Assembly: GCA_029288615.1 (NCBI GenBank)
Contig: JARIGV010000003.1
Location: 65,068 to 106,687 of the forward strand
Direction of reading: 5' to 3'
Source of the DNA: Candidatus Tayloriibacteriota bacterium
GTDB taxonomy: Bacteria; Patescibacteriota; Minisyncoccia; Phycocordibacterales; CAIRYW01
DNA length: 41,620 bases
A program made the translations under genes and the position numbers. This document shows, piece after piece, positions 1-41,620 of this stretch (position 1 is its first letter; every line of letters starts with the position of its first letter). The notes beneath the pieces are model-generated. The model did no database searches, had not been told where the DNA came from, and was given only the letters and a program-made list of their open reading frames with translations.

Positions 1-1230
1 TTTTGTAGGAGCCAACATGCGAGCCTTGTCGAACTTCATCGCACCGAGCGCTGCTTGTGCATCTGTCTCCGAGCAATGAAGCTTATCTGCTGCGACTTTC
101 ACAGCACTGACTTCGGGATCAAATTCCGCATGCTGATCGAAATATGCCCATTTCATACCTGTGGCCCATGCGACTTCTCCAGTGTTTAAAGGAAGTCCAC
201 CGGTAAGGCATTTGAGAAATGTAGATTTGCCCGAGCCATTTCTTCCAAGAAGCACGATCTTATTTCCCGTCCGCACTTCAAGATCTGCACCGCCAAATGT
301 GCGAGCTTTTGCTCCTTCGTATTTAAACATAGCACCTTTGACGCGGCAGATGAGTTTGCCATCGTGAATTTTATTTTCATTACTCGTAAGTTTAATCCTT
401 GTTTGTTTATCATCGGGTCGGCCGTTTTCTTTGTGATCTTTTTTGAGTGCTTCAAGTTCTTCCTTTGCTCTCCTATATGCAGAGATCTCTTTTCCGCGAA
501 GTGCTTTTTGCTGAAGGATGACAATAGACGCGGAAAGCTGGCGGATTCTTTTTGATTCTTTATCAAACTCTCGCTGAAGTCCGCCGATGCGCTCCATCTT
601 TGCTTCGATGTAGTCGTCGTATCCACCTTCTGAGATATACATCTTTCCTCCGGAAAGCTCGCCGACTTTTGTAGCGATATTGTCGATGATGAGCCTGTCA
701 TGAGAAATGAAAATGATCGCTCCGCGAAACTCAGACATGAGAGTGATGAGTGCGATACGGCTCACAATGTCGAGATGATTTTCCGGCTCATCGAGCAAAA
801 TAAAATCGGGAGAGATGGCGAATGCGATACTGAGTACCACCGCTTTCTGCTGACCACCGGAAAGCTTGCCGCAAAGCTTTGTTTTGTGTGACTCGATATT
901 GAAACCAAGTGATGTTGCGATTTGTGTAACTTTATTGGTGAGAGTATCACCTGCCGCAATCTTTATATATTCTGCGACAGTTTTTTCTTTAAAATTGTGA
1001 TCGAATTCCTGCGGCACGTAGACAAAACGAAGATGTCCTTGCTTTTGAATAGAGCCAGCGTCGGCTTCGAGCTGACCGCAAAAAATTTTAAGAAGTGTGG
1101 ACTTCCCTGCGCCGTTTTCTCCGAAGATACAAAGTCTTTCGTCTTCGTTACAGCGAAAAGAAACGTCCTGGAGTATGGGCTTTTCATTGACAGCGTATTC
1201 AATATTTTTGAGGACGATTGATTTTTGCAT
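1..1230 (-). CDS. ABC-F family ATPase (3' end outside the window)
   Basis: Reads from ATG at 1230 without a stop to the window edge, giving 410 codons. ABC-F proteins are soluble twin-ATPase factors that act on ribosomes, with no membrane domain. Seen: first Walker A GENGAGKS at residues 37-44, signature LSGGQ at 123-127, Walker B and catalytic Glu in ILLDEPENHLD around 144-154, a charged linker around 200-290, and a second Walker A GRNGSGKS near 329-336. The second signature and Walker B fall outside the window. The Glu in DEPENHLD replaces the usual Thr of the ABC-F DEPTNHLD motif. The start follows a TATAAA box (1255-1260) and a small leader hairpin (1237-1252). The subfamily (EttA, Uup, resistance type) cannot be assigned from this part. 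Confidence 0.93.
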   Translation of the reverse strand, partial: MQKSIVLKNIEYAVNEKPILQDVSFRCNEDERLCIFGENGAGKSTLLKIFCGQLEADAGSIQKQGHLRFVYVPQEFDHNFKEKTVAEYIKIAAGDTLTNKVTQIATSLGFNIESHKTKLCGKLSGGQQKAVVLSIAFAISPDFILLDEPENHLDIVSRIALITLMSEFRGAIIFISHDRLIIDNIATKVGELSGGKMYISEGGYDDYIEAKMERIGGLQREFDKESKRIRQLSASIVILQQKALRGKEISAYRRAKEELEALKKDHKENGRPDDKQTRIKLTSNENKIHDGKLICRVKGAMFKYEGAKARTFGGADLEVRTGNKIVLLGRNGSGKSTFLKCLTGGLPLNTGEVAWATGMKWAYFDQHAEFDPEVSAVKVAADKLHCSETDAQAALGAMKFDKARMLAPTK

Positions 1231-1312
1231 TCGTATTCAGAATTTATTCTGATTTTTATAGCAGGAAAAATACTTTAACACAGCACTTGGTATTTAGCGA
1301 TGAAAATGTGAG

Positions 1313-2584
1313 CTAAGCGTTAGAGCCTGCGACAAACCCTGTCGTCCAACAGAGCTGGAGCGAGTAGCCTCCGGATGGTCTATTTATATCAAGAAGATCT
1401 CCGGTGATAAAAAGATTAGGGCAGACTTTTGATCGCATTGTCTTTGTATCGATCTCACTGATATCAACTCCTCCATCTGCAACAATGGCTCTGTTGTACC
1501 CCATAAGACCTGTCACCGTAACAGGAAGTGCTTTCAAAATATCTACAATCTTTCTTCGCTCTTCTTTGGTGATGCTGTTTACTTTAGTTTCAAGATTGGT
1601 CGATGTTATAAGAAGAGCCATTCCAGGAGCCATGCCTTCGGGTACAAAATCTCTGAGAACATTTTTAAGCATTTTATTTTTACTGTCATCAAATGCTTTA
1701 AGTACCTTCGCATCGAGTGCGCCAATATCAAGAGATGGAAATGCATCAATTGAAGCCACAACTTTCCCTTCCTGCAAAAGATCGGATACTTTACTTGCGA
1801 GGTTTAGAATAAGTGGCCCAGAGAGACCAAAGTGAGTAAAAAGTATTTTCCCCTTCTCGGAAAATTTCTTCTGAAGCTTTTCACCCTGTTCTACAAAAAA
1901 TGTGATCTTTCCTTCAGCGATGGAATTACCAGAAAGAATGCGACTCCATGGGTCATTTGTAGCGAGTGGTACAAGATTTGGAGTCGGAGTTTTTACACTG
2001 TGTCCAAGATCACGAAGCCATCCAAAGCCGTCTCCGGTAGAACCAGTCTCAGGATGTGAGACACCACCTGTAGCGAGAATATAATTCTTAGCATTATATG
2101 TTTCGACAGCAGTTTTTGTTTTCACCACAACTCCTGTAATCTGATTCTTCTCCGTGAGAATTTTTTGCACAGTGCTCCCTGTTTTTATATCCACCTTTCC
2201 TTCCTGCATGTACGCGAGAAGACTTTGTACAACATCAAGTGCTTTTTCAGTGTGAGGAAATGCCCTATTTTGCTTTTGAACAACGAGAGGTAGTTTTCTT
2301 TTTTCAAAGAAATCAAAAGTATCTTTCACTCCGAACTTCGAGAAAGGAGAAAATAAAAATTGCTCTGCGTCGCCATATTTGGGAAGCAGTGTACGGATGT
2401 CGTATGTAGCGTTTGTGATATTGCATCTGCCACCACCCGAAATCTTGAGCTTTTCGCCAAGTGTTTTATTTTTCTCCAAGAGAAGCACATGAAGACCACG
2501 CGCCGCAGCGACACCTGCAGCCATCATTCCAGAAGCTCCGCCACCTATAACAATAAGATCGTATTCTGTAGCAGGAGTCTCCAT
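1313..2584 (-). CDS. HI0933/BaiN-type FAD-dependent oxidoreductase
   Basis: A 423-residue flavoprotein of the HI0933 (YhiN, BaiN-like) family. The N-terminus carries a dinucleotide-binding motif with Gly14, Gly16 and Gly19, followed by the family hallmark ISGGGRCNITN near residue 50. The C-terminus ends with GDLLDINRPSGGYSLQ, the FAD-contacting closing motif of this family. The length is typical. The physiological substrate is not known for most members. BaiN reduces bile-acid intermediates, but that role should not be carried over here. It starts 10 nt after the zinc protein and is followed 82 nt later by the ABC-F gene, so the three are probably co-transcribed. Confidence 0.93.
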   Translation of the reverse strand: METPATEYDLIVIGGGASGMMAAGVAAARGLHVLLLEKNKTLGEKLKISGGGRCNITNATYDIRTLLPKYGDAEQFLFSPFSKFGVKDTFDFFEKRKLPLVVQKQNRAFPHTEKALDVVQSLLAYMQEGKVDIKTGSTVQKILTEKNQITGVVVKTKTAVETYNAKNYILATGGVSHPETGSTGDGFGWLRDLGHSVKTPTPNLVPLATNDPWSRILSGNSIAEGKITFFVEQGEKLQKKFSEKGKILFTHFGLSGPLILNLASKVSDLLQEGKVVASIDAFPSLDIGALDAKVLKAFDDSKNKMLKNVLRDFVPEGMAPGMALLITSTNLETKVNSITKEERRKIVDILKALPVTVTGLMGYNRAIVADGGVDISEIDTKTMRSKVCPNLFITGDLLDINRPSGGYSLQLCWTTGFVAGSNA

Positions 2585-2594
2585 GACTTAGAAA

Positions 2595-3155
2595 TTATTT
2601 CTTCTTCGAAGGTTTCTTCGAGATTTTTGGGGCCTTTTCAATTTTGTCAGAAACTACTGTTTCTTTTTTTGGTAGAAAAGCTTCAGCAAGAGAGATAAGT
2701 CGATCGAGCTTTGAATTCATTATCTCGAACTGTTTTTTAAGGTCATCAAGATTTCCGTGATTTGCATGAGATTCCTGAGCGATGTGCATAGGGCCGAATT
2801 TCTTTCCGAAATCGCCACGATCGTTTCTCATTTCTCTGTTACCTCTGTCATCTCTATTATCTCGCCGTGGAAAATCTCGCAATGGTCTTTCAGAGGGTCT
2901 TTCAGAAGATCTCTCTGGTGCTCCGCCGCCTTGAGCTGCAAAACATTCTTTACAGTACACAGGTTTTTTACCATTTGGACGAAATGGGACTTCACATGTT
3001 TTGCCGCATCCGGCACAAACAGCCTCATGCATCTCTGCCTTGCCTCCGAAATCTCTACCACCGCTATTTCGATCTCTGAATCCACCTCCTCTGTTTTTAA
3101 ATCCGCCCTTGAATCCATTACCGCCAAATCCTCCATTGTTTTTATGAGTTTTCAT
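2595..3155 (-). CDS. Zinc-binding CxxC-x17-CxxC protein with Gly/Arg-rich N-terminus
   Basis: A 186-residue protein. Residues 1-40 are Gly/Arg/Phe/Asn-rich, like an RNA-binding RGG tail. A zinc-ribbon-like core follows with CAGC at 47-50 and CKEC at 68-71, separated by 17 residues. A second Arg/Asp-rich low-complexity stretch lies around 80-120, then a helical segment and a Lys-rich tail. This arrangement is common in CPR genomes, where it is often annotated as a CxxC-x17-CxxC domain protein of unknown role. An earlier in-frame ATG at 3191 exists, but a perfect TATAAT with upstream TG (3163-3171 on the minus strand) ends 7 nt before ATG 3155, so 3155 is chosen. RNA binding is inference. Confidence 0.85.
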   Translation of the reverse strand: MKTHKNNGGFGGNGFKGGFKNRGGGFRDRNSGGRDFGGKAEMHEAVCAGCGKTCEVPFRPNGKKPVYCKECFAAQGGGAPERSSERPSERPLRDFPRRDNRDDRGNREMRNDRGDFGKKFGPMHIAQESHANHGNLDDLKKQFEIMNSKLDRLISLAEAFLPKKETVVSDKIEKAPKISKKPSKKK

Positions 3156-3162
3156 TAAAAAA

Positions 3163-3171
3163 ATTATAGCA
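3163..3171 (-). promoter_or_regulatory. Extended -10 promoter for the zinc protein
   Basis: On the minus strand TGC-TATAAT is followed by 7 nt of A/T and then the ATG at 3155. The predicted transcription start falls at or next to the start codon, so the mRNA would be leaderless. Confidence 0.65.
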
Positions 3172-3187
3172 TTGTTTTCATAAAAAA

Positions 3188-3442
3188 TCAATGGTTACGA
3201 CTTTTTATGAGGAGAAGTTTCTTTTCACGACTTAATTTTTTTATAGCCATTTCCCTTTTGAGAGCTTCACTTCGACTTTTCTGAAATTCTTTGTACTTTA
3301 AGATCACCGGTCTGCGGCTCTTGGTGTAGCGTGCACCGCTCTTTTTGGAGTTGTGTGCTTCGAGTCTTTTTTCTATATCATTTGTAATACCAACATAGAG
3401 CGTCTTATCGGCGCATTCGAGAATATAGACAACATACTCCAT
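3188..3442 (-). CDS. GIY-YIG nuclease family protein (small, UvrC-N-like)
   Basis: An 84-residue stand-alone GIY-YIG domain of the YhbQ/UPF0213 type. Seen: the GIY equivalent YVVYI at 3-7, the YIG equivalent LYVGIT at 15-20, an Arg in IEKRLEAH (residues 23-30), an RYTKSRRP segment and a conserved acidic helix SEALKREMAIKKL near 58-70. Members are small cytoplasmic proteins, some with structure-specific or single-strand DNA endonuclease activity; the role in this organism is unknown. It lies 15 nt downstream of the anchored protein gene and 32 nt upstream of the zinc-protein start. Confidence 0.9.
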   Translation of the reverse strand: MEYVVYILECADKTLYVGITNDIEKRLEAHNSKKSGARYTKSRRPVILKYKEFQKSRSEALKREMAIKKLSREKKLLLIKSRNH

Positions 3443-3457
3443 GGAACGTGGAGAAAA

Positions 3458-4099
3458 TTATTTGATCACGATAGTATCCTGCCACGTCATATTTTCTGTC
3501 GCGAGGATCGGATACTGTCCGATATCTACAAAATAAAATCTGTCGGGATGATTGGTGTCATAGAGGAAATAGCGCATGCCATTTGTCTTGTCATATGTAG
3601 TATTGCAAAGTGACGCATTCTGCCAGAATGGCGCATCTTTACCTGTCGCTCCGGGATAAGATATTTCCGCTGTCATGTAGCCGCCTTGATATTTATTGCT
3701 TTGTGATACTTCGACTTTGCAATCGGTCGATGAAAAACCTTTAAGAATTTGTCTTTTGATAGATTCTTCGAGGGTTTCGGTTGGGAGTTTCTCAAATCTT
3801 TGAATACTCTGTCCTTTTATAGGATCAGTATTGAGCGGATATACAAATACTTTATTTCCAACCGCTTCAACTCCAGCTTGTGTCGAATCATATTTAAATG
3901 TGATACCAAAAGTATCAGATGAAAAAGTATTTTTATCCTGAGTAGATGTCGTTGTAGCCGTCTCTCCTGTTTGAGTCATGTTTACCGTACTAGGTGTATG
4001 TGAATGATCTTTTCCCAAATAAAAAATACCAACAAAAACAAGCACAAGGAAAACAATCGCTGCGACGATCTGCATCCCATATTTTGATGATGAATTCAT
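3458..4099 (-). CDS. Membrane-anchored extracytoplasmic protein of unknown function
   Basis: 213 residues. Residues 9-28 form one hydrophobic segment (IVAAIVFLVLVFVGIFYLG), then a Thr/Ser-rich linker, then a globular extracytoplasmic domain with FGITFKYDSTQAGVEA and a C-terminal part describing about 100 residues of mixed beta sheet. Three Cys lie in the domain. I do not recognise the family. This build (one TM, polar linker, small domain) recurs several times in the window. The start is supported by an extended -10 TGATACAAT ending 6 nt before the ATG. It heads a minus-strand run of genes towards 1230. Confidence 0.85.
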   Translation of the reverse strand: MNSSSKYGMQIVAAIVFLVLVFVGIFYLGKDHSHTPSTVNMTQTGETATTTSTQDKNTFSSDTFGITFKYDSTQAGVEAVGNKVFVYPLNTDPIKGQSIQRFEKLPTETLEESIKRQILKGFSSTDCKVEVSQSNKYQGGYMTAEISYPGATGKDAPFWQNASLCNTTYDKTNGMRYFLYDTNHPDRFYFVDIGQYPILATENMTWQDTIVIK

Positions 4100-4105
4100 G
4101 TCTCT

Positions 4106-4114
4106 ATTGTATCA
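4106..4114 (-). promoter_or_regulatory. Extended -10 promoter for the 3458-4099 gene
   Basis: Minus strand TGA-TACAAT, then six bases (AGAGAC), then ATG at 4099. The spacing predicts a transcript starting at the start codon. The -35 region is not recognisable, as expected for an extended -10. Confidence 0.65.
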
Positions 4115-4150
4115 AGTTTGCTTTAAATTTGAGAGATTTTAATAAAAGAA

Positions 4151-4183
4151 AACAGCCACGCCGCCAAAGGCGGCGTGGCTGTT
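4151..4183. terminator. Intrinsic terminator, perfect 15-bp hairpin
   Basis: Arms AACAGCCACGCCGCC and GGCGGCGTGGCTGTT around an AAA loop. T-rich on both sides (TTTTTT on plus, TTTTCTTTT on minus). On the minus strand it lies 17 nt after the stop of the peptidoglycan-binding protein gene. Confidence 0.9.
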
Positions 4184-4200
4184 TTTTGATTTCCTTTGAA

Positions 4201-5670
4201 TTACTGAGTGTTGAGTTTTGCTCGCGTTATTGGTCCTACAGTACCAGCACCAGCCACGCTTGCATTTACGATAATACCGAGCTTGATCTGATATGCAATG
4301 ACAGCAGCCTTTGTAAGAGCTCCAAAGTATCCAGTGATCGGGCCAGTGTAGAGACCTGCCTTTGTAAGAGCATTCTGAAGCGCTGTAACATCAGCCCCTT
4401 TAATTCCCTGTCGAAGTAAGCGAGTGAATTGACCACTTGAGACAGATGAAGATACAGTTGCTCCTAAAGATACAGGTGTAATCGTATATGTCGTATTTGT
4501 ATTATAGCTTCTTCTATTGCCACCACCTCCTCCAGAACTTACACCTCCATTTGATACTACAAGATTTACTGATGTTGAATAGGTAAACGCTGTCGCTGCA
4601 ACTTTCGCGCTACATGTGACCGCTGTGCCATCTTGTGAACAAGTAACATCTGCATCATTTGCAAGAGCACTATTAAGACCAGAAACGACTTGAGCAATCG
4701 TGTTGAATCCTATCGAAGTGTATGTATGAGCGTGTCCGTTAATTGTGACAGTGTATGTGTGAGTGAGGTTTGAGCCAGTGTTTGCGGGAGTAAAAACAAC
4801 AGTTTGTGATGCTGCTGCGACATTTGTTGTGCCAGAGCTTTGTGTGAATCCTGTGCCAGCTGTTTTTGCGGTGAAGACAACTGTACCGAAGTTTGCAGAT
4901 GTGGTATAGGCAGCAGCGGCATATGTTGATGTCGCCTGAAGAGCAGCATTTATTGCCGTAGCAATTGTGGAGCTTGAAGTATCATTTGTTGTTACAGTGT
5001 ATGTCACAACTCCAGCTGGAACGTTGATTGTATAAATGTCTCCTGGCTCGACAGAACCTCCAACGCTCACAGTATTAATCTGTGCAACCGGGACAACACC
5101 TGTGATGTTTGCGTAAGATGGTGATGTAATCTTACCGCTCGTACCATCAGAGAAAGCGATTGACGTCGCAGCAATTTCTGTGCCGGCTGTCATGAAGACA
5201 ACACTTGTACTGTCCGTTGTTGATGAAGTAATTGAAAGATTGCCGTGATCTGTACTTGTGGCATTTGTCATGCTGATGAGAGCAGTGGCGATCTGTGCTC
5301 GAGTACGTGCAATATCTGCAGACGTACCTGTTGTTGTAAGAATGCGTGCACCCCCGTTACAGTCTGTATCTTCTGCTGGTGAGCCACCTGTTGTTGTAGC
5401 AAAAGTAACGACACATGTACCAATTGTAAATGTGTTTGTAGTCACAGGAAGTGTTGAAACTGTAAGCGTACGTGTCGCTTTAACCTGTGCAATGTTTGAG
5501 ACTGTTGTGATAGTAGTGTCTGTCTGATCGTTTACACCAGCGTTTGCAATTGTTTGATTAGAGCCAAGAGTTGGATCAGAAGCAAAGGCATTTTTTGGAA
5601 GCGCAATAAAAAGAAGAGCGAGAACAGTAAACGCGCTCACTTTAAAGAACCCTAATAATATTTTTTTCAT
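4201..5670 (-). CDS. Secreted peptidoglycan-binding-domain protein
   Basis: 489 residues from ATG 5670; a longer reading to 5721 would put 17 extra residues before a clean signal peptide. Residues 1-31 are a Sec signal (KK, hydrophobic core, NAFAS). The middle is about 370 residues of Thr/Ala/Val/Ser-rich beta-type sequence with repeated VT..IN....A segments. Near residue 385 a Gly-rich linker with SGGGGG precedes a C-terminal PG_binding_1-like domain of about 70 residues (LRQGIKGADVTALQNALTKAG, GYFGALTKAAVIAYQ). The domain binds peptidoglycan in known families, so the protein probably decorates the cell wall. It is a single-gene unit followed by a strong terminator. Confidence 0.9.
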   Translation of the reverse strand: MKKILLGFFKVSAFTVLALLFIALPKNAFASDPTLGSNQTIANAGVNDQTDTTITTVSNIAQVKATRTLTVSTLPVTTNTFTIGTCVVTFATTTGGSPAEDTDCNGGARILTTTGTSADIARTRAQIATALISMTNATSTDHGNLSITSSTTDSTSVVFMTAGTEIAATSIAFSDGTSGKITSPSYANITGVVPVAQINTVSVGGSVEPGDIYTINVPAGVVTYTVTTNDTSSSTIATAINAALQATSTYAAAAYTTSANFGTVVFTAKTAGTGFTQSSGTTNVAAASQTVVFTPANTGSNLTHTYTVTINGHAHTYTSIGFNTIAQVVSGLNSALANDADVTCSQDGTAVTCSAKVAATAFTYSTSVNLVVSNGGVSSGGGGGNRRSYNTNTTYTITPVSLGATVSSSVSSGQFTRLLRQGIKGADVTALQNALTKAGLYTGPITGYFGALTKAAVIAYQIKLGIIVNASVAGAGTVGPITRAKLNTQ

Positions 5671-5707
5671 TATAATAAATGGAGAATTAATAATTTTAAT
5701 CAACTGT

Positions 5708-5733
5708 AAATAGTTTAACATTGTTAACTATTT
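5708..5733. promoter_or_regulatory. Inverted repeat upstream of the peptidoglycan-binding protein gene
   Basis: AAATAGTT (5708-5715) and AACTATTT (5726-5733) are perfect inverted 8-mers around a 10-nt AT-rich spacer, 38 nt upstream of the start codon. It may be an operator; no promoter boxes are clear enough to fix its position relative to the transcription start. Confidence 0.35.
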
Positions 5734-5765
5734 AAGTAACGTGTTTATCCACAGATGACGCAAAA

Positions 5766-5796
5766 AATACCGCGAAGGCTTTAGCTTCGCGGTATT
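5766..5796 (-). terminator. Intrinsic terminator after the first sortase gene
   Basis: AATACCGCGAAG pairs with CTTCGCGGTATT over a short loop; on the minus strand it is followed by TTTTTTG. It lies 15 nt past the sortase stop. Confidence 0.9.
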
Positions 5797-5811
5797 TTTT
5801 ATATGCAGGTA

Positions 5812-6561
5812 TTAATTTGAAAGCTCCGCTGTCACAACAAAACGTTTGTTGTACACTTTTTGATCTGAAAGCCAATCACCGTCGCATGTTATAAGACGAA
5901 TTGTTGGCACAGATGATGCTGCAAATATTTTTCCTGCCGCAGTCGGATCATCGATTGCATACTCAGTGGTATTTGTAACTTTAAAATGAAGTGTTTGTCC
6001 GCCGACACTAACCACATCGATCTCATCTCCAATGTTAAGATCTGAAAGATGACCAAAGACACCATCAAGACCGAGACCGTCATTTAAATGACCATCGATC
6101 ACTGCTGTACCCACAGCACCTGGCACTACTCCATTTCTAAACCAACCAACATCAGTAAAGTTTGTAGGCACCGCCATTGAGCCTTTTGCTGTGATGCCCA
6201 CATTTTGCACATGTGCATCAACATTAATAGATGGTATTTTTAAGCGCGATGGATATGTAGGCGATACACTCGGCTTTTTTGAAGCAGCAGAAGTATTTGT
6301 AGATTTTGGAGCAGTTGAAAAAAGTGAGGAAAGAAAAGATGGAAGTGGGATTGCTCCAGAGCCACTATTATCATTATTTAAATCACTAGCTTGTTCGTCT
6401 GGAGTATATGCACTCGCAGACACAGCAGGTGGATTGTCTGCAGTAAGATCATCGCTTGAGACATAATCACGAGCATGTACGTATGCAAAAGTGAACACGA
6501 CCACTCCCGTGATCGTGATCACAAATGCAATGAAGTCTTTTGTTCTACTAGATAGCTGCAT
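5812..6561 (-). CDS. Sortase (class E/F-like transpeptidase)
   Basis: 249 residues. A transmembrane anchor spans residues 10-28, followed by a Ser/Asn-rich linker and a sortase barrel from about residue 104 (RLKIPSINVDAHV). The catalytic triad is visible: His158 in VIDGHLND, Cys226 in RLITCDGDW and Arg240 in YNKRFVV. Sortases cleave a PxTG-type signal and link the protein to a cell-envelope amine. The class is not certain; the short TC motif and lack of extra domains fit class E or F. Its start overlaps the end of the upstream substrate gene by 14 nt, so the two are translationally coupled. Confidence 0.93.
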   Translation of the reverse strand: MQLSSRTKDFIAFVITITGVVVFTFAYVHARDYVSSDDLTADNPPAVSASAYTPDEQASDLNNDNSGSGAIPLPSFLSSLFSTAPKSTNTSAASKKPSVSPTYPSRLKIPSINVDAHVQNVGITAKGSMAVPTNFTDVGWFRNGVVPGAVGTAVIDGHLNDGLGLDGVFGHLSDLNIGDEIDVVSVGGQTLHFKVTNTTEYAIDDPTAAGKIFAASSVPTIRLITCDGDWLSDQKVYNKRFVVTAELSN

Positions 6562-6985
6562 GGCGAGAGCGAACGAGATATGCTGCTCCAGCTACTGCTG
6601 CAAGTCCAGCAACTGCAAGAGCGATCATGTTCGCAGATGCGTTACCTCCTGCTCCTGTATTTGGGATACCTACAGAACCTGTAGTACCTGATGTAACAGG
6701 AATTGTGTAGAGACCAGCAACTCCAGTTGGATCATATACACTTCCTCCGAATGTGTTTGTTGAAGGATTGTAATAAGTTCCATCACCGAAGTATGTCACA
6801 GGCATTGTGCCATTTGACTGCAAGTAATATGTTCCAGGAGCAAGAATTGTTCCTGATCCGTTTACTTGTCCGCCAGTAGAATTATAGAGAGCTGGCATCG
6901 TTCCATATGTCTGTGCATGAGCTCCGTTCGCAAGAAGAAGTACAAAAGCGAAGGCAGCTACAGCGACAATTTTTGAGAATTTCAT
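6548..6985 (-). CDS. Secreted sortase substrate with IPNTG signal
   Basis: 145 residues. A signal peptide covers residues 1-24 (hydrophobic core, cleavage after AHA). The mature part is Gly/Thr/Tyr-rich, with GDGTYYNPSTNTF at 67-79 resembling one copy of the repeat in the LPNTG protein at 30820-31650. The C-terminus is a complete sorting signal: IPNTG at 107-111, a Gly/Asn-rich stretch, a hydrophobic helix and the basic tail VRSRHAAI. The overlap with the sortase gene makes it the obvious cognate substrate. The function of the mature protein is unknown. Confidence 0.9.
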   Translation of the reverse strand: MKFSKIVAVAAFAFVLLLANGAHAQTYGTMPALYNSTGGQVNGSGTILAPGTYYLQSNGTMPVTYFGDGTYYNPSTNTFGGSVYDPTGVAGLYTIPVTSGTTGSVGIPNTGAGGNASANMIALAVAGLAAVAGAAYLVRSRHAAI

Positions 6986-7076
6986 ATGTTTAACGCTAAT
7001 TAATTTATAATTTTTAGTAATACGACCTTACGAAAAATAGGACGTCAAAATGTTGAGTATGTGACAGAAAAAATAC

Positions 7077-7104
7077 TAGACAAATTTCTTTTTTGGTTTA
7101 TACT
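7077..7104 (+). promoter_or_regulatory. Promoter for the second sortase gene
   Basis: TAGACA (7077-7082), 16-nt spacer, TATACT (7099-7104). The predicted start near 7111 leaves about 6 nt before ATG 7117, which argues against the upstream TTG at 7093 as start. Confidence 0.6.
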
Positions 7105-7116
7105 TTTGATGTAAAA

Positions 7117-7797
7117 ATGTTCGACAGTTTCAAAAATTTTGCCCACAGGGGGGCTTTTTTTATAATAGTAGCAAGCTCATCATTAATTCTCGCTTTTTTG
7201 CCTTTCACAAATACTGAGGCAGAAACTGTTAAAACAATCTCAACAATTCCAAGCTCATCAAGTGTTTTTTCTACAGAAAAATTAGCTGCAATGACTTCTC
7301 TTTCTGTAGCAAAAACAACTCCAGGCACACCAATGCGTCTTATTATTCCTGCAATAGGTCTTGATACAAGCGTTGTTGGGCTCGGCATCGACAAAAAAGG
7401 AAATATGGATGTGCCGAGTGGCAAGACGACAAATGTCGGATGGTACAAATACGGCACAGTACCAGGAAATACCGGCACAGCTGTCTTCGACGCTCATGTT
7501 TTCGCAGCTTTCGTAAAGCTCAACAATCTAAAAAACGGAGATGATATCTACGTGGTAACAAATAAAAATCAAAAGCTTCATTTTGTTGTTGGCAACGCAG
7601 AAACATACAAATTGTCAGCACTAAAATCTGACACACTTTTTGGAAATAACGGTGGGAAAAATCTCAATCTCATCACATGCGCCGGAAAACTCACCGCTGA
7701 TCGTTCAACATATGATCACCGTTTGATTGTCTTCACATCATACGTTGGTGCAGATTCGTTTGTCGCTGACGCCACGTCTCCAAACTCAAAAATATAA
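7117..7797 (+). CDS. Second sortase
   Basis: 226 residues from ATG 7117. A hydrophobic anchor covers residues 13-30, then a Ser/Thr linker, then a sortase domain from about residue 73 (MRLIIPAIGLDTSV). Catalytic residues seen: His127 in FDAHVFAAF, Cys188 in NLITCAG and Arg202 in YDHRLIV. It is divergent from the substrate/sortase operon at 5812-6985 and differs clearly from that sortase in linker and loops. It may have a different substrate set. A variant upstream start (TTG 7093) would sit inside the -35/-10 spacer, so it is rejected. Confidence 0.92.
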   Translation: MFDSFKNFAHRGAFFIIVASSSLILAFLPFTNTEAETVKTISTIPSSSSVFSTEKLAAMTSLSVAKTTPGTPMRLIIPAIGLDTSVVGLGIDKKGNMDVPSGKTTNVGWYKYGTVPGNTGTAVFDAHVFAAFVKLNNLKNGDDIYVVTNKNQKLHFVVGNAETYKLSALKSDTLFGNNGGKNLNLITCAGKLTADRSTYDHRLIVFTSYVGADSFVADATSPNSKI

Positions 7798-7822
7798 AAA
7801 ACCTCTCCAAGGGATGGAGAGG
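7795..7822 (-). terminator. Intrinsic terminator after the KGG gene
   Basis: CCTCTCC (7802-7808) pairs with GGAGAGG (7816-7822). On the minus strand it is followed by TTTTTTATATTTTTG, so it mainly serves the minus-strand gene ending at 7862, although it also lies just after the plus-strand sortase stop. Confidence 0.8.
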
Positions 7823-7861
7823 AAATATGCCGCACATTTTTGTTTTTTATGAAGGTCACAA

Positions 7862-8089
7862 TTACATGTTCTCGCTCTCGCCTTCGCTGTTTTGATTGTT
7901 ATCGCGACGGCCGTGGCTGTTTAAGCCTCCCTTTCGACCCGCTTCGCGTGCCTCTTCGGAAGTAAACTCATGAGCGTTGCCGCTTTCATGAGCAGCTTTT
8001 CCTCCTTTGCTTGCGATCTCTCGCTGGCGTTCTTCGTCCATGCCTGCGAAACCGCGTCCCTTATTTTTGTTTTCGTTGTTGTCTGCCAT
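7862..8089 (-). CDS. KGG-motif stress protein (YciG/GsiB-like)
   Basis: 75 residues, strongly hydrophilic, with two KGG-type modules: REIASKGGKAAHESG at 24-38 and REAGRKGGLNSHG at 48-60. The family is found in general-stress regulons (E. coli YciG, Bacillus GsiB), and its members are thought to be disordered, hydrophilin-like protectants. It lies next to an SDR and a YciF-type protein, matching the yciGFE stress grouping known in enterobacteria. An AT-rich hairpin terminator (8110-8139) separates it from the SDR gene, so it may have its own transcript. Confidence 0.9.
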   Translation of the reverse strand: MADNNENKNKGRGFAGMDEERQREIASKGGKAAHESGNAHEFTSEEAREAGRKGGLNSHGRRDNNQNSEGESENM

Positions 8090-8109
8090 TGTATTTAATT
8101 AAATTTTTA

Positions 8110-8139
8110 AAACAAAAAAGATAGTCTTACGATCTATCT
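8110..8139 (-). terminator. Weak intrinsic terminator after the SDR gene
   Basis: AGATAG/CTATCT 6-bp stem with a 9-nt loop; on the minus strand followed by TTTTTTGTTTT. It lies about 80 nt after the SDR stop and 20 nt before the KGG start. Confidence 0.5.
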
Positions 8140-8220
8140 GGTTGCTTACATTGGCTTGTAATCATCGACCTTATTTCTGTATACGCTGACGATAATCGAT
8201 GGCGCATATTACCAGTAGAG

Positions 8221-9066
8221 CTACCCGTTTATAACCGTTCCACCATTCGCATGTATGACTTGTCCAGTGATATATGAAGAATCATTGGATGCAAGAAAAA
8301 CAAAAGCTGGCGCGATTTCATCTGGCTGCCCTGCGCGTTTCATTGGCACATTCTCACCAAAAGTTTCAATCTTCTCTTCTGGAAATGTAGATGGAATAAG
8401 CGGGGTCCAAATTGGCCCCGGTGCTACCGCATTGACGCGAATCTTTTTATCAACAAGCGACGCTGAAAGAGAGCGTGTAAAAGCAACGATCGCGCCTTTT
8501 GTTGCAGAATAATCAAGAAGCTCCGGTGAACCACGATATGCAGTGATCGATGCAGTATTCACAATTGCACTACCCTCCTTAAGATGCGGCAAAACGGCTT
8601 TCACCATAAAAAACATCGAGAAAATATTTGTGCGGAAGGTGCGAATAATTTGCTCTTCAGAAATTTCCTCAATTGATTCTTGTGGATGTTGTTCGCCGGC
8701 ATTGTTTACAAGAATATCGATATGCCCAAAAATTCTTATCGCCTCATTTGCAATCGATCGACAAAGGACTTCACTTCCGACATCTCCTTTTACGAGATGC
8801 GCTTTTCTTCCTTCTTTTTCAATTAACTTTTTTGTTTCTTCGGCATCAGTATCTTCATTGAAATAAGAAATAACAATGTCTGCACCTTCTTTCGCAAAAG
8901 CAATCGCGGTGGCACGGCCAATACCACTATCGCCACCTGTAATGATTGCTACTTTTCCAGAAAGTTTTCCGCTTCCAATATAGCCTTCCATTTTATCGGA
9001 AGGCTTTGGATGCATGTCTTCTGTTTTTCCTGGGCGTGGAATTTGATCTGTTGTGATGTCTGACAT
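8221..9066 (-). CDS. SDR family NAD(P)-dependent oxidoreductase (YghA/YhdF-like)
   Basis: 281 residues with the roughly 35-residue N-terminal extension (DQIPRPGKTEDMHPKPSD) typical of the YghA/YhdF 'glucose dehydrogenase-like' SDR group. Rossmann motif TGGDSGIG at 43-50, NNAG at 121-124, catalytic Ser173, Tyr186 and Lys190 (YSATK), and PGPIWTPLIPS after the active site. The substrate is unknown; an aldehyde or sugar role is usual for the group. The gene begins 5 nt after the YciF-like gene. The GAGGAGGAA that codes the end of that protein also resembles a Shine-Dalgarno sequence 10 nt before this ATG. Confidence 0.93.
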   Translation of the reverse strand: MSDITTDQIPRPGKTEDMHPKPSDKMEGYIGSGKLSGKVAIITGGDSGIGRATAIAFAKEGADIVISYFNEDTDAEETKKLIEKEGRKAHLVKGDVGSEVLCRSIANEAIRIFGHIDILVNNAGEQHPQESIEEISEEQIIRTFRTNIFSMFFMVKAVLPHLKEGSAIVNTASITAYRGSPELLDYSATKGAIVAFTRSLSASLVDKKIRVNAVAPGPIWTPLIPSTFPEEKIETFGENVPMKRAGQPDEIAPAFVFLASNDSSYITGQVIHANGGTVING

Positions 9067-9071
9067 TGTTT

Positions 9072-9608
9072 TTATTCCTCCTCTTCTTCATCCTCATCCA
9101 TCTTTTCGACCTTCGCATCAATTTTATCTTTCGCGAGCATTGCAAGCTTTTCATCAGCTGCAACTTCTTCTTCTAGAGTTTCACTAAGAAGCTCTACAAC
9201 ATCTTCATGTCCCATTTCAGTTGCCCACGCGATAGCAGCTTTATATCCAGCCATTTCATAATGTTCTGCATAGCTTGCTGCAGCAATGAGATTTGCATCA
9301 AGGGCCTCATCTGGCTCAACATTTTTAATCACCCATGCACCATCTTCAACGATACCGCGAATACCTGCAGATTTAAGGCTCGATTTTGGCTTTGCATCAA
9401 GCATTTCAAAAATTTGCTCAAGTCTTTTGACATGATTTTCTGTTTCTTCGAAATGAACTTTAAAGCCATCGACAAGTTCTTTATCCGTCGCTGCTTTTGC
9501 AAGCTTTGGTAGAGTTTTCACGAGTTGTTTCTCAACATCGTAGAGCACTGAAAGTTTTTGTAGGAGAAGGTCATGAAGAGTCATGCCATCATTCTTTTTT
9601 GTTGCCAT
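9072..9608 (-). CDS. YciF/YciE-type ferritin-like protein (DUF892)
   Basis: 178 residues from ATG 9608, where the family sequence starts (MTLHDLLLQKLSVLYDVEKQL). The DUF892 four-helix pattern is visible: E..L...L.K at 25-40, HFEETENHVKRLEQIFE around 65-80, and AEHYEMAGYKAAIAWA around 115-130 with conserved His and Glu residues for a dinuclear metal site. The tail is Asp/Glu-rich. Family members belong to stress regulons and adopt a ferritin-like fold; the reaction is unknown. First gene of a two-gene operon with the SDR. Confidence 0.92.
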   Translation of the reverse strand: MATKKNDGMTLHDLLLQKLSVLYDVEKQLVKTLPKLAKAATDKELVDGFKVHFEETENHVKRLEQIFEMLDAKPKSSLKSAGIRGIVEDGAWVIKNVEPDEALDANLIAAASYAEHYEMAGYKAAIAWATEMGHEDVVELLSETLEEEVAADEKLAMLAKDKIDAKVEKMDEDEEEEE

Positions 9609-9616
9609 AAAAAATA

Positions 9617-9655
9617 AATTAAAAGTAATAACACCGACCAAAATTGGGACGGTGT
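9617..9655 (-). terminator. Probable terminator after rarA
   Basis: On the minus strand ACACCG and CGGTGT pair, with one mismatch and two further C-G pairs inside, followed by TATTACTTTTAATTTATTTTTT. It lies about 30 nt after the rarA stop and overlaps the promoter region of the YciF-like gene. Confidence 0.55.
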
Positions 9656-9686
9656 CTACCACTTCTTATGACATTTCACAGTAGAG

Positions 9687-10865
9687 CTACTTCAGATATT
9701 TTTTCTTTTTAAGCTTATCTGGAAGCAAATCTTCTTTTGTATATTTTTCGTAACCTTTGTGATAGCCGAGGTCGCGCATGAGCTTTGTCGGAGCATTGCG
9801 GATCATCATTGGCACAGGAAGATTTCCGAATTTTTTAACATCTGCGAGCGCTTCAAAATATGCATCATACGAGCGACGAGATTTCTTTGAAAGCGCGAGA
9901 AATGCTGCACCGTGAGCGAGATTGATCTGACACTCTGGAAGGCCGATCGTCTCAACAGCTCTAAAAACTTCATTCGCAACAACAAGCGCCGTAGGTTGAG
10001 CAAGACCAATATCTTCGCTGGCAAAGATGACCATGCGACGTGCGATAAATTTTGGATCTTCTCCCGCATCGACCATACGTGCAAGATAATAGAGTGCTGC
10101 ATCTGGCTGCCCAGCACGCATGCTTTTAATAAAAGCAGAAATAGTATTGTAATGTTCCTCACCTTTTTTATCGTAGCGGAGAAATTTTGATTGAAGCGCT
10201 TCTTTGAGAGTTTCTACTGTAATTTTTCCATACAAATTTTTTGCTGCATCAATCACTGTAAGCGCAGCTCGTGCATCACCATTTGCCATTGCCACGAGCC
10301 ATTCTTTTGCTTTTTTATCGATCTTTATCTTCCCTTTCTTCGCAGCTTGATCCATAACCTCCATCATGTCTTCTTCTGTGTGTTCATTTAAGACAAAAAC
10401 ACGCGCACGAGAAAGAAGCGGTGAGATAACTTCAAAAGAAGGATTCTCTGTCGTTGCACCAACGAGAGTAAGCTCTCCGCTTTCAACATACGGCAAAAGA
10501 AAATCTTGCTGACTTTTATTGAACCGATGAATTTCATCGAGAAAAAGAATTTTTGGCTTCTTATCAAAAGCAAGAGTTCCTTTTCCTTCATCAACAATTC
10601 TTCTAATATCATCTTTTCCCGCGGACACTGCTGAAAGTTCATAGAAATGTGCGTCGAGGCCTTTTGCATAGATACGAGCAAGAGTTGTCTTTCCAACTCC
10701 TGGTGGTCCCCACAAAATAAAGGAAAAAAGATGCTTCTTTTCAATAGCAGTTCGAAGAGGTTTTCCTTCACCTACCAAATGCTTCTGGCCAATAAACTCA
10801 TCCAGGCTTTCTGGGCGAATGCGTGCTGCCAAAGGCTCTTCAAATTGTGAATCTTTTGTTTCCAT
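9687..10865 (-). CDS. rarA: Replication-associated recombination protein A (AAA+ ATPase)
   Basis: 392 residues, close to the usual 400-450. AAA+ clamp-loader-like protein acting at stalled replication forks. Seen: N-terminal [17 protein letters not shown], Walker A GPPGVGKT at 53-60, Walker [11 protein letters not shown] near 106-115, sensor 1 [13 protein letters not shown], the SRARVF arginine-finger region, and the C-terminal RarA/MgsA_C motif around [19 protein letters not shown] and [16 protein letters not shown] promoter TTGACA-N16-TACTCT ends 7 nt before the ATG, so the mRNA is predicted to be leaderless. Confidence 0.96.
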
Positions 10866-10872
10866 ATATGTA

Positions 10873-10900
10873 AGAGTATCGATGTAGAAGACGGTGTCAA
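10873..10900 (-). promoter_or_regulatory. rarA promoter
   Basis: Minus strand TTGACA (10895-10900), 16-nt spacer, TACTCT (10873-10878), then 7 nt to the ATG at 10865. Perfect -35, fair -10. Confidence 0.65.
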
Positions 10901-10950
10901 ACTGAAAAAATTGCTTGTAAATTTACACTCAACCATACGTCTTTGAGGAT

Positions 10951-11457
10951 ATGAAAACAGATTTTCGAAATAACTCGAGCAGATGGAGTTTAAAAAATCA
11001 GGATCTCGTGAATTTCTTTCTGTCTGGAATAACCTTTGTCGTATGTATGACAATTGGCATATTGTTTACCACACATTCCATTAGTCTTCCTCATACTATT
11101 TCCATTCTCGACCTCTTTCTCATTCTTCTCGCAACTTTTCGACTGACACAATATTTCGTCTACGACAAATCTGCACAATTCTTCCGTGATCTCTTTGTTG
11201 ATGGACCACACAAAATACCCCCACCTTACGGTATCAGACGATCACTTTACGATCTCCTCTCATGTCCGTGGTGTACTGGTATGTGGGTAGCACTCTGCGT
11301 CGTATTCATTTATTTTCTGATTCCTTCTGCATGGATTATCATTCTTATTTTTGCCATGGCAGGAGCTGGAACTTTTCTACAGCTTCTTGCAAACCTTCTC
11401 GGATGGAGCTCAGAACACACTGAAGAAAAAGTTAAAAAAGAAACGGGAAATAAATAA
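10951..11457 (+). CDS. DUF1360 membrane protein
   Basis: 168 residues with about three hydrophobic segments (residues 28-48, 52-68, 112-145). The DUF1360 pattern is visible: LATFRLTQYFVYDKSAQFFRD, PPPYGIRRSLYDLLSCPWCTGMW and a C-terminal membrane hairpin, with CPWC as the conserved Cys pair. Bacillus homologues include the sporulation-associated YjcA; no function is established. It runs convergently into the ClpP-like gene, with only 1 nt between stop codons. Confidence 0.82.
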   Translation: MKTDFRNNSSRWSLKNQDLVNFFLSGITFVVCMTIGILFTTHSISLPHTISILDLFLILLATFRLTQYFVYDKSAQFFRDLFVDGPHKIPPPYGIRRSLYDLLSCPWCTGMWVALCVVFIYFLIPSAWIIILIFAMAGAGTFLQLLANLLGWSSEHTEEKVKKETGNK

Positions 11458-11458
11458 A

Positions 11459-12046
11459 CTAGATCACCGCGTCTGCAAAACCCATCGCTACCGCTTCCTC
11501 TGCAGTAAGAATTGTTGTCTTAGACATGAGCTCGAGGATTTTGTCCGGACAATATTTTCCTTTTGTAGCATCGGAGAGAATGCATGCATACTGATAATCC
11601 TTGAGTTTATCCTCCTTTACCATACTATCGAGATCTGCTGAAGAAAATCTTTTTGCATTTTCAAAAGTGCGGCCTGCAAGATGAAGCAGAAGTGTCGTAT
11701 TTTTTGTAATAAAACGCTGTTTCCCTGACAAAAGAACAATAACTCCGGACGAATCAACATCACCAGAACCAATAGTGATAAGTTTCGGACGAAGCCATGA
11801 ATGCATTGCATCATAAAAACTCATTCCAACTCCTGTCGTACCACCAAAAGAATTCACAAGAAGGTGCACCGGTCTTTCCCGATCATCGATCATAAAATTT
11901 TTTATTTTGCCGAGAACCCCTTCAAGGTTTCCATAGCTTACCGCACCAAGCCATTCGAGCGTACGACTTGGATCTGCTGTGTACTTATAAGTTAAAACGC
12001 GAGTGTCCTTTTTTGACTCACTCGCTTTTCGTTTTAATGTCGCCAT
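11459..12046 (-). CDS. ClpP/crotonase-fold serine protease-like protein
   Basis: 195 residues with a ClpP-type fold: RPVHLLVNSFGG (oxyanion Gly-Gly) at 59-69, a nucleophile region GSGDVDSSGV with candidate Ser99, a candidate catalytic His122 in LLLHLAG, and the C-terminal LTAEEAVAMGFADAVI. Where ClpP has its catalytic Asp just before the (S/T)A(E/D)EA motif, this protein reads KTT, so the third triad residue seems to be missing. It also lacks the ClpP N-terminal axial-loop sequence. It may be a divergent ATP-independent protease or an inactive relative. No Clp ATPase gene is nearby. Confidence 0.82.
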   Translation of the reverse strand: MATLKRKASESKKDTRVLTYKYTADPSRTLEWLGAVSYGNLEGVLGKIKNFMIDDRERPVHLLVNSFGGTTGVGMSFYDAMHSWLRPKLITIGSGDVDSSGVIVLLSGKQRFITKNTTLLLHLAGRTFENAKRFSSADLDSMVKEDKLKDYQYACILSDATKGKYCPDKILELMSKTTILTAEEAVAMGFADAVI

Positions 12047-12142
12047 TGAGAAAAAATATGAGCTATTAATGGCACTATTTTAAAAAACTGACTGAGAGAG
12101 ACAAGCTCGTCTATGTGTTGTAATGAAGAAAATGTCACACAA

Positions 12143-12169
12143 AAATACCGAGGTCTGCCCTCGGTATTT
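12143..12169 (-). terminator. Intrinsic terminator after the 12189 gene
   Basis: AAATACCGAGG and CCTCGGTATTT form an 11-bp stem with a 5-nt loop; T-tracts lie on both sides. Confidence 0.88.
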
Positions 12170-12188
12170 TTATGCGGAGATTTCTCTT

Positions 12189-12458
12189 TTAGTAAGAGAC
12201 TCCTGCCGATGTGTTGCTGTTTACACTTGCACCAGTTGAAGATGAAGTGTTGCCAGTTCCCATTGTACCTGTAGTACTACTTGTACCTGTCGTACCAGTT
12301 GTATTTCCAGTACCCGCCGGCACACTTGTTGTAGTACCTGGAGTGTATGTGTTATCGGTTGTGGTTCCTCCATTATTTGAAGCGACAATCGCCCAAATGA
12401 TGAGAATAATAACTACAACAACGATGATCCAGGTCCACACTTTTGATGTGTTTGACAT
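12189..12458 (-). CDS. Small TM-anchored Thr/Gly/Ser-rich protein
   Basis: 89 residues from ATG 12458 (MSNTSKVW). One hydrophobic segment (WIIVVVVIILIIWAIVA) at about 9-25, then a low-complexity Gly/Thr/Ser/Asn tail with no recognisable domain. It has its own strong terminator. The build matches the N-terminal anchor-linker part of the FMN-binding protein and the 14618 protein, which suggests an envelope protein whose exposed part is only a spacer. Function unknown. Confidence 0.7.
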   Translation of the reverse strand: MSNTSKVWTWIIVVVVIILIIWAIVASNNGGTTTDNTYTPGTTTSVPAGTGNTTGTTGTSSTTGTMGTGNTSSSTGASVNSNTSAGVSY

Positions 12459-12629
12459 TGTTTTATTAATTAAGGCCACTAATGACTAAATTACTGACGC
12501 CACCCTAGAGTGTTTCTGACAAAAAACATAGAATCCATTGCATCTTTTTTACAATGCCTGCGTATAGTAGAGAGACACATAGCCAGATAATAAGCAAAAA
12601 GTTATACTAATGAAAAATAATTAATATTC

Positions 12630-13205
12630 ATGGACATCAACACACCAAACAATAAACCATTACAAACTCCCCCATCGATGAAAACAGGAAAAGTTGGAAA
12701 AGCTTTCCTCGTGTATGTTGTTGTTCTCGCTGGAATCATTGGCCTTCTCGTATTCCTTTCTCGAAACGGACAAGATACTGCGACACAAAATCCAATGACT
12801 GATGGAACATCTGCACCAATCGAATCAATCAATAATTCTGGAAATGGGTCTTCTACAGACACATCTGGCAACACAGCTTCTGGAAACGGAAACAGCACAG
12901 GCCAGAGCACATACAAAGATGGAACATACACTGCCGTTGGCTCATACATGTCTCCAGGTGGAAAAGATTCAGTCACAGTTTCTCTTACTCTAAAGAACGA
13001 CATTGTTGTTGATTCAAGCGTGACAAACGGCGCAAATGATTCAACTTCATCTCGCTATCAAAACTTCTTTATTTCTGGATACAAACAATATGTTACTGGG
13101 AAGAAAATTAGTGACATTCATCTTGATGTTGTGAGCGGTTCTTCCCTCACATCACGCGGCTTCAATGAAGCTGTTACAAACATCGAAGCGCAGGCAAAAG
13201 CCTAA
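12630..13205 (+). CDS. Membrane-anchored FMN-binding-domain protein
   Basis: 191 residues. One TM segment at about 24-44, an Asn/Ser/Gly-rich linker (about 50-93), then an FMN_bind domain (YKDGTYTAVGSYMSP to the end). In this family ApbE attaches FMN through a phosphoester to the Thr of an SGATxTS motif; here the motif reads SGSSLTS at 169-175, so the acceptor would be Ser172. The ApbE gene starts 5 nt downstream. Role inferred: an extracytosolic one-electron flavin carrier. A TATACT lies at 12603-12608. Confidence 0.88.
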   Translation: MDINTPNNKPLQTPPSMKTGKVGKAFLVYVVVLAGIIGLLVFLSRNGQDTATQNPMTDGTSAPIESINNSGNGSSTDTSGNTASGNGNSTGQSTYKDGTYTAVGSYMSPGGKDSVTVSLTLKNDIVVDSSVTNGANDSTSSRYQNFFISGYKQYVTGKKISDIHLDVVSGSSLTSRGFNEAVTNIEAQAKA

Positions 13206-13210
13206 ACGAA

Positions 13211-14080
13211 ATGAGCCTCGATCTCACTTTTGAAGCCATAGGTACACTCTGGCATATAAAGGCCTCAGATCCACTTTCGGAAGACAGACAAAAAGAAATC
13301 GAGAAAAAAATAAAAGATCGGATTGATATATTCGATAAAACATATTCTCGTTTTCGCAAAGATTCAGTTATATGGAAAATGTCGGAAGAAACTGGTGAGT
13401 ACGTTCTTCCTAACGACGCCGATCCTCTTCTCTCCTTCTATCTCGATATGTATGAGGTAAGTGGTGGACTTGTGACACCACTTATAGGACAAACACTTCG
13501 TGATCTTGGCTATGATGAAAAATATTCCTTAGTGCCCAAGGAAAAAATCACAAGGCCGGTCGATCTTCATGCTGCAATTGAATGGAAAAAACCTACACTC
13601 ACTATTAAAGAAAAAGTTCTTCTGGATTTTGGAGCTGCAGGTAAAGGAGCTCTTGTCGATATTGTGGGTGGAATTCTTCGAGACGAGCACATAGAAGAAT
13701 TTATAGTAGATGCAGGCGGCGATATTCTCCATCAAGGAAAAAATAGTATACGCGTCGGGCTCGAAAACCCAGAAAATTTCAAAGAAGTAATCGGGCTTGC
13801 AGAGCTTTCAAATAAAAGCATTGCGGGTTCTGCTGGCAATCGACGAGTCTGGAATGATTACAATCACATCATTAACCCGGAAACGCTTTCCTCACCGAAA
13901 ACAATTCTTGCTGTTTGGGCGATCGCAGAAAATACAATGCTCGCCGACGGTATCACAACACTTCTCTACTTTATGCCGCCAGAAAAAATAAGAGAAAAAT
14001 ATAACTTTGAATATCTCATTGTATTTTCTGATCGAAGTATAGAGGCCTCAGAAAATTTTCCTGGGGAAATATTTTCGTGA
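13211..14080 (+). CDS. apbE: FAD:protein FMN transferase (ApbE)
   Basis: 289 residues. ApbE moves FMN from FAD onto Thr/Ser of a target protein outside the cytoplasm. Motifs seen: FDKTYSRFRKDS at 41-52, DFGAAGKGALVD at 139-150, DAGGDI at 167-172, HIINPET at 219-225 and the metal-binding ADGITT at 245-250. It lacks an obvious signal peptide or lipobox, which is unusual because most ApbE proteins are exported; an unrecognised N-terminal signal or cytoplasmic modification is possible. Its neighbour upstream is the FMN-binding acceptor, downstream a DoxX-like protein. Confidence 0.93.
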   Translation: MSLDLTFEAIGTLWHIKASDPLSEDRQKEIEKKIKDRIDIFDKTYSRFRKDSVIWKMSEETGEYVLPNDADPLLSFYLDMYEVSGGLVTPLIGQTLRDLGYDEKYSLVPKEKITRPVDLHAAIEWKKPTLTIKEKVLLDFGAAGKGALVDIVGGILRDEHIEEFIVDAGGDILHQGKNSIRVGLENPENFKEVIGLAELSNKSIAGSAGNRRVWNDYNHIINPETLSSPKTILAVWAIAENTMLADGITTLLYFMPPEKIREKYNFEYLIVFSDRSIEASENFPGEIFS

Positions 14081-14108
14081 TACATTATTACCATAATTAT
14101 TTACATCT

Positions 14109-14495
14109 ATGAATACACTAAAAAACTACGCACCAGTTATTACCCGCATTGGCCTTGCTCTTGTTTTCCTTTGGTTTGGTGTCGATCAATTTCTTGAGAC
14201 TGCCAATTATGTTGGCTACATCCCCGACTCAATTCTTCAATTGATTCCTATTGGTACAGTAACTTTCGTTCATCTCAATGGTATTTTTGAGATTGTTTTT
14301 GGCACCGCTCTCCTTCTTGGTTTTTACACTCGCATTACAGCTCTTCTTCTTGCGCTTCATCTTCTCGATATTTTGTATGTTGTATGGCCAGGACAGATCG
14401 CAACAAGAGACTTTGGACTTGTTGTTGCGACAACCTCAATCTTCTTTTACGGCGCTGATATCTGGAGCCTCGATCGATACATTGAGAGTAATTAA
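14109..14495 (+). CDS. DoxX-like membrane protein
   Basis: 128 residues with four hydrophobic segments (about 9-27, 50-72, 76-92, 100-115). The DoxX/DoxD pattern is visible: RIGLALVFLWFGVDQF at the N-terminus and GIFEIVFGTALLLGFYTRITALLLALHLL in the middle. Family members are linked to quinone or thiol redox chemistry in some organisms. It lies 28 nt after apbE on the same strand and fits as the membrane part of a flavin-based redox module, but this is inference. Confidence 0.85.
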   Translation: MNTLKNYAPVITRIGLALVFLWFGVDQFLETANYVGYIPDSILQLIPIGTVTFVHLNGIFEIVFGTALLLGFYTRITALLLALHLLDILYVVWPGQIATRDFGLVVATTSIFFYGADIWSLDRYIESN

Positions 14496-14534
14496 CTCAA
14501 CAATAAATAGGAAACGAGAGAGCTATTTAGTCAA

Positions 14535-14599
14535 GTGTCATAAACCGAGCTCAACAGTGTCATACTATACGAAGGTGCCATAGCCGACTGGTGCCATTA
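14535..14599 (+). repeat. Four direct copies of RGTGYCATW
   Basis: AGTGTCATA (14534-14542), AGTGTCATA (14556-14564), GGTGCCATA (14574-14582) and GGTGCCATT (14590-14598) lie in one 65-bp gap, with start-to-start distances of 22, 18 and 16 nt. They end 20 nt before the 14618 start codon. This looks like a multi-site binding array for a regulator. Confidence 0.45.
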
Positions 14600-14617
14600 T
14601 TGATTTAAATTAAAAGT

Positions 14618-15136
14618 ATGAAAACTAGCACTATTTGGACGATCGTTATTATCGTCGTTATCGTGATCGCAGGAGTATTCTTCTTTACTCAAGGAAATAA
14701 CTCACCTGTAACGGATCAGAGCAATGTAACTGCCGGAACTACAAACGGTAATACATCTTCTGGAGCAACAAACTCTGGAAACACATCAGGAGGAAATAAC
14801 GGAACAAACGTTCCTGTAAGCACAAACACTGTAAATGATTACACTCTCCACATTGGTGACACAATGACTGTTGCTGGAGTAACAGCAAAAGTTGTTTCTG
14901 TAGCACAGGATAGCCGATGCCCACAGGGAGTAAATTGTATTCAGGCTGGTACTGTAAAGGTCAATGTTGCTCTTAAAGGTGGAACATACAACACGACTCA
15001 GGCTTTTGAGCTCAACAAGCCAATTAACTTTGTTGGATACACAGTCACACTCATTGCTGTAAACCCTCCAAAGGTACAGGCACAGGTGATCTCTCCTACT
15101 GACTATGTCTTCACATTCGAAGTAAAGAATAGCTAA
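14618..15136 (+). CDS. TM-anchored extracytoplasmic protein with RCPxxxxC motif
   Basis: 172 residues. TM segment at 6-25, Asn/Gly/Ser/Thr-rich linker to about 70, then a beta-type domain of about 100 residues with DSRCPQGVNCIQAGTVKVNV. The pattern SRCP-x-x-V-x-C-I-x-A-G is shared by a family of small exported bacterial proteins of unknown function in which the two Cys probably form a disulfide. It follows the FMN-binding/ApbE/DoxX genes after a 122-nt gap holding repeated motifs, so it may be a regulated member of the same system or a separate gene. Confidence 0.85.
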   Translation: MKTSTIWTIVIIVVIVIAGVFFFTQGNNSPVTDQSNVTAGTTNGNTSSGATNSGNTSGGNNGTNVPVSTNTVNDYTLHIGDTMTVAGVTAKVVSVAQDSRCPQGVNCIQAGTVKVNVALKGGTYNTTQAFELNKPINFVGYTVTLIAVNPPKVQAQVISPTDYVFTFEVKNS

Positions 15137-15148
15137 AGAAAATTTAAA

Positions 15149-15181
15149 AAATGCCGCGCCAACTTTGTTGGCGCGGCATTT
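15149..15181. terminator. Strong bidirectional terminator
   Basis: A perfect 15-bp stem (AAATGCCGCGCCAAC with GTTGGCGCGGCATTT, TTT loop) between convergent genes, flanked by A and T tracts on the two sides. Confidence 0.93.
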
Positions 15182-15186
15182 TTTAT

Positions 15187-15441
15187 TTACCATATATCTG
15201 GTCCATCCCCTTCGAGATACCATTTGCCACCTACGAAAACAATTTTAATTGTCTCTCCTGATGATGTCTTACAAGTTCCATATGTATCGGTTTTTTCAAC
15301 AAGAGTCGTGCAGCCACGGAAAGCATAATAATTTTCAAACGTGCTATGCACCTGTTTTAAATGATAATACTCGTAGATACCGAAAGCACCGATTGAAAAC
15401 CCAACAACAACACATGTCCAAGCAATAATTTTTCTTTTCAT
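15187..15441 (-). CDS. Small single-TM protein of unknown function
   Basis: 84 residues from ATG 15441 (MKRKIIAW). TM at about 5-24, then a small domain with Cys in FRGCTTLVEK and YGTCKTSSG that may form a disulfide, and GGKWYLEGDG at the end. No family recognised. A second ATG at 15447 directly abuts the -10 TAGAAT, so it would lie upstream of the predicted transcription start; 15441 is preferred. Confidence 0.75.
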   Translation of the reverse strand: MKRKIIAWTCVVVGFSIGAFGIYEYYHLKQVHSTFENYYAFRGCTTLVEKTDTYGTCKTSSGETIKIVFVGGKWYLEGDGPDIW

Positions 15442-15447
15442 GTTCAT

Positions 15448-15475
15448 ATTCTATACCGACGAAAAGAATTCACAA
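15448..15475 (-). promoter_or_regulatory. Promoter for the 15187-15441 gene
   Basis: Minus strand TTGTGA (15470-15475), 16-nt spacer, TAGAAT (15448-15453), then 6 nt to ATG 15441. It is back-to-back with the plus-strand promoter at 15477. Confidence 0.6.
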
Positions 15476-15476
15476 T

Positions 15477-15504
15477 TTGACATTGCTCTCGAAAGGTTTA
15501 GATT
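15477..15504 (+). promoter_or_regulatory. Promoter for the 15524-15754 gene
   Basis: TTGACA (15477-15482), 16-nt spacer, TAGATT (15499-15504). Predicted start near 15511, about 13 nt before the ATG. No Shine-Dalgarno sequence. Confidence 0.6.
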
Positions 15505-15523
15505 GTAAATAAACAAGTTATTT

Positions 15524-15754
15524 ATGCAAACACCCACAACTGGAAGCGAACGAATCGCAGATATCATCGACCAACACGGCAGCAATCCGCGGAAACTCCT
15601 CGATAAATACGAGAGCTCTCTTCAGAACGCCACGCACGAAGCTGCTGGCAACGATGGCGCCGCTCACAACCTGATGCACACCAGCATGAGCCGTGAGCTC
15701 AAGATCACCGACGACGAATCGCGGGCCCTTTATGAGTATTTGACGAAAGATTAA
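15524..15754 (+). CDS. Orphan small soluble protein, related to the 26092 protein
   Basis: 76 residues, hydrophilic and mostly helical by pattern, no TM or signal. The C-terminus LKITDDESRALYEYLTKD resembles IGITLEESHELYSYLHQK of the 71-residue protein at 26092-26307, so the two look like distant paralogues. The coding sequence is visibly richer in GC than its neighbours (many CTC, GCC, GAC and CAC codons). It is a single-gene unit with its own promoter and terminator. Function unknown. Confidence 0.75.
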   Translation: MQTPTTGSERIADIIDQHGSNPRKLLDKYESSLQNATHEAAGNDGAAHNLMHTSMSRELKITDDESRALYEYLTKD

Positions 15755-15793
15755 ATAGCGTCAGGACATATAAACGAGCTCAGAAAAGAAAAA

Positions 15794-15820
15794 GACCGGA
15801 TCATCCGGTCAATTTTATTT
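15794..15820 (+). terminator. Terminator with AATTTTATTT tail
   Basis: GACCGGA/TCCGGTC 7-bp stem with a 3-nt loop, followed directly by AATTTTATTT. One of five similar terminators that follow plus-strand orphan genes. Confidence 0.8.
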
Positions 15821-15836
15821 CTATCTTCCTTCTTCT

Positions 15837-17039
15837 TTATTTATTCTTACGAGTAAAATTTTCTTTCTTAAATCGTGCAACTCTCTCACTCTGAGTTTCT
15901 GTATAAGAATGTGCGCCCGCAAAAGTGACTCCTCTTTTTTTAAGATAATAGAATGTCATGAATGCACTCCAAAGCATCATTCCAACAATGAAAAGTACGA
16001 CGGACATATTCATAGTCGCACCTGTGTATGGAATATTGCTTAGAAATACTCCTGAAGCAAGTGTTGGCTGGGTATAGTAATTTGTTGGATAGTAAGTAAT
16101 TGGAGGATTGCTGTAGTAATTGTTGTAATTATATCCACCAACATTTACAGAGAGAGTTGCACAGCTCTGATAGACATAGTTGTTGTAATAATTTTGATTG
16201 TAGCTGTTTGAAGCACTCGAACAAAGTTGTATTTGTGTTGAGCCATTCTGATATCCTGTCACAGACACATTGCTTCCATTAATAGACACAGTTGCAACAT
16301 TTGGATTTGAGTTTGATGAGACATAGAAAACTCCAGATCCACCATACACTGATACATTCATTGTCTGGTAAATTCCAAGGTTAAGATATGACTGGCTGAG
16401 ATTCAATGAGCCATAATTGTAATTATTGTTTCCTCCATTTACTGTGACGTAGAGAGTTGCACAGTTGTTGTTTCCATAATTATTATTTGAGCAGATCAAA
16501 ATATTTGTTGAACCCTGATTGCCATTTGCGTATACATTTACCTGATTTCCATTTATTGAAACGCTTGCAATGCCGGCGTTTGAATTTGATGAAACATAAT
16601 ATCCATTTGATCCACCATAGATATTTACAGATGCGTTTTGACCATTTTGAAGTGCGAGAGAATTTTGGCTGAGGCTTACGCTACCGTTACCACCGCCATT
16701 ACTATATGGCCAGTTTGTATATGAAGATTGCACGCCATTTACAACAACGTACACCTGCGAATTGTAGCCAATGTTATAGCTTCCAGAGCTAAATGTTGTT
16801 GTAAAAAAACCAGAGCTATTTGTTGAACCGATATTTGAAGAAGTGTAAGAACCAGAACCATTATTTTGGTAATAGAAAGTAACAGTGGCATTTGGGTCAC
16901 CATTTACATTTACCTGGACCTGGCCATTGCCGGTTGCATAGAGACTAAGTGTCGGAGTGATAGCGGCAAAGGCTGAAGAAGCCACAAGAAGAAGTGTGGG
17001 CACGAGGAGATATATAGCTTTTTTTAGCATGTTTTTCAT
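15837..17039 (-). CDS. Secreted Asn/Tyr/Ser-rich protein with IPYTG anchor
   Basis: 400 residues from ATG 17039 (a longer in-frame reading to 17168 would cross the promoter). Signal peptide at residues 1-25 (VASSAFA). Two tandem beta-type units, each with SLSQNSLAL- or NLSQSYLNL-like starts, VYGGS.G.YVSSNSN, a buried SVSING strand and a Cys pair before CATL.V; they look like bacterial Ig-like domains interrupted by Asn/Tyr-rich loops. Near the end IPYTG (336-340) precedes a hydrophobic segment and a 35-residue basic tail. This resembles a sortase signal, though the tail is longer than usual. Confidence 0.85.
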   Translation of the reverse strand: MKNMLKKAIYLLVPTLLLVASSAFAAITPTLSLYATGNGQVQVNVNGDPNATVTFYYQNNGSGSYTSSNIGSTNSSGFFTTTFSSGSYNIGYNSQVYVVVNGVQSSYTNWPYSNGGGNGSVSLSQNSLALQNGQNASVNIYGGSNGYYVSSNSNAGIASVSINGNQVNVYANGNQGSTNILICSNNNYGNNNCATLYVTVNGGNNNYNYGSLNLSQSYLNLGIYQTMNVSVYGGSGVFYVSSNSNPNVATVSINGSNVSVTGYQNGSTQIQLCSSASNSYNQNYYNNYVYQSCATLSVNVGGYNYNNYYSNPPITYYPTNYYTQPTLASGVFLSNIPYTGATMNMSVVLFIVGMMLWSAFMTFYYLKKRGVTFAGAHSYTETQSERVARFKKENFTRKNK

Positions 17040-17041
17040 AA

Positions 17042-17055
17042 ATTTTGGCCAAAAT
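17042..17055. repeat. 14-bp perfect palindrome in the leader of the 17039 gene
   Basis: ATTTTGGCCAAAAT lies between the predicted transcription start (about 17087) and the ATG at 17039. It could fold in the leader or act as a DNA site. Confidence 0.35.
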
Positions 17056-17093
17056 GGCCCTATGTGGCTGTTAAAAGGAAGCCTGTTGAGCTT

Positions 17094-17122
17094 ACTATCC
17101 TCTTTTTTAAAGCTTTTGTCAA
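17094..17122 (-). promoter_or_regulatory. Promoter for the IPYTG protein gene
   Basis: Minus strand TTGACA (17117-17122), 17-nt spacer, GATAGT (17094-17099). Predicted start near 17087, giving a leader of about 48 nt, longer than for most genes here. Confidence 0.65.
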
Positions 17123-17180
17123 CGAAGACGAAAAAATGTGAAAAAGATGAAATTAAATCAAAAAACATGCATACTTCCTT

Positions 17181-17233
17181 ATATCGGATACCTTACCTGG
17201 CTTTCGCCAGTGTTGCGCAAAGGTACCCGATAT
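17181..17233. other. Nested inverted repeat between divergent genes
   Basis: Outer arms 17181-17194 and 17220-17233 pair over 13 of 14 positions. Inside, CTGGC (17197-17201) pairs with GCCAG (17206-17210). Read on the minus strand, the inner loop is a GAAA tetraloop and the one outer mismatch becomes a G-U pair. It lies upstream of both divergent promoters, so it is not an obvious riboswitch; a small RNA, a cruciform or a mobile-element remnant are options. Confidence 0.5.
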
Positions 17234-17316
17234 GAAAAAACATTCTACTATTCCCTACGGAAGTATAAATTGTTCAGTTAAAATATTTTTAAAAACGAAA
17301 TCAAAAGAAAATAAAT

Positions 17317-17988
17317 ATGCGCATACTTGTTATAGAAGATGAAGAAAAGATCGCCTCATTCCTCAAAGTGTCTCTTGAGGCCGAGTGCTTTGCAGTAGAT
17401 GTTGCAAAAGATGGTGAGCAAGGATTAAAGCTCGCGCTCGAAAATACATACGATCTTATTATTCTCGATAATATTTTGCCAAAGAAAAACGGCATCGAGG
17501 TTTGTAGAGATCTCCGTATTGCGCGCAAGACAGTACCTGTTCTTATACTTTCAGTACGTAACGAAACCCTTGAAAAGATTGATCTTCTTGATGCCGGTGC
17601 TGATGATTATCTAACTAAACCTTTTATTTTAGAGGAGCTTTTGGCACGTGTGCGGGCGCTACTTCGTCGTCACGGCGGCATGCAAAAAACTACAGTTACC
17701 GTTGGCGATGTTACTCTCAATTCAAAAAGCTGCACTGTTACAAAAAAAGGCAAACCGATTCAACTTACTAGAAAAGAATTTATGCTTCTTCAGTATCTTA
17801 TGCAAAACGAAGACACTGTCCTTTCGCGTGGCATGATCCTCGAACACGTATGGGATATGTCGACAGATATTTTTTCAAATACGATCGAATCACATATTTT
17901 GTCACTTCGAAAAAAACTCGGAGATAACGGAAAAGAAAAATTTATTCAAACTGTTCCTGGACGTGGTTATAAAGTAGCAACGCAATAG
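17317..17988 (+). CDS. OmpR/PhoB-family response regulator
   Basis: 223 residues. Receiver domain 1-115 with the acidic pocket IEDEE (6-10), phospho-acceptor Asp51 in LIILDNILP, and Lys in DYLTKPF near 102. Winged-helix DNA-binding domain from about 128 to the end, with LTRKEFMLLQYLMQN and the closing VPGRGYKV motif. It is the only response regulator in the window; the likely partner kinase is encoded 1.7 kb downstream on the same strand, separated by the E1-like pair. Its regulon is unknown. Confidence 0.95.
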   Translation: MRILVIEDEEKIASFLKVSLEAECFAVDVAKDGEQGLKLALENTYDLIILDNILPKKNGIEVCRDLRIARKTVPVLILSVRNETLEKIDLLDAGADDYLTKPFILEELLARVRALLRRHGGMQKTTVTVGDVTLNSKSCTVTKKGKPIQLTRKEFMLLQYLMQNEDTVLSRGMILEHVWDMSTDIFSNTIESHILSLRKKLGDNGKEKFIQTVPGRGYKVATQ

Positions 17989-18118
17989 GTTTATTTTAAG
18001 TTTTATTTTTTCTTCATAAAAACTCTACCTGAACATCATATTTTGTTGATATTTTTTTGATATTTCCTTGTTCTCATTCTTCTTATGCTTGTAGTAGGGA
18101 TTCTACGTCCTTTTACCA

Positions 18119-19081
18119 ATGAATACACCAATCGATTGCTTGGAACTACCAAGCGCACCATCGACAGAACATATCTACAGACTCCTTCCTCAAAAGGATG
18201 AGAGTTTCTATCGTGAACGTACCGACCGCAACATCGGATGGATCAGTCGCGAGGAGCAAGAAAAAATCCATAAGTCTGTTGTCTGCATTGCAGGCTGTGG
18301 AGGTATGGGTGGGCTCCTTGCTTCTATCTTCGTCAGGCTTGGAGTCGGCGAAGTGCGTATTGCAGACTGTGAGGTTTTCGATACGTCAAATATCAATCGG
18401 CAATTTGCCGCAACGAGAGACAACATCGAAAAGTCAAAAGCGTTTGAAACGGCTCGCATGGTGCGAGCCATAAGTGACGACACTACTCTTGTTGTCTATC
18501 CGCAAGGCATCACGGAAAACACTGTACTCCCCTTCATTGAGGGTGCCAGTGTAGTCTGTGACGAAATAGAGTTTTGGGCAGTTGGTAGTCGCATTCTTCT
18601 TCATCAAGTTGCTCGCAGAGAACAGGTCGGTGTCTACAACTGCAACACTGTCGGCTTTGGGACAAGACTTTTCTTTTTCGAACCGGAAGGATACACCATG
18701 GAAGAACTCCTCCGACTAAGCTACCAAAAGGCAGCCAGTCTCCAGGAGAAAATCCAGAAAAAAGAAGCAACCAAAGAAGAGATTGCGGAAGTCATGGAAG
18801 CAGTTCTTGAAGGGTTGGTGCCGGAAATCCCGGAATATTCGAGCAACATAAGCGAGTGGAGTACTGTCGAGAACGGACGCAAACGGCTTTTTGAGGAAGG
18901 TAAAGCGATGATCATTGCTACTAATCCACCAATGGCCGCAGGTTTCCTTGCTGATCATGTACTCTTCTACCTCCTCCGTGATTCGGTCACTAGGCGAAAT
19001 GTCGCTCGGCCTGTGCCAGCTCCTGGATATCTCTATTTTGATGCTGGCCATCACACTGCGAAAGCAGTACGGCGAACATGA
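18119..19081 (+). CDS. E1-like ThiF-family adenylyltransferase
   Basis: 320 residues. ThiF/MoeB/E1 proteins adenylate a carboxyl end of a protein or peptide. Seen: nucleotide-binding loop AGCGGMGG at 58-65, Asp83 in IADCEVFD, NINRQF at 91-96 with the conserved Arg94, Lys107, and CDEIEFWAVGSR at 147-158 where most E1s have a DxxDN-type motif. No CxxC zinc pairs, so it is unlike MoeB and ThiF. An unusual helical insert (about 190-260, rich in Lys and Glu) sits in the second half. It overlaps the next gene by 4 nt (ATGA). No ubiquitin-like or JAB-protease gene is nearby. Confidence 0.88.
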   Translation: MNTPIDCLELPSAPSTEHIYRLLPQKDESFYRERTDRNIGWISREEQEKIHKSVVCIAGCGGMGGLLASIFVRLGVGEVRIADCEVFDTSNINRQFAATRDNIEKSKAFETARMVRAISDDTTLVVYPQGITENTVLPFIEGASVVCDEIEFWAVGSRILLHQVARREQVGVYNCNTVGFGTRLFFFEPEGYTMEELLRLSYQKAASLQEKIQKKEATKEEIAEVMEAVLEGLVPEIPEYSSNISEWSTVENGRKRLFEEGKAMIIATNPPMAAGFLADHVLFYLLRDSVTRRNVARPVPAPGYLYFDAGHHTAKAVRRT

Positions 19082-19656
19082 AAAGGAAATATTCTGTGAG
19101 TTATGCGCAGACACCTAGTGAAAAAATGCCGGTTCATGATTTCGTTCGGAGTGTGTACGAACCAAAATACGGTACGTTTCCGGGAATCGCGAACATCTAC
19201 GCAGTCGTAAGAAGCAATGACAAACTTCTCGCATGCATGGGTGTTGATCTTCCGCAAAACGATGGTCGTTTCCAAATCGAGTGCACATACGGAATTCTTC
19301 GCGAAAGGCTTCCATTGCCTGTCACGAATATCAATACCGTAGCACTCGCAAAATGGGCATCGCTTGATCCGGGAGCAGGCATGATTGCGGTCTTTGCCGC
19401 TGTCATGTTTTCGAGAAAAATGGAGAGGCTTTATGGCTTCGCCGAACACGACGACGAAGTACATCTACACACGCAAAGATCGCTAGGGGTGCTTTTTTGG
19501 AATATCGAACACTCGCCTGCAAATCCGGAAGCTCTGCCTTCCGAACACCGCGAGTTCTATTCGAAAAATCTAATGAGGCCATATCTTATAGATCTCGAAC
19601 AGGTCAGATTGTCACTTCAATGCCGTATCAGAAGGTATGCTATAGAGGGATTATAA
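19078..19656 (+). CDS. Thermostable-hemolysin/N-acyl-amino-acid-synthase-like protein
   Basis: 192 residues, no TM or signal. The pattern [16 protein letters not shown], then an acidic ECTYGI, then [36 protein letters not shown] resembles the GNAT-like fold of the thermostable-hemolysin/autoinducer-synthase group, where EvGnLAs....G....l is typical. The match is by eye and distant. ATGA overlap with the E1-like gene implies coupled translation and a joint function, perhaps adenylation followed by acyl transfer (inference). Its own weak terminator follows. Confidence 0.6.
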
Positions 19657-19661
19657 ACACA

Positions 19662-19693
19662 CCCGGCACATCACTTTCGCCGGGAATTTTTAT
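19662..19693 (+). terminator. Terminator with AATTTTTAT tail
   Basis: CCCGGC/GCCGGG 6-bp stem, 11-nt loop, then AATTTTTAT. It ends the E1-like/acyltransferase pair and separates it from the histidine kinase gene. Confidence 0.75.
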
Positions 19694-19699
19694 GCTAGT

Positions 19700-21712
19700 A
19701 TGAAAACACATTTACTGAATTTACAGGACAACATGACCTCAGTCGGCACAGGCAACTATATTCTGATTCTCGTAAGCATAGCGACAGCCTGTACGGCTTT
19801 TTTTGTACTCCTACGAAGCCGAAGATCACCTCTCGATCTCTCCTTTGGAACATTTGCATTGGGCGGAAGTATGTGGGTTTTAGGTATTGGACTTATTTCT
19901 CTTACTGAAAATTTTCATTTTGACACATTCATAAATTACGGTGGCATCATTTTCATCTTTGGTTTTTTTCTCATCGCAAAAACATTTCCGGTGGAAATAA
20001 AAATCAAAATAAATCCGATTATTCTGTATTTTCCGCTTCTGTTAAGTATTCTTTTTCTTATACCAATCGCTCATATCAATGTCGGAATGACGATAGAACC
20101 AGGAGGAAAAATCATTCCCATACCTGGGCCATACATTCTCACAGAATCCCTCATAGGACTTTTTTATACAGTGCTTGGTATTATCATTCTTGTCCAAAAA
20201 TTAAAAAAATCTCACGGCAAGCAAAGACTCCAAATAAAATATCTTCTTATTGGCACAGCAATCTTCGCTGCAACAAGTGTTCTTTTTGACTCTCTCCTTC
20301 CTTCATTTGGAATAAGTAATCTCAATCTTCTTGGTCCACTCTCGGCTCCACTTTTTATTGGCATCATTATGTATGCAATTGTGCGCCATGAACTTCTCGA
20401 CATTCGCATTGTTGTTCAAAGAGGCCTTATCTATACAGTTTTGTTTACTTTCATCGCGGTGTGCTATCTTGCACTCATCGACGCTATTGGTTTCTTTGTT
20501 GATAAAACATCGAATACGACAATGGCATTCTCTGGGGGCTTAGCGATCATTTGGGGTGTCTGGAGTGTTCCAATTCTTGAAAGATATTTCAGAAAATGGA
20601 CTGACCCAATATTTTTTAAAGATAAATATGATTATGCGAAGGCACTTCACGACCTCAGTGTTGTTGTCTATACATCCTTTGATTATCAAGAGCTTAAAGA
20701 ACGTGTTGAGACTACGCTTCGAAAAATATTTAAATGTGAAAGTGCCGAACTTTCTTTTGATGATGAAAATGATATTGTAGCCGAAAATATTCCGCAGGAA
20801 CTTACCTATTCAAAAACCATATCAGTACCTATCCATGCTTCGAGAAAAGAAATAGGTTTTATTTTTTGTGGTAAAAAACTTTCAGGTGATGACTACACTG
20901 CAGAAGATGCAAAGCTTCTCGAGACTTTTGCATATCAAGCTGCGGGCGCTCTTTCGCGTATAAGGCTTTTTCTTGAAGTAAAAGAATATGCTGAAAAACT
21001 AGAAGAGAAGGTAAAAGAAAGAACAGACGCACTGCGACATTCACAAGAAAATCAACGCCAGATGATGATCGATATTTCTCACAATCTCCAAACTCCGCTG
21101 ACGATTTTCCAAACAAAAATTGAACAAATAAAACACGAAAGAAAGTCAGATCCAGCGATAGAAAATTTCGAAAATTCTCTTCACGATCTCTCCGCTTTTA
21201 TTTATAAACTTCTTTCTTTGGCAAAACTTGAAAATGAAAGTGCTCCCACAAAAATTTCACGAGTTGATTTAAGTTCTCTGCTTTTAGATATTGCTGAGGA
21301 TATAAGTATTATTGCTGAAGAAAAAAACATCACTTTGAAATCTTATATCGATAAAAATATTTATATAAAAGCTAGCGAAAAAGAGATTCGTGAAGCAGTA
21401 CAAAACATAATAAGCAACGCGATCAAATATATGAAAGAAACTGGTGAGAAAAAGATCTCACTCGAGCTTGAAACAAAACAAGATAAAGCAATTATTTCAA
21501 TTCGTGACACTGGTATGGGTATATCACGTAAAGATCTACCTTATATTTTTGAAAGATTTTATCGCGCAGAAAATAAAAAGCCGGGACTTGGCACCGGGCT
21601 TGGACTCGCTATCACAAAGCAGATTGTCGAGCGACATGAAGGCAGGATCTCTGTAAAATCAGAGAAAAATAGCGGATCGACTTTTACGATTGTGCTTCCA
21701 CGAATTTCATAA
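19700..21712 (+). CDS. Sensor histidine kinase with multi-TM sensor and GAF-like domain
   Basis: 670 residues. N-terminal region with about eight TM segments (20-38, 48-68, 78-95, 106-125, 145-165, 182-200, 212-230, 245-268), like the 7TM histidine-kinase sensor families. A GAF-like domain spans about 318-425, a coiled-coil linker 425-450, then HisKA with phospho-acceptor His461 in [11 protein letters not shown]. HATPase_c has the N box (NIISNAIKY), G1 (DTGMGIS) and G2 (GTGLGLA). The GAF and multi-TM input suggest sensing in or near the membrane. Likely partner of the regulator at 17317. Confidence 0.94.
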
Positions 21713-21730
21713 AATTCGTATTTTAAACTA

Positions 21731-23491
21731 TTAGCTTTGTCTATGATCATGAAGAAGCATTTCAACTGCATGCTCCATGGATCCGGCGAGCGTTACCTGT
21801 CCGCCATTCACGAAATAAATTTCATCTGCATTCTCGATAGTGTTAAGTCGATGTGCGATAACAACTTTTGTAGTCTCTTTTGGAAGTTTTTCAAGAATTT
21901 CTTCGAGCTGTTTTTCGGTTACAGTATCAATATTTGCAGTTGCTTCGTCGAGAATAAGAATGTCTGGCTTTCGGAGTACCGCTCGCATGAAAGCAATAAT
22001 TTGTCGCTGTCCCAAAGACATTGAATCGCCACTTCCCGACACTTCCGTATCAAGGCCTTTTTCAAATCGTTCGAGAAGACCATTGAGATTCATTGAACTT
22101 AAGATTTCTGAAAGTTTTTTTGAATCAAAATCTTGGTATTCTGCATTTCCATAAAGAATATTGTCGCGAATTGTTCCCAAGAAAAGAAATGGTTCTTGAA
22201 GGATAAATCCGATTTTCTTTGTTCGTTCAGTATTGTCGTACGAACGAATATCTTTTCCATTAAGAAATACTGTTCCCTGTGTTGGATCATAGAGTCTTGC
22301 AACAATAGACGCAGTCGTTGTCTTACCTCCTCCAGTGGGACCAACAAGTGCATACGTCTTTCCTTTCTCAAAACCAAAACTTACTTTTTCCAAAACTTTT
22401 TTACCATTCTGATATTCAAAGGACACTTCCTTAAATTCAATCACTTTGCTCTGATCTTTTAACGTCTCACCATGTGAAACTGTAACAAGATCCGACTGGA
22501 GACGGAAAATCTCATTAAGACGATCCCATCCTGCAAGAGCGACTTGCATGCTCGCCCAGAGACTCGCCATCTGACGAAGTGGATCATAGAAGCGACCAAT
22601 ATACAGAAGAAAGCTTACAATAAATCCAACAAGCAGTTGTCCCTGCGATACAAGATAAAGTCCATACGCAACAGCAATAAGTTGTGCCACGTTTGAAGCA
22701 AAATCAAAAACAGGACCGTACATACCATTACCAATACTTGCGATGACAGATGTTTTGAAATTATCGTGGTTTACTAATCGGAATCGCTCACGGAAATAAT
22801 CACGGCGATTGAAAGCAACAACGACTTTGAAGTTTTCGAGACTTTCAGCAATCTCCGCAGAGAGCGAACCTTCCGCTTTGAGCGAAAGAAAGTTTTTATC
22901 TTTAACCCATGGTGAAAGAATTCGAGTAAAGATGAAAAGTCCAATTGCTGGCGCAAGTGAAGCAAGAGCAAGTTTCCAATTAAGAACGAGAATAAAAATC
23001 GCGGCACCAATGATCACAAAAATACTTGAAGTAAATTGCATCAAAGTTTGTGAAAAAAGTTGGTTCAGTCTATCGGTATCGTTATTGAGTCGTGAAATAA
23101 GATCACCTGCCTTATTTTGATTGAAAAAAGCTACGGGAAGTTCTTGAAGTTTTGTGAAGACAGCATTGCGAAGCTTCCAAAGAAGTCTTTGTCCTACTCC
23201 ACCAATAGTCCTCATTTGAATAAGGTTTGCGATGAATGCGATGATATAGACCAGCAGAAGAATGAGTGAGTTTATAAGTACGCCCTGAAAATCCTTACCT
23301 GCAATATATGTGTTGATAGTCTCTCCTACAATAAGTGGACCCAAGAGGTTAAAGCCGGCATTGAAAATAATTGCGAATGCAACAATGATAAAATTCTTCT
23401 TTTCATCTGAAAGAAGTGGCAAGAACGCTCGAAGCGCCGACATCATTGAATTCTCTTTTTCTTCTTTTGTTGTGTTAAGACTGTAGTTCAT
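21731..23491 (-). CDS. ABC exporter half-transporter, catalytic-Glu subunit
   Basis: 586 residues from ATG 23491 (a longer reading to 23560 lies inside the upstream gene). Six TM segments (33-50, 75-92, 150-192, 255-300), then an ATPase domain: Walker A GPTGGGKT at 384-391, Q-loop ILQEP, signature MSLGQ at 491-495 instead of LSGGQ, Walker B ILILD with catalytic Glu516, and the H-loop in VIAHRLNTIE. Together with the upstream gene it forms a heterodimeric multidrug/lipid-type exporter (MdlAB-like). The two genes overlap by 17 nt. Substrate unknown. Confidence 0.95.
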   Translation of the reverse strand: MNYSLNTTKEEKENSMMSALRAFLPLLSDEKKNFIIVAFAIIFNAGFNLLGPLIVGETINTYIAGKDFQGVLINSLILLLVYIIAFIANLIQMRTIGGVGQRLLWKLRNAVFTKLQELPVAFFNQNKAGDLISRLNNDTDRLNQLFSQTLMQFTSSIFVIIGAAIFILVLNWKLALASLAPAIGLFIFTRILSPWVKDKNFLSLKAEGSLSAEIAESLENFKVVVAFNRRDYFRERFRLVNHDNFKTSVIASIGNGMYGPVFDFASNVAQLIAVAYGLYLVSQGQLLVGFIVSFLLYIGRFYDPLRQMASLWASMQVALAGWDRLNEIFRLQSDLVTVSHGETLKDQSKVIEFKEVSFEYQNGKKVLEKVSFGFEKGKTYALVGPTGGGKTTTASIVARLYDPTQGTVFLNGKDIRSYDNTERTKKIGFILQEPFLFLGTIRDNILYGNAEYQDFDSKKLSEILSSMNLNGLLERFEKGLDTEVSGSGDSMSLGQRQIIAFMRAVLRKPDILILDEATANIDTVTEKQLEEILEKLPKETTKVVIAHRLNTIENADEIYFVNGGQVTLAGSMEHAVEMLLHDHRQS

Positions 23492-25229
23492 ATGCGCTTG
23501 TGCTTCTTTGAGAATTAAAAATCTGAACGTATTCAGGTGATGAATGCATGAGTTCATCATGCTTTCCTTTTGCCAATATTTCTCCTTCCATGAGAAGAAT
23601 TATTTGATCGTAATTCTCAATCGGTGCAATCTTTTGTGTCACAGATATTAAAGTAAGATGCGGATAATTCTTCGCTACATTTGAAAGAATTTTCTTTTCA
23701 GTTGCTGTATCGACGCGAGCAGTAAAGTCATCAAGAAGAAGTACTTTTGGATTAAGCGCCAGCGCTCTTGCAAGCATAATGCGCTGCTTTTGACCCCCTG
23801 AAAGACTCGTACCTCTCTCGGAGACGACAGTATCAAGCCCTTGTGGCAGACTCGAAACAAAATCAGAAAGCTCTGCTGTATCTATCGCTCTCTGAAGCGC
23901 TTCATCTGTTACCGTCGGACTAAAGGCAATATTTTCGCGAAGAGAGATGTTGAAAATAATACTGTCTTGAAACACGAATCCAACTTGGCTGTGAAGTGTT
24001 GCTTTTTTATAATCGCTAATAATGTTCCCATCATAAAGAACTGCGCCTTTATCTGCTGTTAGGAGTCCGATCAAAATATAGAGTAGCTGTGTTTTTCCAG
24101 CTGCCGTTGGCCCGATGATAGCATTTCGTGTACCAGGCTTTATTTCAAATGAAATATCTTTAAGTACTGATTTTTCTCCGTACGACAGAGAAATGTTTTC
24201 GAGAGCGATAGCACCCTCGAGTTCTTTTTCAATTGTGCCGGTTTCTGGATTTTCAGGCGCATGTAATGTTGCATATACACGAGCGTAAGATGCCTGTGCG
24301 CGTGAAATAACATTAGACATAAAACCAATGATAATAATTGGAAAAATAAGAATACCAAGATAGTTTGTGAATGCTGTGAAGTTACCGAGCGTCATCGACC
24401 CGTCGATCACAAATCGACCTCCCAAAAGAAGAATAACAAGGATAGCGAGATTAGCGACAAAAGTAACAATCGGAATTACCGTCGAGAAAACACGGAGCAC
24501 GGCAAGACCTGTATTTTTTGCATCTGTGTTTACATCAAGAAATTTATTGTATTCAGGAATCTCAGCATTCACAACACGAATGAGCGCTGCGCCCAAAATA
24601 CTTTCATTGATTGTTTTATTGAGCCTATCAATAATCGCCTGTGTCTTCGAAAAGAGTGTACGCATACGCGAAAACACAACAAAGAAAAGAATACCGATTG
24701 TCGGAATAATAAGCAGTACAGCAAGCGCCAATCTCCAGTCGATCATAAAAAGAAGAATTGCAGTACCTACAATAAGTACAATGGAAGAAATGATCGATGC
24801 AACAGCGTTTGATACGAACATTTTCACCTGATCCATATCAGATGTAAGATTTGTGAGAAGTTTTCCAGCTGTTTGTTTTTGAAGCTCCAAGAAACTTTGA
24901 TGAGAAATTTTTTCGGCAAGCGAATTACGTAGATCCTCTGCAACTTTTTCTGATGCATAAGTCTGCACCACAGCCTGAGCATAAGCAAAAATAAGAATGA
25001 CAAGAGACACACCAAAAAACTCCCACACCAGTTTATTCACGACCAATGTCCCAGCATTATAGTCATCAATTCCCCATCCAATGATCTTTGGAATGAGAAG
25101 ATTGAAGCCGTTATTTATGAGCGTAAGGACAATAAGCCCAAACACAAGTAGCTTGTATGGCCCCAATATCGCGAGCAAACTCGGGCTTTTTTCTGCCCGT
25201 GTTTTAGTATTGTCAGAATTTTCTGTCAT
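23475..25229 (-). CDS. ABC exporter half-transporter, non-catalytic-site subunit
   Basis: 584 residues. Six TM segments in residues 25-310, then an ATPase domain with Walker A GPTAAGKT at 373-380, Q-loop FQDSI, canonical signature LSGGQ at 476-480 and Walker B VLLLD with Asp501 in place of the catalytic Glu. The H-loop position reads VTQ, so the switch His is also replaced. This is the mirror of the downstream partner and fits heterodimeric exporters with one degenerate ATP site. Promoter TGG-TATAAT ends 10 nt before the ATG. Confidence 0.95.
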   Translation of the reverse strand: MTENSDNTKTRAEKSPSLLAILGPYKLLVFGLIVLTLINNGFNLLIPKIIGWGIDDYNAGTLVVNKLVWEFFGVSLVILIFAYAQAVVQTYASEKVAEDLRNSLAEKISHQSFLELQKQTAGKLLTNLTSDMDQVKMFVSNAVASIISSIVLIVGTAILLFMIDWRLALAVLLIIPTIGILFFVVFSRMRTLFSKTQAIIDRLNKTINESILGAALIRVVNAEIPEYNKFLDVNTDAKNTGLAVLRVFSTVIPIVTFVANLAILVILLLGGRFVIDGSMTLGNFTAFTNYLGILIFPIIIIGFMSNVISRAQASYARVYATLHAPENPETGTIEKELEGAIALENISLSYGEKSVLKDISFEIKPGTRNAIIGPTAAGKTQLLYILIGLLTADKGAVLYDGNIISDYKKATLHSQVGFVFQDSIIFNISLRENIAFSPTVTDEALQRAIDTAELSDFVSSLPQGLDTVVSERGTSLSGGQKQRIMLARALALNPKVLLLDDFTARVDTATEKKILSNVAKNYPHLTLISVTQKIAPIENYDQIILLMEGEILAKGKHDELMHSSPEYVQIFNSQRSTSAYELQS

Positions 25230-25239
25230 AAGTTAGGAA

Positions 25240-25248
25240 ATTATACCA
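25240..25248 (-). promoter_or_regulatory. Promoter for the ABC exporter operon
   Basis: Minus strand TGG-TATAAT (perfect -10 with extended TG), 10 nt before the ATG at 25229. Confidence 0.6.
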
Positions 25249-25269
25249 CCGAAGCTCATCTTGAAAAGC

Positions 25270-25965
25270 CTATGTCATCATTGCCTCAGGAGCCTCTGTT
25301 TCAATTTGTTCTGCAATTTTCCGAGCCACATCCTCAGCACTGTCGACTGTCATACCTGGACGTCCGGCAGATGAAACATATTTTTCCCCAAGAGCATTCT
25401 GACCAAATTCTGTCGCCGTCATTTTTGGATGAAATACTGACACGACAATACCATCCGGCGCGAGTTCTTCTCTCGCGGTAAGTGAAATTGCATTGAGTGC
25501 ATATTTTGTCGACGAGTATCCAGCCAGATCAGGAAAATAATTTTTTGAAACCATCGAGCTCACATTGAGAATCATACCTTTGCCCTGTTCGCGCATGATC
25601 GGGATCACAGCTTGCATTGTACGCACGACTGCAAAAACATTGAGCTCCATGACGTTCTTATAATCATCAATATTGAGTTTTTCAACTGAAGAGCGAAGAC
25701 CTTGTCCTGCATTATTGATAAGCACATCAATACGGCCAAACTTTTTCTTGGCTGTATCGATAAGCACTGTAATATCAGAGGGCTCCCTCATATCAGTAGG
25801 TATAGCAAAAGAGTTTGGAATTTCCTCCTCCACCTTTTTGAGGGTTTCAACGGATCGCGCCGCAAGCACTACCTTAGCTCCCTTTTCAGAAAGCACTTTG
25901 GCGGTAGCAAGCCCGATTCCTTCAGAGGCTCCCGTCACTACAATGACACTGTCTTTTATTTGCAT
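25270..25965 (-). CDS. SDR family oxidoreductase
   Basis: 231 residues, classical SDR. TGASEGIG at 11-18, NNAG near 87-90, catalytic Ser near 139 (LNVSSMVS), Tyr and Lys in YSSTK near 153-157. An Ala-Arg-Ser segment after beta-2 (VVLAARS) suggests a preference for NADP(H). C-terminal half is short, with the usual PKMTATEF loop. Substrate unknown. Distinct in sequence from the stress-cluster SDR at 8221. A GATATT ends 6 nt before the ATG. Confidence 0.92.
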   Translation of the reverse strand: MQIKDSVIVVTGASEGIGLATAKVLSEKGAKVVLAARSVETLKKVEEEIPNSFAIPTDMREPSDITVLIDTAKKKFGRIDVLINNAGQGLRSSVEKLNIDDYKNVMELNVFAVVRTMQAVIPIMREQGKGMILNVSSMVSKNYFPDLAGYSSTKYALNAISLTAREELAPDGIVVSVFHPKMTATEFGQNALGEKYVSSAGRPGMTVDSAEDVARKIAEQIETEAPEAMMT

Positions 25966-26037
25966 AAGAAAAATATCTTATTTGTAACAATATATTTTGA
26001 CGGCACTTTATGTGCTTTATGACGCATACCGCTACAA

Positions 26038-26066
26038 TTGACTTCTATTAAGGAAAACTATAGCAT
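26038..26066 (+). promoter_or_regulatory. Promoter for the 26092 gene
   Basis: TTGACT (26038-26043), 17-nt spacer, TAGCAT (26061-26066). Predicted start about 18 nt before ATG 26092. An alternative TACAGT lies 8 nt before the ATG. Confidence 0.5.
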
Positions 26067-26091
26067 CGTCACAAAAGTACAGTATTCCATC

Positions 26092-26307
26092 ATGAACGAA
26101 GAACGCCTTAGCGAGATCTGCCGTGCCGCAGGAAAAATCGAAGCTGACATTTGGGACATGTATGTCGACACACGAATCGAATCGCGAAAAACAAAGCCGC
26201 CTGAAGCTGCGATCTTCGATGCAATCCAACACGTCAGCAACCAAATTGGAATTACTCTTGAAGAGTCACACGAGCTTTATTCCTACCTTCATCAAAAAAT
26301 GATGTAG
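26092..26307 (+). CDS. Orphan small soluble protein, related to the 15524 protein
   Basis: 71 residues from ATG 26092 (an upstream TTG at 26038 is part of the -35 box). Hydrophilic, helical pattern, one Cys, no TM. C-terminal IGITLEESHELYSYLHQK shares the IT..ES..LY.YL pattern with the 15524 protein, and both have an acidic D.(Y/H) segment before it. Single-gene unit with its own promoter and a terminator of the AATTTTTAT type. Function unknown. Confidence 0.75.
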   Translation: MNEERLSEICRAAGKIEADIWDMYVDTRIESRKTKPPEAAIFDAIQHVSNQIGITLEESHELYSYLHQKMM

Positions 26308-26312
26308 CATGA

Positions 26313-26338
26313 CCAGCCAATCGGCTGGAATTTTTATA
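26313..26338 (+). terminator. Terminator with AATTTTTAT tail
   Basis: CCAGCC/GGCTGG 6-bp stem, 4-nt loop, AATTTTTAT directly after. On the minus strand there is no T-run, so it serves the plus-strand orphan gene. Confidence 0.8.
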
Positions 26339-26339
26339 T

Positions 26340-27224
26340 TTAATTTCCTGTGTATGCTTTTCGCAAAGCTTCAAGATCAAATTTTTTCATTGGCATGAAT
26401 GCCTTCACCACTCTCTCAATTTGATCTTCTGATCCTTCTCGAAACATTTTTTCCATTTCTATTGAAGTAATTTGCCATGACACACCATATTTATCTTTAA
26501 GCCAACCACATTGTTCAGAAGAAGGATCTGCTGAGAGTTTCTCAAAATAATAATCAATCTCTTCTTGTGAATCGCAATGCACACTAAGAGAGACTGCTTC
26601 ATTGAATGTGAATTTATGATCCCCGGGAGCATCGATTGCAGCGAATTGCACACCCTCAAGAGTAAACCCTGCATGCATTACAAAATCTTCTTTTGCTCCA
26701 ACATCATTTTTCCCAAAGCGCATCATATGATCGATTTTAAAATCTTTGAAGACACTACCGTAAAAGTTTATTGCCTCTTCCGCTTTTCCATAGACAGCTT
26801 GAGTGAACATGAGCGATGGAATAATTTTTTGTGTAACTGTTGTATCTCCGGCATGCATGATCTGCCATGAAAGCCCATATTTATCATTAAGCCATCCATA
26901 CTTTTTACTGAAAGGATAGGAACCCATCTCCATAAGCACTTTTCCTCCTGGAGAAAGCTTATCCCAATATTTTTGCACCTCTTCCTCTGTAGTGCACATG
27001 ACCATAAATGAAATTGCTGGAGTGAATTTAAAAAATGGTCCCGCAGTAATAAAACCAATTCGAAAACCCAGGAGCTCGAGCTCCACCGTATCTGTCTGCC
27101 CTGAAGGGGTATTATGAAAGGTAACAGTATTACCGATCTTCTTACCTTCAAAAATAGAAAGATAGAATTCTTCGACCTCTTTTGAATTTTTCTCGAACCA
27201 AAGAAAAGGTGTAATTTTTTGCAT
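26340..27224 (-). CDS. Tandem VOC/PhnB-like protein
   Basis: 294 residues in two homologous halves (about 1-130 and 135-275). Each begins with an ITPFLWF- or IIPSLMF-type strand and ends with GWLNDKYGLSWQI or GWLKDKYGVSWQI, the signature of the PhnB/'3-demethylubiquinone-9 methyltransferase-like' VOC group. Many members are uncharacterised metal-binding or resistance-type proteins; most are single-domain, so the duplication is the notable feature. Last gene of the four-gene minus-strand operon that starts at 28593, 4 nt after the preceding stop. Confidence 0.92.
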   Translation of the reverse strand: MQKITPFLWFEKNSKEVEEFYLSIFEGKKIGNTVTFHNTPSGQTDTVELELLGFRIGFITAGPFFKFTPAISFMVMCTTEEEVQKYWDKLSPGGKVLMEMGSYPFSKKYGWLNDKYGLSWQIMHAGDTTVTQKIIPSLMFTQAVYGKAEEAINFYGSVFKDFKIDHMMRFGKNDVGAKEDFVMHAGFTLEGVQFAAIDAPGDHKFTFNEAVSLSVHCDSQEEIDYYFEKLSADPSSEQCGWLKDKYGVSWQITSIEMEKMFREGSEDQIERVVKAFMPMKKFDLEALRKAYTGN

Positions 27225-27228
27225 AGAT

Positions 27229-27690
27229 TTAAATTTTAGACATACTTGTAACTCGAATAATTCCCTTTATTCCATACCTTTGCCAGACATCAGAATTAAG
27301 CGTTTCAATATCTACAAACTGTCCTGTCACATTAATATCTGATCCAGTTGAGATTTCCACACTTGGATTATTTGAGAGAAGCGATGTATCGAGACCATAA
27401 TATGACCCATCACGTGCTTTCATACCAAAAGCACATTCCATTGTCTGAGGACCATTTGTATTCTTATGAGGAAGGCAGACGTATTCACCAGTGAGAGTTA
27501 TTGTTTTGTTTTGATTGGTTTGTGTCGAAGAAGTCGAAGATGAAGTTGAGTTACTATCAGAAGTGGTAGTTGCTTCGTTATTTGAAGGTGGTTCTACCCT
27601 ACTTTCATTTTGTGGCTTCCAGGAAAGAAAAAGAGCGATGAAGCCAAGAACAATAAGAAGCAAGATGATCGCAAAAATTTTTTTATTCAT
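27229..27690 (-). CDS. TM-anchored extracytoplasmic protein, OB-fold-like domain
   Basis: 153 residues from ATG 27690; a longer reading to 27783 lies within the upstream gene. TM at 4-23, Ser/Thr/Asn-rich linker to about 60, then a domain of about 90 residues: TLTGEYVCLPHK, ECAFGMKARDGSYYGLD, INVTGQFV, IKGIIRVTSM. The alternating strands and the 'ITGxYVCLPH...C' pattern resemble a known family of small exported CPR proteins with an OB-like fold; this is by eye. Third gene of the VIT1 operon. Confidence 0.8.
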   Translation of the reverse strand: MNKKIFAIILLLIVLGFIALFLSWKPQNESRVEPPSNNEATTTSDSNSTSSSTSSTQTNQNKTITLTGEYVCLPHKNTNGPQTMECAFGMKARDGSYYGLDTSLLSNNPSVEISTGSDINVTGQFVDIETLNSDVWQRYGIKGIIRVTSMSKI

Positions 27691-27713
27691 ATTCCTATTT
27701 TTTGTTTGGATAA

Positions 27714-28430
27714 CTAAATGCCTATAACACCAAATATTTTTCCAATTCCAAAAGTAATGATCATTGCAAGAATTCCACCACAAACTACTCGTACAGTTGC
27801 TCGTACTTTTCCTGCTCCACCAACATGAGCACTAAGTGCACCTGTAATAACAAGGGCGACAAGTACTGCAAAAAATGTCACGGGAATTCGAAGATTTGCT
27901 CCAGGCAAAATAATGGCAATAAGTGGAATAATTCCTCCAGAAAAAAATGAAATAGCTGAAGCAATTGCCGCATGCCATGGGTCCGTAAGATCATTTGGAT
28001 TTATACCAAGTTCAGCATCCACATGCGCTGCAAATGCGTCGTGCTTTGTTAGTTCTTCTGCAACAATACGCGCCGTATGATGTGACAATCCTTTTCTAGC
28101 GTAAATCGCCTCAAGCTCTGCGAGTTCTTCTTCTGGAAATGTTGCAAGCTCAATTCTCTCCTTTTCAAGAAGGGCTTTTTCAGTGTCTCTCTGGGTACTT
28201 ACTGATACATATTCACCGGCAGCCATAGAAAGTGCGCCAGCCATAAGACCTGCGACGCCAGCCGTCAAAATAAAGCCCGAGGAGTTTGAAGCTCCTGCAA
28301 CACCCACCACAATTGAAGCCACAGAAACAATACCGTCATTTGCCCCAAGAACAGCCGCACGAAGCCAATTTAATTTTGAATTTGTTTTGAGCATATGCGG
28401 CTCATGATGTATGTGAGCGTGAGATGACAT
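27714..28430 (-). CDS. VIT1/CCC1-family transporter
   Basis: 238 residues from ATG 28430, chosen because the next gene upstream ends 4 nt before it. The His-rich N-terminus (SSHAHIHHEPH) is followed by the VIT1 signature LRAAVLGANDGIVSVASIVVGVAGA, a second TM with GALSMAAGEYVSVSTQRDTE, an amphipathic Glu-rich metal-binding linker (about 75-145) and three further TM segments. Characterised members move Fe2+ or Mn2+ across membranes. An iron or manganese role is likely, direction unknown. Confidence 0.94.
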   Translation of the reverse strand: MSSHAHIHHEPHMLKTNSKLNWLRAAVLGANDGIVSVASIVVGVAGASNSSGFILTAGVAGLMAGALSMAAGEYVSVSTQRDTEKALLEKERIELATFPEEELAELEAIYARKGLSHHTARIVAEELTKHDAFAAHVDAELGINPNDLTDPWHAAIASAISFFSGGIIPLIAIILPGANLRIPVTFFAVLVALVITGALSAHVGGAGKVRATVRVVCGGILAMIITFGIGKIFGVIGI

Positions 28431-28434
28431 GAAA

Positions 28435-28593
28435 TTATTCTTTGCGAAAATTCTTGCCCATATAGTATGGCCAGACAATGAAAGCAAGAACTCCTTTCCA
28501 AAAAGAAAGTCTTAAATATCCAATAGTAAAAAGCCATCCGATCATCCACAAAGTTCCTAGAGTATCTTGGTGAGTTATTATTGTTTGTGTCAT
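28435..28593 (-). CDS. 52-residue membrane protein, first gene of the VIT1 operon
   Basis: ATG at 28593 reads 52 codons to TAA at 28435. Two hydrophobic segments (about 13-27 and 31-44, with WMIGWLFTIGYLRL and VLAFIVWPYYMG) and a basic C-terminus (KNFRKE). Reality is supported by the extended -10 TGATACAAT ending 6 nt before the ATG and by the 4-nt gap to the VIT1 start. It may be a small partner or regulator of the transporter; no family recognised. Confidence 0.75.
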   Translation of the reverse strand: MTQTIITHQDTLGTLWMIGWLFTIGYLRLSFWKGVLAFIVWPYYMGKNFRKE

Positions 28594-28599
28594 AACTTT

Positions 28600-28608
28600 A
28601 TTGTATCA
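28600..28608 (-). promoter_or_regulatory. Extended -10 promoter of the VIT1 operon
   Basis: Minus strand TGA-TACAAT, then 6 nt, then ATG at 28593. The same box and spacing as at 4106. Leaderless transcript predicted. Confidence 0.65.
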
Positions 28609-28752
28609 CTTATTACTCTTTAGAAATCAACACATTTCTACTTTTCTTGATGAGTCAGAATCACAGAATACTTACGTCTCAACAATAATAAGAAATGCGG
28701 CAAAAAAACTTGATTTCAGAGTGACCTTCTGCAGAGGAAATAAAATTACCTA

Positions 28753-28776
28753 GCGCGGGAACTCCCGCGCATTTTT
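28753..28776 (+). terminator. Orphan terminator between divergent genes
   Basis: GCGCGGG/CCCGCGC 7-bp stem, AACT loop, then ATTTTTG. It lies upstream of the trehalase promoter with no plus-strand gene before it, so it may end a small RNA or very short peptide transcript, or insulate the trehalase promoter. The 150 nt before it hold only ORFs of 12 codons or fewer. Confidence 0.65.
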
Positions 28777-28785
28777 GTACCTCCC

Positions 28786-28813
28786 TTGAAGAGTGCGTCC
28801 AGATGAGTATAGT
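28786..28813 (+). promoter_or_regulatory. Trehalase promoter
   Basis: TTGAAG (28786-28791), 16-nt spacer, TATAGT (28808-28813). Predicted leader of about 10 nt before ATG 28830; no Shine-Dalgarno sequence. Confidence 0.6.
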
Positions 28814-28829
28814 AACCGTATAAGAAAAT

Positions 28830-30398
28830 ATGATTGGAAATTTCCGAAAAAGAATAAAAACCCCAAGACGATGGTTTGGAAAACTATTTGAAACTATTGA
28901 GCGTTCACGTGTGCTTATTGATAGCAAAACATTCGTCGATGCCGTACCAAAAAGACATCCAAGGGATATCCTTCGTGATTTTAAGAAAGGGAAAATGTCC
29001 CAAAACAGTCTTCATGAATTTATCGAGGAAAATTTTATTCTTCCAAAAAATCCCGCTCCTCCCGCATCACTTCCACACGCGAGCATAGACGACGCTCTCA
29101 TTTATATTGAGAAAATGTGGGACATACTGACACACGAAGCGGATTCAAACGAGAACTTTTCTTCTCTACTCGCACTTCCCTATGAATACGTTATGCCAGG
29201 AGGAAGATTTCGTGAGATCTATTACTGGGATTCCTATTTTACAATGGTCGGTCTCATCGAAAGCGGCCGGGTCGCACTCGCTCGTGAAATGTTAAAGAAT
29301 TTCCTTAGTCAAATCGACCTCTTTGGTTTTATTCCAAATGGAAATCGTACCTATTATCTTTCAAGGTCGCAGCCGCCAACTTTTTCGCTCATGATGAAAC
29401 TTCTTGCAGACGCACAAGGAGAAGATATCTATGACATATATCTTTCTGCCGCAATTCGTGAATATGAATATTGGATGCGCGGAAAAAATAATCTTTTCTT
29501 CAAGAGAAGAATAAAAAATAGATCGGAGCATGTTGTTCGAATGCCTGGCGGTGAGATTCTTAATCGTTATTTTGATGAAGAGCCTGAGCCACGCGAAGAA
29601 TCTTTTGCGGAAGATTCATCTCTCGAAGCGCCTCCTAGAAGGAAAATTCGAGACCTCTGGCGCGATATGCGAGCAGGAGCTGAAAGTGGATGGGATTATT
29701 CAAGTCGTTGGTTTGCCGATGGTAAATCGAGAGAAACAATCCAAACAACATCTGTAGTTCCTGTCGATCTTAACTGTCTTCTTTTTATGACAGAAGAGAT
29801 CATTGCAGATGCTGCAGAAAAAGTCGGAAGAAATGCTATTTCAAAAAAATTTAGAACTTTGGCTGAAGAGCGAAAAAACGCAATCTTAAAATATTTTTAC
29901 AATGAGGATGACAGATGGTTTTCAGATTATCTCTATAGTCAAAAGAAAATTTCTCCACATCTCTCTCTTGCAGGTATCTTCCCTCTTTTTGCTGGAATTA
30001 TTTCCAAAAAACAAGCGAGAATCATTGTCCGTGTGCTTATGAAAAAATTTCTCACAAAAGGCGGCCTCTATGCATCACTTAAGGTCACGGGAGAACAATG
30101 GGATGCACCAAATGGGTGGGCACCACTTCATTTTGTAGCAATTATAGGACTTGAAAAATATGGTTTTTCAAAAGAAGCAGAAGAAATTGCCAATCGTTGG
30201 CTTCTTCTTAATCTTACAGCTTTCAAACACACCGGATCTTTTCTTGAAAAATATAATGTTGAAAATCCTGACCTCTTCGCATCCGGCGGAGAATATCCTG
30301 TGCAAGATGGTTTTGGTTGGACCAATGCAGTATTCCTCTATCTCCACAATCGGTACAAAAAAAATCCCCGCAAAGCGGGTTCTCAAGAAAGTACGTAA
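28830..30398 (+). CDS. Trehalase, GH37 family
   Basis: 522 residues. Hydrolyses trehalose to two glucose. Both GH37 signatures are present: PGGRFREIYYWDSYF at 123-137 and EQWDAPNGWAPLH at 421-433. The catalytic acid Asp289 lies in ESGWDYSSRW and the probable base Glu487 in GGEYPVQDGFGWTN. No signal peptide, so the enzyme is probably cytoplasmic, like E. coli TreF. The freed glucose could feed the ROK kinase at 31796. Its end overlaps the convergent gene 30383-30730 by 16 nt. Confidence 0.95.
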   Translation: MIGNFRKRIKTPRRWFGKLFETIERSRVLIDSKTFVDAVPKRHPRDILRDFKKGKMSQNSLHEFIEENFILPKNPAPPASLPHASIDDALIYIEKMWDILTHEADSNENFSSLLALPYEYVMPGGRFREIYYWDSYFTMVGLIESGRVALAREMLKNFLSQIDLFGFIPNGNRTYYLSRSQPPTFSLMMKLLADAQGEDIYDIYLSAAIREYEYWMRGKNNLFFKRRIKNRSEHVVRMPGGEILNRYFDEEPEPREESFAEDSSLEAPPRRKIRDLWRDMRAGAESGWDYSSRWFADGKSRETIQTTSVVPVDLNCLLFMTEEIIADAAEKVGRNAISKKFRTLAEERKNAILKYFYNEDDRWFSDYLYSQKKISPHLSLAGIFPLFAGIISKKQARIIVRVLMKKFLTKGGLYASLKVTGEQWDAPNGWAPLHFVAIIGLEKYGFSKEAEEIANRWLLLNLTAFKHTGSFLEKYNVENPDLFASGGEYPVQDGFGWTNAVFLYLHNRYKKNPRKAGSQEST

Positions 30399-30730
30399 AA
30401 TCGTCGCTCCAACTCAACCACAACTTCGGTACCACTCCGCAGCACTATACACACTGTCACAATACCTGGCGAGCGGAAAACAAGAGAAGTCTTCATACAT
30501 ACATACGAATCTTTTTTAGAAATTCCGGTCGGAATATTTCTCTGCGCGCATTCACCTTCTCTGCTCGAGATCATGACTTCAAATTTACCACCGTTTTTTC
30601 GTGGCTTTTTCGAAAGATCGAATAGTATCAATTCGACAGGTGAATGATAGCCAACTCTTGCAATGAGAGCTGCGCGCATGCATACACCGATCGCATCACT
30701 CGTAGATGGAATCAAAAGATCAGGCTTCAT
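30383..30730 (-). CDS. Hypothetical protein, beta-rich
   Basis: 115 residues, no TM, three Cys. Alternating short hydrophobic strands (AALIARVGYH, VELILFDLSK, KFEVMISS, TVCIVLRSG, VVVELERRF) suggest a small beta sandwich or barrel. No family recognised. Reality is supported by a TAATAT ending 6 nt before the ATG and by the fact that it fills an otherwise empty gap. The 16-nt convergent overlap with the trehalase gene is the main doubt. Confidence 0.6.
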   Translation of the reverse strand: MKPDLLIPSTSDAIGVCMRAALIARVGYHSPVELILFDLSKKPRKNGGKFEVMISSREGECAQRNIPTGISKKDSYVCMKTSLVFRSPGIVTVCIVLRSGTEVVVELERRFYVLS

Positions 30731-30736
30731 AAAAGA

Positions 30737-30742
30737 ATATTA
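30737..30742 (-). promoter_or_regulatory. -10 box for the 30383-30730 gene
   Basis: Minus strand TAATAT followed by 6 nt and the ATG. No clear -35. Confidence 0.4.
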
Positions 30743-30771
30743 CCGGCAAGACTAACATCGATCTCATAACA

Positions 30772-30801
30772 AAACAACACTCGCGTTTACGAGTGTTGTT
30801 T
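30772..30801. terminator. Intrinsic terminator after the LPNTG protein gene
   Basis: AAACAACACTCG and CGAGTGTTGTTT form a perfect 12-bp stem with a 6-nt loop, 18 nt past the stop at 30820 on the minus strand. Confidence 0.88.
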
Positions 30802-30819
30802 CAAGCTTTTGGTATTGTC

Positions 30820-31650
30820 TTAAGCTACCGTAATTCTTTTTTGTGTGAAGAGTGCGGCACCAATTGCCATCATGAGCAAAGCCGATCCAAGAAGAAAGAA
30901 GTTAGCTGTGCTATTTCCTCCCTCTCCTGTGTTTGGAAGACCAGGTGTCACCGTTGTAGTTCCTCCTGTTGGAATAACATAGCTTGTCGATACTGCCGTT
31001 GCAGGGACTGATGAAGATGTTCCACCAGTTACTGGATTATAATACTGTCCTGTTGAAGAGTTGTAGTACATTCCATTTCCATAGAAACTATACCCTGCTG
31101 GCACATTGTATACCGTTCCATTTGGAGCTGTATATGTTGTTCCTACAGTGTTATTAGATGTGGAGTTATTTGGAGCGGTAGTTGAATACTGTCCTGTTGT
31201 CGGATCAAAATATTGTCCAGTTGAAGGATTGAAGTATGTACCGTTTGAGTAATAGTTAAATCCTGAAGGAATTGTATATGATCCTGGATAGCTAGAATAC
31301 TGTCCGGTCGATGAGTTAAAGTACTGACCAGTTCCAGAATTGTAATACCATCCATTGCCATACCATGAATATCCAGTTGGGACAGTGTAATTGGCTGTAC
31401 TTGTACTTGTTCCAGACGGAGCAGTCGACGAGAATTGTCCCGTTGACGTATCAAAGTATTGGCCAGTTCCAGAATTGTAATAAACACCATTATTATAATA
31501 GGTGTATCCCGATGGAACAGTATACGTAGCTCCGTTTGAAGCCGTATATGTCGTCTGTGCGCCAGCAGACCGTGCTCCCACCACAAGAAGAAGCATCAAA
31601 GCTGTACCGCATAGTGCAGTTTCAAAAACTTTTTTTATTGTATTTCTCAT
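30820..31650 (-). CDS. Secreted Tyr/Gly-rich repeat protein with LPNTG anchor
   Basis: 276 residues. Signal peptide at 1-31 (cleavage near AGAQ). Four repeats of about 30 residues at 45-75, 90-120, 127-157 and 183-209 with the core P.G(Y/F)..Y.NG.Y(Y/F)N..TGQY(F/Y); spacers are Thr/Ser-rich. Complete sorting signal: LPNTGEGG at 238-245, hydrophobic segment, tail TQKRITVA. It is the clearest sortase substrate in the window although it lies 24 kb from the sortases. The aromatic repeats could bind carbohydrate or stack in a fibre (inference). Confidence 0.92.
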   Translation of the reverse strand: MRNTIKKVFETALCGTALMLLLVVGARSAGAQTTYTASNGATYTVPSGYTYYNNGVYYNSGTGQYFDTSTGQFSSTAPSGTSTSTANYTVPTGYSWYGNGWYYNSGTGQYFNSSTGQYSSYPGSYTIPSGFNYYSNGTYFNPSTGQYFDPTTGQYSTTAPNNSTSNNTVGTTYTAPNGTVYNVPAGYSFYGNGMYYNSSTGQYYNPVTGGTSSSVPATAVSTSYVIPTGGTTTVTPGLPNTGEGGNSTANFFLLGSALLMMAIGAALFTQKRITVA

Positions 31651-31795
31651 AATTTTTTATGAACTATTAATTTCCATTCTTCTGTATCAACACATCTACA
31701 TGGTGAACATTGGAATAGGTTGGCTTGCGCCCTTTACAAGTGCGAAGACGAGAAACAAAACAAATATGACACCTCAACCATGCGTATTTAATGTT

Positions 31796-32623
31796 CTATC
31801 GAAAATAATTTTTATTTTGCAGATAAAATAGCGACCCAATAAGTCCTCCCCGATCATCGAGTTCTGCTTCTTTAAGGGTGGGCAATTCATTAAAGATAGT
31901 ATGAATTTTTTTGAAATGAAATTTAATTTGTTCAAACAGAAATGGAGATCTCTTAAGTACAACCGAGCCACCAAGTATGATTATTTCTGGAGACCACATC
32001 ACAGTGACATTATTGAGACCCACTGCAATGATGTGCGCCACTTCATCCCAAACTTTTTGATCTTCTATGGTTGCTGGATCCTTGCCAAATCGACGACCTA
32101 TTCCAGATCCTGAAGCAAGTTCCTCAAAGGTGTGCGGCTCACCACTAAAATTAATAATTTGATGCCCCGGCTCAAATCCTTTACTACTTACATCAATTTT
32201 TCCATCAACAATTCTCGTACCACCAATACCAGTACTTACTGTAATGTAAGCAACTATTTTTTTATTTTTTAGAGTAGGAGCATGCGCTTCGCCAAGACCA
32301 ATCATTGCAGTGTCATTTTCAAGATAAACCGGCGCATCGCATATTTCTTCAAGAATTTTCTTTAGTGGTTTCTCTGACCACTCTGGAAGATTAGGAGGAT
32401 TTACGATCATACTTTTCATTGAATCAAGCGGTCCCGCCACACCACCTGCAACAGCAGTTATTTTTTCTCCTCGACTTAGTTTTTTAATAATATATTCAAT
32501 AAGACGAACCCCTTCTTCAAAATTTTGTGGAGTTTTTTCTATGACAATATCATCAAGCGTTTTACCATCGCGAGAAGAGCTGACTCGAATATTCGTTCCG
32601 CCAATATCAAAAGTAATAATCAT
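31796..32623 (-). CDS. ROK-family sugar kinase without the zinc motif
   Basis: 275 residues. ROK fold with phosphate-1 motif DIGGTN at 6-11, catalytic Asp104 in LENDTAMIG, phosphate-2 STGIGGTRI and substrate motif EPGHQ at 151-155. The zinc-binding GCxCGxxGCxE that normally follows is absent; the segment after EPGHQ is INFSGEPHTFEELASGSGIG and has no Cys. Glucose, ManNAc or fructose kinases of this family carry out ATP-dependent sugar phosphorylation. Glucokinase is the best guess given the trehalase, not proven. It is a single-gene unit. Confidence 0.88.
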   Translation of the reverse strand: MIITFDIGGTNIRVSSSRDGKTLDDIVIEKTPQNFEEGVRLIEYIIKKLSRGEKITAVAGGVAGPLDSMKSMIVNPPNLPEWSEKPLKKILEEICDAPVYLENDTAMIGLGEAHAPTLKNKKIVAYITVSTGIGGTRIVDGKIDVSSKGFEPGHQIINFSGEPHTFEELASGSGIGRRFGKDPATIEDQKVWDEVAHIIAVGLNNVTVMWSPEIIILGGSVVLKRSPFLFEQIKFHFKKIHTIFNELPTLKEAELDDRGGLIGSLFYLQNKNYFR

Positions 32624-32680
32624 ATATTGATGAGTTATATATATATGTAAACGTCACTTTAAAGCGAATCTGACAGCCAC

Positions 32681-32709
32681 TTGAAAATATAGCCAATTTT
32701 AGGTTCAAT
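32681..32709 (+). promoter_or_regulatory. Promoter for the 32720 gene
   Basis: TTGAAA (32681-32686), 17-nt spacer, TTCAAT (32704-32709), then 10 nt to the ATG. Predicted leader of about 4 nt. Confidence 0.55.
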
Positions 32710-32719
32710 AGTCCTAACT

Positions 32720-32929
32720 ATGTTCATTGTTGGCCAACTCAAAAAATTCATCGACACTCTTGGCCCCGAAGCCAATCCGGAAAAAATGCGTCGCTTAACG
32801 AGCGAGCTAGGTGGCGACAAAGATAAGCAGATGTCGCATATTGCCGAAGACATCCTCGGTGAGCACGCGAAAGAGTTCTTCCAAAGGATCACAGAGGATC
32901 CAGAGTACATGCAATTAGCAATCGCCTGA
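32720..32929 (+). CDS. Orphan small soluble protein
   Basis: 69 residues, charged and helical by pattern (FIVGQLKKFIDTLG, AEDILGEHAKEFFQRITED). No TM, no Cys, no family recognised. GC-richer than its neighbours. Its stop codon lies inside the first arm of its own terminator hairpin, so termination and the end of translation are only a few bases apart. No similarity to the 15524/26092 pair was seen. Confidence 0.7.
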   Translation: MFIVGQLKKFIDTLGPEANPEKMRRLTSELGGDKDKQMSHIAEDILGEHAKEFFQRITEDPEYMQLAIA

Positions 32930-32950
32930 TATGATAGGCGAATTTTATTT
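32923..32950 (+). terminator. Terminator overlapping the stop codon, AATTTTATTT tail
   Basis: CGCCT (32923-32927) pairs with AGGCG (32936-32940); the TGA stop is at 32927-32929, inside the hairpin. Followed by AATTTTATTT. Confidence 0.7.
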
Positions 32951-33556
32951 TCCGACTGTTCCCGTTTTAAGTTCCCCTACTGGTTCGTATGTTGCAATGA
33001 TGACGCCAGACGGAGATATAGTTCCCTCAGTAAGTTTAAATGTCTTTGGCTGTGTACCTTCGGCAAATAATTTTTTGCCAGATCCGATTGTGACGGGATA
33101 CATTAAGATGTGCATCGTATCTATAAGATCATGAGTCAAAAGTGATTGTATAAGTTTGCCACTTCCCCATACAAAAAGATCAGGACCATCTTCTTCTTTC
33201 AACTTTTTTATTTCTTCAATAACATTCCCTGTGACCAAATGTGAGTTATTCCAAGTAAGTGGAATTTCTTCATGCGAAACAACATACTTTTTTGTACTAT
33301 TAAATGGCGTCGCCACATCTTCTATTTCTGGATGGTTGGGCCAATAAGAAGCAAAAATATCATAGGTCTTCCTTCCCAAAAGAAGCTCAAAAGGTTTGGT
33401 AAAATACGTGCCAATAATTTTTCCAGTTTCATCATCACCTAAAGGTGCTTGCCATCCGCCATATTTAAAATTTTCTGATGGATCTTCTTCAGGTCCTCCT
33501 GGTGCCTGCATGACTCCATCCATCGTAATAAATGTTGCTGTGATTATTTTTCGCAT
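32945..33556 (-). CDS. Dihydrofolate-reductase-fold (RibD C-terminal-like) protein
   Basis: 203 residues. MRKIITATFITMDGVMQAPGG is the start typical of the DHFR-like RibD_C group; LLGRKTYDIFASYWP, KYVVSHEEI and DLFVWGSGKLIQSLL are the other conserved blocks, including a Gly-rich NADP loop. Members are probably NADPH-dependent reductases with unknown substrates; it is not the housekeeping DHFR. Last gene of the four-gene operon starting at 34792. A paralogue is the first gene. Confidence 0.92.
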   Translation of the reverse strand: MRKIITATFITMDGVMQAPGGPEEDPSENFKYGGWQAPLGDDETGKIIGTYFTKPFELLLGRKTYDIFASYWPNHPEIEDVATPFNSTKKYVVSHEEIPLTWNNSHLVTGNVIEEIKKLKEEDGPDLFVWGSGKLIQSLLTHDLIDTMHILMYPVTIGSGKKLFAEGTQPKTFKLTEGTISPSGVIIATYEPVGELKTGTVGK

Positions 33557-33570
33557 ATATAAAATTATTA

Positions 33571-33900
33571 TTATTCAAAAACTTCGATTGGATACACATC
33601 TGTCGCCGGCTCTTCGTACGGATGCACTTCTTTTATTACCTTAAGCACATTAGAGAGCACATCTTCTTCACACACAGTTTCAATTCGATCTTCAGCCACC
33701 TCTTCAGTTTCACCAATTTTTCCAACGGTCGGATTGGCACCTTCAAGTGGTTTAAATCTCCCGGTCCCCTTTATGGTGAAAGTACAATGAGAATAATTTC
33801 CAATTTTCCCCGCACCCGCATTTCCTATCGCTTCACGCAGTTTATCTGCATGATCCGCAGGAACGTATACCACTATTTTGTATCTGCGTTTTGGTTGCAT
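33571..33900 (-). CDS. NIF3 C-terminal-like (YqfO/CutA-fold) protein
   Basis: 109 residues. YKIVVYVPADHADKLREAIGNAGAGKIGNY, the middle block GTGRFKPLEGANPTVG and the end VHPYEEPATDVYPI match the stand-alone version of the CutA-like domain inserted in Bacillus YqfO and other NIF3 proteins. Function unknown; the fold forms trimers. Second to last in the operon, 17 nt after the YdeI-like stop. Confidence 0.88.
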   Translation of the reverse strand: MQPKRRYKIVVYVPADHADKLREAIGNAGAGKIGNYSHCTFTIKGTGRFKPLEGANPTVGKIGETEEVAEDRIETVCEEDVLSNVLKVIKEVHPYEEPATDVYPIEVFE

Positions 33901-33917
33901 AACTTTATGGATGGTAA

Positions 33918-34223
33918 TTATTTCTTAGATCTTTTATTTATTATAAATTTTTGTGAGCTGCTTAATTTCTTATCAGTTCGATGAATACATCCTATCCAGC
34001 AACAAGGACGACGCATACCGTCCTTAAGTTCTGACACAACCCTTTTCACATGCTCCTTCCTTTTTTCATCCGACTTCACAGAAATAGTCCAACAGATCCA
34101 TTCGTTACGAGCAAGCGGTGTAATATCTTCCCAGAGCTCTAGAGATTTTTTGTCAGCAGCCAAAGCTTTTTTCAAATCTGCCGGCAACTCATGTACTGTT
34201 CCTTCTGAAATTTTCATAGGCAT
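33918..34223 (-). CDS. YdeI/OmpD-associated (OmdA) family protein
   Basis: 101 residues. LPADLKKALAADKKSLELWEDITPLARNEW followed by ISVKSDEKRKEHVKRVVSELKDGMRRP follows the OmdA/YdeI pattern (LPxDLxxAL..x..A...W..L.....E...WI..AK...TR..R). Linked to polymyxin or bacteriocin tolerance in enterobacteria, but mostly uncharacterised. Three Cys near the C-terminus (CCWIGC) are unusual. 2 nt after the first DHFR-like gene. Confidence 0.8.
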   Translation of the reverse strand: MPMKISEGTVHELPADLKKALAADKKSLELWEDITPLARNEWICWTISVKSDEKRKEHVKRVVSELKDGMRRPCCWIGCIHRTDKKLSSSQKFIINKRSKK

Positions 34224-34225
34224 AT

Positions 34226-34792
34226 TTATTTTGACTCAGGTGTATATTTCAGAATCACACCTCCCGTAGAAAGCTGTTTTGCTTCAAGTAAATTGAGTTT
34301 CTGATAATTCAAACCAGAATTGAAAAGAAGTCTGCCTTTTCCAAGAAGCACCGGAGCGATTGCCAATCTGTACTCATCGAAGAGGTTTGCATTTATAAGT
34401 GACTCTGACAAAATGCTGCTTCCGAAGACGAACATATTACCGTTACCTTCTTGTTTTAGTTTTGATATTTCAGCGACTGCATCTCGGACAATTGTCGTAT
34501 TATTCCACTCCGCTTTTTCAAGTGTCCGAGAGCATACAATTTTTGGAAGATTATTCATATATCCCGTTGTTTCCCCTTCATCATTTTTTCCTTCACCCTT
34601 TGACCAATACTCTTCCATACCCTTATATGTCGTTTCGCCAAAGACGAGCATATCCGCGGACCCTAGCTGTTCGAGAACTATCTTCTCGAGCTCTTCTCCC
34701 CAGACAAGCTGATGAAAGCTTAGATCCCAATCTTTCTCTCCTTGGAAATATCCGTCGAGAGTGATAACATTCCACATAATTAGTTTTCTCAT
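34226..34792 (-). CDS. Dihydrofolate-reductase-fold (RibD C-terminal-like) protein
   Basis: 188 residues. MRKLIMWNVITLDGYFQG at the start, ADMLVFGETTYKGMEEYW, KIVCSRTLEKAEWNNT and NMFVFGSSILSESLI are the conserved blocks of the family. It is a diverged paralogue of the 32945 protein. First gene of a four-gene operon with a perfect extended -10 box. Cytoplasmic NADPH-dependent reductase by fold; substrate unknown. Confidence 0.92.
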   Translation of the reverse strand: MRKLIMWNVITLDGYFQGEKDWDLSFHQLVWGEELEKIVLEQLGSADMLVFGETTYKGMEEYWSKGEGKNDEGETTGYMNNLPKIVCSRTLEKAEWNNTTIVRDAVAEISKLKQEGNGNMFVFGSSILSESLINANLFDEYRLAIAPVLLGKGRLLFNSGLNYQKLNLLEAKQLSTGGVILKYTPESK

Positions 34793-34799
34793 GGATTTT

Positions 34800-34808
34800 A
34801 TTATAACA
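34800..34808 (-). promoter_or_regulatory. Extended -10 promoter fused to a terminator
   Basis: Minus strand TGT-TATAAT, 7 nt before ATG 34792. The upstream TG lies within the T-run of the terminator that ends the 34857 gene, so termination and re-initiation share the same bases. Confidence 0.65.
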
Positions 34809-34835
34809 AAAAAGCATCGTAATCGATGCTTTTTT
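34808..34835 (-). terminator. Intrinsic terminator after the 34857 gene
   Basis: AAAAAAGCATCG and CGATGCTTTTTT, 12-bp stem, TAAT loop. The T-run leads directly into the promoter of the next gene. Confidence 0.85.
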
Positions 34836-34856
34836 GACGTTCTTTTCTTAAGATAA

Positions 34857-35624
34857 TTACTTCACAAATTCCATTTTTACCACATTCACACCAGTTTCTG
34901 ACATTTGTCCCTGAACAGACACCTTTGTTGCTTCCGTAAATTTATCTGGAGAACATGTAGCTGTGTTTCCATTTAGATCAGTACACTGACTTTTTGCATC
35001 AAAGAAGAGCGGTACAACATGACCTTTCTGTCCGTTTTCTTCGAATACCAAGTGCCAATTCTTTGGATTGTATGGTTTTGGGACTGACGTTTTGAGAAGA
35101 AATCCTGGATTGTCGAAGCTAAATTCTTTTACAGGAGCATATTCTCCGAGAGTACAATCAATATTATCGATGAACCATCCATTATCAGATTTCTTGAGTG
35201 TAACAATCGCCTGGTTCGTCACCTTCTTGTCTTTTGATGTCACAAGGATTTCTGTCGAGTCTGGAAGAGTGTAGACAGTTCGCGTTGAAATACCAGCAGG
35301 TACAGTGCTCTGACAAAGAACTGGGTCTACTGTTTTCTTAGGATCGTTTTCTGCATTTGCAATCTTTGCCTGAAGTGAGCTGCTTAATACTGATGACTTT
35401 GCAAGAGTTGCTGTGTTTGGATTTGCAGTTGCCGGATTCTGTACCGCTGAAAGCCACTGATCATAGAAAGTTGCGATAAGGTCTGTCGGAGCTAGTTTTG
35501 ATCCAGCATTTGAACTCAAAATCTGCTCTGGCGCTGCAGCATTTTTATGAGCTGTAAAAAACCATACCAACCCTGCGATTACAATAATAGCTACTACCCC
35601 TCCAATTATTTTTGCTTTATTCAT
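34857..35624 (-). CDS. TM-anchored extracytoplasmic protein (DUF3828-like part)
   Basis: 255 residues. TM at 6-25, polar linker, then a segment LIATFYDQWLSAVQNPATANPN with later GWFIDNIDC, reminiscent of the NTF2-like DUF3828 fold, and a C-terminal domain with pairs of Cys (SQCTDLNGNTATCS). No catalytic motif is recognised. The segment order suggests two small envelope domains. CATAAT lies 6 nt before the ATG. A single-gene unit with a strong terminator. Confidence 0.78.
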   Translation of the reverse strand: MNKAKIIGGVVAIIVIAGLVWFFTAHKNAAAPEQILSSNAGSKLAPTDLIATFYDQWLSAVQNPATANPNTATLAKSSVLSSSLQAKIANAENDPKKTVDPVLCQSTVPAGISTRTVYTLPDSTEILVTSKDKKVTNQAIVTLKKSDNGWFIDNIDCTLGEYAPVKEFSFDNPGFLLKTSVPKPYNPKNWHLVFEENGQKGHVVPLFFDAKSQCTDLNGNTATCSPDKFTEATKVSVQGQMSETGVNVVKMEFVK

Positions 35625-35630
35625 ATATTT

Positions 35631-35636
35631 ATTATG
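35631..35636 (-). promoter_or_regulatory. -10 box for the 34857-35624 gene
   Basis: Minus strand CATAAT followed by 6 nt and ATG 35624. Leaderless transcript predicted; no clear -35. Confidence 0.45.
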
Positions 35637-35695
35637 CCTTTAATTTTACACAAAGATACACTCAACAGGCAAGGAGGAACAAGAGCTGTTGGGAT

Positions 35696-36139
35696 TTATT
35701 TGGATTCATAAGACCAACTCTCCCAAAATTTACGTTTCTCTATTTCCATTTCATAATCAAAATCCATAGGCATCAAATCAAAAAATAGATCTCCGAACTG
35801 TACAAACTCTTCTGACATGAACTTTACCTCGGTTGTTTTTTCAAAGGTTACCACCTTTCCAAGATGTTTTGTTTTTTCTAGAAGGGCAAGATCAAGGACA
35901 TCAAGAGGGACGATTCCCAATGATCCAGAGTCTATCGAGTAAACATGTGATGTACTGTCTTGTATATCTCCATCACCACCAATGTCGCACATCACAAATT
36001 TTTTATCATCAATCTTAAAGACAATATCATTGTGAGTATTCTGCCTTAAAATCTTTGACCAAACATCATCACTGAAAACATGACATGGATCACCAATAAA
36101 ATACTGACCTTTTGGAATTATTGTGTAAGTTATTTTCAT
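35696..36139 (-). CDS. Hypothetical protein with IGDPCHV motif
   Basis: 147 residues, no TM. The start TIIPKGQYFIGDPCHVFSDDVWSKIL and the middle VYSIDSGSLGIVPLDVL match a widespread but uncharacterised family of small bacterial and phage proteins. Acidic overall, cytoplasmic. Its ATG overlaps the stop of the upstream gene (ATGA), so the two are coupled and may act together. The downstream 70 nt contain only a weak hairpin. Confidence 0.85.
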   Translation of the reverse strand: MKITYTIIPKGQYFIGDPCHVFSDDVWSKILRQNTHNDIVFKIDDKKFVMCDIGGDGDIQDSTSHVYSIDSGSLGIVPLDVLDLALLEKTKHLGKVVTFEKTTEVKFMSEEFVQFGDLFFDLMPMDFDYEMEIEKRKFWESWSYESK

Positions 36140-37101
36140 AGAGGTCTTGCATTAAATATGATGCCTTCCAATCTATTAAGCTTCGCGTTGTATTTTTTTA
36201 TTTCTGTAATATCAACTCCATCCAAATTATCATCAAAAACTTGTGCCACCATCGCAAAATCTTCTTGTGTAGGTTTTTCTCCCAAACTCGACAACCACAG
36301 CGACACACGATGAGCTTGCTTGTTCCAGGCAACAAAATCTATTTCCGATAAATCCTGTTTTTCCAAATCTTCTATATGTATATCTTTTAGAGAGTGAAGA
36401 AAAGCTTTGAAACTTGGATCAATCTCATTTTTAATGAGAGTATCGACTTCTTTTGCACAAAGTACTTTATAGTGTTCTCTCAGCATAGGCATCGCTCTGT
36501 TCAAATTCTCTGCCAATATATCAGAGCTCACACCTTCACTTTCAACTAAAGAAAAGACAGGTTCAGGAATTCTTCCATCTTGGTTGAAAGCCCACAGCGT
36601 CTCGCTTATTAGTGCAAGCAGACTTAGCATCTTATCAGCATCTTTAATACCCTCCCATTCAATTTTGTTTCCCATTAAAACCTGTCGAAGAGTACTCTCT
36701 ATAGCCCCATCATCTGAGAATTCATGTAGTCGTTCAGACGTTATATCATCAACAGTCGAAAACTCTTTCTGAAGCGCTTGCTCTGATTCAGATTCCTGAA
36801 ATTCTTTAATCCATGAAAGAAGCTCGAAAATTTGTTCACCAGTCACTGATTCGTCTACAAGAAGAAAATCCTTCAAGTTTTTTACCAACTCTTCAGTATT
36901 TTCGTTAAGTACTAACATAAGCTGAAACTTATCAGCTCTTTCAAAAAGCAAATTTATATCAGAGTTAGCATCTTGTGATCTAAGAAAATCAAAAACTTCA
37001 CTCTTACTTTTCCCCAAAAGTGACACAAACATCATGTCGTACCGATCGCTCTGTGTTTCAAATTTTGGTGCAAAATCGAAACCTTTTTCAGGTGTATTCA
37101 T
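36136..37101 (-). CDS. Hypothetical acidic helical protein
   Basis: 321 residues from ATG 37101; a GTG at 37119 would lie upstream of the -10 box. Acidic, Leu/Glu/Asp-rich and almost entirely helical by pattern, no Cys-rich or catalytic motif, except one Cys in the last third. It may be a scaffold or an effector-like protein; no family recognised. It is the first gene of a two-gene operon with the IGDPCHV protein. Confidence 0.82.
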   Translation of the reverse strand: MNTPEKGFDFAPKFETQSDRYDMMFVSLLGKSKSEVFDFLRSQDANSDINLLFERADKFQLMLVLNENTEELVKNLKDFLLVDESVTGEQIFELLSWIKEFQESESEQALQKEFSTVDDITSERLHEFSDDGAIESTLRQVLMGNKIEWEGIKDADKMLSLLALISETLWAFNQDGRIPEPVFSLVESEGVSSDILAENLNRAMPMLREHYKVLCAKEVDTLIKNEIDPSFKAFLHSLKDIHIEDLEKQDLSEIDFVAWNKQAHRVSLWLSSLGEKPTQEDFAMVAQVFDDNLDGVDITEIKKYNAKLNRLEGIIFNARPL

Positions 37102-37107
37102 GTCGAA

Positions 37108-37113
37108 ATTATA
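37108..37113 (-). promoter_or_regulatory. -10 box for the 36136-37101 gene
   Basis: Minus strand perfect TATAAT followed by TTCGAC and ATG 37101. Leaderless transcript predicted. Confidence 0.6.
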
Positions 37114-37163
37114 TACCACTTAAAACAAAATTGCTGCGGGTATAGGATGTGGTTGGAACATTA

Positions 37164-37637
37164 TTAGCTCTTCAAATATCGGTATTCTCTCCACACAAGC
37201 CACATAACAATAAAGTCAAAGACACTCAGAAAAATTAGAATTGGTGAGTACGTAATTGTATATCGATAAAATTGATAAATAATAAAGAAGAAAAAGAAAA
37301 TAAGCGTTACAGGATATACCCATAATTTCTTTTTTAGAAGACCAATCATAAGAAAAAATTTTATGATTCCATGACTCAAAAGATAAAGCGAAGCAAAGGT
37401 CTGTGCGCTTATTGAAAAATGCTCTGCTGATTTTACAAGGTAATTAGCAAGGAAATCTTTCGGGTCTTCTGAAAGCTCTTCTTGAGTCAATAAGCCGACC
37501 AGATGCACAACCTCAGCTTGCGTGACAATAAGAATCAAAAAACTGCCAACTATTTCAACGATAGAATTGAGTATTTTTAGGACAACACCGACCTTAAATG
37601 CAATATCAACATATTTTCTTTTAAGAAGTTCGCTCAT
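37164..37637 (-). CDS. DUF2127 membrane protein
   Basis: 157 residues from ATG 37637, 17 nt inside the end of the PAP2 gene. Four hydrophobic segments. The family pattern is visible: FKVGVVLKILNSIVEIVGS at the start, ASLYLLSHGIIKFFLMIGLLKKKLWVYP in the middle and VFDFIVMWLVWREYRYL at the end. Function unknown. Overlap with the phosphatase gene suggests coupled expression. Confidence 0.82.
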   Translation of the reverse strand: MSELLKRKYVDIAFKVGVVLKILNSIVEIVGSFLILIVTQAEVVHLVGLLTQEELSEDPKDFLANYLVKSAEHFSISAQTFASLYLLSHGIIKFFLMIGLLKKKLWVYPVTLIFFFFFIIYQFYRYTITYSPILIFLSVFDFIVMWLVWREYRYLKS

Positions 37638-38088
37638 GTGTGTATTTTCTGACGAGAAAATAACCAATTGTTGTCATGATGATAGATATAAGTGCGCCGC
37701 CAATAACATCAATTGGGTGATGTATACCTGCGGACACGCGCGAAATAGCAACAAGCGCTGCAATCACAAATAAACAAAGACTTACTCTGCGATTAAAAAA
37801 CCACACAATTGAAGCAATCAATGTCGTAAGAACTGTATGATCCGATGGAAAACCATTATCCGAATCATGTGGGACAAGCGGAGTAAAATGCCCTTCTACA
37901 AATGGACGCGGGTCAAAGTAGACATGATTCAAAATGAAGACAATAACATAGGTCAACGGAACTGCTGCTAACGCAAGAATAATCATATTTATTTGTGTAC
38001 GGCGTGCTTGTTTTAAAAAGAAGATTCCAGCTACTAATGGCGAAAAAAGAAAAAGATATTTTGCTCCGAAAATAAAAAGTGTATCCAT
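37621..38088 (-). CDS. PAP2-family phosphatase (undecaprenyl-diphosphatase-like)
   Basis: 155 residues with five hydrophobic segments. Motifs: NHVYFDPRP (54-62; the Lys of the usual KxxxxxxRP is Asn), PSDH at 81-84 and SRVSAGIHHPIDV at 116-128 with the catalytic His. BcrC-like proteins recycle undecaprenyl diphosphate for cell-wall synthesis; a lipid-phosphate role is likely. TATAAA ends 8 nt before the ATG. Confidence 0.92.
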   Translation of the reverse strand: MDTLFIFGAKYLFLFSPLVAGIFFLKQARRTQINMIILALAAVPLTYVIVFILNHVYFDPRPFVEGHFTPLVPHDSDNGFPSDHTVLTTLIASIVWFFNRRVSLCLFVIAALVAISRVSAGIHHPIDVIGGALISIIMTTIGYFLVRKYTHERTS

Positions 38089-38096
38089 AAAAACAT

Positions 38097-38102
38097 TTTA
38101 TA
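38097..38102 (-). promoter_or_regulatory. -10 box of the PAP2 gene
   Basis: Minus strand TATAAA followed by 8 nt and ATG 38088; very short or no leader. Confidence 0.45.
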
Positions 38103-38146
38103 GGAAATATCTGCATTGGTAAATTAGGACAGAGATCAGGGAATCT

Positions 38147-38318
38147 TGATCCTTACAGGATCAGTATCCCGATTGGAGATTTTTATCGTTTGAATACAAA
38201 CTCAAAAATCTGCTCAATCGGATATCGAGTCACTGACGGAAAGTGTCCCACACTTTCCTACCCGCAGCAGTAAAGCAAAAACCGGCACAAGGCCGGTTTG
38301 TCGCTAACTGCTGCGGGT
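38147..38318. other. Tract of four consecutive stem-loops beside the tRNA gene
   Basis: TGATCC/GGATCA at 38147-38163. A long hairpin of 7+8+5 bp at 38169-38221 (CCGATTG..AGATTTTT..GTTTG with their complements). GGAAAGTGT/ACACTTTCC, 9 bp, at 38238-38258. ACCCGCAGCAGT (38260-38271) paired with ACTGCTGCGGGT (38307-38318), which encloses the tRNA terminator. No ORF covers the tract. Confidence 0.6.
38275..38299 (-). terminator. Terminator downstream of tRNA-Gln
   Basis: AAACCGGC/GCCGGTTT 8-bp stem, 5-nt loop, then TTTTGC on the minus strand. Confidence 0.8.
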
Positions 38319-38381
38319 CAGGGACTCGAACCCCAATACCTTGCTCCAGAGGCAAGTGTCCTACCATTAGACGAACCCGCA
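38311..38381 (-). tRNA. tRNA-Gln (anticodon CUG)
   Basis: A 71-nt cloverleaf. Acceptor TGCGGGT pairs with ACCCGCA, D arm GTCT..GGAC, anticodon arm CTTGC-CTCTGGA-GCAAG with anticodon CTG, T arm TGGGG-TTCGAGT-CCCTG with two wobble pairs, discriminator G. A U1-A72 pair fits bacterial tRNA-Gln. CCA is not encoded (CAG follows) and must be added enzymatically. Confidence 0.92.
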
Positions 38382-38440
38382 ATAAATAAAATGTTAGGTA
38401 AAGATAGCGTGTTTTGAAGAAAAAATCAAAGGGTCAGATA

Positions 38441-38468
38441 TTGCACAAACATACTACACGTGTAGTAT
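38441..38468 (+). promoter_or_regulatory. Promoter overlapped by a perfect palindrome
   Basis: TTGCAC (38441-38446), 16-nt spacer, TAGTAT (38463-38468). The 20-bp palindrome of half-site CATACTACAC (38450-38469) covers the spacer and the -10. Confidence 0.65.
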
Positions 38469-38469
38469 G
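38450..38469. promoter_or_regulatory. 20-bp palindromic operator
   Basis: CATACTACAC followed by its exact reverse complement. It covers the -10 box, where a dimeric repressor would block the promoter of the 38490 gene. No candidate regulator gene lies next to it. Confidence 0.6.
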
Positions 38470-38489
38470 GTACCAAACCGTTCCCTTAT

Positions 38490-38954
38490 ATGATCACATC
38501 AAGCCTTCATTTCGTGGGCAAAACACCGACGATTTTCGCAGTACAGAAATCCGGCTTACCGACGCGTAATTCGAAACAATTCGCTGAAGTACTTTTCGAG
38601 ACCCTTCTTCTGCATTTCAAACAAATGGAGACGCAGCCGATGCTTCTCCTTTTCTTCACCGAAGAGGAGGTGGAGTGGATGAGCCGGATGGGTGAAAATA
38701 TCATTCCTCCGGCCGAAACCACATGTAAATGTCCTTCATATGAAGTGACACTTGCTGCCTTTCTCGAGCATGTGCTCCCCTATGTGAATAAGCTCTTAGG
38801 GGCTGAATACATCGCGGTACGTCGGGTAAATATGGAGAAAATCAGGGCAGGTGAATGCACAGAAGCTCTCAAAGGCTTAGGTAAAATCTGCATTGCTGTG
38901 AATTGCCCATTTCTTGCTGGCAACTGTCTGTTTCCAGTCTTCGAAAAAAAATAA
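38490..38954 (+). CDS. Orphan Cys-rich protein under operator control
   Basis: 154 residues, no TM or signal peptide. Six Cys, mostly in the second half: TCKCPSYE at about 80-87, GECTEAL, KICIAVNCPFLAGNC near the end; a metal- or redox-sensing role is possible. The middle LAAFLEHVLPYVNKLLGAEYIAVRRVNM is helical. No family recognised. It is a single-gene unit between the tRNA and NUDIX genes, with its own promoter, a palindromic operator and a terminator. Confidence 0.75.
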   Translation: MITSSLHFVGKTPTIFAVQKSGLPTRNSKQFAEVLFETLLLHFKQMETQPMLLLFFTEEEVEWMSRMGENIIPPAETTCKCPSYEVTLAAFLEHVLPYVNKLLGAEYIAVRRVNMEKIRAGECTEALKGLGKICIAVNCPFLAGNCLFPVFEKK

Positions 38955-38987
38955 TCCGCCCAAATTTATTAAGGCGGAATTTTTATT
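38955..38987 (+). terminator. Terminator with AATTTTTATT tail
   Basis: TCCGCC/GGCGGA 6-bp stem, 12-nt loop, AATTTTTATT. On the minus strand it may also serve the NUDIX gene, with TTATTTTTTTT after the stem. Confidence 0.75.
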
Positions 38988-38995
38988 ACTCAAAT

Positions 38996-39382
38996 TTACA
39001 AAGAAACTCCTTTCTTCCAATTTTCAAAAAGAAGCCGTGATGGTTCAAAGATATTTTTTGGAAGATCGTTTATATCAAACCATTTCATATCGCTAAATTT
39101 CTCATTTTCTTTTATTTCAGGTTTGCCTGAAAAATCCTCACTTGCGTAGCCAATTGTCACGAACCCTTCAATGGGATCTGAGACCAAAACTATTTTCGCA
39201 CTATGAATTTCTATGCCTGTTTCTTCAAATGTTTCTCTTTGTATACATTCAAAAAGAGTTTCATCTGCCTCAAGCTTTCCGCCAGGCATGCGCCACATTT
39301 TATCGGCGGCATATTTAAACAGAAGAATCGAATTCTCTTTTTTAAGCAACACTCCTGTGCCAATGCGAATTGAATTCGCCAT
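38996..39382 (-). CDS. NUDIX hydrolase
   Basis: 128 residues. Nudix box from Gly35 to Ile57: GGKLEADETLFECIQRE-TFEETGI, with all key Glu residues. MutT-like size. The MPGGKLE and YASEDF motifs suggest a nucleoside-diphosphate or sugar-nucleotide substrate, not specified. It lies 17 nt after the pyrG stop, probably in the same transcript. Confidence 0.94.
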   Translation of the reverse strand: MANSIRIGTGVLLKKENSILLFKYAADKMWRMPGGKLEADETLFECIQRETFEETGIEIHSAKIVLVSDPIEGFVTIGYASEDFSGKPEIKENEKFSDMKWFDINDLPKNIFEPSRLLFENWKKGVSL

Positions 39383-39399
39383 ACTAAATATTTTTGAGA

Positions 39400-41037
39400 T
39401 TATTTATTTCTCGTAGAGGCTTGGATGAAAGCAGAAAAAAGTGGATGTGGAGAAAGTGGACGCGCTTTAAATTCTGGATGGAATTGTGTACCAAGGAAAA
39501 ATGGATGCTCTTTTTGTGAAAGTTCTGCAATTTCCATAAGGCGGCCATCTGGTGAAGTTCCTGAAAAGATGAGCCCGGCGTTTTCAATATCTTTTATATA
39601 TTCACCTGAAACTTCATAGCGATGTCGATGTCTTTCATATACTTCATCGGCTCCGTATGCTTTTCGAGCAATCGTTCCAGATTTTAGTTTTGCAGGATAC
39701 GCACCAAGTCGCATTGAGCCACCAAAGTCTTTATTTTGAAGCTTCACCTTCTGATCTGGCATAATATCGATCACAAGATGTTTTGATTTCTCTGTGATTT
39801 CAGATGTTGTTGCATCTTTCCACCCAAGAACATTGCGAGCATATTCGATAACAAGAAGCTGCATACCGTAGCAAAGTCCAAAGTATGGAATCTTATTCTC
39901 ACGAGCGAATTTGATCACAGCGAGTTTTCCTTCGATTCCCTTTTCACCGAAACCTCCCGGCACAACGATACCGTCGAATGATTTAAGATCTTTAAGTTTT
40001 TCAGCATCTTTCTCAAAATCTTTTGACGAAAGCCATGTAAAGCGAGGTTTGAAACCTTCGTGATATGCAGATACTTTGAGGGCTTCAATGACTGAAAGAT
40101 ATGCATCCGAAAGAACGAAGTCGCCGCTATCAAAATATTTTCCAACAACAGCGATATTTACTTCTTTATTTGTATTTTTTACTTTCTCTGCAAAACTTTT
40201 CCACTTTGTAAGATTGATCTGAGTTTTCTTCATTCCAAGCAGCTTCAAGACGAGTTCTGAAAGTTTATCTTTTTCAAAGTTGAGTGGAATATCATAAATA
40301 CTTGCAACATCAGGTGCAGAAATAACATGATCAGCACGCACTGAACATGACACAGCAATTTTTTCTTTTCGCTTTGCATCCATTGGCACTTCAGAACGTG
40401 CGATGAGAATATCAGTATTTACGCCATAAGAATTGAGCTGACGAATAGCATTCTGTGTCGGCTTTGATTTCATCTCACCAAGTTTTCCTGGAACCGGAAG
40501 ATACGACACCATGATAAAAAGCACGTCGTCTGGTTTTTGAATTTTGAGAACACGAGCAGCTTCGATGAACATAATGTTCTGATAATCACCCACCGTTCCT
40601 CCAATCTCAATCACTGACACATCTGAGTTTGCTTTGTCTGCCGCAGTTTCAAGTCGATCAATAATTTCATTGCGAATATCTGGAATAGCTTCTACTGTCT
40701 GTCCACCGTAGCCAAGCGCTCGCTCGCGGTCGATCACAGTTTTGTAGACCATTCCTGATGTCATATAACAGCGCGAAGAAATATCACGATCAAGAAAACG
40801 TTCATAGTTTCCCATATCCTGATCTGTCTCAAGTCCTGAATCGAGTACAAATACTTCTCCGTGTTCTGTTGGATTCATCGTTCCTGCATCAACATTGAGA
40901 TATGGATCGATTTTGACGATGTTGACTCGAAATCCTCGCTGCTGAAGAAGCATTCCGAGTGATGATGTCGTCACTCCTTTTCCCACTCCAGACATCACAC
41001 CACCGATAACGAAGATATATTTGTGCGCTTTTTTCAT
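39400..41037 (-). CDS. pyrG: CTP synthase
   Basis: 545 residues, the usual length. Amidates UTP to CTP with Gln and ATP. N-terminal synthetase domain: GGVMSGVGKGVTTSSLG, DPYLNVDAGTMNP, ERALGYGGQTVEAIPD. C-terminal class-I glutaminase: GGFGEKGIEGK, GLCYGMQLLVIEYARN with the nucleophile Cys, and HPEFKARP with His and Glu. It is one of the few core biosynthetic genes in the window. A TAGAAT about 30 nt upstream is the likely -10, so it has a short leader without a Shine-Dalgarno sequence. Confidence 0.97.
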   Translation of the reverse strand: MKKAHKYIFVIGGVMSGVGKGVTTSSLGMLLQQRGFRVNIVKIDPYLNVDAGTMNPTEHGEVFVLDSGLETDQDMGNYERFLDRDISSRCYMTSGMVYKTVIDRERALGYGGQTVEAIPDIRNEIIDRLETAADKANSDVSVIEIGGTVGDYQNIMFIEAARVLKIQKPDDVLFIMVSYLPVPGKLGEMKSKPTQNAIRQLNSYGVNTDILIARSEVPMDAKRKEKIAVSCSVRADHVISAPDVASIYDIPLNFEKDKLSELVLKLLGMKKTQINLTKWKSFAEKVKNTNKEVNIAVVGKYFDSGDFVLSDAYLSVIEALKVSAYHEGFKPRFTWLSSKDFEKDAEKLKDLKSFDGIVVPGGFGEKGIEGKLAVIKFARENKIPYFGLCYGMQLLVIEYARNVLGWKDATTSEITEKSKHLVIDIMPDQKVKLQNKDFGGSMRLGAYPAKLKSGTIARKAYGADEVYERHRHRYEVSGEYIKDIENAGLIFSGTSPDGRLMEIAELSQKEHPFFLGTQFHPEFKARPLSPHPLFSAFIQASTRNK

Positions 41038-41106
41038 TCCGAGAATTTGTTAAAAGTTATTCACCTATTCTATAGGAAAACCTTGTGCAAAGCCATTTTT
41101 CTATAA

Positions 41107-41135
41107 TTGACATTTTGTGTCAAAAGTGGTACCAT
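41107..41135 (+). promoter_or_regulatory. Promoter of the 41272 gene with inverted repeat on the -35
   Basis: TTGACA (41107-41112), 17-nt spacer, TACCAT (41130-41135). TTGACA and TGTCAA (41118-41123) are inverted around TTTTG, a possible operator. The leader is about 130 nt. Confidence 0.65.
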
Positions 41136-41174
41136 TTATTCTCAAAGGTTCTTCGAGAGAACAACTAGAACTCG

Positions 41175-41258
41175 GCTGCGGATATAAAGACTTTTTTTAT
41201 AAAAATCCTTGTATCCGCAGCTCAAAAAAACCTAAACCACAGCAATCGAGCGGCGGAT
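41175..41258 (+). promoter_or_regulatory. Candidate switch hairpin in the 5' leader
   Basis: GCTGCGGATA (41175-41184) pairs with TATCCGCAGC (41212-41221). GAGCGGCGGAT (41248-41258), just before the Shine-Dalgarno sequence, copies the 5' arm in 10 of 11 positions of GAGC(T)GCGGAT and could compete for the same 3' arm. Confidence 0.5.
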
Positions 41259-41260
41259 TG

Positions 41261-41266
41261 AAAGGA
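41261..41266 (+). promoter_or_regulatory. Shine-Dalgarno sequence AAAGGA
   Basis: AAAGGA lies 5 nt before ATG 41272. One of the few clear ribosome binding sites in the window. Confidence 0.7.
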
Positions 41267-41271
41267 ATCCC

Positions 41272-41520
41272 ATGAAACTAATCCTACTCTTGGTTTTCGC
41301 GGTCCCGTCGATAATTATCGGTGGGCTCGGCAAATATCAAAACACTGAGAGTCGCCGTCTCGAACAGGAGAAACAACGGGCAGCTCAATTCGAGCAACTC
41401 GAACGCGACAACCGCGCTCTGCGCGCCATGGTTCGCGAGACCTCACCAGAAAATCCCACCGTCATCCTTGGTGAACGTCAGACATTCCCCATCGCTGTCG
41501 AGTGGTCGTACACGTTCTAG
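41272..41520 (+). CDS. Small membrane-anchored coiled-coil protein
   Basis: 82 residues. N-terminal hydrophobic segment at about 3-18, then a Glu/Gln/Arg-rich heptad region (residues 27-55: LEQEKQRAAQFEQLERDNRALRA) that should form a coiled coil, and a short C-terminal tail. GC-rich relative to neighbours. It has a promoter with an inverted repeat, a long structured leader, a real Shine-Dalgarno sequence and a 16-bp terminator. Function unknown. Confidence 0.75.
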   Translation: MKLILLLVFAVPSIIIGGLGKYQNTESRRLEQEKQRAAQFEQLERDNRALRAMVRETSPENPTVILGERQTFPIAVEWSYTF

Positions 41521-41539
41521 AAATTATCTCGCAACTTCA

Positions 41540-41584
41540 CACGCCTCTGGAAATCCCCCGATTTCCAGAGGCGTGAGTGTTTTA
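41540..41584 (+). terminator. Strong intrinsic terminator
   Basis: A perfect 16-bp stem (CACGCCTCTGGAAATC with its complement, CCCC loop, 41540-41575) followed by AGTGTTTTA. Confidence 0.88.
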
Positions 41585-41620
41585 TATATTAAAACTAAAA
41601 ACGAAAACTGCCCGGCCGCC

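Follow-up and report, generated by a model that had tools for sequence, protein, structure and literature searches.

Translational attenuators of the ermC type, and riboswitches that sequester the Shine-Dalgarno (SD) sequence, act by masking the ribosome-binding site (RBS); 5' stabiliser hairpins of the ompA and ermC type are likewise known in bacterial mRNAs; and autonomous cassettes of the 'moron' type carry a promoter and a terminator of their own and have a foreign composition. The window analysed here, a stretch of 41,620 nucleotides, forms the right end of contig C25 (65068-106687 of 106687) in a genome of 788 kb (38 contigs, 98.8% complete), whose size and gene content suggest a member of the Patescibacteria/CPR. 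A small gene that starts at 41272, divergent from pyrG (39400-41037, minus strand), can be compared with each of these systems.

With the ermC-type attenuators and SD-sequestering riboswitches the leader of this gene has in common three segments that pair in mutually exclusive ways, one pairing covering an SD-like motif; it differs from them in having neither a leader peptide nor a recognised aptamer, in the unequal stability of its two states, in its lack of phylogenetic support, and in that the 16S rRNAs of relatives carry no anti-SD. With the ompA and ermC stabilisers it shares a strong hairpin near the 5' end, a start site that is open in the dominant fold, and an A-rich single-stranded stretch between the two. 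Unlike in those stabilisers, some 32 nt, which hold one smaller hairpin, lie between the promoter and the main hairpin, and the 3' arm has a latent complementarity to the RBS; a stabilising role would be assigned here only by analogy. As in 'moron' cassettes, promoter, ORF and terminator form a unit, lying where relatives have a short gap, but neither a phage or plasmid context nor a homologue was found here. On balance we slightly favour the view that the locus is a foreign, self-contained cassette, the hairpin being a constitutive and static 5' structure.

Organisation of the locus

A consensus scan (10/12 matches) places a putative sigma-70-type promoter, TTGACA-17-TACCAT with TG before the -10 hexamer, at 41107-41135 on the plus strand. 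The leader would accordingly be about 130 nt long (41142-41271, plus strand), as measured from the predicted transcription start to the ATG. The palindrome TTGACATTTTGTGTCAA (41107-41123) surrounds the -35 hexamer and offers it to each strand; the minus-strand -10 that would partner it is weak (AAAAAT). The ORF (41272-41520, plus strand) has 82 codons and specifies a hydrophobic N-terminal segment and then a charged, coiled-coil-like helix. It is followed by the intrinsic terminator of the cassette, with a perfect stem of 16 bp (41540-41575, plus strand), recovered both by terminator scan and by inverted-repeat search, and by half of a perfect palindromic terminator (41604-41620, no strand assigned), at which the contig ends. 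All background figures given below are drawn from contig C25 only. A further inverted repeat, 41154-41171 with 41514-41531, was set aside, being estimated at about chance level for a region of 583 bases.

The leader hairpin and its competing segment

RNAfold predicts a small hairpin, GUUCUUCGAGAGAAC, at 41148-41162 and a main hairpin spanning 41174-41222, both on the plus strand, with an A run directly 3' of the latter. The arms of the main hairpin lie at 41174-41192 and 41203-41222, both being also recovered by inverted-repeat search. The 10-bp stem on which the sequence-only reading had been built, GCTGCGGATA (41175-41184) with TATCCGCAGC (41212-41221), is present where it was described, and the full stem exceeds it, with 21-nt arms (41175-41195/41201-41221) that are 86% complementary. 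Computed against shuffles, the leader folds with z = -4.0, and the energy of the 66-nt stretch around the hairpin, -24.4 kcal/mol, was equalled by only 14 of 3000 random 66-mers from the contig.

It had also been claimed that a segment just ahead of the SD-like motif can pair with the 3' arm of this stem, and GAGCGGCGGAT (41248-41258) does complement 41213-41223 in 10 of 11 positions. The alternative pairing is longer than first described, comprising 15 bp between 41206-41223 and 41248-41266: UCCUU (41206-41210) with AAGGA (41262-41266), AUCCGC (41213-41218) with GCGGAU (41253-41258), and GCUC (41220-41223) with GAGC (41248-41251). Most of the 3' arm thus doubles as a latent anti-RBS strand (41206-41223), and the SD-like AAAGGA (41261-41266, plus strand) falls mostly inside the competing segment GAGCGGCGGAUUGAAAGGA (41248-41266, plus strand), its AAGGA being covered by the duplex. 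The computed energy of that duplex, -23.8 kcal/mol, nearly equals the -24.2 kcal/mol of the native pair of arms.

Complementarity in 10 of 11 positions arose by chance in 13 of 4000 shuffles (about 0.3%) and in 83 of 20000 random 48-mers from the contig. Shuffling the RBS region yielded the duplex energy in 0-6 of 5000 cases; it was reached in 23-52 of 2500 shuffles when the whole 5' leader was allowed as partner, and in 1.6% of random 130-mers, and the gene ranks third among 120 gene starts on the contig by this measure. The complementarity is therefore mildly to moderately unusual, roughly at the 0.1-2% level, for a feature that was chosen post hoc. A purely incidental hairpin leaves unexplained why complementarity better than chance should extend as far as the SD-like motif.

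Stability of the two states

The sequence-only reading had proposed a two-state leader, in which the RBS is open while the arms of the hairpin are paired and is captured otherwise. What stands of this is that the mutually exclusive pairings exist, somewhat beyond chance, and cover the SD-like motif. By computation, the start region can be opened for 1.3 kcal/mol whether the hairpin is present or masked, and for 7.8 kcal/mol when the 5' arm is absent and the 3' arm set free. A working switch does not follow. Fold prediction for the leader went against it, giving the hairpin as dominant and the alternative pairs an ensemble probability of 1e-4 or less, and forcing the leader into the alternative costs 7.4 kcal/mol at 37 C. 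The hairpin is, moreover, complete at about 41221, when transcription still has some 27 nt to go before it reaches the competitor (41248). Since the hairpin is favoured by 7.4 kcal/mol, only a factor contributing over 7 kcal/mol could drive a switch, and nothing able to supply this was found in the leader, where an aptamer, a leader peptide, an upstream competitor for the 5' arm and a terminator were all sought.

Particular classes of regulator were assessed on separate grounds. The two states are not comparably stable, as a riboswitch would have them, and no meaningful Rfam match was obtained for 40900-41620 at E up to 10, the sub-threshold matches being mostly to microRNA models that score the shape of the hairpin. 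An aptamer would have only about 32 nt and one small hairpin at its disposal between the promoter and the main hairpin, though one of an undescribed type may be present. An RNA thermometer is rejected, as no crossover to the alternative ground state occurs from 10 to 70 C and the opening cost stays at 1.1-2.8 kcal/mol over this range. A transcription attenuator finds no counterpart either: the hairpin is followed by a run of A, and 41540-41575 is the only terminator detected by the scan. For a translational attenuator of the erm/cat type, 41142-41200, read by eye, has no ATG, GTG or TTG frame over the 5' arm, and the sole short frame in the leader, again read by eye, is a TTG frame near 41208 that has no SD.

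A genuine two-state leader would require that a protein, RNA or ligand mask or displace the 5' arm, upon which the 3' arm would capture 41248-41266 and translation would stop. The near-equal duplex energies, the better-than-chance complementarity reaching the SD-like motif, and the rise in opening cost upon release of the 3' arm are what such a mechanism would lead one to expect; yet the hairpin is ahead both in energy and in order of folding, searches for an aptamer, a leader peptide and an Rfam family found none, there is no homologue in which conservation could be seen, and the anti-SD is absent from the 16S rRNAs of relatives in the order. We regard this mechanism as rather unlikely. The two-state reading is not supported by the evidence, and that the leader houses a true switch seems to us improbable.

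A static structure is instead the reading that we hold to be likeliest, with a little more than even confidence. A cassette comprising promoter, leader, membrane/coiled-coil ORF and terminator would have entered the gap between ftsX and pyrG in a single lineage, and one dominant hairpin would fold constitutively during transcription of its leader. The start region would then stay open, at the same cost of about 1.3 kcal/mol as if there were no hairpin, and occlusion by the 3' arm would depend on loss or masking of the 5' arm. By these figures the 5' arm neutralises a potentially harmful 3' arm, and the complete hairpin has no net effect on the start site. By analogy with known stabilisers, the hairpin would most likely be a static 5' structure serving mRNA stability or spacing, its resemblance to the RBS being incidental, or at most reflecting a latent anti-RBS strand that is kept locked.

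Initiation of translation in the host order

The gene had been singled out as exceptional in having both an SD and a long leader, and it is indeed unusual: SD 4-mers occur at only 9 of 121 gene starts on the contig, against 10.3% of internal ATGs, so that there is no enrichment. An SD motif was likewise found at only 2 of 43 pyrG and ftsX starts, nearly all in relatives. The nine 16S 3' ends examined, from eight relatives in the order (L086-L095), have no CCUCC anti-SD; they read GGAAGCTGCTCGTGGAATATTTCA and variants, with tails such as GUGGAAUAUUUCAA, and the canonical 16S tail had no match in 60 genomes. The source genome's own 16S gene is cut by a contig end, and we infer from the relatives that the anti-SD is missing there too. 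Published work describes the loss of CCUCC in some CPR lineages, namely Campbellbacteria, Wolfebacteria, Absconditabacteria and Peribacter (PMC10783764).

Among the gene starts of contig C25, TATAAT-like -10 boxes cluster 4-11 nt before the ATG (36 sites; the other bins hold 5-19). This is the spacing of leaderless mRNAs, and it points to their widespread use. In this order the anti-SD seems to be gone and leaderless starts seem to be in use. A variant SD, UUGAAA, which would match the UUUCAA tail of the relatives' 16S rRNA, was considered and rejected, as TTGAAA is present in 0 of 103 start regions.

Given that relatives have no anti-SD and that SD motifs are not enriched, capture of the SD is unsafe as a mechanism here, and the SD-like motif of this gene may be a relic or a chance occurrence. 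For leaders in such genomes, readings that invoke RBS capture should be preceded by inspection of the 16S 3' end. That the leader gates the start site of a small membrane protein of recent acquisition, through structure alone and with no SD pairing involved, we judge a slim prospect; if true, a structure-only switch would sit in a bacterium without anti-SD initiation, whose mRNAs are mostly leaderless. A working switch at this locus would be notable, and the evidence falls short of it.

The ORF and searches for homologues

No homologous leader was found in 60 relatives, in the family, or in the genome and viral collections searched. Scans with the stem pattern returned three loci in the genome collection and six in the viral collection, all of them from other sources, and the count from the genome scan was close to that estimated for chance. 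No homologue of the protein was found, matches to known protein families being insignificant; nor was there an orthologue in the 60 relatives, where matches of the tblastn type were weak and lay inside long frames. With no homologue detected for the leader or for the protein, covariation has no basis here.

The ORF is probably real, since none of the 680 shuffles that stayed open (from 20000 that preserved composition) matched the hydrophobicity of its N-terminus. That the transcript might instead be a structured non-coding RNA with a fortuitous ORF, as its GC-rich structure in an AT-rich genome and a modest coding score of 0.037 bits per codon would allow, appears very improbable, given those 82 open codons with their unequalled hydrophobic N-terminus, and given that no Rfam family was recognised.

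The GC3 of the ORF (0.60, where the contig median is 0.33), its own promoter and terminator, and the lack of a homologue together suggest that the cassette is foreign. The same composition, together with the weak score against host codon usage, the absence of an orthologue among relatives, and the disuse of the SD on the contig and in relatives, would also suit a domesticated or decaying import from an SD-using donor, whose leader has no role and whose ORF is perhaps poorly translated. Promoter, reading frame and terminator are nevertheless all intact, the composition may have another cause, and no donor emerged from the homologue searches, so that such decay strikes us as unlikely.

A probable insertion in the ftsX-pyrG gap

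The genes ftsX and pyrG are colinear in relatives, and the distance separating them is mostly 5-235 bp. In the source genome ftsX begins another contig, C34, and a perfect terminator palindrome, AAAACTGCCCGGCCGCC/GGCGGCCGGGCAGTTTT, is split into halves between the end of C25 (41604-41620) and the start of C34 (L030:1-28). Together with synteny, this split palindrome indicates that the two contigs are adjacent and that the assembly broke at the hairpin. Taken with the short gap in relatives, this putative join identifies the promoter-leader-ORF-terminator unit as an insertion.

Such a setting invites the thought that the leader hairpin belongs to the DNA level, as an element or scar such as the end of a mobile element or a recombination site, and is transcribed by accident. 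It is a long near-palindrome, and in the related genome described below the gap holds a gene enclosed by inverted repeats; however, the arm has no further exact copy in the genome, and a repeat search found neither flanking duplication nor terminal repeats around the insert in the window. We consider this origin doubtful, and prefer the static leader structure of an imported cassette.

In genome G002, of the same family, the insert in the ftsX-pyrG gap (L079:440-960) is of another kind, namely a 23S_rRNA_IVP four-helix-bundle gene (PF05635, E 1.8e-31). This gene lies outside any rRNA gene and is flanked by 26-nt inverted repeats that are 96% complementary. The presence of two different inserts in one family means that the gap has been hit by insertion at least twice, the locus in the window being one of these two distinct events.
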